A stretch of DNA of 64,000 nt from Ignavibacteriota bacterium (GTDB lineage Bacteria > Bacteroidota > Ignavibacteria > Tepidaquicellales > Tepidaquicellaceae). Below are positions 1-64,000 of the stretch, piece by piece. Both the position numbers and the translations under genes were made by a program. Position 1 is the stretch's first letter. Every line of letters starts with the position of its first letter. The DNA is taken from positions 124,001 to 188,000 of the forward strand of contig JAPLFJ010000052.1 in NCBI GenBank assembly GCA_026390735.1, given 5' to 3'. The notes beneath the pieces were generated by a model. That model did not search any database and was not told the DNA's origin. It saw only the letters and a program-made list of their open reading frames with translations.

Positions 1-1
1 A

Positions 2-430
2 ATTGATGACGCAGGAAGTTTAATTGGTTCGGTGATTGCGAACAAAAAACTTTCAGACGGACGACGTACAACGATACTTGATATCGGTGTTAACTTGCTC
101 TTCACAGCATTCTGGTATGAGCACAAGATAACTCCGGCGCAGGATTTTTCTCAGCATACTGAAGTAACGAGTGTTTACGGCCCTTTGTGTATGAACATTG
201 ACCAGATAAGAGAATCTGTAAGTTTACCTCCTATGAAGAGAGGAGACAATGTTGTAATCAGCAGAATCGGTGCGTACAATATGACTCAATGGATGCAGTT
301 TATAACATTAAGGCCAAGGGTAGTGATGATTGACACAAAGGAAAAGGCTCACGTAATAAGAGACCACGAAACTAATGCTGCGATTACATCTTTAGAAAGA
401 ATGCCGGAACATCTAAAACTTAATAAATAG
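2..430 (+). CDS. PLP-dependent decarboxylase (DAP/Orn/Arg decarboxylase family), C-terminal part
   Basis: The frame is open from the left edge, so the start lies outside the window. The visible ~142 residues look like the C-terminal beta-barrel part of a fold-type III PLP decarboxylase such as LysA. A GPLC motif (VYGPLCMNIDQI) matches the GPLCExxD active-site loop of the family, in which Cys lines the active site at the dimer interface. A later GAY in SRIGAYNMTQW matches the conserved Gly-Ala-Tyr. The usual Glu/Ser after GPLC is Met here, so the substrate cannot be assigned; diaminopimelate, carboxynorspermidine or a related amino acid are possible. It ends 6 bp before the next gene's proposed start and may be co-transcribed with it. 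Confidence 0.75.
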   Translation: MDDAGSLIGSVIANKKLSDGRRTTILDIGVNLLFTAFWYEHKITPAQDFSQHTEVTSVYGPLCMNIDQIRESVSLPPMKRGDNVVISRIGAYNMTQWMQFITLRPRVVMIDTKEKAHVIRDHETNAAITSLERMPEHLKLNK

Positions 431-436
431 TATCTG

Positions 437-2623
437 TTGAAACCAAAAGGATTAATATCGAGTACGCTTAATAGTTATTCCGTAATTTTCTTTTCGGATA
501 AAATTATATTTGCGCTAATACTTCTGCTGGTATCATTCTTTGATATTTTCTCAGGACTCTGCGGACTGGTGGCCGTAATAACGACAAACCTTGCCGCAGA
601 ATTTCTTGGGTTTGACAAGTTTAAAGTTCAAAAAGGTTTTTACGGGTTTAATTCGTTACTGCTTGGTGTTGGCATCGGTCTGCACATGGAGATGAGCTGG
701 ATAGTAGTACTGCTTATAATGATAGCATCCATAATGACACTTTTTGCATTAATAACTCTGGAAAGAATATTTGATAAGTATTATGTGCCATATCTAAGTT
801 TGCCTTTGTTATTATCCTTCTGGATAATTTCATTAGCATCAAGAGAAATCCCGTTGCTGGCGCTAAGTACACGTGATATATATTTTGTGAATTATGTTTA
901 TGGTTTAGGCGGAGAGAAAGTTGTGGATATATACAGATGGTGGAATACACTTGGTATTTCAAACTCACTCAAAATATATTTTCTTTCATTAGCCGGAATA
1001 TTTTTTCAGCAGAAACTTCTATCAGGGGTGGTTATTGCAGTTGGACTGTTTTACTATTCAAGAATCGGGTTTAGCCTATCTTTATTAGGGTTTTACACTG
1101 CTTATTTCTTCTATCAGTTAATCGGAATAAACGTAACATATCTGCCTTTTGCTGATATAGGAATTAATTTTATATTAACTTCGATTGCCATCGGAGGATA
1201 CTTTATTATTCCTTCTAGATCATCATACATATGGGTAATGGTATTAATACCTATAACCACATTAATAACTTATGCAGTGCATCAGATATTAGCTCCGTGG
1301 GGACTGGTTGTTTACTCTTTACCTTTTAACATAGTAGTAATTTCGTTCCTCATAGTAATCAAAGCAAGAATTTATAAAACAGGTAACCTTACTGAAGTAT
1401 CTGTTCAATCTGCCTCACCAGAAGTCAACCTTTACAATTTTGTTAACAACAACCACCGATACAAAGATAAAGTATATTTCTCGATGAGGCTGCCATTCTT
1501 TGGTGAATGGAGTGTTTCACAAGGACATAACGGAGAGATTACACATAAGGATAAATGGCAGTATGCGTGGGACTTTGTAATAAGGGATTCTGACCATCAC
1601 ACATACGGCAGAGAGGGTGTGTCTTTAGAGGATTACTATTGTTACAACAAGGCCGTGCTTTCACCATCCGATGGTGTAGTGGAAGAAATAGTCGATGGTA
1701 TTCCAGATAATCCGATTGGCGATATTAATTTAGAGTCAAACTGGGGAAACAGTATTATAATAAAACACAGTGACGGATTTTATTCTCAGATAAGTCACTT
1801 AAAACCATATTCGTTTAAAGTTACGAAGGGTGAATGGGTTAAGGCAGGGCAAATGATTGCTGCATGCGGTAACTCAGGACGTTCACCTGAGCCGCATCTG
1901 CATTTTCAATTACAGTCGGTACCCATAGTTGGCGCAGAAACAGTGGACTATCCACTTGGATATTATCTGAAAAAGGAAACAAAGACGCTTTCGTTTAAGT
2001 CATATTCCAAACCGGAACTTCACGACATAGTAAGCAACCTTGAAATTAATTCACTTATGAAGAGCGCATTTCATTTCTTGCCCGGGCAGAAGATTAAGTT
2101 TGAAGTTGATATAAAAGGCAAACGAACAATAGTCGAATGGGAAGCAATAACCGATATTTATAATGTGTCTTATATTTACTGTAAGCAATCAAACTCGTAT
2201 GCATACTATGCAAACGATGACAGAGTGTTTTATTTTTACAACTTTGTAGGAAGCAAACGTTCCTTGTTATATTATTTTTTCCTGGCAACGTATAAGGCGC
2301 CACTTTGCTTTTATAAAGATTTAATCGTTGAGGACACAATTGCAATAAATCACGTTTATACAAAGCCTGGATTATTAATTCAGGATTTCGTCGCACCGTT
2401 TTATATTTTTCTTAAAGCAGATTTTAATCTTGTCTATAAGGAAAAAGATGACGAAATTAATCCGTCTTTATTAACATTCAATTCGAGTGTAACAAAATCC
2501 TTCCTCGGTATGAAGACAGAAGGTGTTAAATTTGAAATCAAAGTATCTAAGGAAGGAATAAACGAAATAACAGTATTTTTGAAAAACAAAACTATAAGGG
2601 GAAAATGTATAGATCAGCAATAG
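437..2623 (+). CDS. Urea-transporter-like membrane domain fused to M23 (LytM) peptidase
   Basis: 728 residues. Residues ~10-310 form about ten hydrophobic segments and resemble the UT urea-transporter family, including a KGFYGFNSLLLG stretch like the UT pore-helix signature. Residues ~340-500 are an M23 metallopeptidase domain: His370 and Asp379 (THKDKW...YAWDF) and His487-Leu-His489 (PEPHLHFQ) are the likely zinc/catalytic residues. M23 enzymes cut peptidoglycan cross-links, so this domain should lie outside the cytoplasm. The last ~220 residues are beta-rich and unassigned. The start is TTG; no ATG lies near the N-terminus of the first membrane helix. The gene overlaps the next one by 19 bp, so they are translationally linked. 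Whether the membrane part carries urea or just anchors the enzyme is unknown. Confidence 0.8.
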   Translation: MKPKGLISSTLNSYSVIFFSDKIIFALILLLVSFFDIFSGLCGLVAVITTNLAAEFLGFDKFKVQKGFYGFNSLLLGVGIGLHMEMSWIVVLLIMIASIMTLFALITLERIFDKYYVPYLSLPLLLSFWIISLASREIPLLALSTRDIYFVNYVYGLGGEKVVDIYRWWNTLGISNSLKIYFLSLAGIFFQQKLLSGVVIAVGLFYYSRIGFSLSLLGFYTAYFFYQLIGINVTYLPFADIGINFILTSIAIGGYFIIPSRSSYIWVMVLIPITTLITYAVHQILAPWGLVVYSLPFNIVVISFLIVIKARIYKTGNLTEVSVQSASPEVNLYNFVNNNHRYKDKVYFSMRLPFFGEWSVSQGHNGEITHKDKWQYAWDFVIRDSDHHTYGREGVSLEDYYCYNKAVLSPSDGVVEEIVDGIPDNPIGDINLESNWGNSIIIKHSDGFYSQISHLKPYSFKVTKGEWVKAGQMIAACGNSGRSPEPHLHFQLQSVPIVGAETVDYPLGYYLKKETKTLSFKSYSKPELHDIVSNLEINSLMKSAFHFLPGQKIKFEVDIKGKRTIVEWEAITDIYNVSYIYCKQSNSYAYYANDDRVFYFYNFVGSKRSLLYYFFLATYKAPLCFYKDLIVEDTIAINHVYTKPGLLIQDFVAPFYIFLKADFNLVYKEKDDEINPSLLTFNSSVTKSFLGMKTEGVKFEIKVSKEGINEITVFLKNKTIRGKCIDQQ

Positions 2624-3939
2624 CAATATTCTTTTTATTACTGGCATTAACAGCAACCGCACAGGAAAAATATAATGCGTCGGTTGACAAGAAAACTTAT
2701 GACCTGTACATGAAGTCGAACTGGGAAGAACTCAGGGAGACGGGGGCAGCAGCAATAGAGAACGGTATTGATTTTTATTTCCTTAGAATGAGGCTTGGTA
2801 TCTCATATTATGAGGACAAAAATTATATGTCGGCAGTTCCGCATTTTGAGAAGGCAATAAAGTTTAGTCCAAAAGATTCCATCGGGCTGGAGTATTTATA
2901 TTATTCATATCTGTATTCGGGACAGGAAGCCGAAACTAACATATTGGCAAAAAAATTACCCGCACAACTGAAAAGAAAATTTCACTATAAAGCTCCTGAG
3001 TTTTTCAAAGGGGCTTATTCTGAGGGGGGGTATTCATTTAATCAGGATTATAACAGCAAGAAAAACGGTGGCGCAAGAGGAAACCAGGATTTATCAGGGA
3101 CTCAAAATGTATTTAAAGACGAGACATACATTAACTTAAGTTTATTTCATTCTATAGGTAAAAGGGTTTCAATATTTCAAGGTTACAATAACATCGTCGT
3201 AAATTCTACAAGACAGTTTGAAGATGTAGCTAACGGAAGAAACGAATACAAAAGTTCAGTAAAACAAAACGAGTATTATTTAAACCTTGGGGTTTTTTTA
3301 GGAAGAGGGTTCAACCTAACTACGGCATTGCATTATTTAAATGTAAAGGTTCAAGACTTTGAGCCGCCAACGGTTGCCAACCCATTAGTTACCAGTTATA
3401 CACTAACATCAAACGACTTAGTCGGTAATTTATCCTTGTCAAAAAGACTTGGACATACAGAGCTGGGATTAACAACCGTCTTTGCTAACTTAAACGGTGG
3501 AAAGCAAAACCAGAATTCATTTACGTTTATCTGGTATCCGCTTGGAAATTTAAATCTCTACAATATATCAAACTTCACACTGCACAATAACAAAGCCAAT
3601 GACTCAAGCGATGCAGTCACAAGTTTTATTTTTGATGAAAAACTTGGTTTCAAAGTTGCCGATAAACTCTGGCTGGAGGCGGTTTTTACATCAGGTCCGA
3701 TTCTCAATTACAGCGAAAGCAATGCTTTCATAATATATAATAATGTTGATAAGATTAAATATAAGGCCGGATTTAACATTATTTCACCAATCTCAGAGAA
3801 TGTTGAACTTTCGTTCAGATATCTGTTCTTATCACAGGAATACGATATTACCAAAACAAATACTACCGGTATTACAACAATTACAACTAATAATTTATTA
3901 ATTCATAAACTCATTGGAGGTATCAAATGGACATTCTAA
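2605..3939 (+). CDS. Secreted TPR protein with YaiO-like outer-membrane beta-barrel
   Basis: 444 residues with a signal peptide (MYRSAIAIFFLLLALTATAQ). Residues ~30-115 form TPR-like helices (ISYYEDKNYMSAVPHFEKAI). From ~130 onward alternating amphipathic strands with aromatic ends fit an outer-membrane beta-barrel, ending in Trp-Thr-Phe as barrel proteins usually end in an aromatic residue. The TPR-plus-barrel order is that of YaiO-type outer-membrane proteins. Start and stop overlap both neighbours (19 and 13 bp), giving one operon with the M23/urea-transporter fusion upstream and a second TPR protein downstream. A role in envelope assembly or export is inferred from this context only. Confidence 0.72.
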   Translation: MYRSAIAIFFLLLALTATAQEKYNASVDKKTYDLYMKSNWEELRETGAAAIENGIDFYFLRMRLGISYYEDKNYMSAVPHFEKAIKFSPKDSIGLEYLYYSYLYSGQEAETNILAKKLPAQLKRKFHYKAPEFFKGAYSEGGYSFNQDYNSKKNGGARGNQDLSGTQNVFKDETYINLSLFHSIGKRVSIFQGYNNIVVNSTRQFEDVANGRNEYKSSVKQNEYYLNLGVFLGRGFNLTTALHYLNVKVQDFEPPTVANPLVTSYTLTSNDLVGNLSLSKRLGHTELGLTTVFANLNGGKQNQNSFTFIWYPLGNLNLYNISNFTLHNNKANDSSDAVTSFIFDEKLGFKVADKLWLEAVFTSGPILNYSESNAFIIYNNVDKIKYKAGFNIISPISENVELSFRYLFLSQEYDITKTNTTGITTITTNNLLIHKLIGGIKWTF

Positions 3940-4577
3940 AAAAATCGAAACAGTTATTTCTGTTTGTGTTTGTTCTGCTCATTGTGTCACAAATATATGC
4001 ACAAAAGAGCGGAACATTTTCAAACGACGACTTGCAAAACGCTTTTAAGCTAAGCTATAAATATGAAGCAAGCGGACAGTACAAAGAGGCAATCGATGCG
4101 TTGACGCCTGTTTACAGCGGCAGTAATTATGAAGTCAACTTACGCCTTGGATGGTTAAACTATCTGAACTTGCAGCATAAAGAGGCAATGCAATATTACC
4201 AGACAGCGACGAAAATAATGCCTTATTCTATTGAAGCAAGGCTGGGATATGTCAACCCTGCGGCAGCTTTAGAAGATTGGACAAAGGTAGCTGATATGTA
4301 CAACGATATTCTGAATATCGACCCAAACAATACATCTGTTCTTTATAAACTTGGAACAATATATTATTACAGACCGGATTATCAGAAGGCATATAACTGC
4401 TTTGAAAAAATTGTAAACCTTTATCCGACTGATTATTCTTCAGTACTTATGTTCGGTTGGGCTAACTTCCAGCTGGGAAGAGGTAGCGATGCAGAAGTTT
4501 TATTTAATAAAGTGTTGTTGTTGAGTCCTAATGATGCATCAGCACTTGAAGGTCTTGGTCTTTTGAAAAAGAAGTAG
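3927..4577 (+). CDS. Secreted TPR protein
   Basis: 216 residues, signal peptide ending IYAQ at ~26. About four TPR-like helix pairs fill the rest (KYEASGQYKEAIDALTPVY, LNYLNLQHKEAMQYYQTA, LGTIYYYRPDYQKAYNCFEKI, FGWANFQLGRGSDAEVLFNK). It is the last gene of the operon, overlaps the barrel gene by 13 bp and is followed by a strong terminator. It probably serves as a periplasmic scaffold for the upstream barrel and peptidase proteins; this is inference from linkage. Confidence 0.75.
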   Translation: MDILKKSKQLFLFVFVLLIVSQIYAQKSGTFSNDDLQNAFKLSYKYEASGQYKEAIDALTPVYSGSNYEVNLRLGWLNYLNLQHKEAMQYYQTATKIMPYSIEARLGYVNPAAALEDWTKVADMYNDILNIDPNNTSVLYKLGTIYYYRPDYQKAYNCFEKIVNLYPTDYSSVLMFGWANFQLGRGSDAEVLFNKVLLLSPNDASALEGLGLLKKK

Positions 4578-4604
4578 GCTTAGTTTATAAATATTAATTA
4601 AAAT

Positions 4605-4641
4605 AAAGCCCTTCTTTGTCTCAACAAGAAGGGCTTTTATT
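4605..4641 (+). terminator. Rho-independent terminator of the envelope operon
   Basis: A 12-bp stem (AAAGCCCTTCTT / AAGAAGGGCTTT) with a 9-nt loop is followed by TATTTTAT. It lies 27 bp after the TPR gene stop. On the opposite strand it also sits just beyond the tRNA, so it may serve both directions. Confidence 0.85.
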
Positions 4642-4650
4642 TTATACATG

Positions 4651-4722
4651 TTCCTCTTTGTGGATTCGAACCACAACCGTAACTTTCAGAGAGTTATGTG
4701 CTAACCGTTACACTAAAGAGGA
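4651..4722 (-). tRNA. tRNA-Gln (anticodon CUG)
   Basis: Read on the minus strand, 72 nt fold as a complete cloverleaf. The acceptor is TCCTCTT/AAGAGGA (7 bp), the D-arm GTGT...GCAC, the anticodon stem TAACT/AGTTA with loop CTCTGAA (anticodon CTG), the variable loop 4 nt, and the T-arm TGTGG-TTCGAAT-CCACA. The discriminator base is A. The 3' CCA is not encoded (the genome continues ACA), so it must be added by tRNA nucleotidyltransferase. A CUG anticodon reads CAG codons. Confidence 0.93.
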
Positions 4723-4802
4723 ATATTTTGAATCTGTGTTAAAATTATTAAGGTTTCTAAAACTTTTCAAGCCATTTCGTTATTCCTTGAAATTAAAGAA
4801 AC

Positions 4803-4830
4803 AAAAAACCCGGCTGATAACCGGGCTTTT
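4803..4830 (-). terminator. Terminator of the hdr-flx operon
   Basis: On the minus strand an AGCCCGG/CCGGG stem with an ATCA-type loop is followed by a run of six T. It lies 7 bp past the stop of the last operon gene. Confidence 0.8.
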
Positions 4831-4836
4831 ATATAA

Positions 4837-5670
4837 TCAAAATTCCTGTGGCCGTTCTTTCATTTGAGTATAATTAAAAACGGGACCATCTTTACAGACA
4901 TAAACATTTCCAATATTACAGCGACCGCATTTCCCAAGACCGCATTTCATTCTGTTTTCAAGAGTAGTGAAAATATTTTCTTCTTTGAATCCGAGTTTCT
5001 CAAGAACCGGCATAGTAAACTTAATCATCACGGGCGGTCCGCAGATTACTGCAAATGTATTTTCTGCTTTTGGTGCTAATTTTTCAACTATAGTAGGAAC
5101 AAACCCGACCTCACCATCCCATCCATCTGTTTCGCCACCAGGGTCAACCGTAACAACCGTTTTAACATCAGGGCGTGCTTTCCATTCGGCAATCTCCTGT
5201 TTGTATACTATATCACCTACAGACCTTGCTCCATATATAATTGTAACATCTTTATAATCATCTCTCCAATCCAGAACATTATCTATTACGCAGCGAACAG
5301 GTGCAAGACCAATACCACCTGCGATAAAGACAACATTCTTTCCTTTAAGTTCTTCAAGCGGAAAATGATTTCCGTATGGTCCTCGAAAACCAATTGTATC
5401 TCCCTGGTTTAAACGGTTTAATGCCTGTGTTACTTTTCCATAAACTTTAAACGAACACTCAAGAAAATCTGTACGTGTTGGTGATGAAGCAATACAGAAT
5501 GTTGACTCGCCTTCTCCGAACACGGAATATTCTGCAAATTGTCCCGCTTTAAAACTGAAGTTCTTCGCAACCTCAGGGTCTTTTAGCTTCAATTTGAAAG
5601 TCCTTGTATCAGGAGTTTCATCTATTATCTCTGCTATTTCAGCTAAGTATGGTTTATATATATTATCCAT
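4837..5670 (-). CDS. flxA: FlxA-like NAD(P)H/FAD oxidoreductase subunit (HydG-type)
   Basis: 277 residues of the dihydroorotate dehydrogenase electron-transfer / sulfhydrogenase gamma family. Residues ~1-100 are the FAD barrel (FKAGQFAEYSVFG, FCIASSP). Residues ~105-220 are the NAD-binding fold (VFIAGGIGLAPVRCVI). The C-terminal CGLGKCGRCNIGNVYVC binds a [2Fe-2S] cluster with four Cys. In the Flx-Hdr complex this subunit oxidises NADH and passes electrons to FlxB/C. It is the last gene of the hdrC-to-flxA operon, 8 bp after flxB. As a single gene it could be a hydrogenase gamma subunit, but no NiFe hydrogenase large or small subunit lies nearby; the flanking hdrABC and flxBCD decide the call. 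Confidence 0.85.
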   Translation of the reverse strand: MDNIYKPYLAEIAEIIDETPDTRTFKLKLKDPEVAKNFSFKAGQFAEYSVFGEGESTFCIASSPTRTDFLECSFKVYGKVTQALNRLNQGDTIGFRGPYGNHFPLEELKGKNVVFIAGGIGLAPVRCVIDNVLDWRDDYKDVTIIYGARSVGDIVYKQEIAEWKARPDVKTVVTVDPGGETDGWDGEVGFVPTIVEKLAPKAENTFAVICGPPVMIKFTMPVLEKLGFKEENIFTTLENRMKCGLGKCGRCNIGNVYVCKDGPVFNYTQMKERPQEF

Positions 5671-5678
5671 AAAATTAT

Positions 5679-6689
5679 TTAGTCTTTACAGTTAGAAACT
5701 ATTTCTTTAATGTCTATACTTACTGCACAGCCGCGCGAACATCTTCCGCAGCCCGTACATAATATTTCTCCGAATTTATCTACATAATATTTAAACTTGT
5801 GATTGACTCTCTGCCTGTATCGTTTTCCCTGAATGTCGCGTGGGTTGTGCCCTGATGCGTGCAGAGTGAAATGGCCGAACTGACATCCGTCCCAGTTTTT
5901 CATTCTGCGGCCTTCTGTATAATTATAATCTTCATCAACTATATCGAAACAATGGCATACTGGGCAAACAAACGCACACTGTGCACATGACAAACATAAA
6001 TCACCAACACCATCCCACTTTGGATTCTCGAAGTTTGTCCCAAGCCACTCGTGAACCTGCTTGCTATCAAAGGCTATTTCCGGATGTTTCACAGTATCGG
6101 TTACAGCCTTTGTTTTTGCTTCGTCGCCGGCATTCAGATACTTACTATAATCTTTTATAAACTCACCGCCTTTTTCTGTTACAACTCTTAGTGTATAATT
6201 GTTCTCATCAAGAGGGACAAGAAATATATCAGCACCTTTATCAGAAACAGGTGACGAACCGACCGACGTGCAGAAACAGAAATTATCCGAAAAATTACAC
6301 ATCAATCCGATTACTATAAATTGTTTTTCTCTTACGTTATAAAACTCGTCTTTATAATCCCAGTTAAAAAGATGACGCAGGATATTAAAAGAATTCGTGT
6401 CGCATGGCTTTGCTCCGAGTATAACTGTCTTCTTCTGCTCAACTTCAACATCAAGAAGCTGCACATCATTCTTTCCGCGCTTGTAATAAATCACCGGCTC
6501 CGCCTTTGGAAACACAAAAGTTTTGTAAGATGCCTTAGTTGGTTTAGCAGTTGTGTCAAGCACAATTTCAGATGTATCCTTAACGACTGTATATTCCGTC
6601 TTTCCGGGCGTTATTAATGTATGTCCGTTTCCAATCACATCCTTGCAAAGGTTCAGTAAATCCTCTTTAGAAATAATTTTTTCTTCCAT
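5679..6689 (-). CDS. flxB: FlxB-like iron-sulfur subunit (HydB-type)
   Basis: 336 residues resembling the beta subunit of sulfhydrogenases. The N-terminal half has conserved ILGAKPCDTNSF. Two cysteine clusters follow: Cys232 onward (CLSCAQCAFVCPVCHC) and Cys311 onward (CTGCGRCSRGC), each able to hold a [4Fe-4S] centre. It is expected to relay electrons between the FlxA flavin and the HdrA side. Upstream (on this strand) an 87-bp gap holding a GC-rich hairpin separates it from flxC, the largest gap in the operon. FlxC has a similar fold, so flxB and flxC probably arose by duplication. Confidence 0.83.
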   Translation of the reverse strand: MEEKIISKEDLLNLCKDVIGNGHTLITPGKTEYTVVKDTSEIVLDTTAKPTKASYKTFVFPKAEPVIYYKRGKNDVQLLDVEVEQKKTVILGAKPCDTNSFNILRHLFNWDYKDEFYNVREKQFIVIGLMCNFSDNFCFCTSVGSSPVSDKGADIFLVPLDENNYTLRVVTEKGGEFIKDYSKYLNAGDEAKTKAVTDTVKHPEIAFDSKQVHEWLGTNFENPKWDGVGDLCLSCAQCAFVCPVCHCFDIVDEDYNYTEGRRMKNWDGCQFGHFTLHASGHNPRDIQGKRYRQRVNHKFKYYVDKFGEILCTGCGRCSRGCAVSIDIKEIVSNCKD

Positions 6690-6708
6690 AAAATTTTTGA
6701 GTTTAAAA

Positions 6709-6731
6709 GCCGCCGCTCCTAATGCGGCGGC
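6709..6731 (-). promoter_or_regulatory. GC-rich intra-operon hairpin between flxC and flxB
   Basis: A perfect 8-bp stem GCCGCCGC/GCGGCGGC with a 7-nt loop, followed on the minus strand by TTTTAAAC. It lies 20 bp before the flxB start inside the operon. The stem is all G/C in AT-rich surroundings. It could act as a partial terminator or as an mRNA processing/stability element. Confidence 0.55.
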
Positions 6732-6776
6732 TAATTAGTATATTCCTCCCGAACAAAGAGTCCGGTCTTACATTTA

Positions 6777-7661
6777 TTACATAAATAATTCGTCACTGTC
6801 TTTTACATCAAAACTACCTACCAACGTAGGCGTTTCAAGACTGCGGCCCGATATGTACGAGTATGCCTCTTTCGCCTCAATCACCATCTTTCGGTTTAAA
6901 AGTGAAAGTGGTATATCCATCGGACAGGCACGTTCACACTCACCACAACCAATACATCTGCCGCTAAGATGAAATGCACGAACAACGTTCCACGAAAAAT
7001 TCCCGCGGCTGTGAGCACTCGACTCAACCCAGCGCGGAATAGTTTTATCGGTTATGCACCGCTGGCAATAACACAAAGGACAAGCTGCACGGCACGCATA
7101 GCACTTTATACATTTATCAAACTCTGCTTTAAAATATTCAAACCTCTCGGCGGCACTCATCTTTTCAATCGATTCAATCTTTGCGAGTACTTCATCGCTT
7201 ACTTTCGGGGTTTCTTTCTCTTCGCCAAATACCATATCCGAATAAAGCGGTTTGTGTGTATCGCAAGGAACGCATTTTGTTGCAAGTGTTTCGCCGTTAA
7301 AATCCATTCCAAAATCCTTTACAACTCCCGCACAATTAAAACTGATGATTGTTACATCTTCGCGCTTCAACTGACTTTCCTGAATCAGCGCAACAATGCC
7401 GTGCACGTCGCAAGGCTTTGCAGTTATTGCAAGTTTGAGAACTGCACCATTCACACGGCGAAGTTCTTTCACTCTTGCCTTGGTTAAATAAACTGCAAGG
7501 TTGTTCAGGCAGTACTCGTTGAAAACAAGTTTGGCACAATCTTCCGCCGTCTTTGCAATTATCGGCTTTGTACGTTTTTCAGATACCTGCTGATAACCAA
7601 TCACGGCTGCTACTTCGCCTTTTTCTAAAAGTTCTGCCGCATATTTTCTAAGGTCATCCAT
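6777..7661 (-). CDS. flxC: FlxC-like ferredoxin subunit with two [4Fe-4S] motifs
   Basis: 294 residues. The N-terminal ~150 residues resemble HydB/FrhB-type subunits (AITAKPCDVHGIVALI matches the AKPCD motif of FlxB; FNCAGVV and CVPCDTHKP follow). Two iron-sulfur motifs come after, starting at Cys184 (CIKCYACRAACPLCYC) and Cys236 (CIGCGECERACP). The start codon overlaps the flxD stop by 1 bp, so translation is probably coupled. Within the complex it should bridge FlxA/B and the MvhD-like FlxD. The annotation rests on gene order flxD-flxC-flxB-flxA next to hdrABC. Confidence 0.82.
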   Translation of the reverse strand: MDDLRKYAAELLEKGEVAAVIGYQQVSEKRTKPIIAKTAEDCAKLVFNEYCLNNLAVYLTKARVKELRRVNGAVLKLAITAKPCDVHGIVALIQESQLKREDVTIISFNCAGVVKDFGMDFNGETLATKCVPCDTHKPLYSDMVFGEEKETPKVSDEVLAKIESIEKMSAAERFEYFKAEFDKCIKCYACRAACPLCYCQRCITDKTIPRWVESSAHSRGNFSWNVVRAFHLSGRCIGCGECERACPMDIPLSLLNRKMVIEAKEAYSYISGRSLETPTLVGSFDVKDSDELFM

Positions 7662-8161
7662 TATTTTGCATCCTCCTCGCTCATAATAATTTCTTTCTCG
7701 TTCAAAACAGGCTCGGGAAATTTTGCAGTAAACTCATCGTTCAAATCTTTGTACGCTTTAAATTGTCCCATTGCCTTCACATCGTTAGTAACTTTTGTAA
7801 CCACATCAACAAACTTTTTTCCTTCCGAAGCCGACACCCACGAAAACTGCAAACGCCCTTCTTCAATCCCAAGAAACTTAAGCAGCTCATCAAAAAACTC
7901 CCAGCGTCTGCGAGCGTGAAAATTTCCCGCGTTGTAATGACAGTCGTTCGGATGACAACCTGAAACCAGAATTCCATCCGCACCACGTTCAAACGCTTTT
8001 AAAATAAAGACAGGGTCAATACCGCCGGAACACATCACGCGAATCAGCTTTACATTCGTCGGATATTTCAACCGCGAAGTACCTGCTAAATCCGCACCTG
8101 TGTATGTGCACCAGTTGCAAACAAATGCAACTATCTTCGGTTCCCATTTTTCTTCTGACAT
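7661..8161 (-). CDS. flxD: FlxD / MvhD-like electron-transfer subunit
   Basis: 166 residues of the MvhD family, which connects an electron-input module to HdrA. Conserved cysteine motifs are CNWCTY near residue 15, an RVMCSGGIDP segment and VSGCHPNDCHYNAGN. In methanogens this protein carries a [2Fe-2S] cluster between MvhAG hydrogenase and HdrA; in Flx-Hdr complexes it links FlxABC to HdrA. The gene lies 32 bp after hdrA and overlaps flxC by 1 bp. Confidence 0.87.
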   Translation of the reverse strand: MSEEKWEPKIVAFVCNWCTYTGADLAGTSRLKYPTNVKLIRVMCSGGIDPVFILKAFERGADGILVSGCHPNDCHYNAGNFHARRRWEFFDELLKFLGIEEGRLQFSWVSASEGKKFVDVVTKVTNDVKAMGQFKAYKDLNDEFTAKFPEPVLNEKEIIMSEEDAK

Positions 8162-8193
8162 AATCTTATAATTAAATAATCTGTTTTAAAATC

Positions 8194-10191
8194 TTATAAT
8201 GCCGCTATCTGCGCAAAAATCTCTTCGTTGTTAAAACCCGCAAGTTCAACTGATTTTGACGGACAACTTGCCGTACAGGTTCCACATCCCTGACAAAGTC
8301 CTTCGTTCACATAAGCAATTTCTTTAATAACTACACCGTCTCTTGTTTTAACTTCACGAACTTCAACCGCGCCATATGGACAAACTTTTTTGCATAGGAA
8401 ACAACCTGCACATAAATCTGCACTCACTTTGGCAACTACTGGTTCGCGCTCAAGTTTATCTGAACCAAAAAGTACCATTGCTTTTGCTGCGGCTGCTGAT
8501 GCCATTGCGACTGATTCAGGAATATCTTTCGGCGACTGGCAAGCACCTGCGAGAAAGACTCCGCCTGTTGTACTTTCAATCGGACGAAGTTTTGGATGCG
8601 CTTCGTTAAAGAATCCGTGTTTGTCATAAGGGATACCAACTGTTTGTGCAAGTGTTGATGCGTCGGGCTGTGCAATCATTGCTGTTGCAAGCACAACCAT
8701 ATCAGCCTCAATAGTGATAGGCATTCCGGCAAGTGTGTCTTCACCTTTAACAATATACTTTCCGTCTTCTTCTGTAATTTTTGAAACACGTCCGCGAATG
8801 TATTTCACGCCGTCTTCTTCTATTGCACGTCGGACAAATTCGTCGTACATTTTTCCGCCTGAACGAATGTCCATATAGAATACGTATGCTTCGCCATCGT
8901 GAACTTTGTGTTTATAAAGCATTGCGTGCTTTGCAGTGTACATACAGCAAATTTTGCTGCAGTATGAAAACCCTTTTGACTCATCGCGCGAACCTACGCA
9001 TTGAATGAAGACAATCTTCTTCGGTTCTTTGCCGTCTGAAGGACGTTTGAATTCACCTTCAGTTGGTCCGGATGCAGAAGCGATTCTTTCAAACTGCAAA
9101 CCATCGACAACGTCTTTATATTTTCCGTAACCGTATTCGCCGTAACCTTTATAAATAGAGTCATCCGGTTTTTTATCAATGTTATAAAGCTTGTAACCTG
9201 TTGCCATAATTATTGCGCCGACTTCTTCGGTTACTAACTTATCCTGCTGGTCGAAATTAATTGCTTCTCGGCCGCAAACTGTTACGCAGATTCCGCACTT
9301 GCCGTTTTTGTAGTGCGTGCAAACTGTTTCATCAATCACTGGAATGTTTGGAACTGCTTGCGGGAATGGTACGTACACCGCCGGTCTGTGTGCAAGGTTT
9401 TCTTCGAAAGAGTTGTATGCTTTCTTTCTGATAGGACATTTTGTAATGCACAATCCGCAACCCGTACATTTATCTTCGTCAATATGACGTGCTTTATTTC
9501 TGATAGTAACGGTGAAGTTACCGATAAAGCCATCTACTTTTTCAACTTCGGAAAAGGTCATTAACTTTATCTTCGGGTGCTGATACACTTCAACCATACG
9601 GGGAGTTAAGATACACTGAGAGCAATCGAGTGTCGGGAATGTTTCCGACAACTGACTCATATGTCCGCCGATGGAAGGTTCTTTTTCAACGAGCACAACT
9701 TCGTAGCCTGCGTTTGCCACATCAAGTGCTGCCTGAATACCTGCAATACCGCCGCCGATAACGAGAGTTCTTTTTGTAACAGGAACTTCGATGGTTGTAA
9801 GCGGTTGATCGCGTTTCACTTTTTCAACAGACATACGCACCATTTCAATTGCTTTCTCTGTTGCCGCTTCAATGTCATCGTGCACCCACGAACAGTGCTC
9901 GCGAAGGTTTGTGATTTCAACGAGGAAAGGATTTATGCCTGCGGCAACTGCTGCTTTACGAAAAGTTTTCTCGTGCATATGCGGAGAGCAGGAACCAACA
10001 ACTATTGCATCAAGTTTCTTATCAATAATTTCTTTCTTAATCATATTCTGTCCCGGGTCGGAACACATATACTTGTAATCAATCGAAACTTCAACACCGG
10101 GAAGCCATTCACATGCTTTAGCAACACGCGGACAATCAACTGTTCTGCCTATGTTTTCACCGCAGTGACAAATAAATACTCCAATTTTCAT
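8194..10191 (-). CDS. hdrA: Heterodisulfide reductase-like flavoprotein HdrA
   Basis: 665 residues, the usual length for HdrA. In order: an N-terminal HdrA domain with Cys pairs (CHCGENIG; SCSPHMHE); an FAD Rossmann motif GGGIAG at 146-151; TLDCSQC near 190; a ferredoxin motif Cys242-Cys252 (CTGCGLCITKC); and two C-terminal [4Fe-4S] motifs starting at Cys594 (CAGCFLCKKVC) and Cys633 (CQGCGTCTASC). HdrA carries the bifurcating FAD. Paired with Flx it can couple NADH oxidation to reduction of ferredoxin and of a thiol/disulfide acceptor at HdrB. The gene sits 21 bp after hdrB in the operon. Confidence 0.92.
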   Translation of the reverse strand: MKIGVFICHCGENIGRTVDCPRVAKACEWLPGVEVSIDYKYMCSDPGQNMIKKEIIDKKLDAIVVGSCSPHMHEKTFRKAAVAAGINPFLVEITNLREHCSWVHDDIEAATEKAIEMVRMSVEKVKRDQPLTTIEVPVTKRTLVIGGGIAGIQAALDVANAGYEVVLVEKEPSIGGHMSQLSETFPTLDCSQCILTPRMVEVYQHPKIKLMTFSEVEKVDGFIGNFTVTIRNKARHIDEDKCTGCGLCITKCPIRKKAYNSFEENLAHRPAVYVPFPQAVPNIPVIDETVCTHYKNGKCGICVTVCGREAINFDQQDKLVTEEVGAIIMATGYKLYNIDKKPDDSIYKGYGEYGYGKYKDVVDGLQFERIASASGPTEGEFKRPSDGKEPKKIVFIQCVGSRDESKGFSYCSKICCMYTAKHAMLYKHKVHDGEAYVFYMDIRSGGKMYDEFVRRAIEEDGVKYIRGRVSKITEEDGKYIVKGEDTLAGMPITIEADMVVLATAMIAQPDASTLAQTVGIPYDKHGFFNEAHPKLRPIESTTGGVFLAGACQSPKDIPESVAMASAAAAKAMVLFGSDKLEREPVVAKVSADLCAGCFLCKKVCPYGAVEVREVKTRDGVVIKEIAYVNEGLCQGCGTCTASCPSKSVELAGFNNEEIFAQIAAL

Positions 10192-10212
10192 AATCTAAAA
10201 CTCCGAATTATT

Positions 10213-11100
10213 TTATACTGTCGCTTTTTCAGCGGCAAGTTCATTGTAGTTAAATTTAACTGTGTGTAAATCTATACCAAGTTCTTTTTCATCCATTCCC
10301 AGTGCAAGTCCAAGAAGTTCTGTTAAATAAAGCACAGGAAACTCTTTATATTCGGGGAAAACGCGCTTCATAATAGTCTGGCGCATATCAAGATTTGTAT
10401 GGCACATCGGACAGGCAACAACCATTACGTTTGCACCGTGTCTTTTTGCGTCGTCAATAATCTTCTTTGAAAGCTCGACGACTATATCACGTCTTGCGAT
10501 AGAATGCGCCGCTCCGCAGCACTCAACCTTGGAATTCCAGTCAACTGTTTTAGCACCTGTAAGTTCAACAAGTTTTTCCATAGAAGTTGGCTGTTCTGCA
10601 TCATCGAACTTTGTAATTTCAGCAGGGCGGACAAGAAGACAGCCGTAGTAACATGCAACATTTAAACTCTTAAGTTCTTCTTTTCTGTTCTCCGTAATCT
10701 TTTCTAATCCTATTTTCATAAAGAGTTCGATAAGGTTCATAACCTTAATGTCCTTTTGAAATTTAGTTTCAAGAACAGATTCAACTTCCTGTTTAACTTC
10801 CGGATGCTTTTTCATTTCATACTGTGACGACACAAGTCTGTTATAACAGGCAGCACAAGGTGCAACCATATCATCGAGTCCCTGCTGTTCGGCAAGCATA
10901 ACGTTTCGCATAGCAAGAGCGCTTGCGAGTTTGTGGTTTGTAACGTGGGCAGAAGTCGCACCGCAGCACGACCAGTCTTTGACTTCATCGAAAGAAGCGC
11001 CGAGATTTTCTACAACTTTTCTAAGAGAGATATCGTACTCTCTTGCTGTTCCGGTTTGTGAGCAACCGGGGAAATATCCTACTTTCAAAATTGCCTCCAT
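10213..11100 (-). CDS. hdrB: Heterodisulfide reductase-like catalytic subunit HdrB
   Basis: 295 residues with two CCG domains: CSQTGT...DWSCCGATSAH...CAACYN in the N-half and CYYGCL...VECCGAAHS...CPMCHTN in the C-half. These bind the noncubane [4Fe-4S] clusters that cleave the disulfide substrate. Both motif sets look intact. In bacteria the substrate is not CoM-S-S-CoB; in sulfate reducers DsrC has been proposed, but no dsrC gene is seen here. It lies 13 bp after hdrC and 21 bp before hdrA. Confidence 0.92.
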   Translation of the reverse strand: MEAILKVGYFPGCSQTGTAREYDISLRKVVENLGASFDEVKDWSCCGATSAHVTNHKLASALAMRNVMLAEQQGLDDMVAPCAACYNRLVSSQYEMKKHPEVKQEVESVLETKFQKDIKVMNLIELFMKIGLEKITENRKEELKSLNVACYYGCLLVRPAEITKFDDAEQPTSMEKLVELTGAKTVDWNSKVECCGAAHSIARRDIVVELSKKIIDDAKRHGANVMVVACPMCHTNLDMRQTIMKRVFPEYKEFPVLYLTELLGLALGMDEKELGIDLHTVKFNYNELAAEKATV

Positions 11101-11113
11101 TGAGGGTTTAGAA

Positions 11114-11662
11114 TTATTTTTTAGCCGTCTTCTTAAATATTTTCTTAACGGACTCTTTATCTTTAATATTATGAGGTAAAACTTTTAACTTTCCTTTTAA
11201 TAACATACCCGGTGAAGAATCCACATCGTCAAATAAGTGCATCGTTTTAAGTTTATATTCTGCTACCAAACCAACCTCATAGGCACGTCCGAAACTCTTT
11301 ATCTGATTTAAGAATGCCTTATGGAATGTGATTATATCCTTATCCTTTACCTTAACGCCCTTTTCAATCGCAGTTTCACGAACGGCATCCATAAACTTTG
11401 CAAGATCGAATTCCTGGGGGCATCGTGACGAACAGGTCATACATCCGGCACAAAGCCATGGAGTTGTTGATTTTAATGCTTCTTCATAAAAGCCAAGTTG
11501 AATCAAGCGCACAACTTTATTGGGCGCAACATCCATGTAATACCTTACGGGACAACCCGCAGAACATTTACCGCACTGATAACAAAGGCTAACATCCTGA
11601 AAAGTTTTATCTTTAATATCATCAGCAATAGTATGAACATGGTTATGGGTATGTGAGCTCAT
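11114..11662 (-). CDS. hdrC: Heterodisulfide reductase-like ferredoxin subunit HdrC
   Basis: 182 residues with two [4Fe-4S] motifs, CYQCGKCSAGCPVRY (near residue 30) and CAGCMTCSSRCPQEF (near 72), each a CxxCxxCxxxC set. HdrC moves electrons from HdrA to the noncubane clusters of HdrB. It is the first gene of a seven-gene minus-strand operon (hdrC-B-A-flxD-C-B-A), so its promoter should lie in the ~290-bp region to its right. Confidence 0.92.
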   Translation of the reverse strand: MSSHTHNHVHTIADDIKDKTFQDVSLCYQCGKCSAGCPVRYYMDVAPNKVVRLIQLGFYEEALKSTTPWLCAGCMTCSSRCPQEFDLAKFMDAVRETAIEKGVKVKDKDIITFHKAFLNQIKSFGRAYEVGLVAEYKLKTMHLFDDVDSSPGMLLKGKLKVLPHNIKDKESVKKIFKKTAKK

Positions 11663-11955
11663 ATAGATAAAATTTTTGAAATTGACAAAAGGAGGTTATG
11701 AAAAGCTGGTTTGGACTTTTTTTGTTTCTTAATAGCATATACGAACATAAATATATCCGCCTTGGGTTCTAATATTTTCGGTATCTTATTTGTGTCCTCG
11801 GATGAGTGTTGGGGAAACGCAAACAAAGAACCTTAAAAACAAACTATACAAAATTAGATAAGTTAAACGTATAGTTCAATGGAAATATTATTACAATATT
11901 TACAAGAAATAATTTAAGGTATAATGAATTTAAGAATGATAGTTTTAATAATTAA
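11663..11955. other. Gene-free spacer upstream of hdrC
   Basis: About 290 bp, AT-rich, between hdrC and the DUF2892 gene, both read on the minus strand. It must hold the hdr-flx promoter, but I see no clear -35/-10 pair on the minus strand. A plus-strand 24-codon frame at 11698-11772 follows an AGGAGG, but the 2-nt spacing is too short for a normal start. Confidence 0.5.
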
Positions 11956-12153
11956 CTATTTGTCACCGGTTTTGGTAACGGTATTTATTTTAAACGGATA
12001 ATACAGTCCGCATCTGCCGAAAACGGCGGTAAGGACTGGTACGATTCCGATTAATCCCAGCCAGCTGTGGAAAACATAACCAAGTCCGAGTATCGTCACG
12101 CCTATTATTACACGAATGATTTTATCTGTTTTTCCTACGTTGCATGCTAACAT
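11956..12153 (-). CDS. DUF2892 (YgaP-like) small membrane protein
   Basis: 65 residues. It begins with MLACNVGKTDKIIRVIIG, typical of DUF2892 proteins, whose N-terminal NxGxxDRxiR signature is recognisable here as NVGKTDKIIR. Two hydrophobic helices follow (GVTILGLGYVF, LGLIGIVPVLTAVFG). A GRCGLYYPFKI segment near the end contains the conserved Cys. Related domains occur at the C-terminus of YgaP rhodanese proteins, but this one stands alone. Function unknown. Confidence 0.8.
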   Translation of the reverse strand: MLACNVGKTDKIIRVIIGVTILGLGYVFHSWLGLIGIVPVLTAVFGRCGLYYPFKINTVTKTGDK

Positions 12154-12243
12154 TTTAAAACCCTTTCTAATTAGTTGTTAATAAACAGTATTTCATACAT
12201 TCTTTAACACAAACAAAACGCAGATAGTTCTTTTAAAATACAA

Positions 12244-12280
12244 AAGGGTTAATGGCAGACAACCATTAACCCTTGAGAAT
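12244..12280 (-). terminator. Terminator downstream of the OPT transporter
   Basis: A perfect 12-bp stem (AAGGGTTAATGG / CCATTAACCCTT), loop 7 nt, 20 bp past the OPT stop. On the minus strand it is followed by TTGTATTTT. Confidence 0.82.
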
Positions 12281-12293
12281 GTTTTGCGCGTTT

Positions 12294-14360
12294 CTAATCT
12301 ATATTCTTTTTCCTTAACGGAATCCTGACAAGAAACACACCTATTAAAAATATTGCGACCAGGCTTCCGATAAAGGAAGGTTCGCTGAACATATGAAAGA
12401 GTTTAATGTCTGCAAAAGCAAGCCCCGCAAAGAGAAGCCCGATAAGTGCTTCACCTGCTATAAGCCCTGACGACAAAAGAATACCTGTGTTGTTTATTTT
12501 CTCCTTTTGTTCGGGTGTATACTTTCCTTTTTCAACCCGCTTATCAATTATACCCTTCATCAGGCCTCCGAGAAAGATAGCAAAGGATGTATCGATCGGA
12601 AGATACATACCAACACTTATCAGCATCGGACTTTTAACCTGCATAAGGATAAATCCGATACCCATAAACATTCCTATGATTATAAGAATCATTTCTGTTT
12701 TGCCTTCAACGATACCTTTCGCCATTATAGCCATTAAACTTGCCTGAGGTGCCGGGAGTTTCTCTCCGCCGAAACCTGCGTTTGTACCAAGAATATCATT
12801 TTGGATTTCGGGAGCGAGTTGTTTAACGTCTGTAAGCTGATATGTCTTTCCTATAAATTCCGGGTTCTTGCCTTTATATGTTATTGTGCTTGTTCCAGCG
12901 GTTTGCAGTTTAATTAATTCATCTGAAGTTGCCTGCTTGATATCGCCAAGGTGCAATAATGATAAAACAAGAAACATTACAAGCGACGATGATACAACGC
13001 CAAAAATATCACCTACCTGCATCTTCCAGGGTGTACAGCCAAGAATATGTCCGGCTTTTAAGTCCTGCATCATTTCTCCAGCAACTGAAACGGACACACA
13101 GGTAAACGCTGCTACCCCCAGTACCGCGGCTACTCCCGCGTTGCCTGACATTCCAAGAGCAACCATTAAAAATGCAACAACAATTAATACCGACACCGTG
13201 AGTCCGCTTGTTGGGTTATTGCTCACTCCGATAATTCCGACAAGGTAACCCGACACTGCCGCAAACACGAAGCCAAGAAATATCATAACGATGGTTGCTA
13301 TTAAGGCTGGTAAAACCGATCCAGTGAAATAATTAAATATGAAAAACATAACTATGGCAACTACGCCTAATATAGGAAGGGCTATTTTCATGTTCAGGTC
13401 TTTATCTGTTCTTTGAACTTCGCTTGCACCTGAAGCCGCACGCTTTAAATTTGCGAAGGAACGGGAGATGCCTTCGAACAAACTCTTATGCATTTTATAA
13501 AGCGTATAAAAAGCGCCAACGAGCATTCCGCCGATTGCAATGTAACGGACATATGCTTTCCAGACACGCGCGATTTCAAGTCCCCAATCCTGAACGCCTG
13601 CGGGGTTATTATAATTAATAAAGTATGCGATTGCAGGAGCAAGCAAGCCCCACGCAAGAACTCCGCCGCTAAAGTTTATTGCACCGAGGCGTGGTCCGAT
13701 AATGTATCCGACGCCGAAGTACGCGGGTGCCATTCCCGGTGAACGAAGCAAAAGCGAGCCTTTGCCAAACGATACAACTTTCTGCCACGATCCTGCGATA
13801 AATTTAAAATCAACTAACGCAGTAAGTATTGCACCGACGCCCATACCCGAGAGCAGGAACTTTGAACCACCTGTTCCTTTTTGTCCCGACTTATGAATTT
13901 CTGCAGCGGCAATTGATTCAGGAAACGGTAAATCTTTGTCTTCGATTAAAACTCTTCTTAATAATGTAACAAACATTATTCCAAGTATTCCCGCAAAGAT
14001 TAAAAGTATTGTAGAGATGATGTAGTTTGTTACCGAATAAAACGGATTCCATATGTTTGCGATGAAGAAAGCAGGCAGGACAAATATCGCGCCCGCAGCA
14101 ATGTTTCCTCCGATTGAGCCGATTGTTCTCGCGGCATTTTCTTCAAGGATGGTTCCCTTCAATGCTTTTAAAACTGCCATTGCAAGCACAGCCGTCGTGT
14201 AAGTTGCGGCGATGGTCATTCCGGCTTTAAGTCCGAGGTAAGCATTTGCGGCGCCCATAAGCATTGCCATAAACACACCAAGTATAACTGCGCGGAAAGA
14301 AAATTCTTTCATGTTGGTATCGGCAGAGACAAAGGGAATAAAGTTTTTTTCACTACTCAT
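12294..14360 (-). CDS. OPT-family oligopeptide transporter
   Basis: 688 residues with 15 or more hydrophobic segments. The N-terminal GAANAYLGLKAGMTIAATY and the ARTIGSIGGNIAAG stretch are typical of bacterial OPT (oligopeptide / metal-chelate) permeases. It lies in the inner membrane and probably imports peptides by proton symport. The gene is a single unit with its own terminator and is divergent from the SugE gene. The start MSSEKNFIPFVSADTNMKEFSFRAV fits a short cytoplasmic N-terminus. Confidence 0.88.
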   Translation of the reverse strand: MSSEKNFIPFVSADTNMKEFSFRAVILGVFMAMLMGAANAYLGLKAGMTIAATYTTAVLAMAVLKALKGTILEENAARTIGSIGGNIAAGAIFVLPAFFIANIWNPFYSVTNYIISTILLIFAGILGIMFVTLLRRVLIEDKDLPFPESIAAAEIHKSGQKGTGGSKFLLSGMGVGAILTALVDFKFIAGSWQKVVSFGKGSLLLRSPGMAPAYFGVGYIIGPRLGAINFSGGVLAWGLLAPAIAYFINYNNPAGVQDWGLEIARVWKAYVRYIAIGGMLVGAFYTLYKMHKSLFEGISRSFANLKRAASGASEVQRTDKDLNMKIALPILGVVAIVMFFIFNYFTGSVLPALIATIVMIFLGFVFAAVSGYLVGIIGVSNNPTSGLTVSVLIVVAFLMVALGMSGNAGVAAVLGVAAFTCVSVSVAGEMMQDLKAGHILGCTPWKMQVGDIFGVVSSSLVMFLVLSLLHLGDIKQATSDELIKLQTAGTSTITYKGKNPEFIGKTYQLTDVKQLAPEIQNDILGTNAGFGGEKLPAPQASLMAIMAKGIVEGKTEMILIIIGMFMGIGFILMQVKSPMLISVGMYLPIDTSFAIFLGGLMKGIIDKRVEKGKYTPEQKEKINNTGILLSSGLIAGEALIGLLFAGLAFADIKLFHMFSEPSFIGSLVAIFLIGVFLVRIPLRKKNID

Positions 14361-14492
14361 TATTAATCAATTTAATTTTTGACAAATACTTTTACAAAAA
14401 TCAGAAATGTAAAGTGAAAATGAAATGTTTTAATGAATACACATTTAAAAACGGATGTTTTATATTAATACAAAAATAAACGAAAGAAATGT

Positions 14493-14810
14493 ATGGCTTG
14501 GATATATTTAATAGTGGCAGGGGTTTTTGAAATGGGCTGGCCGCTCGGGTTTAAACTTTCGCAGGTGACCGAACAAAAGTTTTTGTGGATTTCTGTCGGC
14601 GTGCTTTCGATGGCGGCAAGCGGATATTTTCTGTGGACGGCACAAAAGGAAATTCCAATCGGAACTGCGTATGCTGTATGGACGGGAATAGGGGCTGTTG
14701 GTACTTTCATAATAGGAATGGTTTTTTTCAAAGACCCTGCAAACCTTCTCAGGATGCTCTCGGCAAGTTTGATTATTATAGGGGTTATTGGGTTAAAGTT
14801 TTCCGCCTGA
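14493..14810 (+). CDS. sugE: SugE/Gdx small multidrug resistance transporter
   Basis: 105 residues, four transmembrane helices. MAWIYLIVAGVFEMGWPLG contains the essential SMR glutamate in helix 1 (FEMGW). GTAYAVWTGIGAVGTF and a C-terminal IIGVIGLKFSA match SugE/Gdx rather than EmrE. Gdx proteins export guanidinium in exchange for protons. I looked upstream for a guanidine riboswitch and saw none. It is monocistronic and ends before a shared terminator. Confidence 0.9.
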   Translation: MAWIYLIVAGVFEMGWPLGFKLSQVTEQKFLWISVGVLSMAASGYFLWTAQKEIPIGTAYAVWTGIGAVGTFIIGMVFFKDPANLLRMLSASLIIIGVIGLKFSA

Positions 14811-14837
14811 GTAAAAAGCAATACACACAACTTAAAA

Positions 14838-14874
14838 AGGCTCTTTGATAAGATATACAAAGAGCCTCTTTTAA
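14838..14874. terminator. Bidirectional terminator between sugE and the guanylyltransferase gene
   Basis: A 10-bp stem (AGGCTCTTTG / CAAAGAGCCT) with a 10-nt loop. It is followed by CTTTTAAA on the plus strand and by TTTTTAAG on the minus strand, between two convergent genes. Confidence 0.82.
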
Positions 14875-14886
14875 AATAATATAAAA

Positions 14887-15996
14887 TTACAGGTACTGGT
14901 CTAATCCTTTTCTGCGAAGATAATCAACCACTTCCTTAACATTCTGTGACTCGCCGCGCTTGCAAATCAGCAAACCGTTGTCCGTATCAATCACTAGCAA
15001 ATCCTCTACGCCAACAAGTGCGGATATTCTCTGGTCGTTTATTATAAGACAGTTCTTAGAGTTTATTGTAACGGTTGTGCCCTGTTTGACGTTGCCGTCA
15101 CTATCCTTCTGTTTGAAGTTATAGATTTCGTCCCACGAACCGACATCACTCCAGTCAAAATGACTTCTGATAGTATGGACGTTGTAGGATTTTTCCATTA
15201 CGCCATAGTCAATGGAAATTCCTTTTAACTGCGAATAAACTGTTTCGAGGACTTTTGCAAAATCATTCTTAAGTAAACTTTGTTCCAGTTTAAGCAGTGC
15301 ATTGTGAAGGTCTGGTATAGATTCTTTAATTTCTTCCAGCATTGTATCGACACGGAATATAAACATACCGCTGTTCCAGAGAAAGTCACCACTTTCTATA
15401 AATGCTTTAGCGGTTTCGAGGTTTGGTTTCTCTGCAAAAGTTTTCACCTTAAAAACTCTTTCGTCAGGTTCGTTAGTTTTTCCGTTTTTAATATGCACAT
15501 CAGTATAATTATCGGTGTCGTACTGAATGTAGCCGTAACCTGTTTCGGGTTTTGTCGGATTTATACCAAGAGTTACAATACCGCCGTTATCATTCGTAAA
15601 GGAAAGTCCGCATTTTACAACCCGCTGAAACTCTTCAACATCTTTTATGATATGATCCGAAGGAACGACAAGAACGTTAGCTTTGGTGTTAAATTGTTTA
15701 ATGAACAAACACGTAAGACCGATGCAAGGGGCCGTGTTTCTGCCAAACGGCTCGCATATAATATTTTCTTCGGGAATCTTCGGAAGATGTTTTTTTGTAA
15801 TTGCTTTATACGCTATGTTTGTTACTACGAATATATTCGATGGAGAAACAACAGCCTCTAAGCGCTTAAACGTCTGCTGAATCATAGAACTGTGATCATT
15901 TTCAATCTTCAGGTATTGCTTCGGCAGTTTTGATGTACCCTTAGGCCAGAACCTTGTTCCTACACCACCCGCCATTATCACTGCATAATTATTCAT
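14887..15996 (-). CDS. Mannose-1-phosphate guanylyltransferase
   Basis: 369 residues from the chosen start (MNNYAVIMAGGVGTRFWPKG); the same frame can begin 13 codons earlier, but the nucleotidyltransferase fold normally starts right at this motif. Other signatures are an SKLPKQYL stretch, VVPSDHII, and FLWNSGMFIFR. It makes GDP-mannose from mannose-1-phosphate and GTP for polysaccharide or glycan synthesis. Length fits the single-domain GMP type, without the phosphomannose isomerase domain seen in ManC/AlgA. It overlaps the end of the upstream acidic-protein gene by 8 bp, so the two are probably co-translated. Confidence 0.9.
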   Translation of the reverse strand: MNNYAVIMAGGVGTRFWPKGTSKLPKQYLKIENDHSSMIQQTFKRLEAVVSPSNIFVVTNIAYKAITKKHLPKIPEENIICEPFGRNTAPCIGLTCLFIKQFNTKANVLVVPSDHIIKDVEEFQRVVKCGLSFTNDNGGIVTLGINPTKPETGYGYIQYDTDNYTDVHIKNGKTNEPDERVFKVKTFAEKPNLETAKAFIESGDFLWNSGMFIFRVDTMLEEIKESIPDLHNALLKLEQSLLKNDFAKVLETVYSQLKGISIDYGVMEKSYNVHTIRSHFDWSDVGSWDEIYNFKQKDSDGNVKQGTTVTINSKNCLIINDQRISALVGVEDLLVIDTDNGLLICKRGESQNVKEVVDYLRRKGLDQYL

Positions 15997-18187
15997 CTGT
16001 TTTTGTTTTTTGATAAAATATTTTAACCGGGTCATTTAAAAAGGATAAGAACGTATCAAAATCCTTAACCGGTTTATCAAGGTATATCAATTTGAAACTG
16101 TAAATTAAATATTTAAAAACTTCTGTTACCTCATCTTTAAAAGGATCAATGCGGTAATTCTGGACAAACTTCACGAAGACATAACCTGCTTCAGCCAGGT
16201 GTGCCACTTTATTCATTTCAAGAACACGTGCAATGTTTACAATTTCCCGGAAAAGGGCAAAAGTAACCGACAGTTTACGAAGAGATTCGAACGGATATGT
16301 CTTATCTTTCATACCTGCAATTACCTGAAAAGTATCCTCAAGTTCCGTAATTTTCTCCCTTAAAATTATATAAGCGTCATACTCACTGCTATCCTTAAAC
16401 TCTTTTATTAAATTGCTTTCTTCCTCTCCGAAATCATACTTCTTCTTCTCAAAATCCTCCCTGTCAGCAAGAAGTTTGTTAAGTTCTCCCTGAATGCTTT
16501 CCAGGTTCTTGATTGTTTTGTCAAACCCCTTTAGTTCATCTCCCCTGACCAGGTTTTCGACACCCGCAAGAGAGGATTTAAAAATTTCAATGTTCTCTTT
16601 TGTGGCGACAATGTCCTTAAACTTAATATCCAGACAGAACATCAGAGATTCATAAATTCCGGATATAATTTCAAATGATAATTTTTCGGATTCTTCTTTC
16701 AGGTTTGAAACTAACGGAAATATTTCAAGAAGGATTGCGTCCCTCATTTCGGTGTCTGGTTCTTTAGATTCCGATATTAAAGTAAGGTCATCCAGTAATC
16801 CGCTTATAAGATGATTCTTTTCGTATAAACTTTTCTCGTATTTTAAGAACTCAGCGTTCAGGATTTCTTCGGACGTTTCCTGTTCAATTTCATGAAGTTT
16901 TTCTTCAACTTCCCTGTCAGATTCTAATCTGACATCTTCCGGGTCTGTGACAAAGTCATTTTCATCAGGCATAACAGGAATTAAATCCTGAAGTACTTTA
17001 CTCTCTATAGACTCATTTTCCGATTCAACAAATTCATTTTCTTCTTCGGCCGAAAACTGTTCTTCGGTATTAATTATCGGGGTTTCTATAAATACCGTAT
17101 TATCTTCAGCCGGTTCGACCGATATTTCTTCGTTATCAAGTTTTTCAAAAAAGTCTGCAAGGTTTTCGTTGTTATCGCCCTGAGAGTCAACTGCATTTGA
17201 AAATAAGCTCTTTGGTTCTTCCGATACCGGCTCTTCTGTGGCCGGCTCTGTTATTACCGGTTCCATGACGGGCTCCGTGAATACTGAATCTTCCGATACG
17301 GATATATCCGTGGCGGACTCTGTAATTACAGAGTCTTCCAATGCCGGTTCTTCCGATATGAGTTCTGTGATTGTAGAATCTGCCACTGCCGGCTCTTCCT
17401 GTTCGGGTTCGGTGATTGCAGAATTTACCGCGACCGGTTCTTCTGTCACTGGCTCTGTTATTACCTGTTCCGCTGTTTCATCTTTACCGGTGAAAAATGT
17501 TTCGTCGGATAAAACACCTGTTCCGTCTACAGACTCAGGCTTTGTTTCTGAATTTTTATTGCTTCCGATATTCGGGAGATTAAAAACATCTTCATTGCCT
17601 TCATCAAAAAACACCTCGCTGGTTTCGGGCTCTATGAAACCATTATCAACAAACCCATCAGCAAGTTTCATATACCCATCACCAGGAGACTCATAATTTT
17701 CACTAATAGTAGAGTCACGGAATTCCTCAGTAACCAGTTCGTTATCTAATTCCGCAACCCTAAAAGTTGATTCCGCAAGCAAATAAACGGGCGACTCTTC
17801 CCGTTCTTCACTTTCCTCGATAATAAACTTTGTATCAATTTCTTCGTGAATGAATTCTTCCGGGGTAATCTGTTCAAGGTCATAGTAGGTCTGGAAATAC
17901 AAGTCAATATAATTCCTGTCGGTTAAATAGTTTTCCATAAAGTTATCGAGTGTTATGCTACCTGCCTCAACTTTCTTTATCATAAAGATAAAGTAACTTG
18001 TTAATCTTCTTAGCTTTTTTATACCCGAAAGTATATACAGCTCTTTAAGAATATTATCAGCCATTTTCAGTGAATTGAGTACAGTAATAACCTTAACGTA
18101 TTCCCTGCTGTTGGAAGACTCCAGGAAACCAGACTCTACTTTAGATACGACAAATTTTATATAATCAATATTATTCAAACAATCCAA
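15989..18187 (-). CDS. Large acidic repeat protein of unknown function
   Basis: 732 residues, TTG start, no signal peptide and no membrane helix. Three parts are visible: an N-terminal helical domain (~1-115) rich in Ile/Leu/Tyr; a long disordered Glu/Thr/Ser/Pro region (~115-440) with exact 15-residue repeats (see the 45-bp repeat); and a C-terminal helical part (~450-732). The last helices (LSVTFALFREIVNIARVLEM, HLAEAGYVFVKFVQNY) faintly recall HPt/CheA-P1 helical bundles, but no phospho-His is evident. It lies head-to-head with dnaA and overlaps the guanylyltransferase gene by 8 bp. I do not recognise the family. Confidence 0.65.
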   Translation of the reverse strand: MDCLNNIDYIKFVVSKVESGFLESSNSREYVKVITVLNSLKMADNILKELYILSGIKKLRRLTSYFIFMIKKVEAGSITLDNFMENYLTDRNYIDLYFQTYYDLEQITPEEFIHEEIDTKFIIEESEEREESPVYLLAESTFRVAELDNELVTEEFRDSTISENYESPGDGYMKLADGFVDNGFIEPETSEVFFDEGNEDVFNLPNIGSNKNSETKPESVDGTGVLSDETFFTGKDETAEQVITEPVTEEPVAVNSAITEPEQEEPAVADSTITELISEEPALEDSVITESATDISVSEDSVFTEPVMEPVITEPATEEPVSEEPKSLFSNAVDSQGDNNENLADFFEKLDNEEISVEPAEDNTVFIETPIINTEEQFSAEEENEFVESENESIESKVLQDLIPVMPDENDFVTDPEDVRLESDREVEEKLHEIEQETSEEILNAEFLKYEKSLYEKNHLISGLLDDLTLISESKEPDTEMRDAILLEIFPLVSNLKEESEKLSFEIISGIYESLMFCLDIKFKDIVATKENIEIFKSSLAGVENLVRGDELKGFDKTIKNLESIQGELNKLLADREDFEKKKYDFGEEESNLIKEFKDSSEYDAYIILREKITELEDTFQVIAGMKDKTYPFESLRKLSVTFALFREIVNIARVLEMNKVAHLAEAGYVFVKFVQNYRIDPFKDEVTEVFKYLIYSFKLIYLDKPVKDFDTFLSFLNDPVKIFYQKTKTDE
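17264..17443 (-). repeat. Four tandem 45-bp units inside the acidic protein gene
   Basis: On the minus strand the region encodes four successive 15-residue units (17443-17399, 17398-17354, 17353-17309, 17308-17264) of the form EEPxxxxSxITExxx, with partial units on both sides. The period is a multiple of three, so unit gain or loss keeps the frame. Confidence 0.8.
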
Positions 18188-18672
18188 ATTTTCAATATGT
18201 GAAAATTATAAAACTTCAGTATAACCTTAAAGGTTAATATAATTATCTTTTAAAATTAATTTCCGGCAATTAAATTCCTCTTTACAAAACATTGCAATTA
18301 AAATCAATGTTATAGTTATACCAAAACATTTTTTTGAAAATCAAAAATTTCAAACTTGACTTAAATGTATTCTTTGATTAATATTATCTACTCAAGCGTT
18401 AAGAAATTTTTCTGTTAGTACATTGTTAATAACTTTTTTTGAACAGTGAGAAAATCTTTGCTGAAAAGTTACCAAATTATCATTACTAACAACAATTGTT
18501 AATAATTTTTAAATAGTTTCACAACTACGTTAAAAACATAGCAATTAACCCACATCAGGGAGTGTTAATCCCTGCAGAAAAATACCTTAATATTTAAAGG
18601 AGAATTAAACGAGGTACTTAAAGTAAAACATTAAGTAATATTGATTTGTTAATAATTATATAAGTTCATTAG
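18188..18672. other. AT-rich dnaA leader, possible replication origin region
   Basis: 485 bp without a gene between divergent genes. It is strongly AT-rich. TTGTTAATAA occurs three times in the same orientation at 18423-18432, 18496-18505 and 18646-18655 (spacings 73 and 150 bp). AACAATTGTT at 18491-18500 is a perfect palindrome overlapping the second copy. No perfect TTATCCACA DnaA box was found. Origin function is possible because of dnaA but is not shown. Confidence 0.4.
18356..18384 (+). promoter_or_regulatory. Possible dnaA promoter
   Basis: TTGACT (18356-18361), a 17-bp spacer and TAATAT (18379-18384). This would leave a ~280-nt leader containing all three TTGTTAATAA copies. It is a sequence match only; the main sigma factor preference of this lineage is not known to me. 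Confidence 0.4.
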
Positions 18673-20199
18673 ATGAGCAATTCTTTTACTAATTCAAACA
18701 ACAAAAATAAAAACACGCGGATAGAGACAAAACAGGAACGTCTTTTAAGAGAAGACGCGACTGAAATCTGGGGTAAATTTATTGATTTATTATCGCAGAA
18801 TCTCAAACCTTCAGAAATAAGCACGTGGTTTTCTGTGTTAACCCCAAGAGAGTTTGAAAATAACGTATTAACCATTCAGGTACCGAGCAAAGATTTTTAT
18901 GGAATGATTGAAAAAAGATACAATAAACAAATTTCGACGATTATTGACAGTGGCTTACTCGGAGAGAATGGAAAACTGAATTATATTGTATCGCAGGAAA
19001 GTTTATTCGACTCATCTACAGAAACGAAGACAGAAACAACAGAAACACCAAAATACGAGAACCCAAAAATATCAAACTTCCAGTATCCTTACGGGGCACA
19101 AAAATCATTTAATGCAGAAGAAGAAAAAGAACAGTTTGTTTCGAACTTATATTCCAAGCACACGTTTGAGAACTTTGTAAAGGGGGAAAGCAACGAACTT
19201 GCTGTTGCAGCAGCTTTTGCGATAGCCAACAACCCGGGCGGTTTATACAACCCGTGTCTCGTATACGGAGGCGTTGGTGTTGGCAAGACGCACCTAGTAC
19301 AGGCAATAGGAAACGAAATAGCAAGGCAGTATCCGGAAAAGAGGGTTTATTATTTAACTACTCCTGAGTTTACGAATCAATTTACCACAAGTATAGCGCG
19401 TGAGAGGTTTGATTTTTCCAACGGAAAAGGCGGAACAAGAAAACTTGACAGTTTTTACAAGTCACTTGACGTGTTAATACTCGATGATATACAAAACCTA
19501 GAAGGAAAACCGGGTACACAGGATTTTATGTATCAGATTTTCAACTCACTATACAACAACAAGAAACAAATTATCTTTTCGAGCGATAAACCAATCAATC
19601 AATTAAAGAGCATAGAAGAACGTTTAATCTCCCGTTTTCAATGGGGAAGAATCGTTGACATACAATTACCAAGCTGGGAAATGCGCGTTGCCATTATACA
19701 GAGAAAACTGGAAGAGGCAAACATTGAGGATGTACCCGAAGAAGTAATTCACTACATAGCAACGAACATTAAAGACAGTATACGTTCTATTGAGGGCTGT
19801 ATAGTAAATATTATCGCAGAAAGCATGTTTGCATCCAAGGGCGAAGTCAACCTTGAACTTGCAGAAAGGGTGGTACAGAAGTTTCTCGGAAATGTACGTA
19901 AAGCGAAAAGTGTTTCAATAGAAAACATAATATATGCCACAGCTGAGTACTTCAAAATCTCAGAAAATCAGATATTATCACGCAAAAGGACTAAGGAAAT
20001 TGCATTTGCGAGACAAATTGCAATGTTTCTTGCAAAAGACATGACTACCTTTACACTTGAGTCTATCGGTTTAAACTTTGGTGGAAAAGACCATGCAACA
20101 GTTTTATACGCTTACAATTCAATAAAAGAGAGCATTAAAAAGAGCAGCAATGTTCAGAATGTTGTCTCAGACATCAAGAATGCAATAGCGAAATTATAA
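18673..20199 (+). CDS. dnaA: Chromosomal replication initiator DnaA
   Basis: 508 residues. Domain I (~25-110) contains LLREDATEIWGKFIDLL and PSEISTWF. A linker (~115-170) follows, then the AAA+ domain with Walker A GGVGVGKT (199-206) and Walker B VLILDD (Asp271-Asp272). The C-terminal DNA-binding domain ends with GGKDHATVLYAY (Asp473, His474, Thr476), the DnaA signature that contacts DnaA boxes. It binds origin boxes and melts the adjacent AT-rich DNA. The next gene is rpsT, not dnaN, so this is not the classic dnaA-dnaN-recF order. A Lys/Asn/Thr-rich extension of ~25 residues precedes domain I. Confidence 0.97.
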   Translation: MSNSFTNSNNKNKNTRIETKQERLLREDATEIWGKFIDLLSQNLKPSEISTWFSVLTPREFENNVLTIQVPSKDFYGMIEKRYNKQISTIIDSGLLGENGKLNYIVSQESLFDSSTETKTETTETPKYENPKISNFQYPYGAQKSFNAEEEKEQFVSNLYSKHTFENFVKGESNELAVAAAFAIANNPGGLYNPCLVYGGVGVGKTHLVQAIGNEIARQYPEKRVYYLTTPEFTNQFTTSIARERFDFSNGKGGTRKLDSFYKSLDVLILDDIQNLEGKPGTQDFMYQIFNSLYNNKKQIIFSSDKPINQLKSIEERLISRFQWGRIVDIQLPSWEMRVAIIQRKLEEANIEDVPEEVIHYIATNIKDSIRSIEGCIVNIIAESMFASKGEVNLELAERVVQKFLGNVRKAKSVSIENIIYATAEYFKISENQILSRKRTKEIAFARQIAMFLAKDMTTFTLESIGLNFGGKDHATVLYAYNSIKESIKKSSNVQNVVSDIKNAIAKL

Positions 20200-20257
20200 T
20201 CGCATTGAATTTTACTTATAAATTTAGTATTTTAAAGATTTTAAATTAAGACAAATT

Positions 20258-20518
20258 ATGCCATTAAGACACAAATCTGCTCAAAAGAGAGCCAGACAAA
20301 CATTAAAAAGAACCGATAAGAATAAAAAATACAAAGTATTGATAAAAGGTTCTGTGAAAAAAGTCCTTTCTTCGAAAGAGAAAGAAGGAGCCGAAACAGA
20401 ATTCAAAAAAGCAGTGAGGACACTTGACAGAGCGGCTACAAAGGGTATAATACATAAGAATAAGGCAGCTAACGAAAAATCAAAGTTAGCAAAGCATATC
20501 AACAAGATTAGTAAATAA
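20258..20518 (+). CDS. rpsT: 30S ribosomal protein S20
   Basis: 86 residues, very basic. MPLRHKSAQKRARQTLKRTDKN and the C-terminal GIIHKNKAANEKSKLAKHI stretch are typical of S20, which binds 16S rRNA early in 30S assembly. It lies 58 bp after dnaA in the same direction and is followed by a strong terminator, so the two genes may share a transcript. Confidence 0.95.
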   Translation: MPLRHKSAQKRARQTLKRTDKNKKYKVLIKGSVKKVLSSKEKEGAETEFKKAVRTLDRAATKGIIHKNKAANEKSKLAKHINKISK

Positions 20519-20546
20519 TTTTTAACTGATAATATTTAGTAAAAGA

Positions 20547-20573
20547 AAACGGCAGACTTGTCTGCCGTTTTTT
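20547..20573 (+). terminator. Terminator after rpsT
   Basis: A 10-bp stem AAACGGCAGA / TCTGCCGTTT with a 4-nt CTTG loop, followed by a T run, 28 bp after the rpsT stop. Confidence 0.92.
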
Positions 20574-20613
20574 TATGCCAAAATCGAGTTTAGTACTCAA
20601 CCATAAAACATGC

Positions 20614-22392
20614 TTACATTCCAAGCACATACTTAATTGCGCCTTCGGGATTTAATTTTCCTGCACCCCAGTTTGTGTTAGGCACTGTTCCCGTAAATTC
20701 ATCTGATGTTGCAGTATGCCTTAGTATATTCCTTACCTCGGAATGAGTCAGGGCAGGATTAATTTGCAGCAGTAATGCAACCGTACCAACGACGTGTGGT
20801 GCTGCAGAACTCGTACCGCTGAACAGTGTGTATGAATTATTCGGGCCGCAGGTAAAAGTGGAGTGTCCCGGGGCACAAATTTCTATTCCAACTTTTCCCG
20901 TAACATTATAACCTCTTCCACTGTAATAACAGAGTTTACCAATTCCGTCCTGAGGTCCCCAGGCATAATTAACCGTGTATGCGCCTATAGCCAGGCAGCT
21001 GTCTGCCGTTGACGGAAATGTCACCGAACCTTCGTCAGAAATAAAATCAGAATGCCATCTTGTTGTACCTCCCCATGACTGAGTTACGTCAACAATAAAA
21101 CCAAACAAATCCATATCGTCGCTCGCATTAACCTTCACCTGCCAGTCCCCTTTTATTGTGCCTGAGTCTTTTTCTGAAAATGCAAACCTCATCATAATCG
21201 TACCTTTCCCTGATACTTCACGGGCATAATTGATATTGTAATTTCCAACTTTTAAAATTCCCGAACCTTCTTTTATTTCAGGAGAAAGTTTGTTGTCGGG
21301 CGTTAAAACCGTAAACACTGCTTTCTTGTCTTTTCCTTTCCACAAAAACGAAACAAAGGAGCCGTCGTTTCTTTTTCCCTCGCCCGAAGCAGGAGAAGAA
21401 AACTTAAAAGTCTCGGACTGTGATTTTTTTAAAGTCTTTCTTACGAGCATATTTCCCGAAGCAAGATTTCCGCCACCGCCGATTACGGTTATTCCGCTTC
21501 TTGCTATTTCATTAGTGAGCATTTCTTCTTCTGTTGAGCCATCCATAAATTCATTCATCCATTCGCCGTCTTCAAAGAGCAAAACATTTACTTTCTCGTC
21601 CCTTAAGAACTTAACCAGGTCAGGAAAATTTCTTACAAACCTCGGCGTATAAAAATAATCTATATTAGCCATAACAATCTCTGCGTCGGGAGCAAAGCCG
21701 TGAACCCTCTGAACCCCATAATGTCCGCCAAGAACTATCCCGGCAACGCTGGTACCGTGCTGCACGGTATCGGGCTCGGTTTTAATTATGTCGGTTCCTC
21801 TTCTTCTGACAGTACCGTTCTTTTCCCGAACAGCCCTTACCTTGGATGTTTTTAGTCCAATGAGTTTTTCACCGACATCCAGAATACCGTTTTTATTCGC
21901 ATCAACCACTATGAAAAACTGTTCACCATAACAAGGGTCGCCCTCAGTAAATCCGTCTTTCTCTCCGAAGTCTCTCTTCTTGTTTCCGTTTTTGTCGTTA
22001 TAAAGAAAATCCATATCAGGGTTGAATCTGCTCTTGTCGGTATTAAGAACATTATAGGTGTTATTATTCATTTCGATATATCTCAAAACCTCATTAATGT
22101 TTGCTATACCGTCTCCGTTCAAATCAACGGCATCAAGACCAGGTGTAAACTTTCCGTCTTTATCAACATCAACCCAGTTGAATTCGCCCCCATCAGCAAA
22201 AAAGAAGAACGGGTGAAAAACATCAATTCCGGAATCAACATCCCCTACGACGACTCCCTTCCCCGTAACGGGATTACCAGATTTATCAAGAAAGTTTTCT
22301 TTTAAAACGGTAGTGTACCAGATATTATTCTGTGCGTTTACGCCCGCAACCAATACCAGCATCAATATTACAAGAAACGATTTTGTCTTCAT
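20614..22392 (-). CDS. Secreted subtilisin-like (S8) protease with calcium-loop insertion
   Basis: 592 residues with a signal peptide (cleavage near residue 20, GVNAQ). The catalytic triad is visible: Asp53 (DVDSGID), His212 (QHGTSVAG) and Ser528 (SGTSSAAPHV). Between Asp and His lie ~150 residues with four Asp/Asn-rich loops (DVDKDGKFT, DLNGDGIAN, NDKNGNKKR, DANKNGILD) resembling EF-hand or thrombospondin-3 calcium loops, instead of the ~40 residues usual in subtilisins. Another ~250-residue insertion precedes the Ser motif and may form a beta domain. No C-terminal sorting domain is seen. It is probably an exported calcium-stabilised protease. Confidence 0.9.
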   Translation of the reverse strand: MKTKSFLVILMLVLVAGVNAQNNIWYTTVLKENFLDKSGNPVTGKGVVVGDVDSGIDVFHPFFFFADGGEFNWVDVDKDGKFTPGLDAVDLNGDGIANINEVLRYIEMNNNTYNVLNTDKSRFNPDMDFLYNDKNGNKKRDFGEKDGFTEGDPCYGEQFFIVVDANKNGILDVGEKLIGLKTSKVRAVREKNGTVRRRGTDIIKTEPDTVQHGTSVAGIVLGGHYGVQRVHGFAPDAEIVMANIDYFYTPRFVRNFPDLVKFLRDEKVNVLLFEDGEWMNEFMDGSTEEEMLTNEIARSGITVIGGGGNLASGNMLVRKTLKKSQSETFKFSSPASGEGKRNDGSFVSFLWKGKDKKAVFTVLTPDNKLSPEIKEGSGILKVGNYNINYAREVSGKGTIMMRFAFSEKDSGTIKGDWQVKVNASDDMDLFGFIVDVTQSWGGTTRWHSDFISDEGSVTFPSTADSCLAIGAYTVNYAWGPQDGIGKLCYYSGRGYNVTGKVGIEICAPGHSTFTCGPNNSYTLFSGTSSAAPHVVGTVALLLQINPALTHSEVRNILRHTATSDEFTGTVPNTNWGAGKLNPEGAIKYVLGM

Positions 22393-22564
22393 ATATTTAA
22401 AATTTAGTTTTAATTACAACAATTGTTTGTTTAACAATGGAAGTTATTTAATATATATACGAAAATAAAACCCTTTTGTTTGGTCAATAACGCTTAATGC
22501 ACGAGTATTAAACCAGCGTTGCAATATATAATTTTTTCGGTTGTATAAATAACGCAATTAAAGT

Positions 22565-23203
22565 ATGTTGATTAAAATTTTGAATGTGAAAAGTTTATAC
22601 ATAAACATAGCAGTATTAACGGTTGTAACCTTTTTCCTTTTTTCAGGATGTGGAGAAGAAAAAAAGAAGGAGGCAAAGATAGTATCACAGAACAATATTT
22701 CAGATACCACCTCTGTGGTTATCAAATACACTGTCTCGGGCACGGGCAGCGGCAACATTACAGTTACAAAGAAGGGGAACAAAGTTAAACTTGAACTGGA
22801 AAAAAATGCAGGTGACGGCAAGAATATTGAAACCCGGTTTATTTCTGACGGATGGATTTACTTTTACTTCGCTACAGAAACAGTTGTGCAGCCTGTAAAA
22901 TCAAGGGTTAATAAAGACCACCAATATTTAAAGAATTTTGCGTCACTTGCCGATGCAGAAGAAATCATTTCAAGAACAAAGAAGGGCGGCAACGAAACAA
23001 TATCGGGTTTCACCTGTGACATTTTTGATAGTAACGACGGCTCAAAGTTTTCTATTTATAACGGCAAATATGTTTTACAATCCTCATTTGACGGAATAAT
23101 CATAAGGGCAGAATCCGTAAACTTTAACTCACTAGTTCGGGACAAGGAAGTTGAAAAACCTGCCGGAATTGAATTTCTGGAACTAACAGCGGGACCACAA
23201 TAA
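22565..23203 (+). CDS. Putative lipoprotein
   Basis: 212 residues. The N-terminal hydrophobic stretch ends in a lipobox-like FLFSGC at ~28-33, followed by a charged EEKKKEAK linker. The rest is predicted beta-rich (VVIKYTVSGTGSGNITVTKK, GWIYFYFATETVVQPV, ISGFTCDIFDSNDGS). The pattern of a conductive beta-sheet lipoprotein recalls DUF4412-like proteins, but I cannot assign it firmly. It stands alone, divergent from the S8 protease gene. Confidence 0.6.
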   Translation: MLIKILNVKSLYINIAVLTVVTFFLFSGCGEEKKKEAKIVSQNNISDTTSVVIKYTVSGTGSGNITVTKKGNKVKLELEKNAGDGKNIETRFISDGWIYFYFATETVVQPVKSRVNKDHQYLKNFASLADAEEIISRTKKGGNETISGFTCDIFDSNDGSKFSIYNGKYVLQSSFDGIIIRAESVNFNSLVRDKEVEKPAGIEFLELTAGPQ

Positions 23204-23282
23204 AACTTATTACAGCAGTATAAGGCAAAACAGGTTACGCTATTATCACAATGGAAAATAACGTAACCGTGTTTTAATAATA

Positions 23283-23654
23283 TTAGTTTTTAGACCATAA
23301 ACCAATCAGGTTTCCATCGGGATCATTGAACAATCCGAACGAGCCTGCGTTTTCGTTGATCATTGTTTTCGGAGTATGGGTCTTTCCTCCGAGTTCAACG
23401 ACTTTAATTAAAGCATCTTCTATGCTTTCAACTTCAATGTAGAGAATAACCGACGAGCCGCTGTATTCGGGTTTTTCTTTCTTCATAAAACCACCACCGA
23501 TAGAGCCTTCGCCCGTAAAGATGTTCCAGTACGAAGAGCCCGTACTCTGTGACTGTTTAAATTCCCAGTTAAATAAACCTCCGTAAAATTTAATTGCCGA
23601 ATCAAAATCATTTACGTAGATTTCAAACCATCCAATTGCATTTTTTACTGCCAT
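23283..23654 (-). CDS. VOC-family (glyoxalase-like) protein
   Basis: 123 residues with two beta-alpha-beta-beta-beta units: FEIYVNDFDSAIKFYGGLFNWEF begins the first and ILYIEVESIEDALIKVVELGG the second. It ends with FGLFNDPDGNLIGLW, where the family normally places a metal-binding Glu; here that position is Gly/Leu, so metal binding may be lost. Proteins of this type act as glyoxalase/dioxygenase relatives or as small-molecule binding proteins. The substrate is unknown. Confidence 0.85.
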   Translation of the reverse strand: MAVKNAIGWFEIYVNDFDSAIKFYGGLFNWEFKQSQSTGSSYWNIFTGEGSIGGGFMKKEKPEYSGSSVILYIEVESIEDALIKVVELGGKTHTPKTMINENAGSFGLFNDPDGNLIGLWSKN

Positions 23655-24067
23655 AATTTTTACTCCTTTAAGTTTGTTGATTAATAATGATTTAATGTTG
23701 AATTCTATAGAATAAATAACATAGATATAAGATATGAGTTCATTAATTTCAAAGATTTTTCGGTTTAAAAATATTATTAAGCGGGTGACAAAAGGATTCC
23801 CGATGGATTAAACAACTCAAAAAATATTTTTTGTCTTGAAATTTTTATATAATAAAACGATCTTATTTACAAGATATAGAATTTGTTATTTGTAATATAG
23901 TTGTTTTTAACACCAAAAAGGGTTTACCCCCTGATTTAGGTCTATCTCATTTCGAAGTATAGTCTCCGGATACAAAGGAATAACATTCGTTACATTTAAC
24001 TATTTTATATAAATTAATAACCGGTATAAACCGTACAAATTATCTAAATTTTTTGAAAGGAAACACA
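23655..24067 (+). promoter_or_regulatory. Long leader region of the cold-shock gene
   Basis: About 410 bp without a gene. A TATAAT at 23848-23853 would give a 5' UTR of ~210 nt, similar to the long thermosensing leaders of cspA-type mRNAs, but its -35 is poor. No known riboswitch was recognised. The VOC gene promoter must lie at the left end of this region. Confidence 0.35.
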
Positions 24068-24268
24068 ATGGAAAAAGGTACCGTAAAATGGTTCAACTCC
24101 TCTAAAGGTTTTGGTTTTATAACCGTAGAAGGAAAGAAAGACGTATTTGTTCACTTCAACGCAATTCTTGGAGATGGATATAAGTCATTAAACGAAGGAG
24201 ACACAGTCGAATTCGAAATAGAAGATGGACCAAAAGGACCTCAAGCAGTGAATGTCACAAAACTTTGA
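24068..24268 (+). CDS. Cold-shock domain protein (CspA family)
   Basis: 66 residues from the chosen ATG. An AAAGGA Shine-Dalgarno at 24055-24060 lies 7 nt upstream and rules out the earlier in-frame TTG at 24053. [19 protein letters not shown] holds RNP1 (KGFGFI) and DVFVHFNAI holds RNP2, the RNA/ssDNA-binding surface. It probably acts as an RNA chaperone. The gene is monocistronic with a strong terminator. Confidence 0.95.
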
Positions 24269-24315
24269 AACTAATATGTAATTAGCTCATATAGTAATTG
24301 TAACAGGTTGTTTGA

Positions 24316-24346
24316 AAAGGGCTGTCAGTAATGGCAGCCCTTTTTT
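24316..24346 (+). terminator. Terminator after the cold-shock gene
   Basis: AAAGGGCTG / CAGCCCTTT stem (9 bp), 10-nt loop, then TTTT. It lies between convergent genes. Confidence 0.88.
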
Positions 24347-24357
24347 AATTAAGAAAA

Positions 24358-24858
24358 TCATCTCGCTTCCGGCATTCCGTAAACAGACCATTCTTCTTTT
24401 GCGGGTCCGTATGCACCAGGGACTTTTAAACCTGCCTGTCTCATCAGTATTGTTAGTTGTCCGCGATGGTGTATTTCGTGTTTAACGAGTGCTTCACAAA
24501 GAAAAGACCTTTTCCATTTCTCGCCGTATAAATCCAGTTCGTCACTCATCATTGCATCAGTCCATTTGGTTTCTACTTCTGTGGATAAACTTTTTGCGAC
24601 TGATTCATATTTGCCCTTAATCTCTGATGCAGATGCAGGAGGGTCCGAATCTTCAGCAGGGGCATCGACACTCAATCCGCCGCGGTTCATCATTTCCCCA
24701 ACGGTAATTACTATATGCCAGGCAATGTAAGCAATGTCTCTGCCTTCGGGTGTTACTTTCTGTTTTAGTGAGTCGTCTGTCAGGTTAGAAAGAACTTTCA
24801 GTGTGGTTTCATTTTCTTTTTCCCAATCCTGCAGAAATTCTGATACTTTTGTGTACAT
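24358..24858 (-). CDS. DinB-family protein
   Basis: 166 residues forming a four-helix bundle pattern. Three conserved metal-ligand histidines can be placed: the His in IAYIAWHIVITVGEM and the pair in VKHEIHHRGQLTILMRQ. This matches DinB/YfiT metal-binding proteins, some of which are thiol transferases (bacillithiol or mycothiol S-transferases); others are uncharacterised. The gene stands alone between a terminator and a divergent lipoprotein gene. Confidence 0.85.
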   Translation of the reverse strand: MYTKVSEFLQDWEKENETTLKVLSNLTDDSLKQKVTPEGRDIAYIAWHIVITVGEMMNRGGLSVDAPAEDSDPPASASEIKGKYESVAKSLSTEVETKWTDAMMSDELDLYGEKWKRSFLCEALVKHEIHHRGQLTILMRQAGLKVPGAYGPAKEEWSVYGMPEAR

Positions 24859-24925
24859 AATGATATAATTAAATTTGGAAACATTTTTCTGTAAACAAAA
24901 GTATAAAAACTAAAACGGACTTACT

Positions 24926-25630
24926 ATGAAAACAAGAATCTACACATTTAATTTGTTTGTGGTTTTATTTGTGGCATCATTATTTTATGGATGCGCACAT
25001 ACTAACGATTTAGCAAGTTATAACCTGTCGGCTTCAAAAATACTTTTCAAGAAATATGTTTCATACGATCTTTCAAAAGTATATGTGGACATTAATGCGG
25101 GTTACGGAAATGATACTAAGTCAATTATAGGTGTTATACTCGGCGGGCTTGCTTCGGGTTATACAGAAGAACAGGTTAAGGAGAAATTCAGGAACGCTAT
25201 AAACGGAGATAGCATATCGACAAATATTACGGACGGTATAAAAGAAGGGCTGCTGACTTACTACAGGATTACCCCGGTAAAGTCACTTGAAGAAGACCCG
25301 AAGTTTATAATGGACACACAGCTTTTGAAATTCTACGTAGAGTCAAACTCATACGGCATATACGTTAAAGCACATACAAAGGCAATTCTGACAGACAGAA
25401 ATACTGCGCGGACAATATGGGAAAACGATGAGACTTCATCAATACCACTTTACGATGTTTATATACCATCGTTTGGTTCACAGACAATACAGACATCGAA
25501 GAGTGTGCTGAACGCAATTCGGCTTATGAATATGACAGAGGATGAGCTTCGTTTTGCAATTAATGCTGCTGCAGAAGAGGTGGGAAGAATGCAAAGTGAG
25601 ACACTTCGCAAAGACATTGCTGACAGATAA
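24926..25630 (+). CDS. Putative lipoprotein of unknown function
   Basis: 234 residues. The N-terminal hydrophobic segment ends in LFYGC at ~19-23, an acceptable lipobox. The mature part has alternating strands (VYVDINAGYG, FIMDTQLLKFYVESN, GIYVKAHTKAILTD) followed by helices near the C-terminus (MTEDELRFAINAAAEEVGRM). The layout resembles transport-auxiliary lipoproteins (LptE- or DUF330-like), but no ABC transporter is nearby. The gene ends 47 bp before the glutathione peroxidase gene and may be co-transcribed with it. Confidence 0.55.
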   Translation: MKTRIYTFNLFVVLFVASLFYGCAHTNDLASYNLSASKILFKKYVSYDLSKVYVDINAGYGNDTKSIIGVILGGLASGYTEEQVKEKFRNAINGDSISTNITDGIKEGLLTYYRITPVKSLEEDPKFIMDTQLLKFYVESNSYGIYVKAHTKAILTDRNTARTIWENDETSSIPLYDVYIPSFGSQTIQTSKSVLNAIRLMNMTEDELRFAINAAAEEVGRMQSETLRKDIADR

Positions 25631-25677
25631 AAAGAACAAAAGGAATTCTTAATGACGTTTTGTTTGTTTTATTTAAT

Positions 25678-26271
25678 ATGAAAAATAAAACAAACAAAAT
25701 GACAAAGAGAATATTATTACTGCTGGTAATTACAGCATTCGCGGTAACATCATACGCCTGTTCAAAAAGAACAGAGACTACTACAAAAACATCAGATCCG
25801 ATAAATGTATCTGACGTGAAAGTTAAGACGATGGACGGACAGGAAAAATCTATTTCAGATTTTAAGGGGAAAGTTCTGCTGATTGTGAACGTAGCTTCAA
25901 AGTGTGGATACACACCTCAGTACGAAGGGCTGGAAAAGATTTACGAAAAGTATAAAGACAAAGGATTAGAGATACTTGCGTTTCCGTGTAATGACTTCGG
26001 TGGACAGGAGCCGGGAACAAACGAGGAGATACAAAGCTTCTGCAAGTCAACTTACAACGTAACATTTCCTTTGTTTGATAAGGTGAAAGTTCTGGGCGGC
26101 GACAAAGCTCCGTTATATTCAAAGTTAATTGGCTATGAACCAGCGGGTGACATTTCCTGGAACTTCGAAAAATTTCTGATAGACAAAAACGGAAACGTAG
26201 TTGGAAGGTACAAGAGCAAGGTGAAACCTGAATCTGACGAGTTTATGGCGGCGATAGAAAAACTGCTTTAA
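25678..26271 (+). CDS. Exported glutathione peroxidase-family protein
   Basis: About 197 residues from ATG 25678; a TTG six codons earlier and an ATG seven codons later are possible alternatives. A hydrophobic segment ending VTSYAC suggests export, perhaps lipidation. The thioredoxin-like fold carries VNVASKCGYTPQ with the peroxidatic Cys, LAFPCNDFGGQEPG with the conserved Gln, and SWNFEKFLID with the conserved Trp-Asn-Phe. Such Cys-GPx enzymes usually use thioredoxin-like donors. It probably removes peroxides in the periplasm. Confidence 0.88.
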   Translation: MKNKTNKMTKRILLLLVITAFAVTSYACSKRTETTTKTSDPINVSDVKVKTMDGQEKSISDFKGKVLLIVNVASKCGYTPQYEGLEKIYEKYKDKGLEILAFPCNDFGGQEPGTNEEIQSFCKSTYNVTFPLFDKVKVLGGDKAPLYSKLIGYEPAGDISWNFEKFLIDKNGNVVGRYKSKVKPESDEFMAAIEKLL

Positions 26272-26319
26272 GAAAGTAAAACAACTGCGTACTTTGTCGT
26301 AGATTCGCCTTGGAGAACA

Positions 26320-26398
26320 TCCCGATTCTCTTTATCGGGACTTCCAGGTTGTTACTCTTTGACTTTTATTAGGGTAAGACAACCTTCCAGGTTGTTAC
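26320..26398. repeat. Intergenic hairpin cluster with CTTCCAGGTTGTTAC direct repeat
   Basis: TCCCGAT/ATCGGGA hairpin (26320-26340), then CTTCCAGGTTGTTAC at 26341-26355 and again at 26384-26398. The second copy lies in a hairpin ACAACCT-TCC-AGGTTGT followed by TAC. It shares the GTTAC end with hairpins at 33439 and 35417-35510. Confidence 0.75.
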
Positions 26399-26451
26399 GT
26401 AGATATTTAAATAACCGGAAAATATCGAAAACCTAAATTATTGCAACATTT

Positions 26452-26486
26452 CATAACCGTTTTATGTTCATCAGAAAACGGTTATG
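26452..26486. repeat. 12-bp perfect inverted repeat
   Basis: CATAACCGTTTT (26452-26463) and AAAACGGTTATG (26475-26486) separated by 11 nt. No good T run follows, so it is a weak terminator candidate for the peroxidase gene. Confidence 0.6.
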
Positions 26487-26524
26487 ATTATTTAAAAACG
26501 ATAAAACAAATATAGTAATAAGAG

Positions 26525-26665
26525 TACGAAGGAAGACTTAGTGCTTTTGAGATTAAATGGAATAAGACCGCGAACATAAAAATTGCAAAGACTTTTACAA
26601 ATAACGACAAGGTTGATAAAATAGGCATAATAAACCCGGAAAACTTTTCTGATTTTCTGATGTGA
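26525..26665 (+). pseudogene. C-terminal remnant of a DUF4143-type ATPase
   Basis: The frame from 26525 reads YEGRLSAFEIKWNKT... and ends ...IGIINPENFSDFLM, then TGA. AFEIKWN and the INPENFxDFL ending match the C-terminus of AAA/DUF4143 ATP-binding proteins, where the (E)xK core is nuclease-like. Stops lie directly upstream in frame and no ATPase part remains. It marks a deleted gene in this spacer. Confidence 0.65.
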
Positions 26666-26734
26666 GGTGAATGGTAATACCCCGCCTCAAGCGGCAGGGT
26701 ATTACCCTAATAGATTATTCTAAAGAATAAATTT

Positions 26735-27064
26735 TTATTTCATCATCTTTTCTTCTATTGGAATCAATTTCATGGCAAGAGGCGTTAACTCCTTTATAAG
26801 TTGTTTGTCCTCATCAGTCATATTCTTAGGATCTTTTATATCTCTTTTGGAAATATTTGTTTTAATATCTTCCAACTCTTTTTTATCCTTTTTGTATGCC
26901 TCTTTGTCTGCTTCTGTTATGTTGGCCGAATTAGAAATTGGCTCATACTTCTTAATCATATCCTCCATTTTTGATTTGTATTTTTTCTCAGGGCTGTTTC
27001 CACACCCAAAAAGCAAAAACGGAAGAACTAAACCCACCATTAAAACTGAAATTATTCTGTACAT
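26735..27064 (-). CDS. Small putative lipoprotein
   Basis: 109 residues; lipobox LLFGC at ~17-21. The mature part is short, highly charged and helical (Lys/Glu-rich, EAYKKDKKELEDIKTN). It is the last of five minus-strand genes running from the CHASE2 gene, 76 bp after the next gene upstream. No family recognised. Confidence 0.6.
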   Translation of the reverse strand: MYRIISVLMVGLVLPFLLFGCGNSPEKKYKSKMEDMIKKYEPISNSANITEADKEAYKKDKKELEDIKTNISKRDIKDPKNMTDEDKQLIKELTPLAMKLIPIEEKMMK

Positions 27065-27140
27065 ATATTATTTCCTTTCTGGCTCTTTGTTGAACCAAAT
27101 TAAGTTTGATGTATCGATCAACATATTTTAAAACTAATAT

Positions 27141-27707
27141 CTACTTCTGTGTTATACTTGAAAACTTCATTATAAATTCCGGCTCGGACATTGAGCCATT
27201 TTCTGTTATGCTCATTTCCTTTAAATAATTAAGATATTCTGCATCTGTATCTGTTAAAAATTTACCGCTGAAATATACTTCAGTGCCTTTTTCAAGATTA
27301 ATTAATTGGTTATAAACTTTTGATCCGTTAGCAATTAATGTATTATCACTCATATCTGAAAATCTATTATTGTTTGTTTCTATTTGAATTGATGTTCCGG
27401 GAATACTTATGAATACCCATGCCTGACCGTCTCCGGTTGTTCCATAATCTTTAAGTACGCCTACCCAATTATTAACCGTTAAATTTTTGAAAGCCTTTTT
27501 CAATTCATTTTTTCTATCTTTTCTTAAAGCTGATTTTTTCAGGTCGTTTGTTGCTTCGGCATATTTTGAAGCATACCTTCCTGAAATCTCAATTAAGGTT
27601 TGTTCTTTCTGTGGATAATCTTCGTTTTGTGAAAATGAAGTTATTGGTAAGCAAAACATCAGAAGAGCCAGACAAAATAGTACAATTAGTTTAAATGATC
27701 TTGACAT
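27141..27707 (-). CDS. Secreted protein with OB-fold-like pattern
   Basis: 188 residues with a signal peptide ending TSFSQ near residue 26. After a charged helical region (NDLKKSALRKDRKNELKK) comes a beta-rich part: NWVGVLKDYGTTGDGQAWVF, SIQIETNNN, LEKGTEVYFSGKF. That order of strands recalls tRNA-anti-like OB folds in exported proteins; this is a weak inference. It lies 63 bp downstream of the caspase gene in the same direction. Confidence 0.55.
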   Translation of the reverse strand: MSRSFKLIVLFCLALLMFCLPITSFSQNEDYPQKEQTLIEISGRYASKYAEATNDLKKSALRKDRKNELKKAFKNLTVNNWVGVLKDYGTTGDGQAWVFISIPGTSIQIETNNNRFSDMSDNTLIANGSKVYNQLINLEKGTEVYFSGKFLTDTDAEYLNYLKEMSITENGSMSEPEFIMKFSSITQK

Positions 27708-27769
27708 AATAAATTTTCCTTTCTGTATAATTTATATGAAATATTTTATAATTGACTCTATAACGTATT

Positions 27770-30484
27770 TTACCACACTTTAAAATCGAACTCAATGTTT
27801 TCTCTTCTCATTGTGGGCTTTTGTTTGCCTTTGGTTAACTCTTCTACTCTTTTGCTGACGTAATCTCTTAGTTCAGATACTGTTACTGTGCCGTCACTGT
27901 TTATGTCTGCTTTGTTGTTCTTTAGACCGTCTATTAATGAATAAGTGAATAGTCCGTTCTTGAAGTCTCCGCCTTCCCATGCAAACTCCATTCCTCCTGC
28001 ACTAGATATTACCATAGCTCCGGAACCGCGTCTTAAGTCTACAAACAACTCTTGTAATAACTGGTTTGTGTTCTTAAGTCCAAGTTTGGTTTTGTCTTTT
28101 TCCTGGTATTCCTGGTCTCCTACGGCTCTGAATGTTACTTCTCCTTTTTCTTCTTTTTGTTTCTCTACTGCTACTATGTCTTCTTTGTCTACTTCACCTG
28201 AATGGCAGGTGTCCATAAACAGTATCTTCTTTAATGCAGGAATACCATCAAGGAGTGATTCTATCTCATCAAAGGTTATACCTTTTTCCTCAGGGTTTTT
28301 GAAATCTATGTCACAGGTAGCATAGTAATAATCAAAGTCTTTGTTTAGAAGTCCGTGGCCTGCTATAAATACTATTACTTCATCATCTACCTTTGTCTGC
28401 ATCAGAAATTCTTTCGCTTTGAGTATGTTTTCTTTGGTTACATCTTTATCAAGTAGTTTCATTACTTTTACTTCTGCGTATTCACCCTGTTTGCCCTTAA
28501 ATAACTCTGTCAGGTCGTTTGCGTCTTTGGCTGCATAGGTAAGCTTATATTTAGGATCATTGTAATCAGATGTACCTATGGCTAGTACGAACAGTGTTGG
28601 TTTGGACTTTTCTGCTTCACAGGATATTTCTACTGTTTTTTTTAGAGATTCCACACCCTTGTCGTTTAGCACTGATACCTGTATTTTATTCTTTCCTTCT
28701 AAAAGGTTTAGTTTGATGTTTTCTTTGTACTCTGATTTATTGTCATCTTTTAAGTTTATTCCGTTTACTCCATAAACAGGTACGTCGTTGTTATATACAT
28801 TTATTCTGTTAAGGTTGTACTTTGTATCCCAGGCTTTTATGTCCAACTTAATTACTTTGTCTTTCACTACCGTTGCCAGATTATCGTTGAGTATCTTTAT
28901 TTCCGGTAAGTGAAAGTCCTTATTAAACATTTCTTCCTTGAAATTCATTTTCTTCAACCGTTTCTCGTATGCTTTCTTGTATGATTCTATTACTTCTTTT
29001 GATGCATAGCCAAGTCGCTCCAAAACTATGTCGGGACGGTTGTACTGCATATCGAATTGTTCGGGAGAGTACATTTCATTGCCTTTTTTGAAAGCAACAC
29101 CATTGTATGCACCTTTTGTAGTAAAATAATAGTTATCAGGTGTGGCGATGATGTAATCATTTGGACCATAGTCAATTAAACGAGTAATTACATTTCCGGT
29201 TTTGTTTTTAATTATAATTTCAGGTGACGCTATAATCTTTTCTACAATTAGTTTATCTTCAATCAATATTTTTGACAACGTATCTTTTAACCCCTCAGGT
29301 TCGGTTATTTCCTTTGAGAAAGTTGATGTATAATCCGACAAACTCCAATGCCTTGTGTATCGCTTAAAATTATCAAAATCCACATAGTTTGCTTCAATGC
29401 TGTTTTCAGATTTATTCTGTTTAATACCTGTTACAGCAATATTACTTGTTCTATATGTTTTTATTATTGATTTTGAGTTATTACTCCATAATTTCATTGA
29501 ATTGCTCCCAACCTCGGGATTCCCGCATACAGTAATAAAATATTCTCCATCCTTTGAAATAGCCATATTATTTAACCAGCCTATTTCAATTGGATATCCC
29601 GTATATGGCGAGGAAAACTTTTTTTGCTTAGTGTCATACATTTTAATTTCGCTGCCACTCCCGCATAAAATATTGTTTTCTTTAGCAAATTGTGTTTGTT
29701 CAATATTCTGCCCTTCTGAAAAATTGGTAACTTTTTTATCTTCGACATCAATTGTGTTGCCACCAAAACTTATTTTACCGTTTTCTAATTTGGGTTTACT
29801 TATAAAAGTTACATCGATATTAGACTCCCAGCTAATCTGCTTCTTTTTTACATCATAAAACAATATTTTACTTTTATAGCTTTGCATGTCTAATTTATTA
29901 TAAATTACTATTTCATTCTTTGTATCATATAATACCGATCCAATTTCTCCGCTTTCGTTTAATTCTTCTACTTTATCAGTTTTGGTGTTTACTACCCTAA
30001 GAGTTTTTGAATTGGCGATTCTTTCTTCGTTTCCTTCGGCATCAACATTAATATTACGAAATCCGATAATTAAATTATTATCGTCTATGAAATCACCTGA
30101 GATAACCCGATTATCAAACTTGTACTTTTTTAATAATTGTTTTGTTTTCAAGTCTACAATGCATACCTCGTTATAACTCCCGCCACATAGAAGAAGAGTT
30201 TCAGTAATATTTAACATTAATAAGTCACCACCACCATCGATTGTAGCAAAGCACAAACCTGTTTTTGTATCCCAGAATTTGATGTTGTCAGCCCCCGTAA
30301 TAAAACTCTTACCATTATTGTAAAACAGAACATTTGAAATGAAATTATTATGTCCTGTTTGAACTACTAATTCTACTTTAGATGTATCTGTAATTATGTT
30401 TTTTGCATTAATATTAGTTTTGTTTGCACATAATATTACTTGTAAAAGAACAAGGATAATTAAAACGGTTAAAACTTTTTTCAT
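27770..30484 (-). CDS. Exported WD40-repeat caspase (peptidase C14) protein
   Basis: 904 residues. A signal peptide (MKKVLTVLIILVLLQVILCA) puts it outside the cytoplasm. Residues ~35-400 are WD40-like beta-propeller blades (ISNVLFYNNGKSFITGADNI, IKFWDTKTG). A beta domain (~520-620) precedes a caspase-like domain (~630-860) with the dyad His710 (FIAGHGLLN) and Cys760 (FMDTCHSGE). At 860-871 an EF-hand-type loop DINSDGTVTVSE may bind calcium, in line with calcium-dependent metacaspases. Both catalytic residues are intact, so it should be active. It follows the FecR-like gene by 32 bp in the operon. Confidence 0.88.
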   Translation of the reverse strand: MKKVLTVLIILVLLQVILCANKTNINAKNIITDTSKVELVVQTGHNNFISNVLFYNNGKSFITGADNIKFWDTKTGLCFATIDGGGDLLMLNITETLLLCGGSYNEVCIVDLKTKQLLKKYKFDNRVISGDFIDDNNLIIGFRNINVDAEGNEERIANSKTLRVVNTKTDKVEELNESGEIGSVLYDTKNEIVIYNKLDMQSYKSKILFYDVKKKQISWESNIDVTFISKPKLENGKISFGGNTIDVEDKKVTNFSEGQNIEQTQFAKENNILCGSGSEIKMYDTKQKKFSSPYTGYPIEIGWLNNMAISKDGEYFITVCGNPEVGSNSMKLWSNNSKSIIKTYRTSNIAVTGIKQNKSENSIEANYVDFDNFKRYTRHWSLSDYTSTFSKEITEPEGLKDTLSKILIEDKLIVEKIIASPEIIIKNKTGNVITRLIDYGPNDYIIATPDNYYFTTKGAYNGVAFKKGNEMYSPEQFDMQYNRPDIVLERLGYASKEVIESYKKAYEKRLKKMNFKEEMFNKDFHLPEIKILNDNLATVVKDKVIKLDIKAWDTKYNLNRINVYNNDVPVYGVNGINLKDDNKSEYKENIKLNLLEGKNKIQVSVLNDKGVESLKKTVEISCEAEKSKPTLFVLAIGTSDYNDPKYKLTYAAKDANDLTELFKGKQGEYAEVKVMKLLDKDVTKENILKAKEFLMQTKVDDEVIVFIAGHGLLNKDFDYYYATCDIDFKNPEEKGITFDEIESLLDGIPALKKILFMDTCHSGEVDKEDIVAVEKQKEEKGEVTFRAVGDQEYQEKDKTKLGLKNTNQLLQELFVDLRRGSGAMVISSAGGMEFAWEGGDFKNGLFTYSLIDGLKNNKADINSDGTVTVSELRDYVSKRVEELTKGKQKPTMRRENIEFDFKVW

Positions 30485-30516
30485 AATTATTTTATTATTT
30501 GTTAAAATGTTAATTT

Positions 30517-31314
30517 TTAAAAATTGTTTTTATAAAATTGTTCAAATGCTTCCACATTAAAGTTGCCATAAGTATCCGATATATATGACAATGCATCTTT
30601 GTGAGTCTCTTCTTTTGTTTTATTTAAAGATGATGCAATTTCAACTATTTTTTGGATTTCTGACTTTATCTCATTCTCTTCAAGGAATGATAGTTTGAAA
30701 CTCGAAATCTGGGCAGATGTTTTGTTGATTTTGTCATAGAAGAAAAGTGTAACTTGCTCAACATCATCTTCTTTAACGACATTTTCATTTACTTTATATA
30801 TCTTATCTTTACTAAAAATAAGTGTATCAGCACTGTATTCGAGTTTCTTGTTTACATCTTCGCCATTGTATTTGTATCTCAGGTAAAAGAATGTATTATC
30901 ATTCATCGGATAGTTTTTGTCTTCTACTTTAATTCTCAAAGCACCGATTACAAAATAATTTTCCTTAAATTCATCCTGAAGAGAGGTTACACCACGTGAA
31001 CTTAAATTCCCGCTTCCACTTTGTTTAAGGACATCTCCCATTATACAAGCAAACTCTGATTTCGTGTCTTTTGCCTGTGATTTCAGTGTAAACCTTCCCT
31101 TGCTCGAACTGTGAACCACAACAACGGAAGTGGAAGATTTGAAGACTAACTTATCTGAGCTGCAAAGTTCATCTTGTGCCGACACATCTTTTCCTTTTGA
31201 GGAATTGTAAACGGTCCCTTTGACCTTCATTACTGTGTAGCAATCCTGTGAAAAGCACGTAGAGGCTAATGTGATTAATATCACACAGAGTGTGAGTAAT
31301 TTAAATTTTTTCAT
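30517..31314 (-). CDS. Secreted protein with FecR-like N-terminal part
   Basis: 265 residues with a signal peptide ending TCFSQ near residue 23. Residues ~25-110 recall the FecR beta domain (VMKVKGTVYNSSKGKDV, LCSSDKLVFKSSTSVVVVHS). The remaining ~150 residues are unassigned, with a helical C-terminus (IQKIVEIASSLNKTKEETHK). It overlaps the CHASE2 gene by 14 bp, so the two should be made together. With the membrane CHASE2 protein and the exported caspase it makes an extracytoplasmic set. Confidence 0.62.
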   Translation of the reverse strand: MKKFKLLTLCVILITLASTCFSQDCYTVMKVKGTVYNSSKGKDVSAQDELCSSDKLVFKSSTSVVVVHSSSKGRFTLKSQAKDTKSEFACIMGDVLKQSGSGNLSSRGVTSLQDEFKENYFVIGALRIKVEDKNYPMNDNTFFYLRYKYNGEDVNKKLEYSADTLIFSKDKIYKVNENVVKEDDVEQVTLFFYDKINKTSAQISSFKLSFLEENEIKSEIQKIVEIASSLNKTKEETHKDALSYISDTYGNFNVEAFEQFYKNNF

Positions 31315-32623
31315 CTTGATTTAATTTTAATGATTTTCTATCTAAATATATTAAGTAAAAGTATTTTTCTGCTTCCAGAAACAGTACAAGTATTAAAACG
31401 TTTATATGAATGTTGAAAATGAGATAAGATAAAAACGACACTAATGTAAATACTGAAGCTGCACCAATAAATTTAAAGATAAATGAACCTATAGATGTTT
31501 GTTTCAGCAAATCTATTATCTTCGCTTTTTTAAAAACCTCTCCGGCCTTTATTTTCTTCTTATCTTCAGTTTCTTCTTTCTTTTTCCAGGGGAACCTGAA
31601 AAAACTTTTAATCTTTGCTTTCAATGCGCTGGGGGTTTTATTAGTATTGAAAACCCTGAACGATAAATAGAAATAACACAAGAATAAATAAGGGAAGAAA
31701 AGAAATGGTATAACATTGTCTCCTTTTAAAAGCGTTAAATAAGCATTTAAAACAATAATGGTTCCAGGAGTTTTGCCAAATACTGTGCTGTGCATATCTC
31801 TTTCGAGAAAATCACCAACTAATAGTATTTTGTTTTTGACAGTTTCATTAATCATACTATCAGATAATGAAACAAATTCACCGAGATGTACGAAAGGATA
31901 AGGATTTGGAGACATACCCTCTATAATATCATAATACCTAACTTTTTGATCGAGTATTATATTATTAAAACACAATTTGTTGTTAGTATAATAAAACAAT
32001 CCTTTTTTCTCAAATTTGCCATTATTGATTTTATCGAACAATATTAAAGGAACGCTTCGTGTTGTATCGTCTTGAAGAAGTTTGAACTTCAAGAAAGATC
32101 CCTCTATGTAATCATAATCAGCAAAACCTCTGTTTACATCAAACAACGGTAGTTGATAATTTCCACCTCCTGCTCCATGATACGGTATTACAAGGTTCTT
32201 TGCTTTCATCAATTGTGAGTTTAAATCCTCATCAAATTCAGAACCGTCCTTAAAGAATACATCGCAAAATATGTATTTGTAATTGTCAGGTTTTTGATTA
32301 ATTACTTTAAACAGTCTTGCCAGCTTCGATCTGTCTGTTATTATTTGCTGACCAATAGGAATGCTATCTGCATCTAATTTGTCTATTAGCATTGGATCAT
32401 AAGACACGTTCACAAATAGTAACTCATCTTGTTTGGGCTTATCATCAATCTTGAGTATTAATTTCTTAAATATAGATGAGTATTTCACTAGGAAAGTATC
32501 GTCACCATAAGTACGGTTAGATTCCAGAAGGAAAAATGTAAGCACAAGCATTATTAACGCACTAATAGCCGATAAAGAGTACTCAAGCTTATGCTTTTTA
32601 ATCTTTTCAATAAAACTTATCAT
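31301..32623 (-). CDS. CHASE2-domain membrane protein
   Basis: 440 residues. One N-terminal helix (~15-35) is followed by a ~260-residue extracytoplasmic domain resembling CHASE2 (LLFVNVSYDPMLIDKLDADS, YKYIFCDVFFKDGS, GFADYDYIEGS, KILLVGDFLERDMHSTVFGK). Then come membrane segments near 300-325 and 380-425. CHASE2 is normally joined to kinases, cyclases or phosphodiesterases; here there is no cytoplasmic output domain, just a ~50-residue Lys/Glu-rich loop between helices. It is the first gene of the caspase operon, so it is the likely sensor or platform. Confidence 0.75.
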   Translation of the reverse strand: MISFIEKIKKHKLEYSLSAISALIMLVLTFFLLESNRTYGDDTFLVKYSSIFKKLILKIDDKPKQDELLFVNVSYDPMLIDKLDADSIPIGQQIITDRSKLARLFKVINQKPDNYKYIFCDVFFKDGSEFDEDLNSQLMKAKNLVIPYHGAGGGNYQLPLFDVNRGFADYDYIEGSFLKFKLLQDDTTRSVPLILFDKINNGKFEKKGLFYYTNNKLCFNNIILDQKVRYYDIIEGMSPNPYPFVHLGEFVSLSDSMINETVKNKILLVGDFLERDMHSTVFGKTPGTIIVLNAYLTLLKGDNVIPFLFFPYLFLCYFYLSFRVFNTNKTPSALKAKIKSFFRFPWKKKEETEDKKKIKAGEVFKKAKIIDLLKQTSIGSFIFKFIGAASVFTLVSFLSYLIFNIHINVLILVLFLEAEKYFYLIYLDRKSLKLNQDEKI

Positions 32624-32899
32624 TAGCCTCTATTTTAGAATTGTGATAAAATATTTTTACACGCAAATATAAATAATACAAACTTCCGACCATTTATACT
32701 GGTAGCTTGTAATTGTCTACTTTCAAATTGATTCAGTTTCTTTTCTATATAAAAATCTTTACAGTATAAATATTTTAGAAACCGTTTTGTCAAACGTCTC
32801 TATCCCAATCCAAAGTGCTGTCAATTATGTGTGTAGCAGAGGGAAACGAAGCACATAATTGTTTAATGGAAAATATTATCATTCTTTGTAATTATCAAG

Positions 32900-33100
32900 T
32901 TATTTTTTGTAATACCATTCTTTCAAAAACCACTTTTCGCTTCGGCGGCTGTTTGCGTGAACATAATCAGCAAAAATTTCTTTTCCCGTTCCCGTCTCGC
33001 CGATTATTAAAACGGGGCAATCTGAATTACGGATTACTTCCACTTCCATCAAAAGCGACTGCATCGTTTTGTTACGGGTAATGATTTTTGAATTTATCAT
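32900..33100 (-). pseudogene. Truncated sigma-54 activator (NtrC-type AAA+) remnant
   Basis: 66 residues. MQSLLMEVEVIRNSDCPVLI followed by IGETGTGKEIFADYVHANSRR matches the start of a sigma-54 interaction domain, with an intact Walker A GETGTGKE. It ends in unrelated residues after SRR, before the GAFTGA loop and Walker B, so it cannot be a working activator. No response-regulator or DNA-binding part is found nearby. Confidence 0.75.
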
Positions 33101-33209
33101 ATTAGTAAGTAGTAACGGTTGGATTCTTTTTCGGAAAAGTTTTTGAAATATTTTAACAATTATTTGTAAGCACGTATTTTACAAAAGTATTTAAGTTCTA
33201 AAATCACAG

Positions 33210-33506
33210 CTGTCCAAAATAAATTGGAAACTATAAATAACATTCATTTAAAGTCCAATTTGGACAGATTTTAGACTTATTTTCCAAAATTCAAAAACAA
33301 CCCCCTGATTCAAATATTTAATCGTGCATAATGCTGTCCAAAACAATTACTATACGTCTATAATCTTTTAAACTAATAAAATTATGTTTATTGAGCTTAT
33401 TCAATGATTTATAAGACCTTTATTGCATTCCACACTATCTCAAGCAAGATGCTTGAGTTACCCTCTGCTGTCCAAAACATTTTCTTAAAGGAGTTATTTT
33501 GGACAG
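33210..33506. repeat. Five CTGTCCAAA(A) sites, two as inverted pairs
   Basis: CTGTCCAAAA at 33210-33219, 33334-33343 and 33468-33477; the inverse (T)TTTGGACAG at 33259-33267 and 33497-33506. Sites 1-2 and 4-5 form inverted pairs with 39- and 19-bp spacers. No gene is seen here; the remnant at 32900-33100 is the nearest feature. Confidence 0.8.
33439..33461. repeat. Hairpin CTCAAGCA-AGA-TGCTTGAG-TTAC
   Basis: A perfect 8-bp stem with a 3-nt loop, followed by TTAC. It is a close relative of the hairpins at 35417-35510. Confidence 0.75.
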
Positions 33507-33668
33507 ATGTGTTCTAAAATATTACATTTATTCATTTTTGACTTGCTTTTTAAAACAATTATAGTTATCTTTATTTTAAGTTCAGAATGCTCTGAATTTA
33601 TCAGTGAAAGTTGTTATTATTGACATTAGTTAAGGTTTAACGAAATAACTTACTGATAATACAATAAA

Positions 33669-33734
33669 GCCACAATTTATCCACTAATACTCCAATTATC
33701 GTCCATTTATATTCCACTTGAATTCCACTTACTC
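33669..33734. repeat. Six 11-bp units phased on (T)CCA
   Basis: Units start at 33669, 33680, 33691, 33702, 33713 and 33724, each exactly 11 bp. The last five begin TCCA (TCCACTAATAC, TCCAATTATCG, TCCATTTATAT, TCCACTTGAAT, TCCACTTACTC); the first begins GCCA. The rest of each unit is AT-rich. The array ends 94 bp before the start of the orphan gene. Confidence 0.8.
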
Positions 33735-33828
33735 CTTAGTTATCTTTCGGTTAGTCGTATATGAAGCGTCCTTTAATCGTCGTTTCATTTATTGATTAAT
33801 ATTGTTTTTAAATTACATTTACACTTAT

Positions 33829-34617
33829 ATGTCAGAATTCATACCCGGTCCATTAGGCATCCCTTTGGGAAAACAGGGCAAAACTGTTTTCAGACGTACC
33901 AAAAAGAAGATTTTTACGTACGAAGCTTCGGATGAACCAATGAAGGTCAAGTCCGAAAAAGCTCAAAACAACAGGCTTGAATTTGGTAAACTCGTGAGGT
34001 TCTCTAACTTCGTGAATAGGTCTAAGCTGATAAAAGAAGTCTGGAAACGATCTAAACTTCCCGGTACGGCTTCTAACAGAAGGATTCTTAAGTATAACCA
34101 TAATACTTTTAAAAACTATGGCATTGATCAGGCTTGTCATATTCTACCCAAATCAACTTATATGAACAAAGCCGAAGTGACTATTAGTGAAAGCAGTTTA
34201 AGGTTTAAGTTTACAACTGTTTATGATCAAACGGGATACAACACAATATTCTCTGAATTTCTTCCGCCGTATAAATATGTTTGTATGCTTCACTTTAAAG
34301 ACCCGGCTGACCCGGTAAACGAGAAGAAGGTTATCAACATTATGCTCGAAGAACTTTTAAACACGGGTCATCTTTCCCGGGAAGGTTACACAAGTTATAG
34401 TTTTGATATTCCCGAAAACTATTTCTCCTTTATTAAAGATTATAAAACCATACTTGCGTTCCCCGCGCTCATTACTATGAACGAATACGGCTCCCCTGTT
34501 CATTGGACAGAAACAGGCGGGATTTATTTAAAAGGCGAGCGACCGCCCTCAAGGCAGCCTAAAGAGGAACCAGCTATAGAATCACCCGAAAAGTCTCTTC
34601 GTATTGAGTATAACTGA
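33829..34617 (+). CDS. Orphan protein of unknown function
   Basis: 262 residues from the preferred ATG (MSEFIPGPLGIPLGKQGKTV); an in-frame start nine codons earlier is possible. No signal peptide or membrane segment. The N-terminus is strongly basic (TVFRRTKKKIFTYEASDE, SKLIKEVWKRSKLPG). It vaguely recalls DUF6266-like proteins, which also begin with a GxxGxxxGKxG pattern; I do not claim homology. The C-terminal half is beta-rich. It stands alone, flanked on both sides by about 1 kb of repeats and remnants. Confidence 0.6.
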   Translation: MSEFIPGPLGIPLGKQGKTVFRRTKKKIFTYEASDEPMKVKSEKAQNNRLEFGKLVRFSNFVNRSKLIKEVWKRSKLPGTASNRRILKYNHNTFKNYGIDQACHILPKSTYMNKAEVTISESSLRFKFTTVYDQTGYNTIFSEFLPPYKYVCMLHFKDPADPVNEKKVINIMLEELLNTGHLSREGYTSYSFDIPENYFSFIKDYKTILAFPALITMNEYGSPVHWTETGGIYLKGERPPSRQPKEEPAIESPEKSLRIEYN

Positions 34618-34660
34618 GGATTGCAAAGGTAATAATCTATTATTTGGTTTGAATATAATT

Positions 34661-34779
34661 AAATCGACTCGTTATTATATAACAGAGTATTGAATATCTA
34701 TTCGATATTACATAGTAGTCTATAGCAAATCGATTCGTTATTACATAACAGAGTATTGAATATCGATTCGACATTGCCT
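34661..34779. repeat. 53-bp imperfect direct repeat, 66-bp period
   Basis: Copy 1 begins at 34661 (AAATCGACTCGTTATTATAT) and copy 2 at 34727 (AAATCGATTCGTTATTACAT). Both continue AACAGAGTATTGAATATC. They differ at about six positions over 53 bp. Confidence 0.85.
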
Positions 34780-34940
34780 CGTCCCATATTTCTTCAAAAA
34801 GTACACTGCGTAGCAAGTTACAAACAAAAGAAGGAAAGAAAACATAGAGGAATAGGTTCACAGAGTTCTCAGAGAAGTCATGGAGCTCACAGAGAAATGA
34901 ATCTCCCCGCAGCAAGCTACGGGGTTATCTTATTGACAAA

Positions 34941-35013
34941 TATGTCGTCCCTCTGGGACTTTGATATTTATAATGCTTTCTGCTATTGTTATGTCGTCCC
35001 TCCGGGACTTTGA
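34941..35013. repeat. Two 24-bp copies with GTCCC-TCY-GGGAC hairpin
   Basis: TATGTCGTCCCTCTGGGACT (34941 on) and TATGTCGTCCCTCCGGGACT (34990 on), both continuing TTGA. They are in the same orientation, 49 bp apart, and differ at one base. Each holds a 5-bp stem with a 3-nt loop. They look like REP-type elements. Confidence 0.8.
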
Positions 35014-35087
35014 AAACGAAAACATTACAATATTTCGCTGCAAGCAGCGGGGAATTAAACCCACAGTGATTAAAAACCAGACACGAA

Positions 35088-35101
35088 CCCGCCGCGGCGG
35101 G
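35088..35101. repeat. Perfect palindrome CCCGCCGCGGCGGG
   Basis: A 14-bp all-G/C palindrome inside AT-rich spacer DNA, near a CTGCAAGCAG palindrome at ~35038. Function unknown. Confidence 0.6.
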
Positions 35102-35370
35102 CAAATTAACTCAAATTTAAGAGCAAGAGTTTTTTTAGGCAGAGAAAAAGAAGGCAATTTTAAAAGAAAGGGGGTAAATTCTCAAAATCAAGTGAGACTG
35201 GAAAAGATAATAAGAATTATTGTATATTGGTGTTATACAATATTGTATAATAGTAATATACAAAAGATGATAATGAATGATATACCGGTTTAGATAGCAA
35301 ATTCTTAAAAAGTAAGTGAGTAAGAAAGTTAATAAGTTAGAAATTAAGAAAGTGAGTAAGAAAGGTATAA

Positions 35371-35400
35371 AAAAGGCGGATTGTATTTCCGCCTTTTGAA
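35371..35400. terminator. Terminator-like hairpin
   Basis: AAAAGGCGGA / TCCGCCTTTT stem (10 bp) with a 7-nt loop. No gene ends just before it on either strand, except argF ~130 bp to the right, read toward it. Confidence 0.6.
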
Positions 35401-35416
35401 ATTTTATCTTTAAATT

Positions 35417-35510
35417 CTCAAGCAAGATGTCTCGATATGGAACATCGGGACGAAAAGAACTCACTTGAGTTACTTTTACATTATCTCTCAAACAAGGATG
35501 TTTGAGTTAC
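35417..35510. repeat. Two CTCAARCA...TTGAGTTAC hairpins
   Basis: CTCAAG (35417) pairs with CTTGAG (35464-35469) around an inner CGAT/ATCG stem, then TTAC. A second perfect 8-bp hairpin CTCAAACA-AGGA-TGTTTGAG (35487-35506) is followed by TTAC. Both match the hairpin at 33439-33461. Confidence 0.75.
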
Positions 35511-35526
35511 TCTATTTAATATATTT

Positions 35527-36528
35527 TTAGTCTGCCAGTGATGCCACCATTACTGCTTTTATGGTATGCATTCTGTTTTCGGCTTCATCAAAAACTACTG
35601 AGGCTTCTGATTCGAATACATCTTCTGTGACTTCGAGTCCGTTGAGTCCGTATTTCTGGAAGATTTCTTCGCCGACTTTTGTTTCGCGATTGTGGAATGC
35701 CGGCAGGCAATGCAGGAATTTTGTTTTTGGGTTTCCTGTTGCTGCCATTAATTCTTTGTTAACCTGATAAGGTTTTAAGAGTTTGATTCTTTCTTCCCAT
35801 TTGTCTGCGGTTTCGCCCATTGAAAGCCATACGTCTGTGTATATGAAGTCAACGCCTTTTACTGCTTCTGCAGGATTGTCTGTGATTGTAAGTTTACCGC
35901 CTGATTTCTTTGCGAAGTCTTTTGCCATCTTCTGAACTTCTGCGTCCGGCCATAAGCTTTTTGGTCCGCAGATTCTGACGTCCATTCCCATAATACAACC
36001 ATCAACCGTAAGTGTGTTACCCATGTTTGAACGTGTATCGCCGATGTAGCAATAACTGATTTGATTGAGCGGTTTATCAGAGTGTTCCTGCATTGTGAGG
36101 AAGTCTGCGAGTGCCTGAGTCGGGTGCCATTCGTCTGTGAGTCCGTTGTAAACAGGGACGCCGGCGTACGCGGCAAGTTCCTCGACGATGGTTTGTCCGT
36201 AGCCGCGGTATTCGATTGCATCGTACATGCGACCGAGAACGCGTGCAGTATCTTTCATTGATTCTTTCTGTCCGATTTGTGAGCCCGATGGTCCGAGATA
36301 CGTAACCTGTGCACCCTGGTCGAATGCGGCGACTTCAAACGCACAACGTGTGCGAGTTGAGGCTTTTTCAAAAATCAGAGCAATGTTCTTTCTTTTTAAG
36401 TGCTGCTGTTCTGTTTTAGCATACTTAGCTCTTTTGAGGTCGCGGGAAAGGTCGAGCAAAAAGTTAATTTCCTTCTGAGTTAAATCAGCAAGTTTAAGTA
36501 AATGTCTGTTTCTTAAGTTAAACGGCAT
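35527..36528 (-). CDS. argF: Ornithine carbamoyltransferase
   Basis: 333 residues, closely similar in layout to enterobacterial ArgF/ArgI. Carbamoyl-phosphate binding motif STRTR (57-61), [15 protein letters not shown], the HPTQALADF motif and the HCLPAFH motif (Cys274) are all intact. It makes citrulline from ornithine and carbamoyl phosphate. Sequence alone does not separate anabolic ArgF from catabolic ArcB; no arcA or arcC is adjacent, and no other arginine genes are in the window. Single gene with repeats beyond its 3' end. Confidence 0.93.
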
Positions 36529-36829
36529 AAAATATTTTTAAGTTTAGTAATTCTTCTGAATTGAGTACAAATATACTAATATTAAAGCGGGGATTAAAGT
36601 GAGAATTAATTACATCTGTCTTTTGTCTCGGCAGATTTATAGCGTTGATTTGATTTAATTTGTTAATTAAATTATTCAATCAAGTGAAGCACTAAGATTT
36701 ATTTTTTTAAACGCTGATTAAACAGACACAAAAGAGTTAATAAGTTTTGCTTTGGGATTTAGAAATAGTTCTTTATTTATACTATTCCGAAACTTTAACC
36801 GAAAAGGGTTGTAACTATTAAACTTTAAT
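36529..36829. other. Divergent promoter region between argF and the Lon-lectin operon
   Basis: About 300 bp of AT-rich DNA between divergent genes. I see no clear -35/-10 pair, ARG box or repeat array in it. Confidence 0.5.
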
Positions 36830-37816
36830 ATGCCGATAGACCATAAAAACAGATTTTATGTTGAAGATAATAAAAGCCTCAATAGATTTGTTTCCGGGGT
36901 TATAAAAATCTCAGAAGAGTACATTAGATTCCTGATCTACAGGGGCAGAATTTCAAGTTTGGGAAATTTAAGTCCTTTTGATACCGCAGTTGACCTTTTA
37001 GCAGAACTCTTTAAAGTTGAGAACGGCTGTCTTGTTTATTTCAAACGTCACTTCGAAAAACTCGATACCATACCAGGCTCCGAAGAAGAATACACAAAAG
37101 CACTAAAACAGTTTATCTACAGTGCAACGCTTAACAACCTTACTCATATTTACAAACTTATTGACCCTGTGGCAAACAAGTTGTTAAGAAACCTGAAAGC
37201 TGCTTACAGAGGAGAAAATTACCTGGTAACGGAAATATTCCTGAATAAATATGTACACAAAAAAGATGTAGCTTTCGCATCTAAAGAGTGTATCGACAGG
37301 GACACACTGCTTAACCGGATAATAGCAAAAAACTGGACAGTACAGACTACCGCAAAAGAATTTCTGGCCTGTGTGTTTGACGTATTAGAGTCGCAAGACC
37401 AGTATTTACAGGCGATTTCTCTTAATGACCTCCTGAACATTTATAAAGAACTCTTCGCAATAAAAGGGAAAACAGATTTTATAGGAGAAAAGGTTTCATC
37501 AGATATTCACCATAAATTACTGTTTGAAGAAATAAGAAAAGGGTTTGTTGTAAAACTAAATAATTACCTTGTTAAGAAAAGATTTTCCGAAAAAGAGCGT
37601 AACTGTATCTATAATATAATAGACGATGTAATAAACTGCTACCTTAACGGAACACAGAGAGATTCTGTGAAGGAGCTTGTGAACAGATATTACGGAAAGA
37701 ACGGAACGGATTCAGTATGTTACAGGGCAGAATACGCAATAGGGCTGCTGAACTCTGAAATAATTACATTAATGCAAAAAGAGGAAATGAGAAATGTCGA
37801 AAGACTATCTAAATAA
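36830..37816 (+). CDS. Unknown helical protein, first gene of the Lon-lectin operon
   Basis: 328 residues, cytoplasmic and mostly helical. The segment SPFDTAVDLLAELFKVENG...YFKRHFEKLDT and the following FIYSATLNNLTHIYKLIDP have a weak resemblance to sigma-factor region 2 helices (a helix that would meet RNA polymerase, then a basic LRNLKAAYRG). I see no convincing region 4. It overlaps the next gene by 23 bp, so the products should be made together with the Lon-type protease. No function assigned. Confidence 0.6.
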   Translation: MPIDHKNRFYVEDNKSLNRFVSGVIKISEEYIRFLIYRGRISSLGNLSPFDTAVDLLAELFKVENGCLVYFKRHFEKLDTIPGSEEEYTKALKQFIYSATLNNLTHIYKLIDPVANKLLRNLKAAYRGENYLVTEIFLNKYVHKKDVAFASKECIDRDTLLNRIIAKNWTVQTTAKEFLACVFDVLESQDQYLQAISLNDLLNIYKELFAIKGKTDFIGEKVSSDIHHKLLFEEIRKGFVVKLNNYLVKKRFSEKERNCIYNIIDDVINCYLNGTQRDSVKELVNRYYGKNGTDSVCYRAEYAIGLLNSEIITLMQKEEMRNVERLSK

Positions 37817-38531
37817 AATCATTAACGGCAAAGATAAACTGACCGGGGAACTCGGAAAAGAACAAGAGGCATACCGTGAGTTTATAAGTGGGGGCTGGAA
37901 AAACGAAGAGGAAAACCATACCGGAAAAATAATCACCTTCCTGCCTGAGAATTTTCACGCAGATAAAGTAGCAGAGTCTGGTGCATTAATAGTAAAGATG
38001 GCGGCAGACAGCCGAAATTCGGGAAAGTATAAAAAGGAAACATATTTTTATGTTTCCGAAGACGATACTTTTGCACTTAAAATAGATGAAACAGTAACGG
38101 CAGAGGATTCATCTCTAACGGCAGCTGTAATTTCAGAATCAGAAAGCGATTTAAGCGAATGCGTTCTGTACTGTCCGGAAACAAACAAGTATTTTCTTCG
38201 CAGCCAGGGAAAGGATATTATATTAACAGGATACAAGAATTTTGATTATCAAAGGTTCACGTTTAAATTAATGTATCCGAAGGCAAAAATATTTTTCCTG
38301 ACGCCAAAAGACTCCGACGTATATACTCTTCTTTCCGATGACGCGAGTTTCGCGGTAAACAAGTATGCAATTGAAGATGGAAACATAATAGCGGAACTTG
38401 ATAATTCCGAAAACATAAAGGTTGTAACGCTTAAATCAGAAACGTGTATCGACTTTATAAATATACAGAACGGCAAACTAACTATTCCCTTAATACTCGC
38501 GGGTTCAAAATTTGAACTTCTTATTTATTAA
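37794..38531 (+). CDS. Unknown beta-rich protein, second gene of the Lon-lectin operon
   Basis: 245 residues, no signal peptide or membrane segment. After a charged N-terminus (YLNKIINGKDKLTGELGKEQ) the protein alternates short beta strands throughout (KIITFLPENFHADKV, ESGALIVKMAADS, IILTGYKNFDYQRFTFKLMY). I recognise no family. Its stop shares one base with the start of the protease gene (TAATG), and it overlaps the first gene by 23 bp, which points to stoichiometric expression of all three. Confidence 0.6.
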   Translation: MSKDYLNKIINGKDKLTGELGKEQEAYREFISGGWKNEEENHTGKIITFLPENFHADKVAESGALIVKMAADSRNSGKYKKETYFYVSEDDTFALKIDETVTAEDSSLTAAVISESESDLSECVLYCPETNKYFLRSQGKDIILTGYKNFDYQRFTFKLMYPKAKIFFLTPKDSDVYTLLSDDASFAVNKYAIEDGNIIAELDNSENIKVVTLKSETCIDFINIQNGKLTIPLILAGSKFELLIY

Positions 38532-41500
38532 TGCTAAGCAGAGTAATTTCCTTATACAAGAAGGTTTATTCAGAAATTGAAAGGTCAAGTTCGGGACGAA
38601 GCAGGTTTTACATGATACTGTCATTCTTTACGGAGTGCGAGAAAACATTCCGCTCCACGCCCCCGTTTTCACTCATTAAGGATTTTGTCGCGATATTAAT
38701 TGAGGTTGTTCTGAAGAGCGACATAACCTTTACCGACCCTTCTAAATTAAATGCCACAAAGTTCATACTGAAGGAATCAAAATTTGAATATGCGCCTGCA
38801 AAAGGCGGAGAAATAGTACTATCCCAGATTGATAAGGCAATCGATATTATCAATATGCAAATGCTCAAATCATATTTCTATCTTGGGAAGTATGATGACG
38901 GACTGATTGTTTTAAACAACATGCTTAACGAAAGAGATGCTGCGCAGAGTGCAGACGAGATTGGTGCCGCAGACCATAAGAAGAAAAAAGACGTCCGCAG
39001 TGCAACACCAAACAAATATGCGCTAGTAAATCCTGATATTTTCAAAGAGTCGAGAGCGTATGAAATATTAACCGAAATAAAGAACGAACTCGAAAGACTG
39101 AATTCATACTCCGACGAACATGTTAACATACTGCTTGTAGAACAGGATGGACTTGAAGCCAGCAACTCAAACGGAACGATACAAGGCTTACTCTGCTCAA
39201 CCCTGAAAAAGAAGATAAACGAGGTCAACGTTATATTTGAAAACATTACGGACCTTGAAGATTATTCACTTGAAAATGCGCTGACGGATATTGTAACCGC
39301 TTCAAACCAAATAGTAAATCAGCTTTCTGGGAAAACAGTATCGCAGAACATAAAAAGGAATTTACGTTTTCAGAACATAAAAGTAGTGTACAAGGGTGCA
39401 TCGTTCGGGCTCGGAGCAGCAGTAATCAGCGCCTGTAATTATTTCAAAAACACAAACAGCAGAAGACGTTTTAAAATAAGCAATGCCGTAGCATTTACGG
39501 GGGCGATTGACGGAAAAGGAAAAGTGCTGAAGGTTAACAGCGATTCGATAAATAACAAAATCGAGGCCGCTTTCTTTTCCTGGATTAAGTATTGTGTTGT
39601 GCCAAAAGAAAACCTTGATGATGCAACCAAAGCATATGAGAAACTAAGGGCGCTGTATCCTACAAAGGAAATGAAAATAATATGCGTAGAGAATGCCGGC
39701 GAAGTGTTTGAACACAAAGAATTATTTCTTACGGAAAAGCTGAATTTAAAGAACTATACACAGATTTTGATTAACAAATACAGGTATACAAGCGCCGCGA
39801 TTCTTGTTCTGATTACTTCTGTTCTGGTCTTTGTGATGGCAGCAAAATTTTTACCAAAAGACAAAAAGCCAATGCCAAACATTAGTTCAAAGATGTCGTT
39901 GGTATACACACCAGACAGGAATAATAAGTGGGTGTTTCAGAATGCAGATTATTTTGGGGGTGATACAATAGACTTCGGAGAAGTTGCGGTTGGCGACCAG
40001 TGGCTTCCGATGCTCGAGTTCTGGAACAACAGCCAGAAAGAGGAGTCGTTTGACGTTAAGGTTGAAGGTAATGATGACTTTGAATTATTATGGTTTGACG
40101 AAGAACAGCAACCCTCTTCGCCGGACAAAATTAACCCGTCTTTTCAGCAGCGTCTGAACTTAAAGTTTTCGCCAATGGCAGAAAGTGATTCCATAAGGGC
40201 GCGGGTTATATTCGGCTGTTCTGACAACAAAGAAGAAACAAAAACAATCTTCATTAAGGCTGTTTCGAAGAAGTACGAAGGCGGATACTCCGCTGTTATA
40301 AAAAATGGCGACGACAGAATACTTATTACACCAGGCCGGAATATTTTCCCTAAAGAATTCACAATCAGTTTCTGGTTGAAGCCCGATACAGCGCTTCTGA
40401 ACAATAATGATGATGAAACATATTACAAAGACAAAGGATTTCAGGTGTTAAGAATATCGAACGATAACTCTTCTCTAACAAAATTCGCACTACTGCTTGA
40501 AAGGGACTCAAGTCTGTCGTTTTTCATTAACAACAGAAAAGCAGACTTCAAGAACTTTTTTACAATCAAAGCTGATTCAAAAGTCAGGTTTGGCGAATGG
40601 AACTATGTTTGTATCTCATACGACCTGAATAACGTGTTCCTAACATTAAACGACAAAACAAACAAAGAATACGTAGACAAGGATATTATAAGACAAACAA
40701 ACGACGTGATATTCTTCGGCTCAAGACATCCGGTGTTTGACGACAACAGACACCCTCAGAAAATGAACGGATTTTTTAAGATATTTAATTTTAAGATTTA
40801 CGAAAAATATTTTGACGGCGACAACATTAACAGGTTAAAATATAAATCGCCGGAATGGAACGACGAGGGCATAGTACTGAATTATGAGTTTGACCAGATG
40901 AGCGAAAAGAAGGTTTTTGATTTAAGTAAGTCTGATATATGGGCTATTACTTCGGGCGGAGTAGTAAGGTCACTGGACATACCTGACGGGTTTAAACAGT
41001 CAGAACCTTATTCAAATAAAGAAACGGGAAACGCAGTTCTACACAGAGAAAAAACAGGAAGGATGGAGTTTTACAAGAACATATTTAAGGGGGTAAAGAA
41101 CTTCACAATTCAGATGGATGTAAAGTATGACAACATCGGTGAAAAGAAGCAGGAGTTTTATATAATCCTTAATCCTGAAAAGGAATATTTCTTAAGCATT
41201 AACAAAGACTCCCTGTTTTTGTTTTCGGGTAAATATAAGTCAAAGGAAAAATATCAAAAAAACGGGGAACTAAAATCTGACGGTAAATGGCACAGGTATA
41301 CACTCACCTACGAAGACGGCATAACAAAAGTATACGCAGACAGCACAGAAATAATGAAACTGAATACATCCGGAAAGTCTTTAGATATTGAGAAACTGAA
41401 TTACGGGTTAGTATTCGGGAATGTTGCGTACATTGCATCTGCAAGACATTACGGAGACGCCTGTATGTTCGACAATGTAAGGGTTTACGGCAGGGCAATA

Positions 41501-41653
41501 AACGCCTCAGAAATATACGGTACAAATGGTAATGGGCTTCTTGCAGAATGGACTTTTGATAATATTAAAGGATATTATGCTTACGACAACATAAAAGGGT
41601 ATCCGGCTTTACTAAAAGGTGAGATAAAGATCATTAAAAGGCAGGATAAATAA
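38531..41653 (+). CDS. Membrane protein with Lon-type protease domain and two LamG domains
   Basis: 1040 residues. The N-terminal part (1-~400) is cytoplasmic and ends in a Lon (S16) protease-like domain: KGASFGLGAA with candidate Ser291, AFTGAIDGKGKVLKV, then NNKIEAAF with candidate Lys343, and CVVPKENLDD. Lon enzymes use exactly this Ser-Lys dyad. No AAA+ domain is present. A single membrane helix (~419-438, AAILVLITSVLVFVMAAKF) follows. Outside the membrane come an ASH-like beta domain (~475-580, IDFGEVAVGDQWLPMLEFW) and two concanavalin/LamG-type domains (~595-780, ~835-1020; FTISFWLKPD, WNYVCISYD, WHRYTLTYEDG). A protease inside joined to lectin folds outside is unusual. Confidence 0.82.
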   Translation: MLSRVISLYKKVYSEIERSSSGRSRFYMILSFFTECEKTFRSTPPFSLIKDFVAILIEVVLKSDITFTDPSKLNATKFILKESKFEYAPAKGGEIVLSQIDKAIDIINMQMLKSYFYLGKYDDGLIVLNNMLNERDAAQSADEIGAADHKKKKDVRSATPNKYALVNPDIFKESRAYEILTEIKNELERLNSYSDEHVNILLVEQDGLEASNSNGTIQGLLCSTLKKKINEVNVIFENITDLEDYSLENALTDIVTASNQIVNQLSGKTVSQNIKRNLRFQNIKVVYKGASFGLGAAVISACNYFKNTNSRRRFKISNAVAFTGAIDGKGKVLKVNSDSINNKIEAAFFSWIKYCVVPKENLDDATKAYEKLRALYPTKEMKIICVENAGEVFEHKELFLTEKLNLKNYTQILINKYRYTSAAILVLITSVLVFVMAAKFLPKDKKPMPNISSKMSLVYTPDRNNKWVFQNADYFGGDTIDFGEVAVGDQWLPMLEFWNNSQKEESFDVKVEGNDDFELLWFDEEQQPSSPDKINPSFQQRLNLKFSPMAESDSIRARVIFGCSDNKEETKTIFIKAVSKKYEGGYSAVIKNGDDRILITPGRNIFPKEFTISFWLKPDTALLNNNDDETYYKDKGFQVLRISNDNSSLTKFALLLERDSSLSFFINNRKADFKNFFTIKADSKVRFGEWNYVCISYDLNNVFLTLNDKTNKEYVDKDIIRQTNDVIFFGSRHPVFDDNRHPQKMNGFFKIFNFKIYEKYFDGDNINRLKYKSPEWNDEGIVLNYEFDQMSEKKVFDLSKSDIWAITSGGVVRSLDIPDGFKQSEPYSNKETGNAVLHREKTGRMEFYKNIFKGVKNFTIQMDVKYDNIGEKKQEFYIILNPEKEYFLSINKDSLFLFSGKYKSKEKYQKNGELKSDGKWHRYTLTYEDGITKVYADSTEIMKLNTSGKSLDIEKLNYGLVFGNVAYIASARHYGDACMFDNVRVYGRAINASEIYGTNGNGLLAEWTFDNIKGYYAYDNIKGYPALLKGEIKIIKRQDK

Positions 41654-41748
41654 TATTTCACTGATTACTTTCTTTTGCTTTCATTTCATTGTTATTTTTC
41701 TTCAGTATTGATAAATTCCATAATTACAATAATTTTTAAACTACATTA

Positions 41749-42561
41749 ATGAGCCATAAAGTATTTCTAAAGAATCAATACAAGAATATACTCGTTACGG
41801 AAATCGAAAACGAAAAAGGATTGAATGTCTGCCAGATACAAATCAACAGACCGAATGCGATGAATGCATTGAACATTGAACTGATGGGGGAAATTGCAGA
41901 AGTACTGTTTGCGGTTGACAAAGACGGAGATTTCGGATGCAGTGTAATTACAGGAAACGAAAAAGCTTTTGCTGCAGGTGCCGACATTAAGGAAATGGCA
42001 GATGCAAATGCAGTTGAAATATACTACAGAGAAATGTTTGCCTCGTGGGACAAAATAAGAAATTACAAAAAACCTTTTATAGCTGCCGTGAGCGGATTCG
42101 CGCTTGGCGGCGGATGTGAACTTGCGATGCTTTGTGATATGATAGTTGCCGCGAAATGTGCTAAATTTGGACAGCCGGAAGTTAATCTTGGAGTTATTCC
42201 GGGTGCCGGAGGAACGCAGAGATTAACAAGGGCAGTCGGCAAAGCAAGAGCAATGGAGATAATACTTACGGGAAGAATGGTTGAGGCGGGCGAAATGTAT
42301 GAAGCGGGACTTATCACAAAAATATCAGAAGACGACAAGTATCTTGACGACGCAGTTGCAATAGCAAAAACTATCTGTACAAAATCACCGATTGCCGTTC
42401 AGCTTGCTAAAGAAAGCATACTGCGGGCATTCGATACAACGGTTGAAACCGGAATTGAATTTGAAAGAAAGAATTTTTACTTACTGTTTGCCTCTGAGGA
42501 CAAGATGGAAGGAATGAAAGCATTTGTTGAAAAACGTAAACCAACCTGGAAGGGCAAATAA
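41749..42561 (+). CDS. Enoyl-CoA hydratase (crotonase family)
   Basis: 270 residues. The oxyanion-hole segment [11 protein letters not shown] and the catalytic pair Glu124 ([11 protein letters not shown]) and Glu144 ([14 protein letters not shown]) match active enoyl-CoA hydratases. It hydrates trans-2-enoyl-CoA in fatty-acid or butyrate-type metabolism. It is followed after 18 bp by the HtrA-like gene. No other beta-oxidation gene is in the window. Confidence 0.93.
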
Positions 42562-42579
42562 ACATTGAAAGGAAAATAT

Positions 42580-44169
42580 TTGAAAAAAATTGCGCTTGTA
42601 TTATTATTGCTGATTTCGTTTGCAACATCCTATGCACAGTATGAGACTCTTACACCGGAAAGAAAAGACGACGACCTTAATGCTGAGCAGATAATAGAGC
42701 AGAATAAATCGGCACTGGTATCTGTCTGGTACCATACGGACAGTTATTATGGTTACTATTATTTATCAACACCAAAAGATACAACACTTTTAAGCGGAAG
42801 CGGGTTTATATTCGACTCACGCGGATTCGTCGGAACAAACTATCACGTGATTGACGGGTTTGACAGCCTGATGATTAAAACATCTGACGGCAGTTTTTAC
42901 AATGCAGAGTTAATCTTTGTAGACGAGAAAAATGACATAGCAATATTAAGAATTATAAACTCGGGCAACATTGTTTTCCCTGCTGCGAAAATAGGAAACT
43001 CGGATTTACCGAGAGTGGGACAGAATGTTTATGCGATTGGTTCGCCGCTTGGGTTTGAATATACTATTTCAGAAGGTATTATTGCGGCGCTCAGAGAAAA
43101 CGAGAAAGTGTCGTTTAACGACCCTGCAACATATGCGTTGATAGAAAAAACATTTGACAAGGTAATACAAATAACTGCGGCTATATCTCCGGGTAACAGC
43201 GGCGGCGCCCTGTTTAATGGCAAAGGCGAAGTAATAGGCATTACAACTTATTCATATGGTTTTTACGGAAATTTAAATTTTGCGATTGCGATAAACAGTT
43301 TTTCAAAACTGCGCAATACGATTGATTTTGCAACGCTCGATAAAGACGAAGAATTTCTTGCAAAAAAGAAGGGTAACCTTTTTAAGACAAATTTCCGTCT
43401 GGCAGAATCCTTTAAAACAAAACTTGTATCAAGCTGGTATTATTCAAAACAGCGCGACACGATGAAGGTATATGACACGATGATTGTGAAACAGGATTCT
43501 CTGAATAAAATTAATTTTGTTAAAGCGGAAAATTACTATAATATGTGCATAGAAATGCAGCCCGATACTTTTTATATTTATCAGGGTTTGATGGATATGT
43601 ATATTTACACAGAAAACTTTAACAAAGCAGAACCCTTGTATGGGACGATAAAGGAAAAGTTTACGTCGGACAGCTTGTTAAACACTTTTTCCTCGTCTCT
43701 TGCGATGGCATATTCTACCTCAAAGGATTATAAGAAAGCGTTAATGTTCTATGAAAAGCTTCAGAAGAAAGATACGAACGATGTTTACGTCTTATACCAG
43801 ATGGCAGACCTTTACGGCAAGCAAAAGGACATAAAAAAGTCTGAAGAAGTATACAAAAAAATTATTAAGATAGACCCAGCTTACATAATGGGTTATATAC
43901 AGCTTGGAAAGTTATACTACGAGCAAAAGGATTATAAGTCGGCGAAGAAGTATCTCAATATGGCAGTAGAGAAAACGATGATGGAAGAATATTCTTACGG
44001 TAACTATCTTGATTTACATTATTACCGCGGGATGATAGCGGTGGCAGAGGGAAGGAAGCTGGATGCACTGATGTGTTACATAGATATAAAAAGTACCTAC
44101 ACTTACACAAAGGAAGAAAACGAGAAAAAGTTAGGGCTTTATAAAGCAATTAAAAAAATGGAAGAATAA
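42580..44169 (+). CDS. HtrA-like (S1C) secreted serine protease with C-terminal TPRs
   Basis: About 529 residues from TTG 42580, chosen because AAAGGA at 42568-42573 lies 6 nt upstream; an earlier in-frame TTG at 42565 is possible. Signal peptide ends near SYAQ. The trypsin-like domain has His89 (TNYHVID), Asp119 (KNDIAILRI) and Ser207 (SPGNSGGAL). Instead of the usual PDZ domains, the C-terminal half has TPR-like repeats (KAENYYNMCIEMQPDTFYIY, YTENFNKAEPLYGTI, YKKALMFYEKLQKK, IKKSEEVYKKIIKIDP, YKSAKKYLNMAV). It probably works in envelope protein quality control, with TPRs choosing partners. Confidence 0.88.
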   Translation: MKKIALVLLLLISFATSYAQYETLTPERKDDDLNAEQIIEQNKSALVSVWYHTDSYYGYYYLSTPKDTTLLSGSGFIFDSRGFVGTNYHVIDGFDSLMIKTSDGSFYNAELIFVDEKNDIAILRIINSGNIVFPAAKIGNSDLPRVGQNVYAIGSPLGFEYTISEGIIAALRENEKVSFNDPATYALIEKTFDKVIQITAAISPGNSGGALFNGKGEVIGITTYSYGFYGNLNFAIAINSFSKLRNTIDFATLDKDEEFLAKKKGNLFKTNFRLAESFKTKLVSSWYYSKQRDTMKVYDTMIVKQDSLNKINFVKAENYYNMCIEMQPDTFYIYQGLMDMYIYTENFNKAEPLYGTIKEKFTSDSLLNTFSSSLAMAYSTSKDYKKALMFYEKLQKKDTNDVYVLYQMADLYGKQKDIKKSEEVYKKIIKIDPAYIMGYIQLGKLYYEQKDYKSAKKYLNMAVEKTMMEEYSYGNYLDLHYYRGMIAVAEGRKLDALMCYIDIKSTYTYTKEENEKKLGLYKAIKKMEE

Positions 44170-44203
44170 TATTAAATTAAGGTAAATATAAAAATCACTC
44201 AAT

Positions 44204-45961
44204 ATGATTAAAAATTATGATGTCGTAATAATCGGAGCAGGAGGAGCGGGACTCCGGGCAGCTGTGGAAATTCCAAAAGAATATTCCTGCGCTGTGCTTT
44301 CAAAAGTATTTCCCCCGAGATCACATACAGGAACGGCACAGGGCGGCGTATGCGCAGCACTGGCAAACGAGGAAGATGATAACTGGGAAAACCACGCATT
44401 TGACACAGTCAAAGGCAGTGACTACCTTGGCGACCAGGATTCAATAGAAACAATGTGCAGGGATGCAATCCGTGCAATTATTGAACTTGAACATATGGGA
44501 TTACCTTTCTCAAGAACACCCGAAGGCAAGATTGCACAGAGGAAGTTTGGCGGACACACAAAACCTGTCGACCCGAATGACCCTTATGGTAAACGCATAC
44601 CTGTAAACCGTGCGTGTTATTCGGCCGACAGAACAGGACACGTGATGCTTCAGACCTTGTTCGAAAACTGCATAAAGAATCAGGTAGATTTTTATTCAGA
44701 GTATTTTGTAACAGATATTATTTTAGAAGGCAAAGTATGCAAAGGCATTGTTGCTTTTAATATTGCAACAGGCGAAGTAACTATGTTTCACGCAAAGGCA
44801 GTAATGTTTGCAACAGGCGGATACGGAAGAGTATTCAGAATAACATCCAATGCACACGTGGGAACAGGCGACGGAACAGGATTGATTTACAAGAACGGAC
44901 TTCCGCTTGAAGATATGGAGTTCTTCCAGTTTCACCCAACGGGATTATGGAAACTTGGAATCCTCGTCAGCGAAGCCGCAAGAGGCGAAGGCGGTATATT
45001 AAAGAATAAAGACGGTGAAAGATTTATGCAGCGTTATGCACCGACAGTAATGGACTTAGCACCAAGAGATATGGTGTCGAGAGCAATCATTTCCGAAATA
45101 CGCGAAGGACGCGGAATACTCGGAAGCGACGGAACACATTACGTTAACCTTGACGTGTCACACCTTGGCAAAAAAGTTATTGATGAAAAACTTCCTGAGA
45201 TAACAGGTTTTGCAAGAACATATCTTGGTGTTGAACCGACGAAAGAACCTATTCCTATTCAACCGACTGCACACTATGCAATGGGCGGAATACCAACAGA
45301 CGTTGACTGCCGTGTGTTAGCAGATGAAAAGGGAACAATCGTACAGGGACTTTATGCGGCAGGAGAATGTGCATGCGTATCAGTTCATGGCGGTAACAGA
45401 CTCGGAACGAATTCACTTCTTGACATAGTTGTATTCGGAAGAAGAGGCGGCAAGGCAATAGTTGACTTCCTGAAGACAGCAGAGTTTTCAGAAATAACAT
45501 CTAAACCTGAAGAAAAAACACACGAGCAAATTAAGAAAGTGCTTGCAAATACAGGCAGCGAAAAAGTATATGCCTTAAGAACAGAGTTACAGGAATGGAT
45601 GATGGACAAATGCGGAATATTCAGAACTGAAGCCGACCTGAAAGCAATGATTGGCAAACTTAACGAACTAAAAGAAAGATTTAAGAATATTTCCGTTCAG
45701 GACAAGGGGCTTGTTTTCAACACTGATTTAATGGAAGCTATTGAACTTGAGAATCTTTTACTCAACGCAGAAGCCACTGTTTACAGCGCTTTAAACAGGA
45801 ACGAAAGCCGCGGCGCTCACACGAGAGAAGACTTCCCGACAAGAGACGACGTGAACTGGATGAACCACTCATTTATTTTCAAGAATGAAAACGGTGACCC
45901 AAAGATAACAAAGAAACCCGTGGTTGTTACAAAGTACAAACCAATGGAGAGAAAATATTAA
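44204..45961 (+). CDS. sdhA: Succinate dehydrogenase / fumarate reductase flavoprotein subunit
   Basis: 585 residues. FAD-binding start DVVIIGAGGAGLRAAVE; His41 in PRSHTGTAQGG is the site of covalent FAD attachment. Substrate motifs include FFQFHPTG, EAARGEGG, and HGGNRLGTNSLLD. It oxidises succinate (or reduces fumarate) and passes electrons to SdhB. The membrane anchor gene (sdhC/frdC) is not visible next to it; a 4-bp-type overlap (TAATG) joins it to an unknown exported protein before sdhB. Confidence 0.94.
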   Translation: MIKNYDVVIIGAGGAGLRAAVEIPKEYSCAVLSKVFPPRSHTGTAQGGVCAALANEEDDNWENHAFDTVKGSDYLGDQDSIETMCRDAIRAIIELEHMGLPFSRTPEGKIAQRKFGGHTKPVDPNDPYGKRIPVNRACYSADRTGHVMLQTLFENCIKNQVDFYSEYFVTDIILEGKVCKGIVAFNIATGEVTMFHAKAVMFATGGYGRVFRITSNAHVGTGDGTGLIYKNGLPLEDMEFFQFHPTGLWKLGILVSEAARGEGGILKNKDGERFMQRYAPTVMDLAPRDMVSRAIISEIREGRGILGSDGTHYVNLDVSHLGKKVIDEKLPEITGFARTYLGVEPTKEPIPIQPTAHYAMGGIPTDVDCRVLADEKGTIVQGLYAAGECACVSVHGGNRLGTNSLLDIVVFGRRGGKAIVDFLKTAEFSEITSKPEEKTHEQIKKVLANTGSEKVYALRTELQEWMMDKCGIFRTEADLKAMIGKLNELKERFKNISVQDKGLVFNTDLMEAIELENLLLNAEATVYSALNRNESRGAHTREDFPTRDDVNWMNHSFIFKNENGDPKITKKPVVVTKYKPMERKY

Positions 45962-46740
45962 TGAGAAACATTTCAATAATATTTGTTTCAATATTTCTAT
46001 TCTCTTCCGGCCTGTTTGCACAATGGGGGCGCGACATTGATACAACAATAGCAGGAACAAGGTTCGTTGCAAAATATGACACAACAAACTTTGAGACAAA
46101 GCTTACCGTGATAAAAGATAAGAATAAAATTCACGAGGGGGTTTTTCTTGACAACATTTATGATATCTCGCTCGAGCAGTTTCAGCCCGGCGGCAACAAG
46201 TTTTATTTGCTCCAGCTGTATTCTGGCGGAGCACATTGCTGTTCTTCTCTTTTAATATCAGAGATAAGAAATAATAAATTTGTTGTTCTTGATTCGGGGT
46301 TTTACGGTAATTCGGGATACGTTGTTGAAGACCTCAATAAAGACGGCATAAAAGAAATAATATCCGGGAACGATATGTTTGCGTATGCGTTTACAAACTA
46401 TTCGGAAACCCGTTTTCCGCTCAGGGTTGAAAAATTTGAAAACGGAAAACTTATCAACGTTACGGGAAAGTTCAGAGACGATTTAATAATGGAGGTTGGT
46501 TATTTTGAAGAAGACCTTAACGAGATTATTAAAGCAGGTTTTGAATGCCCGGAAACCGAGGATGAAGATGCTTTCAACACAGACGCCGGCAGCGTGAAGA
46601 CAATACTGGCTGCAATAGTGGCCGATTACTATTCACTGGGGCAGGTTGACAGAGGTTACGATTTAGTCAACAAGGTTTACAAATGTAAGGATACAGATAA
46701 ATACATAAAAATTTTAAAAGAAGATTTTAAATTAAAATAA
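45961..46740 (+). CDS. Unknown exported protein encoded between sdhA and sdhB
   Basis: 259 residues with a signal peptide ending GLFAQ near residue 20. Beta-rich: NFETKLTVIKDKNKI, KFYLLQLYSGGAHCCSSLLI, and VVEDLNKDGIKEIISGNDMF, the last with a DLNKDG calcium-type loop as in VCBS/FG-GAP proteins. The GGAHCCSS motif with its paired Cys recurs in exported proteins of unknown function. Start and sdhA stop overlap (TAATG) and it ends 1 bp before sdhB, so it is expressed with SDH. A role in the complex is not established. Confidence 0.65.
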   Translation: MRNISIIFVSIFLFSSGLFAQWGRDIDTTIAGTRFVAKYDTTNFETKLTVIKDKNKIHEGVFLDNIYDISLEQFQPGGNKFYLLQLYSGGAHCCSSLLISEIRNNKFVVLDSGFYGNSGYVVEDLNKDGIKEIISGNDMFAYAFTNYSETRFPLRVEKFENGKLINVTGKFRDDLIMEVGYFEEDLNEIIKAGFECPETEDEDAFNTDAGSVKTILAAIVADYYSLGQVDRGYDLVNKVYKCKDTDKYIKILKEDFKLK

Positions 46741-46741
46741 T

Positions 46742-47452
46742 ATGGATATAAGACTAAAAATTCTTCGTTACAATCCGGAAAAAGACGACAAGCCTTATTT
46801 TCAGGATTTCACCGTACAAAACGTAAGCCCTGACTGGCGTTTGCTTGACGTACTTCACGAGATAAAGTGGAAGGTTGACGGAACGCTTACATTCCGCCGC
46901 TCCTGTGCGCACGGTATTTGCGGCAGTGACGGAATAAAGGTAAACGGTAAAAACCGTCTTGCGTGTTCGCTTCTTCTTAAAGATATGAATATGAGCAAGA
47001 CAATCGTTATAGAACCGCTTCCTTCGTTACCAATAATCAAGGACCTTGTGGTTGATATGACAAGTTTCTTCGCAAAGTATGAAGTAATAAAGCCATACTT
47101 AATATCAAAAACACCGCCGCCGCCTAACAGCGAGAGGTTCCAGTCAAACGAAGACGCAGAAAAGCTGTTTGAATCAGCCAAGTGTATTCTGTGCGGATGC
47201 TGTACAACATCCTGTCCTTCAACCTGGACAAACGAAAATTACATTGGGCCGGCTGCGCTTCTGAAGACATACAGGTTTGCTTTTGATACACGTGATGACG
47301 GAGGAGATGAGCGTCTTGATATCATTGATAATCCTGACGGTATCTGGCGTTGTCATACAATCTTTAACTGTATAGAAACCTGTCCGAAGGAAATAAACAT
47401 TACATGGCATATTTCACAACTGAAGAAAAGAATTTCTACAAAAGAAATGTAA
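46742..47452 (+). CDS. sdhB: Succinate dehydrogenase / fumarate reductase iron-sulfur subunit
   Basis: 236 residues with all three cluster motifs: [2Fe-2S] CAHGICGSDG...LAC, [4Fe-4S] CILCGCCTTSCP, and [3Fe-4S]/[4Fe-4S] CHTIFNCIETCP. Together these wire electrons from SdhA FAD to the quinone side. It is the last gene of the operon and is followed by a strong terminator, so a membrane subunit gene must be elsewhere. Confidence 0.94.
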   Translation: MDIRLKILRYNPEKDDKPYFQDFTVQNVSPDWRLLDVLHEIKWKVDGTLTFRRSCAHGICGSDGIKVNGKNRLACSLLLKDMNMSKTIVIEPLPSLPIIKDLVVDMTSFFAKYEVIKPYLISKTPPPPNSERFQSNEDAEKLFESAKCILCGCCTTSCPSTWTNENYIGPAALLKTYRFAFDTRDDGGDERLDIIDNPDGIWRCHTIFNCIETCPKEINITWHISQLKKRISTKEM

Positions 47453-47471
47453 TCATTATATACGGATAAAC

Positions 47472-47496
47472 AAAAGGGGCGACAAGCCCCTTTTTA
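47472..47496. terminator. Bidirectional terminator between sdhB and the RND gene
   Basis: AAAAGGGGC / GCCCCTTTT stem (9 bp), GACAA loop, followed by T on the plus strand and by TTTTG on the minus strand. The genes converge here. Confidence 0.88.
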
Positions 47497-47501
47497 ATTT
47501 A

Positions 47502-50500
47502 TTAATGAATCTCTTTTTCGACAAGGCCCGCGGCCTTTAATCTTCGCCTTTCTTTTCTGTTTGCAAGACTTGCTTTCCATTTGTCGAATCTCTGATATAC
47601 CACGGGTACGAGAACCAGAGTAAGCACCAAAGAACTTGTTAAGCCTCCTATAAGAACCATGCCAAGCCCTGACTTTGCTTCGGAGCCCGCTGACGTGGAA
47701 ACCGCTATTGGAAGCATACCAACAACCATTGCAACGGTCGTCATTAATATCGGGCGAAGCCTTGCCTGTCCTGCTTCGACAAGGGCGTCATAGGTACTCA
47801 TGTTTTTATTCAGTTTCATCTGGTTGGCACGGTCAACGATTAAGATAGCATTCTTTGCGACAAGACCGATTAACATTATCATACCGAGCATCGAATAAAG
47901 CGAGATTGTTTTTGCTGTTAATGCCAAACCAAGAAACGCTCCGATGATTGCAACGGGAATTGAGAAGAGTACCACAAAAGGATATACGTAAGAATCATAT
48001 AGTGCGACCATAATCATATACACAAAGAGTATAGCGGCAAGAATTGCGTAGATTAAACTTTTAAACGAATCTGCCATCGTCTTTTGTTCTCCTGTAAAAC
48101 TGAAGGATACACCTGGAGGCAGCGGAATAGATTTCATTTTTTCCGTTATTGCGCTTCCAACCTCACCGCTGGTTTTTCCATAGACCTGAGAAAATAACGT
48201 AATAGAACTAATCCTGTTTTCGCGTTCTAACTTTGTGGGACCTGTGGTCTGATAAATATTTGCAAACTGATTTAATTGAATCATTTGTCCGCGTGTGTTC
48301 ATGAAACCCATTAAAGGAAGCGCTGAAGTGTTTGTTCTGTCGCTTTCGTCGGCAAGTATTCTTATATCATATTCGTTAACTCCCTGTCTGTATTTAGAGT
48401 CGTTGTCCCCCGTTAAGGCTATTCGCAGAGTTTGTCCAACATCATTGATTGTCAGGCCGAGCAGTGCCATTTTTTCTCTGTCAATCTGTATTCTTAGTTC
48501 CGGTTTGCCTTCTTCCGATGACAGCCTGACATCCGAAGTTCCCTCAAGTCCTTTTGTAATGTCATACATTATTCTTGCACCCTTCATTACATCCTCGTAG
48601 TTTGCGCCGGAAATTAAAATCTGAACCGGTGAACGGTTTTGGGTACCGAATAAACTTATCGGGTTAACCCTTACTTTAATACCGGGAATCTTTAATATCT
48701 TATTTTTAATATCCTGGGATATGCCTTCTGTCGTTCCCGCTCTTTTGTTTTTATCGACGAGAACAATATTTAATTCGGAAGAGTTGTTAGAGTAGACTCC
48801 GAGCAAACCTTCGCTTGAGGCACCAACGTTCGTAATTACTTTTTCGACTTCTGGAATATCCTTTAAAATCTTTTCCACACGCTGTGTTGCATAGTTTGTG
48901 TTTTCAATGCTTGAGCCAGGAGCGGTTTCAATCGTTATAATAAATTCTCCCCTGTCGACAACGGGCATAAACTCGCTCCCTATAAAGCCCATCTTTGGAA
49001 GCATTACGGAAAAGACTAAAAGAATTAAGATAAGAAGTCCCACAAGTTTTCCGTGGCCGAGGCTCCATTTTAGTACTGAAGTATAATAGTTTGTTACGCC
49101 CTGAAACAGTTTTTCAAACCATAGTCCAAATCTGCCCATCAGTGTTTTTTTGGTAAGGTGCTCAAGTTTTGTGAACCTTGAGGCAAGCATCGGGGTAACA
49201 GTAAAGGAAACGAATAAACTCATTAATGTTGAGAACACAACCACGAGGGCATACTGTCTTAAAAAGTTTCCTATCATTCCCGTTATTAATGCAAGAGGAA
49301 CAAACACTACAACGTCAACGAGTGTTATAGAAAGTGCCGCAAAACCTATTTCGTTTCTTCCTTTAAGTGCCGCCGTTTGCTGTCCCTCGCCCATTTCAAG
49401 ATGTGTGTATATGTTTTCCAGTACGACGATGGAGTCATCTACAAGAATACCTATTACAAGGGACATTCCAAGCAGTGTCATAAGGTTCAGAGAAAAATCA
49501 AATACATACATAAGGAAGAATGTAGAAACAAGTGAGGCAGGTATCGCAACCATAACTATGATGGAGTTTCTGAGACTGTGCAGAAATATGAGCATCACCA
49601 CAGCGACGAGAACTACGGCAATGGCAAGGTCTTCTTTGACAGCGTTAGCAGAATCCATTGTAAAGATTGAGCCATCCTGCGCTATGTTAAATTGTAAGTT
49701 AAGACTTTTGTAATCATTTTCTAGTTTGGTAAGTTCTTTTCTGACACCCGCGCTGACGTCTACGGTATTCCCGTCAGATGTTTTCTGAACGAGAATGCCA
49801 ATTGAACTTACACCGTTTAACCTGTTCAGGTTTGTATAGTCGACCCTGCCGTCCTGAACTTCCGCAACATCAGAGAGCCTGATGATACCTCCGTTTTTAG
49901 ATCGCATAACGACAAGGTTTCTCATTTCCTCGGGCGTTACAAATTTACCCTCGACACGAATTACGAACTGGTCGTCAGTATCTTTAATATTACCGGTGGG
50001 AAAGTCCACATTCGAAGATTTAATGACCTGTGTAATCTGAGGCACAGAAAGGTTGTAGGCCTTCAGTTTCTGGTAATCCATATTAACCTTAATCTCTCTC
50101 TGGTCACCGCCTAGAAGTCCGACTTGTCCGACCCCGCCAATACTCGCGAGCCTTGGCTGAATCTTGTCTTTAACAAACTGATAGAACTCACGCGATTCAA
50201 GGTTGCCTTTAACCGCCATTCTGAGAACAGGGATTTCGTCAAGTGCAATTTTTGAAATAACCGGCTTGCGTGATGTTTGGGGAAGTTTGTCAGAGACCTC
50301 GTTTACCTTTCGCTGAACATCCTGTAAAGAAATATCAACATTAACGGTTGCTTCAAGTTCTACAATTACCATTGAGCGGCCTTCGGACGAGGAAGAACGA
50401 ACACTCGTAATACTTTCAACGCCCGATATAGCGTCTTCAATAACTTTTGTAACGGAATTTTCAACCTCATTAGGGGAGCCCCCGGGATATATTGTTGTAA

Positions 50501-50639
50501 CCGTAACAATAGGCGCCGTCATTTTCGGCATCAGTTCATACTTCAACTGATTAAACCCAAAAACACCAAGAACGGCAAGAAACGAAAATATTACGACCAC
50601 TAATGTCGGTCTTTTTATTGCTATTTCTGTTAATGTCAT
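47502..50639 (-). CDS. RND efflux transporter permease (HAE1/AcrB-type)
   Basis: 1045 residues, the normal length for AcrB-like pumps. Twelve membrane helices with two large periplasmic loops. Helix 4 contains VIGILVDDSIVVLENI with the two proton-relay Asp residues. The N-terminus (MTLTEIAIKRPTLVVVIFSF) and GFIGSEFMPVVDRGEF are typical. It exports drugs or lipophilic compounds with the adaptor and TolC proteins encoded upstream. It lies 17 bp after the adaptor gene. The substrate is not known. Confidence 0.93.
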   Translation of the reverse strand: MTLTEIAIKRPTLVVVIFSFLAVLGVFGFNQLKYELMPKMTAPIVTVTTIYPGGSPNEVENSVTKVIEDAISGVESITSVRSSSSEGRSMVIVELEATVNVDISLQDVQRKVNEVSDKLPQTSRKPVISKIALDEIPVLRMAVKGNLESREFYQFVKDKIQPRLASIGGVGQVGLLGGDQREIKVNMDYQKLKAYNLSVPQITQVIKSSNVDFPTGNIKDTDDQFVIRVEGKFVTPEEMRNLVVMRSKNGGIIRLSDVAEVQDGRVDYTNLNRLNGVSSIGILVQKTSDGNTVDVSAGVRKELTKLENDYKSLNLQFNIAQDGSIFTMDSANAVKEDLAIAVVLVAVVMLIFLHSLRNSIIVMVAIPASLVSTFFLMYVFDFSLNLMTLLGMSLVIGILVDDSIVVLENIYTHLEMGEGQQTAALKGRNEIGFAALSITLVDVVVFVPLALITGMIGNFLRQYALVVVFSTLMSLFVSFTVTPMLASRFTKLEHLTKKTLMGRFGLWFEKLFQGVTNYYTSVLKWSLGHGKLVGLLILILLVFSVMLPKMGFIGSEFMPVVDRGEFIITIETAPGSSIENTNYATQRVEKILKDIPEVEKVITNVGASSEGLLGVYSNNSSELNIVLVDKNKRAGTTEGISQDIKNKILKIPGIKVRVNPISLFGTQNRSPVQILISGANYEDVMKGARIMYDITKGLEGTSDVRLSSEEGKPELRIQIDREKMALLGLTINDVGQTLRIALTGDNDSKYRQGVNEYDIRILADESDRTNTSALPLMGFMNTRGQMIQLNQFANIYQTTGPTKLERENRISSITLFSQVYGKTSGEVGSAITEKMKSIPLPPGVSFSFTGEQKTMADSFKSLIYAILAAILFVYMIMVALYDSYVYPFVVLFSIPVAIIGAFLGLALTAKTISLYSMLGMIMLIGLVAKNAILIVDRANQMKLNKNMSTYDALVEAGQARLRPILMTTVAMVVGMLPIAVSTSAGSEAKSGLGMVLIGGLTSSLVLTLVLVPVVYQRFDKWKASLANRKERRRLKAAGLVEKEIH

Positions 50640-50656
50640 TTTAAAACTCTTTTAAA

Positions 50657-51709
50657 TTATTGTGTAATAGTAACCGCTACGCTGTCTCTTAAATTTACCT
50701 GGCCGTTTACAACAACTGTTTCGCCGACAGATAAGCCTTCAACCACTTCCATCCTGTTCCCGAATTCCGAGCCAACAACTATTTTTCTGAGACGTGCTAC
50801 ATTATTTTCAACCACAAAAACCTTGGCCTCTTTTATGCTGCCGATTAGTGCGGCCCTTGGTATCACAATGGCAGAAATGGTTTCAAGTGTTTTAAAAGAA
50901 ACCCTGGCAAAAAGCCCTGCACGCAGAGGATAGCTCTTGTTATTATTAACTGTAATTTCAACAAGGTATGAATGTGCATCGTCGGCTTTGGCATTAATAG
51001 TTGTTATCTTTCCGTTAAACACTGTGCCCGGGTATACTTCGGTAGTTAGTTCGACAGCATCCCCTTCTTTAAGTTTAAATGCTTCAAGTTCGGGAACGTA
51101 TACTTTTACCTTTAGTCTGTCAATATTAACGACTGTGGCCACGGGGTTTCCGGTATTAAGATATGTTCCGAGTTCAACACTCTTGGAAATAACAACCCCG
51201 GAAAGAGGGCAAATAATTTTTGAATCTTTCAGCTGACGCTGGGCAATCTTTAATGCTGACTCGGTTTGTTTATACGTAAGTTTTGCCGATTCGTACTGAA
51301 CCTCTGTAATAGATTTGGTTTCGAGCAAAAGTTCAAATCTTTCATAATCCTTTTTGGCTTTCTCAAAATTTGCTTCTGCGTTTTCAAGTGTGGCGCGCTT
51401 AACCTCGTCGTCAAGTTTAATCAGCATTTTGCCTTTGCCAACGTTAGAGCCGACATCGAAGTACAGCCCGATGACCCTGCCGGCAGTTTCTGCCGAGACA
51501 ACAACTTCGTTAAAAGGGGCCGTGGTACCGACTAGCGAAAGCGTGTCTGTAACCTTTTCCTCGGTCACCTTTGCCGTAAACACAGGAACGGTGGTCTGTA
51601 TCTCAACCTTCTTAAGTTTTTCCTCACGCTTTGATTTGTTCATCAGAAGTATTCCTGTGATACCAATAATCAGAATTACCGCTATTACAACTGTTAATAT
51701 CTTTTTCAT
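50657..51709 (-). CDS. RND periplasmic adaptor (membrane fusion protein)
   Basis: 350 residues. An N-terminal membrane anchor (ILTVVIAVILIIGITGILLM) precedes a biotinyl-lipoyl domain (VVVSAETAGRVIGLYFDVGS), a helical hairpin (~110-150), a return lipoyl half (ICPLSGVVISKSVELGTYL) and beta-barrel domain (PELEAFKLKEGDAVEL). It connects the RND permease to the TolC channel. Spacing of 15 bp to tolC and 17 bp to the permease gives an operon. Confidence 0.92.
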   Translation of the reverse strand: MKKILTVVIAVILIIGITGILLMNKSKREEKLKKVEIQTTVPVFTAKVTEEKVTDTLSLVGTTAPFNEVVVSAETAGRVIGLYFDVGSNVGKGKMLIKLDDEVKRATLENAEANFEKAKKDYERFELLLETKSITEVQYESAKLTYKQTESALKIAQRQLKDSKIICPLSGVVISKSVELGTYLNTGNPVATVVNIDRLKVKVYVPELEAFKLKEGDAVELTTEVYPGTVFNGKITTINAKADDAHSYLVEITVNNNKSYPLRAGLFARVSFKTLETISAIVIPRAALIGSIKEAKVFVVENNVARLRKIVVGSEFGNRMEVVEGLSVGETVVVNGQVNLRDSVAVTITQ

Positions 51710-51724
51710 GTCTGTTATTTAAAC

Positions 51725-53026
51725 TTATTTTAATGTGTTTTCTATTGATTTTTCTAGTCTTGCAATTACGATTAAATAATCTGCAATCGTTGTTATGTTG
51801 TTTATTTCCGAAAGCAATAAAGATGTTTCTGCATCAACCACTTCGGAGTTAAGCAGAAGTCCGGATTTATACTTTTCGTTCGTTACCCTGTAATTTTCTT
51901 TTGCCTGTTCAACGGTTTCTTTTGTCAGCTTCATTTTCGCCGTAACGGAAAGCAGACTCTTATAGTTCTGACTTACTTCAAGATCGATGTTGTTTTCCGT
52001 AAGTTCTTTTGAAATTTTTATTTGTTCAAGGTTTGCCTCTGCCTGCTTTGTCTGATAGGATGTTAATTTCCAGTTCCACAAATCATACGATAATGTAATA
52101 CCCAGATCCCACGTTCCTTTGAATTTTTCTACAGACGGGAAAATTCTTGAATTAGGGTTTGCATAAAGATAGTTTGCGTTAAAATTCAACTGCGGATACC
52201 AGCCGGATTTTGAAAGGGTAATTCCTGCCTCACCTGACTTTATCCTGTAGTCAAGGCTTTTCAGGTCAGAACGGTTTTGTTTTGATGCTTTAATAAGGTC
52301 ATCTAATTTAGGAATATCGGGCTGCTTTAATTCTATTATTGCTTTAGGCTCGAGCTTTGTGTTAACAGGAATACCAAGTGTGTTATTCAGATTGTAAAGT
52401 GAAATATCTATATTATTGACTGCGTCGATTAAAAGAATTTCAATGTTTGATAACTGAACCCTTACTTTCAGTACTTCGTTATTTGTAGCAAGCCCGTTAT
52501 CATAAAGGTTTTCAAGGTCCTGCAGTCTTGCGCTAACCTGAACCATATTCTTTTCAATGGTTTCTTTGACCTTTAGTGATTTGGCATAATTCCAGTAAGC
52601 CACCTTAATGTCGAGAATAAGCTGGTTTTTGTCTTTGGAAAAATCGGTTTCGGCAGCCAGTGAATTAAACTCTGTTAACTCTATAGTACTGCTTAACCTG
52701 TTACCTGTAAATATTGGCTGGGACAAAGAAAGTTTTGCAGAATAATTATCAAGAATAGACGGGGAAATCTGCATACTCCCGATCTGAAAAGGGTCAACAG
52801 GGCTGAGTCTCGAATAAGAACCGTTAAGCCTTAACGTCGGCAGCTGTGCTGTCATTATTTCGTTAAGTCTTTCTTTCGCGGAAATTATTTTTGTCCCGGA
52901 TATTTTTAACGTTTTACTGTTTTCAATGCCGATTTTAATACAGTCTTCAAGGCTTACAACTTTTATATCCTGGCCGAATAAAGCGGCAGACAGCAGAGTA
53001 AACATAACAAATAGTTTTACCCTCAT
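51725..53026 (-). CDS. TolC-family outer-membrane efflux protein
   Basis: 433 residues with a signal peptide (MRVKLFVMFTLLSAALFGQ). It has the internal duplication typical of TolC: two repeats of long helices (LNEIMTAQLPTLRLNGSYSR; TLSKSGWYPQLNFNANYLYA) flanking short beta strands. It forms the trimeric outer-membrane exit duct. It overlaps the TetR gene by 4 bp (ATGA) and starts the structural part of the operon. Confidence 0.92.
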   Translation of the reverse strand: MRVKLFVMFTLLSAALFGQDIKVVSLEDCIKIGIENSKTLKISGTKIISAKERLNEIMTAQLPTLRLNGSYSRLSPVDPFQIGSMQISPSILDNYSAKLSLSQPIFTGNRLSSTIELTEFNSLAAETDFSKDKNQLILDIKVAYWNYAKSLKVKETIEKNMVQVSARLQDLENLYDNGLATNNEVLKVRVQLSNIEILLIDAVNNIDISLYNLNNTLGIPVNTKLEPKAIIELKQPDIPKLDDLIKASKQNRSDLKSLDYRIKSGEAGITLSKSGWYPQLNFNANYLYANPNSRIFPSVEKFKGTWDLGITLSYDLWNWKLTSYQTKQAEANLEQIKISKELTENNIDLEVSQNYKSLLSVTAKMKLTKETVEQAKENYRVTNEKYKSGLLLNSEVVDAETSLLLSEINNITTIADYLIVIARLEKSIENTLK

Positions 53027-53655
53027 TTCTTTTTCTCCTTTTTATTAGATTTTACAAAACCACTCATGCCATCAAGAAATAATGCTGAAATAGTTTCACA
53101 GTACCTTTTACAGAAATCATCATCCCGTTTATCTTTTGAAATTTTTTTGATTAGGTTACCGAACATAAACCCCGAGAATATTAAACTTAAAAATGCAGGC
53201 CCTATAATTATATGCTTTTTGGGGTCGTTGATGTTAAAACCCGCAGAAAGGCTCTGGCTCATAAGTCTCATGTTATTTTTCAGCAGTTCAACTTTGACGG
53301 CTGTAATTTCCGGTAACTCTATCGGCATCTCAATTATTGCAACCTTGCACAAATCTTCCTTGTCTTTAATAAGATTAACCATTTCACAAATGAACTCTTT
53401 CAGAGACTCCCTGGGGGGCAGTTTCATTTCGGCAACCCGAAGAGCAATGTCATCGACGTAAGAAAAATACTCTGTGACAATAGCCTTTAACAGCCCGGCC
53501 TTTCCTCCGTAATAATAAGAGACCATAGAAATGTTTATCCTGGCTTTGGCGGCAATTTCCCTTACCCCAACCCCTGAATATCCTTTGCGTGAAAACAGAT
53601 AGGCCGCCGAATTAATTATTCTTTTTGAAGAACCGGTCTTTAATGTTTTACTCAT
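53023..53655 (-). CDS. TetR-family regulator of the RND operon
   Basis: 210 residues. The N-terminal HTH reads IINSAAYLFSRKGYSGVGVR then EIAAKARINISMVSYYYGGK, matching AcrR/TetR DNA-binding helices. The C-terminal ~140 residues are the ligand-binding part, with a charged Lys-rich end. It is the first gene of the efflux operon and its start codon touches the 30-bp palindrome, so it almost certainly represses its own operon. The inducer is unknown. Confidence 0.93.
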   Translation of the reverse strand: MSKTLKTGSSKRIINSAAYLFSRKGYSGVGVREIAAKARINISMVSYYYGGKAGLLKAIVTEYFSYVDDIALRVAEMKLPPRESLKEFICEMVNLIKDKEDLCKVAIIEMPIELPEITAVKVELLKNNMRLMSQSLSAGFNINDPKKHIIIGPAFLSLIFSGFMFGNLIKKISKDKRDDDFCKRYCETISALFLDGMSGFVKSNKKEKKK

Positions 53656-53685
53656 AATTAAATCAAACGTTCGTTTGATTTAATT
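53656..53685. promoter_or_regulatory. 30-bp TetR operator palindrome
   Basis: AATTAAATCAAACG (53656-53669), TT, CGTTTGATTTAATT (53672-53685): 14-bp perfect arms. It abuts the tetR start codon and lies ~170 bp from the divergent FNR-like gene. AAACGTTCGTTT is close to other TetR/AcrR operators. Confidence 0.9.
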
Positions 53686-53853
53686 TAGCAAGATACTCGT
53701 TTATATTCAATGATAAATAACAAAGAAACCCGTAGAAGTGTTCGCGGGAATATATTAACTGTGGCCACCCCACAAGCCCCGCTAAATTATTTCTGGCTAA
53801 TTTCTGAATTTCATTTTTCTTATTTTAGTATAAGAATTAATTTAATCTATACT

Positions 53854-54564
53854 ATGGGAAATATAGTTACGTTAAAAGACAGGAAAGTGATTCAGAATAA
53901 CAACATTGCTATGTGGTTTGACCGGAAGGGGTCGGAATTTGTGTTTGAGCCGGGGCAGTATGCCAAAATAACACTGCTGGAACCGATTCATTATGATGAT
54001 GGTGGCAATACAAGATTATTCTCTGTTGCGAGTTCGCCGAAAAAGGATTATGTTATGTTCACTACCAGGGCACTGGATTCTGCATTTAACAAAAACATTC
54101 TCGAAATGCAAATAGGTGCAAAGGCTGAGATTAGTGATTTTGGAGGAAATACAGTACTGCATAAAGATACTAACGTTCCGGCGGTTTTTTTAATAGGCGG
54201 CATCGGGATTACTCCGGTCAGGTGCATGGTGGAATACATCGTCACAGAAAAGCTTCCGTATAAGGCCTATTTATTCTATTCCAATCCTGACGCTTCTTCT
54301 ATGGCATTCTTCGACGAGTTCAGGGGATGGGCAATGGAATATGACGGGTTTAAGTTTATTCCTACGATTGATGACACAAACAATAAAGAATGGAAATACG
54401 ATTTTGGATACATAAACAGAGAATTACTTTTGAAACATATTCCAGATGTTAAGCAACCGGTTTATTATCTGGTAGGGCCGACGACCATGGTTGAGTCTAT
54501 GGAGAAAATTTTATTAGAATTAAACGTAAATTCAAATAATATAAAATTAGAAAAATTCGGATGA
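53854..54564 (+). CDS. FAD-binding ferredoxin-NADP reductase-like oxidoreductase
   Basis: 236 residues from ATG 53854; the frame could start at 53710, but the extra 48 residues look non-coding and the FAD barrel begins at VTLKDRKVI. FAD domain: FEPGQYAKITLLE and RLFSVASSP. NAD domain: AVFLIGGIGITPVRCMVEY and YLVGPTTMVESM. It lacks a [2Fe-2S] domain, so it probably moves electrons between NAD(P)H and a separate partner. It overlaps the methyltransferase gene by 4 bp (ATGA). Confidence 0.86.
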   Translation: MGNIVTLKDRKVIQNNNIAMWFDRKGSEFVFEPGQYAKITLLEPIHYDDGGNTRLFSVASSPKKDYVMFTTRALDSAFNKNILEMQIGAKAEISDFGGNTVLHKDTNVPAVFLIGGIGITPVRCMVEYIVTEKLPYKAYLFYSNPDASSMAFFDEFRGWAMEYDGFKFIPTIDDTNNKEWKYDFGYINRELLLKHIPDVKQPVYYLVGPTTMVESMEKILLELNVNSNNIKLEKFG

Positions 54565-55316
54565 AAGACAACGTAGCAAATTTTACGGGCCGGGTTGAGG
54601 AATACGCGAAGTGCCGCCCGGGATACCCTGAGCAGATTATAAGTCTGCTGGAAAATAAAATCGGGTTTGACCAGTCGAAAGATATTGCCGATATAGGATG
54701 CGGTACGGGTAAATTAAGCCGCGTGTTTTTGAATAACGGAAATCTTGTGTTTGGTGTTGAGCCAAACGAAGAAATGAGAAAGATGGCAGAAACTCTTTTG
54801 AATAAATTTATTAATTTTATCAGCGTTGAAGGAACTGCCGAGACAACAATGCTTGCAACAAACAGTGTGGATGTGATTACTGTCGGGCAGGCATTTCATT
54901 GGTTCGACTTAAAGAAGGCAAAGAAAGAGTTTAAACGAATTTTGCGGAAAGACGGATGCGTTGTTATCGTATGGAACGAGAGAAACAACAACACACAGGT
55001 GATGAAGGCGGTGAACAGGATACTCCTTTCTTTAAACCAGGAACACGAAGAGGCAGAGAAGAACCTTGTTGATAAGAATTTATTAAGTGCTTTTTTTGGT
55101 GTGGATAAGGTAGGGAAAAGTACATTTCCAAATTACCAGATGCTCGACCTGGCAGGACTAAAAGGAAGAATACACTCCATTTCTTATGTGCCGGATTCTG
55201 GGAGCGAAAACAAGAGAGTTATGAATGAAGTGAAAGATGTTTTTGAAAAGTTTAATAACGGAGGGCAGGTCAAGATTGAGTATACAACGCGCGTATTCTG
55301 GGGAAATATAAAGTAG
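54561..55316 (+). CDS. SAM-dependent methyltransferase (class I)
   Basis: 251 residues. Motif I IADIGCGTGKLSRVF, then VFGVEPNEEMRKMA and VDVITVGQAFHWFDLKKAKK match type-11 methyltransferases related to UbiE/Tam. Substrate unknown. It is translationally coupled (ATGA) to the reductase upstream; the pair may act on one small molecule or on a quinone, but no further gene supports this. Confidence 0.87.
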   Translation: MKDNVANFTGRVEEYAKCRPGYPEQIISLLENKIGFDQSKDIADIGCGTGKLSRVFLNNGNLVFGVEPNEEMRKMAETLLNKFINFISVEGTAETTMLATNSVDVITVGQAFHWFDLKKAKKEFKRILRKDGCVVIVWNERNNNTQVMKAVNRILLSLNQEHEEAEKNLVDKNLLSAFFGVDKVGKSTFPNYQMLDLAGLKGRIHSISYVPDSGSENKRVMNEVKDVFEKFNNGGQVKIEYTTRVFWGNIK

Positions 55317-55401
55317 CGGGTTTATTTTTTAAGAAACAATTTCTTCGTGTCTGAATTCCTGATATACAGGGGGTGGTAAGGAAGAATTTAATTACATCAA
55401 T

Positions 55402-56808
55402 ATGAAAAAATTATTTGTTTTGGTTTTTGCATTTCTGTTCATCTCATCATTAAAGGCACAGACTGATTTGCCTGGAGACTGGAGCGGCGCTATAAGCATT
55501 ATGGGTGTTGAGCTTGGGATGCTTGTACATTTTAAAGCCGAAGGAGAAACTTATTCGGCAACGATTGATATTCCGGAACAAGGCGCAAAGGGTCTGAAAC
55601 TTTCTAACGTTGTTTACAGTGTGCCTGTTATTTCATTTGAACTTGAAATACCGGAGAAAACGGCGAAGTTTAAAGGGGCCGTAGATAATGACTCCATAAC
55701 CGGTGATTTTAAACAGGCGGGGTTAGAAGGAAAGTTTTATCTTACGAAAGGTTTGAAAAAGGAAGTTGAAGTTGTTGAAAAGAAAAATTTCAACGAAGAA
55801 GAGGTGACGTTTAAGAATGGTGATATTAGTTTTGCGGGAACTCTTTCGCTTCCGCTAAAGAAAGGAAAGCATCCTGCGGTTGTGATGATTACGGGTAGTG
55901 GTCCGCAGAACAGGGATGAGAATGTTGCGGGGTTTAAAATATTTAAGGTGATAGCGGATTACTTAACTACGAACGGAGTTGCTGTGCTGCGGTATGATGA
56001 CAGGGGCGTTGGGGGGAGCAAGGGGAAGAATGTGGACGAATCAACGACAGAAGAGTTTTCAACTGATGTGATGGCTGCTATGGATTTTTTAAAGAGGCGG
56101 GAAGATATTAATCCGGGACAGATTGGTTTGATTGGGCATAGCGAGGGGGGAATTGTTGCCCCTATGGTAGCTGCAAAAAACAACGATGTGGCATTTATTG
56201 TATGCGTTGCAGGGCCTTCTGTGACTGGTGCGGAAATAATTGCAGAGCAGACAAAATTAATTCTACTTGCGAATGGAGGTGATAAGGAAAAGGTTGAAAG
56301 GGGTGTCGCGGATTCAAAGTTTGTCTTGAATATGTTTGTGAAGGGCGCAAGTGATAATGAAATTAAAGACGCAATCAGAAAAGTAAAGAATGAGGAATAC
56401 GATAAATTGAGCGAAGACGAGAAAGGGAAGATTACTGACAGGAATAAGTGGGTTGAAGATGATATTACTACAAATTTTAATGCCTTCAACTCACCATGGA
56501 TGAGGTACTTTTTAAAGTTTGACCCGGTTACGGTGCTGGAGAAGACAAATTGTCCTGCATTAATGTATTTTGGCGGGTTGGATTTACAGGTGCCTGTAAG
56601 TCAGAACGAGGGGCCGACGAGGGTAGCGCTAATAAAGGCAGGAAATAAAGATTTTGAGATTAAGGTTTTTGATAAGGCTAATCATTTATTTCAGGAGGCG
56701 GGGAATGGAAGTCCTATGGAATATGGGAAACTGAAAAAATCTTTTGTTGATGGTTTTCTGGAGTTTACTTCAAACTGGATTTTGAAGAGAGTGACGGTTG
56801 TGAAATAG
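55402..56808 (+). CDS. Secreted alpha/beta hydrolase
   Basis: 468 residues with a signal peptide ending SLKAQ near residue 19. Residues ~20-135 are a beta domain also seen in front of secreted hydrolases (GDWSGAISIMGVELGMLVHF). The hydrolase domain (~140-460) has VVMITGSGPQNRDEN (oxyanion region), RYDDRGVGGSKG, and the nucleophile elbow IGLIGHSEGGIV. His near the end (ANHLFQEA) and Asp in GGLDLQVP could complete the triad. Likely an esterase or peptidase of the envelope. Its stop directly touches the next start. Confidence 0.88.
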   Translation: MKKLFVLVFAFLFISSLKAQTDLPGDWSGAISIMGVELGMLVHFKAEGETYSATIDIPEQGAKGLKLSNVVYSVPVISFELEIPEKTAKFKGAVDNDSITGDFKQAGLEGKFYLTKGLKKEVEVVEKKNFNEEEVTFKNGDISFAGTLSLPLKKGKHPAVVMITGSGPQNRDENVAGFKIFKVIADYLTTNGVAVLRYDDRGVGGSKGKNVDESTTEEFSTDVMAAMDFLKRREDINPGQIGLIGHSEGGIVAPMVAAKNNDVAFIVCVAGPSVTGAEIIAEQTKLILLANGGDKEKVERGVADSKFVLNMFVKGASDNEIKDAIRKVKNEEYDKLSEDEKGKITDRNKWVEDDITTNFNAFNSPWMRYFLKFDPVTVLEKTNCPALMYFGGLDLQVPVSQNEGPTRVALIKAGNKDFEIKVFDKANHLFQEAGNGSPMEYGKLKKSFVDGFLEFTSNWILKRVTVVK

Positions 56809-57555
56809 ATGGACATAAATTTTAAGAATACGTTTTTAGAAAAGTGGGAAAAATATTTTGGCGTGGCTGAGCTGCCCATAGCTTTCTTTTACGTGAAGGA
56901 CAGGGGTAATGTAAGATATAAGGATTTACCGAGTGGATGGAGTTGTTTGGTTGCAGAGTTGACGAGGGTAAGGAAGGGTGAGGCGCTGGCTTATGATGGT
57001 AATAATATTGCGTGCGGTGGTGCGAGAAGGAACCTGGGATATTCAGAGAAGATGAGGCATGGGTTTGAGTTCTTTCTTTCAACCGGTAACGAGGAGATGG
57101 AGGGCGAGAGGTATAAGTGTACACCTGAGTTAGCGAAGATTTTTGAGGATAGTATAGAGACGGTTCCTGCAAACGGGGGGTTTGGGATTTTCAAGAGGTG
57201 GGATTTGCTTGAGGAGGGTGATGAGCCGGGGGTTGTGATGTTTTTTGCAACGCCGGATGTGCTTTCGGGGCTTTTTACTCTTGCAAATTTTGATGTGGCC
57301 GATGGAAATGGTGTGGTGACGCCGTTTGGTGCGGGGTGCGCGAGTATTGTTAATCATCCGTATGTTGAGATTAAGAGAGATGAGCCAAGAAGTGTGCTGG
57401 GGATGTTTGATGTATAGGCGAGACCAGGGGTGGAGAAGAACGTGCTTTCGTTTTCGATGCCGGCGAAAAGGTTTGAGGTGATGGTGGGAAATATGGACAG
57501 GTCGTTTTTAACGACGGATGCCTGGGGCAAGGTGAGGAAGAGAATAAATAACTAA
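56809..57555 (+). pseudogene. DUF169 protein gene with an in-frame TAG
   Basis: Residues 1-202 run to a TAG at 57415-57417. The same frame then stays open for 45 more codons to TAA at 57553-57555 (ARPGVEKNVLSFSMPAKRFE...SFLTTDAWGKVRKRI). That stretch matches the normal end of DUF169 proteins (FxxMxxNxxxSFLTxxxWxKVxxRI), so the stop splits one gene. The upstream context AT GTA TAG GCG suggests CAG to TAG. The N-terminal part has the usual DUF169 features (YFGVAELPIAFFYVKD, CVAEL-like LVAEL, CGGARRNLGY). The first ATG lies directly after the hydrolase stop. Confidence 0.8.
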
Positions 57556-57587
57556 ATTGTTAAAAATAGAATTTTTACTTTTAATTA

Positions 57588-59045
57588 ATGGAAAAATATT
57601 TTGAGCGGTTCAGGAAGAATACGATTGGTAACGACCAGAAGTATTTAAGTCCATATGGCAGAAAGAAGATTATTTATGCTGACTGGGTAGCAAGCGGCAG
57701 ACTGTATAAACCTATTGAAGACAGGGTGGCGAAGGTTATCGGGCCTTACGTTGCAAACACACATACGGAAGCGAGCGAGACGGGAACAATGATGACGAGA
57801 GCATACCACCTGGCGCAGAAGAAAATCAAGCAGCATTGCAATGCGGGTGAGGGTGATGTGATTATTACTGCGGGGTTTGGGATGACAACGGTGATAAATA
57901 AGTTTCAGAGGATACTTGGCTTAAAGGTGAATGTGAAGATGAATACTGCGAGGTTTAAGTCGGAAGCAGATAAACCTGTTGTGTTTATTACACATATGGA
58001 ACATCACTCAAACCAAACTTCGTGGTACGAAACTGTTGCAGATGTTGTGGTTGTGAAACCCGGGAAGGATTTACAGTGTGATTTGAATAACCTTGAAAAG
58101 GAACTTAAAAAATATAAAAGCAGGAAGATTAAGTTTGGTTCGTTTAGTGCGTGTTCCAACGTTACGGGAATACAGCCTCAATATCACGAGATGGCAAAGC
58201 TAATGCATAAGTATGGCGGGTATTGCTTTGTTGATTTTGCGGCATCAGCTCCATATGTGAAGATAGATATGCACCCGAAAGACAAAGATGCAAAACTTGA
58301 TGCGGTTTTCTTTTCGCCTCATAAGTTTCTTGGCGGCCCGGGAACGTCGGGGGTTATGATTTTTGACAGAGCCCTTTACCATAATTATACGCCTGATCAG
58401 CCTGGGGGCGGAACAGTAGAGTGGACAAACCCGTGGGGCGAGTATAAATATATTGAGGATATTGAAATAAGGGAAGACGGCGGAACGCCCGGTTTTTTGC
58501 AGGCGATACGGACGGCCTTGTGCATTGAGCTGAAAAATGAGATGGGTGTTAAAAATATTCTAAAGAGGGAAGAAGAACTTTTGAAGATTGCCTTTAAGGA
58601 GTTGCAAAAAATCCCGCATCTGCACGTGCTTGCGGAGAATGTGAAACACCGGCTTGGAATTGTTTCTTTTTATATTGATGACATACATTATAATCTGATT
58701 GTCCGGTTACTGAGTGACAGGTATGGTGTACAGGTTCGCGGCGGATGTGCCTGCGCGGGAACCTATGGACATTATCTTTTAAGGGTCAGCCATAAACATT
58801 CCAGAAAGATTACAGAGCTGATTAATCACGGAGACCTTTCGCTGAAACCAGGATGGGTAAGACTTTCGCTTCACCCGACGATGACGAACGAGGAACTGTA
58901 TGTTGTTTGTGAAGCGTTAAAAGAAATACAGAAGAACTTTAAGAAGTGGAAAGAGGATTACGTTTATAGTAATCATACGAACGAGTTTTATCATATGGGT
59001 GGACAGAAGAATACCATTGACGTGAGTGAGTGGTTTAAAATGTAA
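57588..59045 (+). CDS. Class V aminotransferase / cysteine desulfurase-like protein
   Basis: 485 residues, about 80 longer than SufS/NifS. PLP lysine Lys246 in FFSPHKFLGGPGTSG; THMEHHSNQTSW is the His motif over PLP; VRGGCACAGTYGHYLL supplies Cys near the position of the catalytic Cys of type-II desulfurases. GGGTVEWTNPWGE and the extra C-terminal ~60 residues (KWKEDYVYSNHTNEFYHMGG) are typical of a separate group of this family. Whether it is a desulfurase, a lyase or an aminotransferase is unclear. No SUF genes are nearby. Confidence 0.85.
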   Translation: MEKYFERFRKNTIGNDQKYLSPYGRKKIIYADWVASGRLYKPIEDRVAKVIGPYVANTHTEASETGTMMTRAYHLAQKKIKQHCNAGEGDVIITAGFGMTTVINKFQRILGLKVNVKMNTARFKSEADKPVVFITHMEHHSNQTSWYETVADVVVVKPGKDLQCDLNNLEKELKKYKSRKIKFGSFSACSNVTGIQPQYHEMAKLMHKYGGYCFVDFAASAPYVKIDMHPKDKDAKLDAVFFSPHKFLGGPGTSGVMIFDRALYHNYTPDQPGGGTVEWTNPWGEYKYIEDIEIREDGGTPGFLQAIRTALCIELKNEMGVKNILKREEELLKIAFKELQKIPHLHVLAENVKHRLGIVSFYIDDIHYNLIVRLLSDRYGVQVRGGCACAGTYGHYLLRVSHKHSRKITELINHGDLSLKPGWVRLSLHPTMTNEELYVVCEALKEIQKNFKKWKEDYVYSNHTNEFYHMGGQKNTIDVSEWFKM

Positions 59046-59067
59046 ATCATTTACACCGGATTTCTTT

Positions 59068-59100
59068 AGCAAGGGGACCGCACGGCCCCTTTGCTACTTT
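59068..59100. terminator. Terminator between the class V enzyme and the sensor kinase
   Basis: AGCAAGGGG ... CCCCTTTGCT imperfect 9-bp stem with an inner CCG/CGG, followed by ACTTTT. Genes converge here. Confidence 0.75.
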
Positions 59101-60749
59101 TGGAACTCTTCTTTTGGAAGGATTACTGAAAACGTGCTTCCTTCTTTTTCTATGCTTGAAACAACAATCTGCCCGTTATTCTTTTCTGCAAACTCTTTAC
59201 AGAGTATTAACCCGAGCCCGGTTCCTTTTTCCCCAAGGGTCCCTTTCGTGGTTATTGATTTATCTATTCTGAAAAGGTTTTCTAATAGATCTTTCCTGAT
59301 CCCGGTTCCTTTGTCGGTTATAGAGAGTTTAAGGTTTTCTGTCTGCTCTTCTGCTGTAATTTTTATGTAACCGTCAGGATGGGAAAATTTGATTGCGTTT
59401 GTCAGCAGGTTTCGTATTATAGTTTTTATCATTTCTTCGTCTGCATAAACATATGTTTCGTTCTGAACGGTTGTTATGATTTTAATATTTTTCGCGTGGA
59501 CAACATCCTTTAATGAGGTTATTGACTCGTTAATTAATATGCTTATGTCGGTTTGTAACGGTTCCGCTTTCGCTACCCCAATCTGAATCCGGGACCACTC
59601 AAGCAGATTTTCAACAAGTTTATACGCCGACTCGGCAGACCTTTTTATAAATGAAATCATTTTCTGTTTTTCCGCGTCGTCGTACTGCCCAAAAGAGTTG
59701 CTTAAAATTTCTGTAAACCCAAGTATTCCCATAAACGGATTTTTAAGGTCGTGTGCGATGATAGAAAAGAATTTGTCTTTTGCTGCGTTAAGCTCCCGAA
59801 GGTTTTTTTCGCTGTTTATTAACTGAGCTTCTATTTGTTTTCTTTCGAGTGTGTTTGCAATAATTTCGCCAAAGAGTTTTACGGAAAATATTTCCCTTTC
59901 GTCCCACTCCTTTTTAAAAAGTATAGAGTCAAACCCCAGAACGCCGCTTATCTGATTGTTGTAATTTAATCCAACCGCCGTGTAAGATTTTATCCCGAAT
60001 GATTCAACAAGTTTTCTTTCTTTCCCGGCCTCAGGAGGAAAATCCGACATACTGTTTATAATAAGAACTTTGTTGTCGCTCAGTTTTTCAAGTGACCACA
60101 TAATGTTATTCAGGGGGATGCTCTTTGTTCTGCCGGACACAGAGTATTTTTCGTCAAAACACCATTCGTAAACGGAATCGTAGGTGTTTTTTTCCTGGTC
60201 AACTATAAGTATAAACGCTTTATCAACACCCATGTATTCGCCGAATATCCTGAGGGAGTCAATAATTACAGTGTCAAGATTTTCTGTTTTTGTTGCCAGT
60301 AATTGTGTGGATATTCTGGAAATTAACTCTTCGTTCTTAAGCTGGTGCTCGAGGCGCATTTCCATCGAGTGTTTGTATATGGCCACCTCTATTACGGTAT
60401 GAAGTTCTCTTTCGTCAAATGGTTTAATAATGTATCCGAATGGCTGTGTTAATTTTGCACGGGAGAACGTTTTCTCGTCTGAATACGATGTAAGGTATAC
60501 CAGTGGAATCTTGTATTTCCTGTTGATAAGTTCGTGTGTCTGGATTCCGTCTAATTTACCCTTTAACATAATGTCCATTAAAATTAAATCCGGTTTTTCC
60601 TTTTCAATAGATGGCAGAACCTCCTCTCCGGAAATAAGCAGATCGGTTATTACATACCCTAACGATTTAAGCCTGAACGCTATGTCTTCTGCAACGAGCA
60701 GTTCGTCTTCTACGATAAGAATCTTTTTCTTGTTATCCGGTGTTTTCAT
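59094..60749 (-). CDS. Receiver-GAF-histidine kinase
   Basis: 551 residues. Receiver domain (~8-120) with phospho-acceptor Asp59 (DLILMDIML) and the conserved Lys in GYIIKPFDE. A GAF domain (~150-310) follows, then HisKA with His333 (FFSIIAHDLKNPF) and HATPase (NLLTNAIKFSH, DKGTGIRKDLL, GTGLGLILCKEFAEK). The N-terminal receiver and kinase in one chain suggest it takes phosphate from the kinase encoded directly upstream, whose gene overlaps it by 17 bp. No DNA-binding domain is present, so output goes to another protein. Confidence 0.9.
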   Translation of the reverse strand: MKTPDNKKKILIVEDELLVAEDIAFRLKSLGYVITDLLISGEEVLPSIEKEKPDLILMDIMLKGKLDGIQTHELINRKYKIPLVYLTSYSDEKTFSRAKLTQPFGYIIKPFDERELHTVIEVAIYKHSMEMRLEHQLKNEELISRISTQLLATKTENLDTVIIDSLRIFGEYMGVDKAFILIVDQEKNTYDSVYEWCFDEKYSVSGRTKSIPLNNIMWSLEKLSDNKVLIINSMSDFPPEAGKERKLVESFGIKSYTAVGLNYNNQISGVLGFDSILFKKEWDEREIFSVKLFGEIIANTLERKQIEAQLINSEKNLRELNAAKDKFFSIIAHDLKNPFMGILGFTEILSNSFGQYDDAEKQKMISFIKRSAESAYKLVENLLEWSRIQIGVAKAEPLQTDISILINESITSLKDVVHAKNIKIITTVQNETYVYADEEMIKTIIRNLLTNAIKFSHPDGYIKITAEEQTENLKLSITDKGTGIRKDLLENLFRIDKSITTKGTLGEKGTGLGLILCKEFAEKNNGQIVVSSIEKEGSTFSVILPKEEFQK

Positions 60750-63723
60750 TATTCATGGTTAATTTGATTTCAAATAATGCACCGTCTTTATTCGATACAT
60801 TATAATCCCCTTTGTGTTGTTTTACGAGCATCTTTACCAGCTTCAGGCCAAGTGAATCAGCTGTTTCTATGTTTGAAATATTCTCTATGCCAATGCCGTT
60901 ATCTTTTACCGAGAGAAACAGTGTGTCTTTATCCTGTTTGCGGATTTCTACAAAAATAACACCCTTACCGTTGTCAGGAAAGGCATATTTAAAAGAATTA
61001 GAAACAAGCTCATTTATTATTAAGCCACAGGCAATTGCAAGGTCTATGTTTATGTATATCTCTTCTGTTTTCAGATTAACTTTTATAACGGTTGTGTTTA
61101 CAAGAAACACTCTTTTTAAGTATTCAATCAGGCTGCCGACATAAGAAGAGATATCAAGTTCTGAAAACTTTTTCGACTGGTAAAGTTTTTCGTGTATTAG
61201 TGCCATTGAACGAATGCGGTTCTGGCTTTCTCTGATTATTTCGTTTAAATGAACATCTGCCTCCCTGCTTGACTGAAGGCTTAACAGACTGGAAATAATC
61301 TGCATATTATTCTTTACCCTGTGGTGAATTTCTTTCAGTAGTGTTTCCCTGTAGTTTGTTTCGGTTTCTTTTAATTCTTTTGTAACCCTGCTAATTTCCT
61401 TTTTGAGGTAATAATTATGTTTCCGCTGCTCAAAGTAATGCTGGACCGAAAAACCGAGAAAACCCAACACAAAAACACCGAAAATAATAAACCACCATTT
61501 TAAATAGAACGGTTTGTTTATGGTAAATTCGGGAGAAGTGGAAACCGGGCCCCATATACCGTTGGCATTTTTCATCTGAGCCAGTAACTTGTATGTTCCG
61601 GGAGCTACGTTATCGTAAAAAATCTCGTTTGAAACAAACGGGCGTTCGTTACCCCACTGATTATCAAACCCATCTAACCGCCACCGTATTTTGTTTTCCT
61701 TTTCATCGATAAAAGAGGTGCCGCTTACCAAAAAAGTAATGTCGTTGTCGTTACTTTCAAACTCGAGATTCTCAAGAGTCTGTGTGTTTTGTTTTTGACT
61801 ATTAATGCTTTTTATAAATAGAGAGGAAAACACGGTCGTATCATTTTTTGAATCGTATTCTTTATAGTAACAGGACGCCCCGTTATTAGTACCAAACCAG
61901 ACCCTGTTATTATTATCTACCAGACCAGCAGAACGGTTTGTTTCGTTACCCGAAAACCCATCTTTTGTTGTATAGGTATATAGTTTAATGCCGTCGTATC
62001 TAACAACCCCCATATCTGTGCCAAACCATAAGTTATTGTCTGCGTCTTTTAAGATTATATATATTGGTCTGTTAATTGTTTGATTATTGTTTAATATACA
62101 TTTAACTATTGAGTCGTTTTTAATCATACACAGACCGCCAATTGTGCCTAAATAAATCGTCCCATTACTGTCCTCATAAGCAGAAAACACATTTTTAAAA
62201 TTGTTCTCAATAGAGGTGAATAATTTTAGGTTTTGTTCGCTTTTCAAATATACTCCAAGACCTACCGCACTGAAGAGTATTTCGTTATTTCTCAATTTAA
62301 TAATTTTTCTGATATTAATCTCGTAGGGAAATTTATCAGGTATAGAAAGTGTTTTTCCATTATATGCGTATATATGCCTTGAGGTTGTTAACCATATAGT
62401 TCCTGTTTCGTCCTGCTGTACAGAGGTTGCTAATCCTTCAATATGGGGCATCTCTTCAAATTTTCGGGCATTAAAGTACTTGTCAATAACAAAAAAACCC
62501 TTTACGTTTGCAGCAACCCATATATTATCCTCCTTATCCTTGCAAATGTCTAATATTCTAATATGCCCTTGTGTCTCCCCCGTTAGTGTATCTAAAAATT
62601 TTATATAATTATATTCGGTTCCATTTACATAAGATAAACCAAAGTTTCCTCCAAAAAGTATCTTTCCTGGCTTATATTCAATCAAAGAGGAAACTTCGTT
62701 TTCGTAATTAAGAAACGCGTTTCTATAGTTTAAAAAAGTACGTTTAGATATTTTGCTAACGCCACGTAATGAAGTGATCCAAATATTTTTTTCTGCATCT
62801 ACAAAAGCCGAGGTCGCCCCACTGGCGATTAACCCGTTAATAATTCCAATCGTCATTAAAGAATTATCAGACTCAGAATAAAAACTAAGCGAAAATTGAT
62901 TGCCCAAAAAATATCCGCCCCGTTTATCGGGAATAATCAATAATACAGGATTGTTTTCGTCATAAGTTACAGAAAGGTTATCTATTAATTTTACAAATTT
63001 ATTTTCCTTAATATAACCCAATACCGATCCGCCGCCAACCAATAATCGGTTTTCATATTTCTTTACTTCAAGATAAAGTCCTTTGGGGACAAAAGGAAGT
63101 TCAATTTGTACTTTTGTGATTGAACCATCAGTCGAAAAATCATAAAGCCCTTTATCTGTTGCTAATATAATATTGCTGCCGTTTCTGGTCGCAGAATAAA
63201 CTCTATTTATTTCTGTTTTTGCCGATAATATAACTGTTTTCCATGTTGTATCACAACAGTACAGTATTTCGCCTAAGTGTCCTGATATAAATATAAATCT
63301 TTTTGAATTAATCGTATCGACAAAAAAGGAGGTGACAGAACTTCTGGAAAAATAGGAACTGTGAAGTTGGTCTACAAACTGTTCACCATTAAAACGAGAA
63401 ATAAAAACATCTGTATTTCTTGCAAATACCCAAACCGTTCCCTTTTCATCCTTGCTTAACATTATATTATCTACTCCCGTACCGCCAGAGGAATAACTAT
63501 ACGTCTTCCAGTTTAGCCCATCATAGACAGAAACTCCGTTTTTCGTACCAAACCACATCTTCCCTTCGTTATCCTGAATAACAGACCAGACAGCAGAACT
63601 ATTTAAACCACTTTGTTCGTTATAGTGTGTAATGTTATAACTTTGAGAAAATACTATATTAACGGTAATTGCCAATAATATAATTGATGATAATGTCAGT
63701 TTAAGAGATTTTAAATTAAGCAT
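60733..63723 (-). CDS. Reporter-propeller sensor histidine kinase (HisKA_2)
   Basis: 996 residues with a signal peptide (VNIVFSQ near 27). Residues ~30-680 form two beta-propellers of regulatory-propeller repeats (SSAVWSVIQDNEGKMWFGTK and similar: WVFARNTDV, WFGTDMGVVRYDG), followed by a Y_Y_Y domain (~690-760) and one membrane helix (WWFIIFGVFVLGFLGFSVQ). The cytoplasmic part has HisKA_2 with EIHHRVKNNMQ (His800/801) and HATPase (ELVSNSFKYAF, DNGIGIEN, LGLKLVKMLVKQH). It resembles hybrid two-component systems of Bacteroidota but has no AraC output. It overlaps the next kinase gene. Confidence 0.9.
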   Translation of the reverse strand: MLNLKSLKLTLSSIILLAITVNIVFSQSYNITHYNEQSGLNSSAVWSVIQDNEGKMWFGTKNGVSVYDGLNWKTYSYSSGGTGVDNIMLSKDEKGTVWVFARNTDVFISRFNGEQFVDQLHSSYFSRSSVTSFFVDTINSKRFIFISGHLGEILYCCDTTWKTVILSAKTEINRVYSATRNGSNIILATDKGLYDFSTDGSITKVQIELPFVPKGLYLEVKKYENRLLVGGGSVLGYIKENKFVKLIDNLSVTYDENNPVLLIIPDKRGGYFLGNQFSLSFYSESDNSLMTIGIINGLIASGATSAFVDAEKNIWITSLRGVSKISKRTFLNYRNAFLNYENEVSSLIEYKPGKILFGGNFGLSYVNGTEYNYIKFLDTLTGETQGHIRILDICKDKEDNIWVAANVKGFFVIDKYFNARKFEEMPHIEGLATSVQQDETGTIWLTTSRHIYAYNGKTLSIPDKFPYEINIRKIIKLRNNEILFSAVGLGVYLKSEQNLKLFTSIENNFKNVFSAYEDSNGTIYLGTIGGLCMIKNDSIVKCILNNNQTINRPIYIILKDADNNLWFGTDMGVVRYDGIKLYTYTTKDGFSGNETNRSAGLVDNNNRVWFGTNNGASCYYKEYDSKNDTTVFSSLFIKSINSQKQNTQTLENLEFESNDNDITFLVSGTSFIDEKENKIRWRLDGFDNQWGNERPFVSNEIFYDNVAPGTYKLLAQMKNANGIWGPVSTSPEFTINKPFYLKWWFIIFGVFVLGFLGFSVQHYFEQRKHNYYLKKEISRVTKELKETETNYRETLLKEIHHRVKNNMQIISSLLSLQSSREADVHLNEIIRESQNRIRSMALIHEKLYQSKKFSELDISSYVGSLIEYLKRVFLVNTTVIKVNLKTEEIYINIDLAIACGLIINELVSNSFKYAFPDNGKGVIFVEIRKQDKDTLFLSVKDNGIGIENISNIETADSLGLKLVKMLVKQHKGDYNVSNKDGALFEIKLTMNNENTG

Positions 63724-63726
63724 AGT

Positions 63727-64000
63727 TTATTTTTTGAATTCTCTTAATTCCCTTGCCGTTATTTTAGAGGCCTCTGTTATCTTTTCCCCGCTTAATAATC
63801 TGGCAACTTCGTTTATGATATCTTCTTCGTTTAATGATTTAATCCCTGCTATTGTTTCGCTGTCAATGTCTTTCTTGCTCACGTAATAATGTGTATCGCT
63901 CATGGCTGCAATTTGCGGTAAATGGGTTATGGATATAATCTGATGATGTTTTGCTAGTTCAGATAAGAGTTTACCTACTTTCCCGGCTACGCGGCCGCTT
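63727..64000 (-). CDS. recN: DNA repair protein RecN, C-terminal part
   Basis: The frame is open to the right edge and ends at TAA 63727-63729. The ~91 visible residues read SGRVAGKVGKLLSELAKHHQ then IISITHLPQIAAMSDTHYYV, matching the H-loop/D-loop region of RecN (ITHLPQIAA), followed by ARLLSGEKITEASKITAREL. RecN is an SMC-like ATPase in double-strand-break repair. Start lies outside the window. It ends 3 bp before the sensor kinase start. Confidence 0.9.
   Translation of the reverse strand, partial: SGRVAGKVGKLLSELAKHHQIISITHLPQIAAMSDTHYYVSKKDIDSETIAGIKSLNEEDIINEVARLLSGEKITEASKITARELREFKK

Follow-up and report, generated by a model that had tools for sequence, protein, structure and literature searches.

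The window analysed here, a stretch of 64,000 nucleotides, carries an operon of five genes on its minus strand (Table 1). All five open reading frames lie where the first-pass annotation had placed them, and the 14-bp overlap that it reported between the CHASE2 and FecR-like genes is evident from their coordinates. A scan for promoters and terminators returned sites no more frequent than those in shuffled sequence. The five genes had been proposed to form one operon. Of these, the first three, which encode a CHASE2 membrane protein, an FecR-like protein, and a WD40-caspase, are conserved together as a rare module across Bacteroidota, a conservation that does not extend to the OB-like and lipoprotein genes. 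Neither the 188-aa nor the 109-aa protein matches a Pfam family, and the label "OB-like" for the former finds no significant family match behind it. No relative of the 188-aa protein was found among 59 related genomes; its gene was rejected as a module member because it is not conserved with the module, and it probably lies outside it. The 109-aa lipoprotein gene is not part of the conserved module.

Table 1. Features of the operon and its insertion, in positions of the window
Feature	Position	Strand	Basis or remark
Stand-alone CHASE2 membrane protein, 440 aa	31301..32623	-	Pfam PF05226 match, hydropathy, alignment of stand-alone relatives
FecR-like secreted protein, 265 aa	30517..31314	-	ORF; FecR family assignment weak
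LSSRG linker motif, aa 104-108 of the FecR-like protein	30991..31005	-	Candidate caspase cleavage site
Exported WD40 + Ig-like + C14 caspase-like protein, 904 aa	27770..30484	-	Pfam, structure model, signal-like N-terminus
Peptidase C14 domain, caspase aa 633-900	27785..28588	-	Pfam
Catalytic His710 codon of the caspase	28355..28357	-	Alignment with relatives
Catalytic Cys760 codon of the caspase, motif DTCHSG	28205..28207	-	Alignment with relatives
EF-hand-like loop DINSDGTVTVSE, C14 domain aa 860-871	27872..27907	-	Weak EF-hand matches below cut-off
Secreted 188-aa protein ("OB-like")	27141..27707	-	ORF; 62 bp behind the caspase gene
109-aa lipoprotein-like protein, LFGC lipobox	26735..27064	-	ORF; 76 bp beyond the 188-aa gene
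Operon-bearing insertion, gpx to carbamoyltransferase gene	26272..35515		Comparison with G001, G002, and G004

The source genome (4.0 Mb in 69 contigs) has the operon caspase as its sole C14 gene, and the named members of its family belong to Ignavibacteria. The insertion is bordered by gpx and the carbamoyltransferase gene. In same-genus genomes without the module, these two genes are either about 80 bp apart (G001) or have 1.3-1.8 kb of other genes between them (G002 and G004); the operon therefore sits in an insertion. The CHASE2, FecR-like, and caspase genes were found in no same-genus genome searched. The operon stretch is AT-richer than its surroundings (30-34% versus 37-41% GC), and the only repeats flanking the insertion are short or chance-like. 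The same insertion also holds, at window positions 33802-34782, a 271-aa gene without assigned identity followed by three 33-bp-spaced direct repeats (34661-34782). Beyond the carbamoyltransferase gene lies a second stretch that is missing from G004 (36605-41664), with three plus-strand genes (36830-41653). In the last of these, LamG domains follow a Lon_C protease-like match that is borderline at 21.2 bits (cut-off 21.1).

The CHASE2 protein matches the Pfam family over aa 81-309 with 33.7 bits (cut-off 26.3). According to hydropathy, a first transmembrane helix (aa 15-33) is followed by the periplasmic CHASE2 domain, a C-terminal helix at about 304-325, and more helices within 385-427. The domain search recognized no kinase, cyclase, or other output domain, and the protein ends soon after the last helix. 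This agrees with its initial reading as a CHASE2 protein lacking an output domain, since nothing but transmembrane helices follows a sensory domain that scores above the cut-off. Several distant relatives score below that cut-off. A scan of the genome contigs with the single sequence retrieved no relatives, but an alignment-based scan did find some from named taxa. Pfam CHASE2 matches over the phylum were left out of the count because they are long (about 700-900 aa), carry extra domains, and have a different architecture.

The caspase matches Peptidase_C14 over aa 633-900 with 71.9 bits (cut-off 21.4). Its N-terminal part matches WD40 propellers, so that WD40 blades, an Ig-like region, and the C14 domain follow one another, and His710 and Cys760 are unchanged in five aligned relatives. 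Its identification as a WD40-caspase is thus borne out by the domain scores and the His/Cys dyad. An EF-hand-like loop in the C14 domain was considered as a general calcium switch and rejected, as it occurs only in the WD40 subtype and in G486 and is absent from most other caspases linked to CHASE2.

Stand-alone CHASE2 relatives are few. They occur in 6 of 29 genomes of the family (source genome included), 4 of 395 across the phylum, 7 of 201 of another order, and 1 of 195 of another class, with further relatives in one Cyclobacteriaceae, one Bacteroidales, and two Prevotellaceae records. Sixteen loci have enough flanking sequence to be read; G009, G023, and L095 lie on contigs that are too short and were left out. 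A recognizable FecR-like gene adjoins CHASE2 in 14 of the 16, and the remaining two (G486 and G578) have an FecR candidate too diverged to confirm. A C14 or CHAT protein is encoded within about 10 kb of CHASE2 in 13 of the 16. The FecR and C14 models behind these counts were built from some of the same loci (the window, L051-L060, and L095-L107), whereas L123-L128 fall outside the training set and are independent matches. C14 lies near CHASE2 in G000, G011, G174, G375, G601, G582, G567, G486, G630, G578, L097, and L098. At G018, an exported TPR-CHAT protein rather than one of its C14 genes stands beside CHASE2, and neither type was found near CHASE2 at G008, G265, or L096. These counts uphold the proposal that CHASE2, FecR-like, and C14 genes form a conserved neighborhood.

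Gene order varies. The window has CHASE2-FecR-C14; G174, G601, G582, G567, and G630 have C14-CHASE2-FecR; in G375, C14 lies upstream of FecR-CHASE2; and in the two Prevotellaceae loci (L097 and L098), it lies upstream of CHASE2-FecR. The module genes are divergent or convergent neighbors in G011, G486, and G578. In G174, G601, and G582, the C14 and CHASE2 genes share 4 bp. The association is not universal: no C14 gene was found in the CHASE2-FecR genomes G008 and G265, and G006 and G028 have such caspases without CHASE2. No relatives of the module genes were found on plasmids or viral contigs.

The association of the first three genes exceeds chance. In 10 of the 11 genomes that hold both CHASE2 and C14, a C14 gene lies inside the module, and it is often the only one of its genome. 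There is one C14 gene in each of G000, G011, G601, G486, and G578, two to five in G018, G375, G582, G567, and G630, and nine in G174, all in tandem within the module; the six-frame Pfam search under-counts C14 in G174 and G567, for which our own model and Pfam on proteins gave more. The chance of finding C14 beside CHASE2 in a 20-kb window is 0.4-4% per genome. Under genome independence, 10 or more of 11 would be expected with a probability of about 4e-20. The genomes are not independent, however; taking the least favorable genome of each of three lineages gives 0.0061 x 0.0402 x 0.0124, or about 3e-6 (multiplied by hand). Since order and orientation differ by lineage, the association has more plausibly been selected repeatedly than inherited as a single cluster.

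Several of these loci have features of their own. In G174:C96 (L105 8941-18485, L160 490-13810), the nine tandem C14 genes, all encoding exported proteins, lie upstream of a single CHASE2-FecR pair, and the catalytic domains of most of these proteins share 74-86% identity. The Prevotellaceae caspase-CHASE2-FecR clusters include exported proteins with a very long Gln/Glu/Lys coiled coil and, by eye, a transglutaminase-like C-terminus (L097 2919-6875, L098 5141-8266). In G028, whose genome has no CHASE2 relative, the WD40-caspase gene is overlapped by a second exported C14 gene (L059 6627-11910). The caspase-less CHASE2-FecR pair of G265 is divergent from what appears by eye to be a PorX-like response regulator gene (L106 9058-12051), and that of G008 is followed on the same strand by an unnamed gene, a signal-less trypsin-like protease, and a TPR protein (L053 3593-9039).

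All 26 linked caspases retain the His/Cys dyad, with GHG and D-x-C motifs, and they are predicted, with the D-x-C pattern as the feature checked, to be specific for Arg/Lys at P1. A signal-like N-terminus was called in 25 of the 26 by a loose hydropathy rule rather than SignalP, a rule that is unspecific, as 141 of 272 other ORFs also pass; the last has a clear leader by eye once its start is shifted. A better contrast comes from G582 and G630, whose unlinked C14 proteins have the catalytic domain at their very start and look cytoplasmic; the unlinked ones of G018 and G567 are exported as well. The extracytoplasmic location that had been proposed for these proteins is supported by the signal-like N-termini of the caspases and FecR-like proteins and by the transmembrane pattern of CHASE2. 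Overall, gene linkage and the predicted extracytoplasmic topology are well supported at the level of sequence.

The second gene was described as an FecR-like secreted protein. Its signal-like N-terminus is consistent with secretion, but its identity as FecR is doubtful, since it matches nothing in Pfam (including PF04773) or NCBIfam and aligns with true FecR domains in register but weakly (hhalign, probability 14%, P = 0.002). Foldseek with its structure model returned weak Ig-like matches only, and neither a cognate sigma factor nor a TonB-dependent receptor, as in FecI/FecR signaling, was recognized among neighboring ORFs. C25 and C51 are invariant in nine Ignavibacteria relatives. In the structure model, the N-terminal beta domain is confident; a linker of low confidence (aa 81-110, pLDDT < 50) and a second part follow. 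Inside this linker lies one conserved motif, L-S-T-[RKH]-[GSD], whose basic position is Arg in 10, Lys in 5, His in 3, and Ala in 1 of 19 sequences (LSSRG in the window). Characterized C14 peptidases other than caspases favor Arg/Lys at P1 (PMC5756287), and LST[R/K] is a candidate caspase cleavage site. This idea is weakened by the His that Prevotellaceae carry at the putative P1 and by Lys in genomes without C14.

Our preferred reading, which we hold tentatively, is a sensor-controlled envelope protease module in which CHASE2 and the FecR-like protein gate an exported periplasmic caspase and the FecR-like protein is probably cut at LST[R/K]. CHASE2 would be an inner-membrane receptor and anchor with a periplasmic sensory domain and no cytoplasmic output, the secreted FecR-like protein its periplasmic adaptor, and the exported C14 peptidase, with its dyad and predicted Arg/Lys specificity, the output. 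A signal at CHASE2 and the FecR-like protein would switch on or release the caspase, of which the latter would be a probable substrate, cut in its disordered linker. We infer a physical complex, a direction of control, the cleavage, and a downstream effect of the module. The reading draws on linkage in varied orders, the C14 genes that mostly fall inside the module, the 4-bp overlaps, the conserved dyad, the signal-like N-termini, and LST[RKH] in a low-confidence linker, together with the P1 preference (PMC5756287) and precedents for such pairings (PMC5192318, PMC3501461). It is weakened by CHASE2-FecR pairs without C14 (G008 and G265; G009 and G023 on short contigs), caspases without CHASE2, the CHAT neighbor in G018, L096 with neither protein, His at P1 in Prevotellaceae, the weak FecR assignment, and the strong divergence of the FecR candidates of G486 and G578. 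The fuller proposal of a caspase pathway outside the cytoplasm, running from an output-less CHASE2 through a secreted adaptor cut at LST-Arg/Lys by an exported caspase to periplasmic proteolysis or death from outside, is more doubtful. If true, it would mirror the cytoplasmic caspase systems known from bacteria.

A role of the module in stress sensing, cell death, or phage defense is no more than possible. Bacterial immune systems that employ caspase-like proteases are known, and an anti-phage or cell-death system that senses infection or envelope damage via CHASE2 and the FecR-like protein and kills from the periplasm would fit a patchy module within an insertion, tandem caspase copies, and a match to the generic PADLOC caspase model (27.7 bits). 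We nevertheless regard such a system as improbable: the caspase is exported rather than cytoplasmic, it has no gasdermin, nuclease, or nucleotide-sensing partner, PADLOC gives no match to components of any defined system, viral contigs and plasmids lack relatives, and no death effector, phage sensor, or defense-island context was seen in the loci read. The CHASE2-FecR pairs in genomes where no C14 gene was found (G008 and G265) and the caspases of this type without CHASE2 (G006 and G028) also weaken the case for a stress-sensing or cell-death role. Signal-gated proteolysis at the envelope or surface without death, serving surface-protein maturation, remodeling, or nutrient acquisition, is also unlikely, if less so. 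It would account for the variety of WD40, TPR, FGE-sulfatase, or Ig-like partners seen with the exported proteases, for the exported proteins named by eye as transglutaminase-like and LPP20-like in the Prevotellaceae clusters, and for the biofilm-regulating operon that holds the Burkholderia CHASE2-FecR pairs (PMC5192318), yet it has no defined substrate, and so rare and patchy a module would be unusual for housekeeping.

The arrays of tandem caspases with one CHASE2-FecR pair (nine in G174, four in G582) could instead be secreted weapons from which CHASE2, with the FecR-like protein, shields the producer, and the caspase-less pairs of G008 and G265 would then be orphan immunity. Such a toxin-immunity system is quite improbable given caspases without CHASE2 in G006 and G028, a CHASE2 architecture that is a receptor's, and no recognized delivery domain. 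Patchy distribution and the insertion site would also be expected if accessory genes had merely gathered in the same insertions without a functional link. This we consider highly improbable: the association recurs across several lineages in which the genes are ordered differently, some of the genes overlap by 4 bp, and a genome mostly has just one C14 gene.

The module bears on largely open matters, namely the roles of bacterial caspase homologs and the signals sensed by CHASE2 domains. Its three genes define a receptor, an adaptor, and a protease that can be tested jointly, and they offer a candidate for a site at which a bacterial caspase cuts a native substrate. If the proposed envelope module is real, control of the caspase type would extend to the periplasm, without ATP or the cytoplasmic activators of known systems.

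The caspase shares with bacterial C14 peptidases (metacaspases and orthocaspases, including WD40-caspases) the His/Cys dyad, the D-x-C motif, and WD40 or TPR partners, and 46 metacaspases were reported to carry one N-terminal helix that may be a signal peptide (PMC3501461). The MALT1 paracaspase (caspase-Ig) and Geobacter GSU0716 align with the C-terminal part of the caspase model (TM normalized to target, 0.44-0.57). The resemblance is one of fold only, and MALT1 is an animal cytoplasmic signaling protease with other partners. In the full-text literature, whose coverage leaves out most subscription papers, we found no description of exported caspases in a conserved CHASE2-FecR module, which is apparently an undescribed extracytoplasmic variant of a known pairing. 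A CHASE2 or receptor domain is linked to a C14 peptidase in the metacaspase-CHASE2 fusion of Trichodesmium erythraeum IMS101 (PMC3501461, PMC2853523) and in MaOC6 of Microcystis, which has been described as a membrane orthocaspase of similar kind that carries a receptor domain (PMC5756287). The Trichodesmium fusion, however, is one protein whose caspase the authors placed in the cytoplasm, whereas the module in the window has separate genes, an exported caspase, and an added FecR-like partner. In the "BiofilmReg" operon of Burkholderia and relatives, which pairs FecR/LysM with a CHASE2 histidine kinase (PMC5192318), a secreted FecR-type protein is likewise encoded beside a CHASE2 receptor; yet that receptor carries a cytoplasmic kinase, while the CHASE2 protein in the window lacks an output domain and an exported protease is encoded instead. 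Together, the Trichodesmium fusion and the Burkholderia pairs support the view that CHASE2 and the FecR-like protein may act as a sensor head with an exchangeable output, a kinase in Burkholderia and an exported caspase here.

Follow-up and report, generated by a model that had tools for sequence, protein, structure and literature searches.

Three genes, designated here A, B and C, follow one another on the forward strand of the window (the whole stretch of 64,000 nucleotides that was analysed), with an overlap of 23 bp between A and B and of 1 bp between B and C, a tight arrangement already described in an earlier reading of this DNA from its letters alone (hereafter the sequence-only reading). 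Scans for promoters and terminators stood at chance level, and a search of the window's own genome with full-length C returned the window itself as the only match. No description of the A-B-C trio was found in the literature, in a search limited to openly licensed papers. Just 3′ of the trio, past an enoyl-CoA hydratase gene, lies the gene of a DegP-like trypsin-fold protease with TPR repeats (42565-44169, + strand), which shows no sign of belonging to it. The genes and their features are listed below by position in the window.

36830-37816, + strand: gene A, 328 aa, putative sigma-like output protein
36830-37216, + strand: A residues 1-129, N-terminal helical domain, predicted to be sigma region 2-like (AlphaFold2 and VIA-align)
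37490-37813, + strand: A residues 221-328, C-terminal helical domain in the position of sigma region 4 (predicted secondary structure)
37794-38531, + strand: gene B, 245 aa, soluble, putative anti-sigma protein
37998-38006, + strand: MAA, B residues 69-71, an [LIMF]AA motif in the linker and candidate site of cleavage or docking by C
38531-41653, + strand: gene C, 1040 aa, predicted transmembrane Lon-type protease with ASH-like and LamG domains outside
39113-39715, + strand: C residues 195-395, Lon (S16) protease domain (profile and PDB matches)
39401-39403, + strand: codon of Ser291, putative catalytic serine (invariance; aligned to the LonB serine)
39557-39559, + strand: codon of Lys343, putative catalytic lysine (invariance; aligned to the LonB lysine)
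39788-39844, + strand: C residues 420-438, single TM helix (hydropathy and positive-inside count in 27 homologues)
39965-40246, + strand: C residues 479-572, ASH/Cep192_D4-like domain (Pfam E=8.2e-4, below the curated cut-off)
40481-40774, + strand: C residues 651-748, first LamG-type domain (Pfam Laminin_G_2, 2.6e-8)
41081-41515, + strand: C residues 851-995, second LamG-type domain (Pfam Laminin_G_3, 3.6e-18)

Protein C contains a protease domain of the Lon type, as the sequence-only reading had supposed. The NCBIfam family TIGR00764 (LonB) matches residues 284-396 with E=1.6e-7, the Archaeoglobus LonB structures 1z0c and 1z0b match at about 1e-5, their dyad positions being aligned to Ser291 and Lys343, and Pfam Lon_C scores 21.2 bits for a cut-off of 21.1, a match that is borderline taken alone. 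When a profile of C is used, residues 228-377 match 1z0c and residues 193-376 match 8dvh, the nearest solved structures being those of LonB. Outside the S16 region, no Pfam or NCBIfam match to an AAA+ or AAA-like module was found, in keeping with the lack of a motor noted earlier. The two residues previously put forward as a candidate dyad proved to be invariant: Ser291 is conserved in 30/30 distinct homologues, Lys343 in 31/31, and both are kept in C proteins from other families of the phylum (3/3 each), which brings the totals to 33/33 and 34/34. Across 19 aligned C proteins that share 14-39% identity with that of the window, Ser291, Gly330, Lys343 and Ser350 are invariant. Such conservation of the Ser/Lys dyad fits an active enzyme, without proving activity. 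The motif surrounding the serine, YKGxS[FL]G, differs from the consensus of both LonA and LonB.

The remainder of C matches the architecture first proposed, with one membrane helix, an ASH-like domain and two LamG domains. Lys and Arg residues flanking the TM helix average 4.3 on its N side versus 1.8 on its C side, with an excess on the N side in 25/27 homologues; following the positive-inside rule, the Lon domain is thus predicted to be cytoplasmic and the LamG or FG-GAP-like part to be outside. The ASH/Cep192_D4-like match recurs in 6/19 C homologues, and many homologues display an FG-GAP-like propeller in place of LamG. On this ground, carbohydrate binding by LamG was rejected as the defining sensor. 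In other words, the earlier idea of a transmembrane sensor-protease stands as far as its topology is concerned (protease inside, sensor region outside), and its carbohydrate-binding part is not a general rule.

Among known proteins, C resembles YlbL of Bacillus subtilis in combining a single TM helix with a motor-less Lon-type Ser-Lys domain (PMC6051672). Unlike in YlbL, where the Lon domain is likely extracellular and a PDZ domain is present (PMC6051672), the Lon domain of C precedes the TM helix in the chain and is on the predicted cytoplasmic side, with LamG or FG-GAP outside. An S16 proteolytic domain is also shared with archaeal LonB and with LonC, which is soluble and works without ATP (PMC3391209), whereas the lack of a detectable AAA+ or AAA-like module sets C apart from LonA, LonB and LonC alike.

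Relatives of C were found by single-sequence search in 22/59 near genomes, and its profile has matches in 79/294 genomes of the class, a count that includes matches to the outside domain alone; the named genomes scanned with the single C protein gave no match. The profile of A has matches in 108/294 genomes of the class. Named relatives of A come from Ignavibacteria and from related Bacteroidota/Chlorobi MAGs; outliers belong to Rhodothermaceae, KSB1 and Calditrichota. Gene maps place B directly after A almost everywhere, and always so in A-B-C trios. Conservation and adjacency of the three genes in other genomes, a point raised with the sequence-only reading, were found at 21 A-B-C loci in the census and at three more in other families of the phylum. 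None of the three refuting conditions named with that reading (lack of an S16 match, of the Ser/Lys pair or of a conserved order) was borne out.

Two forms of the system can be distinguished. Form 1 consists of A and a membrane-bound B (an HHCC anti-sigma-type zinc head, one TM helix and an FG-GAP-like sensor outside), without Lon; its B is about 470 aa long, with a short head, a TM helix at about residues 105-130 and an outside domain that is also recognised by the C profile. Form 2, to which the window belongs, consists of A, a soluble B and C, with the sensor on the Lon-TM protein. The census covers 76 A genes having a next gene, 21 of the Lon form and 55 others. It was found that B has a TM helix at 0/21 Lon-form loci versus 38/55 of the others, and that the outside domain known from C is present in 37/55 non-Lon next genes. 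According to this census, C takes over from B both the membrane anchor and the sensor.

Departures from the standard layout were also recorded. Where a soluble B has no adjoining C, six of the genomes searched (G195, G148, G213, G259, G184 and G116) have C elsewhere; in the KSB1 and Calditrichota genomes of this kind, no C was found anywhere in the genome, and there (L188:7968-11746 and L189:7628-11876) the gene after A encodes a protein with an HxxxCxxC head, beyond which come response-regulator-type genes. In a genome of the same genus (L049:306-7836), the A-B pair is separated from C by about 2.7 kb and the two are oppositely oriented, which amounts to a locally rearranged trio, and a second, intact trio (L050) is present in that genome. 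In a genome of the same family (L054:17-2942, - strand), C has many stop codons and is a pseudogene or decayed copy; an intact C paralogue of the 700-aa type (L055) accompanies it in that genome. The order C-A-B at L146:4099-7975 (+ strand) indicates that gene order is not strictly fixed.

Neither A nor B of the window has a meaningful match to Pfam, NCBIfam or PADLOC families, as had been surmised; the case for B as an anti-sigma protein is drawn from its relatives. The head of form-1 B reads M-x-H-(I/V)-D-x-x-x-L-E-x-y...H-L-x-x-C-x-x-C. The HxxxCxxC motif occurs in 51/76 genes next to A (chance, 0.0006 per shuffled N-terminus), and 37/41 membrane-type B proteins have an extra His 23-27 residues upstream of it. 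The HHCC zinc anti-sigma (ZAS) domain is defined by HxxxCxxC with a His or Cys 23-26 residues upstream (PMC4960319), and form-1 B, having this motif and the upstream His, falls under that definition. Pfam zf-HC2 aligns weakly with some form-1 B proteins in the right place, with E-values of 0.015 to 0.2, all below the cut-off, and does not match window B; it has no match at E<=0.05 in the window's genome, so no canonical ZAS control is available from the same genome. The relationship extends to the Lon form, since several B proteins of the Lon form are among the matches of a profile of HHCC heads (4.6e-15, 1.7e-14 and 2.1e-11). The HxxxCxxC motif itself is missing in 11/21 Lon-form B proteins and in window B, and the zinc ligands have been lost from the head in the subfamily to which the latter belongs. 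Approximately 44% of class I anti-sigma domains are without zinc ligands (PMC7406223), and an anti-sigma role may therefore still be held by window B, although the loss is a weak point nonetheless. Protein B is considered here a putative anti-sigma protein that would bind and inhibit A.

Between its head and its beta-rich domain, B carries a short motif, [LIMF]AA, that accompanies the Lon form. It is found in 21/21 Lon-form B proteins (20 fit [LMIV]AA and one is FAA), in window B (MAA) and in three B proteins from other families of the phylum (LAA, LAA and MAA), and both A70 and A71 are invariant in an alignment of 16 B proteins. By comparison, [LMIV]AA occurs in 11% of shuffled segments. Among membrane-type B proteins, [LMIV]AA occurs in 11/41, of which ten cases were judged to coincide with or adjoin the predicted TM helix, and the other (L184) to belong to an unrelated protein; counted in this way, the linker motif is associated with the Lon form in 21/22 versus 0/41 cases (Fisher p about 8e-16, a value that kinship makes only a guide). 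Judged from these sequence patterns, [LIMF]AA is likely a recognition, docking or cleavage site for C; it could instead be structural, at the start of the beta domain of B. The same data bear on the substrate of the protease, for which A had originally been suggested. That candidate was rejected, since it is B that has the cleavage-like motif and co-varies with the protease. With the anti-sigma zinc head of its relatives and a motif present only when the Lon protein is, B is the better candidate, and A is more likely the output.

The nature of A has been approached by sequence and by structure. At the sequence level, a search against the PDB was negative in addition to those already mentioned, Pfam gave no match with 18 members of the family, and there is a match to the PHROG family phrog_37003 (6.5e-5), of unknown function. 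An hhalign comparison of A with seven sigma factors of the same genome gave a probability of 0.15%, and a test with sigma region-2 profiles did no better than shuffled columns. At the structural level, AlphaFold2 models were obtained for full-length A (mean pLDDT 85.4, from a 29-sequence alignment) and for the N-domain alone (pLDDT 87.6). With residues 1-111 of the full-length model, the VIA-align rows are sigma factors (RpoD, WhiG, FliA, sigma-S and others) with Z of about 5-6, and with the N-domain alone the top three rows are the sigma factors 9isn, 6pfv and 4lup (Z of 6.7, 5.6 and 5.5, respectively), just above unrelated proteins at Z 5.0; the tool flags Z values of 5-7 as below the reliable level and as perhaps reflecting just a common helical arrangement. 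Foldseek found no significant match in the PDB for either the full-length protein or the N-domain, and the C-terminal domain (221-328) has only non-specific helical matches. One helix of A carries the motif D51-x3-D55-x2-A58-x-L60-F61, which by eye resembles the region-2 motif D-L-x-Q-E-x4-L-W, a lead only.

Variation in the length of A adds to this picture. Short A proteins of 229-245 aa, devoid of the C-terminal domain, are found at L053, L055, L061, L062, L063, L066 and L069, a branch that always goes with a 700-aa FG-GAP-type C; having no seat for sigma region 4, they count against the sigma reading. Long frames of up to 759 aa round some A genes were dismissed as over-long start choices rather than fusions. 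The exception is L134:5005-6510 (+ strand), where the A domain is located behind a CheY-like receiver (501 aa) and is followed by a soluble B-like protein. Fusion to a receiver is as expected of an output domain, and suggests that the output of A can also be wired to a phosphorelay. As to the weak sigma-like helices initially noticed in A, the modelled N-domain weakly resembles sigma region 2, and sequence-profile comparison with sigma factors is negative. On this evidence, A is regarded with moderate confidence as sigma-like, and is not filed as a member of the sigma-70 family.

The reading preferred here, with a probability of about 0.58, is that the trio comprises a sigma-like factor (A), a soluble anti-sigma protein (B) and a transmembrane Lon receptor (C) that cleaves B. 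The outside domains of C would sense a surface or extracellular signal or ligand and thereby control cutting; the cytoplasmic Lon domain, with Ser291 and Lys343, would then cleave B at the [LIMF]AA linker or close to it; once B is cut, its anti-sigma head would lose its hold on A; and the freed A would act at promoters and direct transcription. Soluble B and C would in this way replace the commoner form, in which the anti-sigma head, the TM helix and the sensor reside in one protein. Of these elements, the linkage of the genes, the Lon domain with its invariant dyad, the topology, the exchange of a membrane B for a soluble B with C, and the pairing of the AA motif with C are computational results, whereas the sigma-like nature of A, its inhibition by B, the cutting of B by C and control by the outside domains are inferences.

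By analogy, the trio would work like regulated anti-sigma proteolysis as known for RseA, RsiW and RsgI. It shares with the ZAS and class I anti-sigma proteins that act with ECF sigma factors (RsrA, ChrR and RsiW) the succession of a small cytoplasmic partner gene and a gene for an HHCC-head protein, either soluble or membrane-bound, and for the ZAS protein RsiW release of the partner by proteolysis, the idea proposed here, is known. Differences from ZAS systems are that the partner A has no detectable ECF similarity, that window B lacks zinc ligands and that a Lon-type receptor protease belongs to the same unit. In the RseA/DegS/RseP and RsiW/PrsW systems, a membrane anti-sigma protein is acted on in a cascade by proteases of the periplasm, of the membrane interior and of the AAA+ type, whereas in the trio the putative anti-sigma protein is soluble and a single transmembrane protein would serve at once as sensor and as cytoplasmic protease. 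The SigI/RsgI pairs of Clostridium thermocellum likewise have outside carbohydrate-binding or lectin-like domains that feed a sigma/anti-sigma switch via proteolysis (PMC12203970); unlike in the trio, RsgI is described as itself the membrane anti-sigma protein, cut by RseP and cytoplasmic proteases, with no Lon-domain receptor.

The circuit could be the same with A as some other effector (an enzyme, or a regulator that binds DNA or RNA), held by a protein resembling zinc anti-sigmas and released by C. Sequence similarity to no sigma profile, weak fold scores and short forms without the second domain would all suit such an effector, whereas HHCC heads encoded 3′ of a small cytoplasmic protein are a hallmark of ECF sigma partners (PMC4960319, PMC7406223) and sigma region 2 of several sigma families heads the N-domain rows of both independent models; a non-sigma A is regarded as rather unlikely. 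As for C, it may cut only itself, or its Lon domain may be a scaffold that passes the signal to B by conformation. There is no AAA+ motor for feeding a substrate, the related membrane Lon-domain protein YlbL was inactive on its substrate in vitro (PMC6051672), and the AA motif might serve for docking; yet the Ser and Lys are invariant despite identity down to 14%, as expected for catalysis, LonC, which has no AAA+ motor, cleaves unfolded peptides with no need of ATP (PMC3391209), and [LIMF]AA sits in a predicted linker of B. The probability assigned to such self-cutting or scaffolding is low.

Proteases encoded with unknown partners are common in anti-phage and conflict systems. In a system of this kind, C would be a membrane-anchored toxic protease and A and B would regulate or feed it, and the patchy presence seen in the class would be in agreement. 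Against this, no PADLOC match and no mobile-element or defence neighbourhood were seen, and form 1 has the same A/B pair but a sensor propeller in place of the protease, so that a role in conflict appears very improbable.

The reading of the trio as a sigma-like factor under a soluble anti-sigma protein and a Lon receptor also has a wider version, which is put forward tentatively and at somewhat less than even odds. The A proteins may be a family of initiation factors too diverged from sigma-70 for detection by sequence, paired with zinc anti-sigmas, and one branch of this family may be under a new class of receptor, a single-pass protein whose motor-less cytoplasmic Lon domain would cut a soluble anti-sigma protein site-specifically in direct response to an outside signal. 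If this is true, Ignavibacteria and their neighbours would possess a large family of sigma-like regulators that sigma sequence searches have missed.
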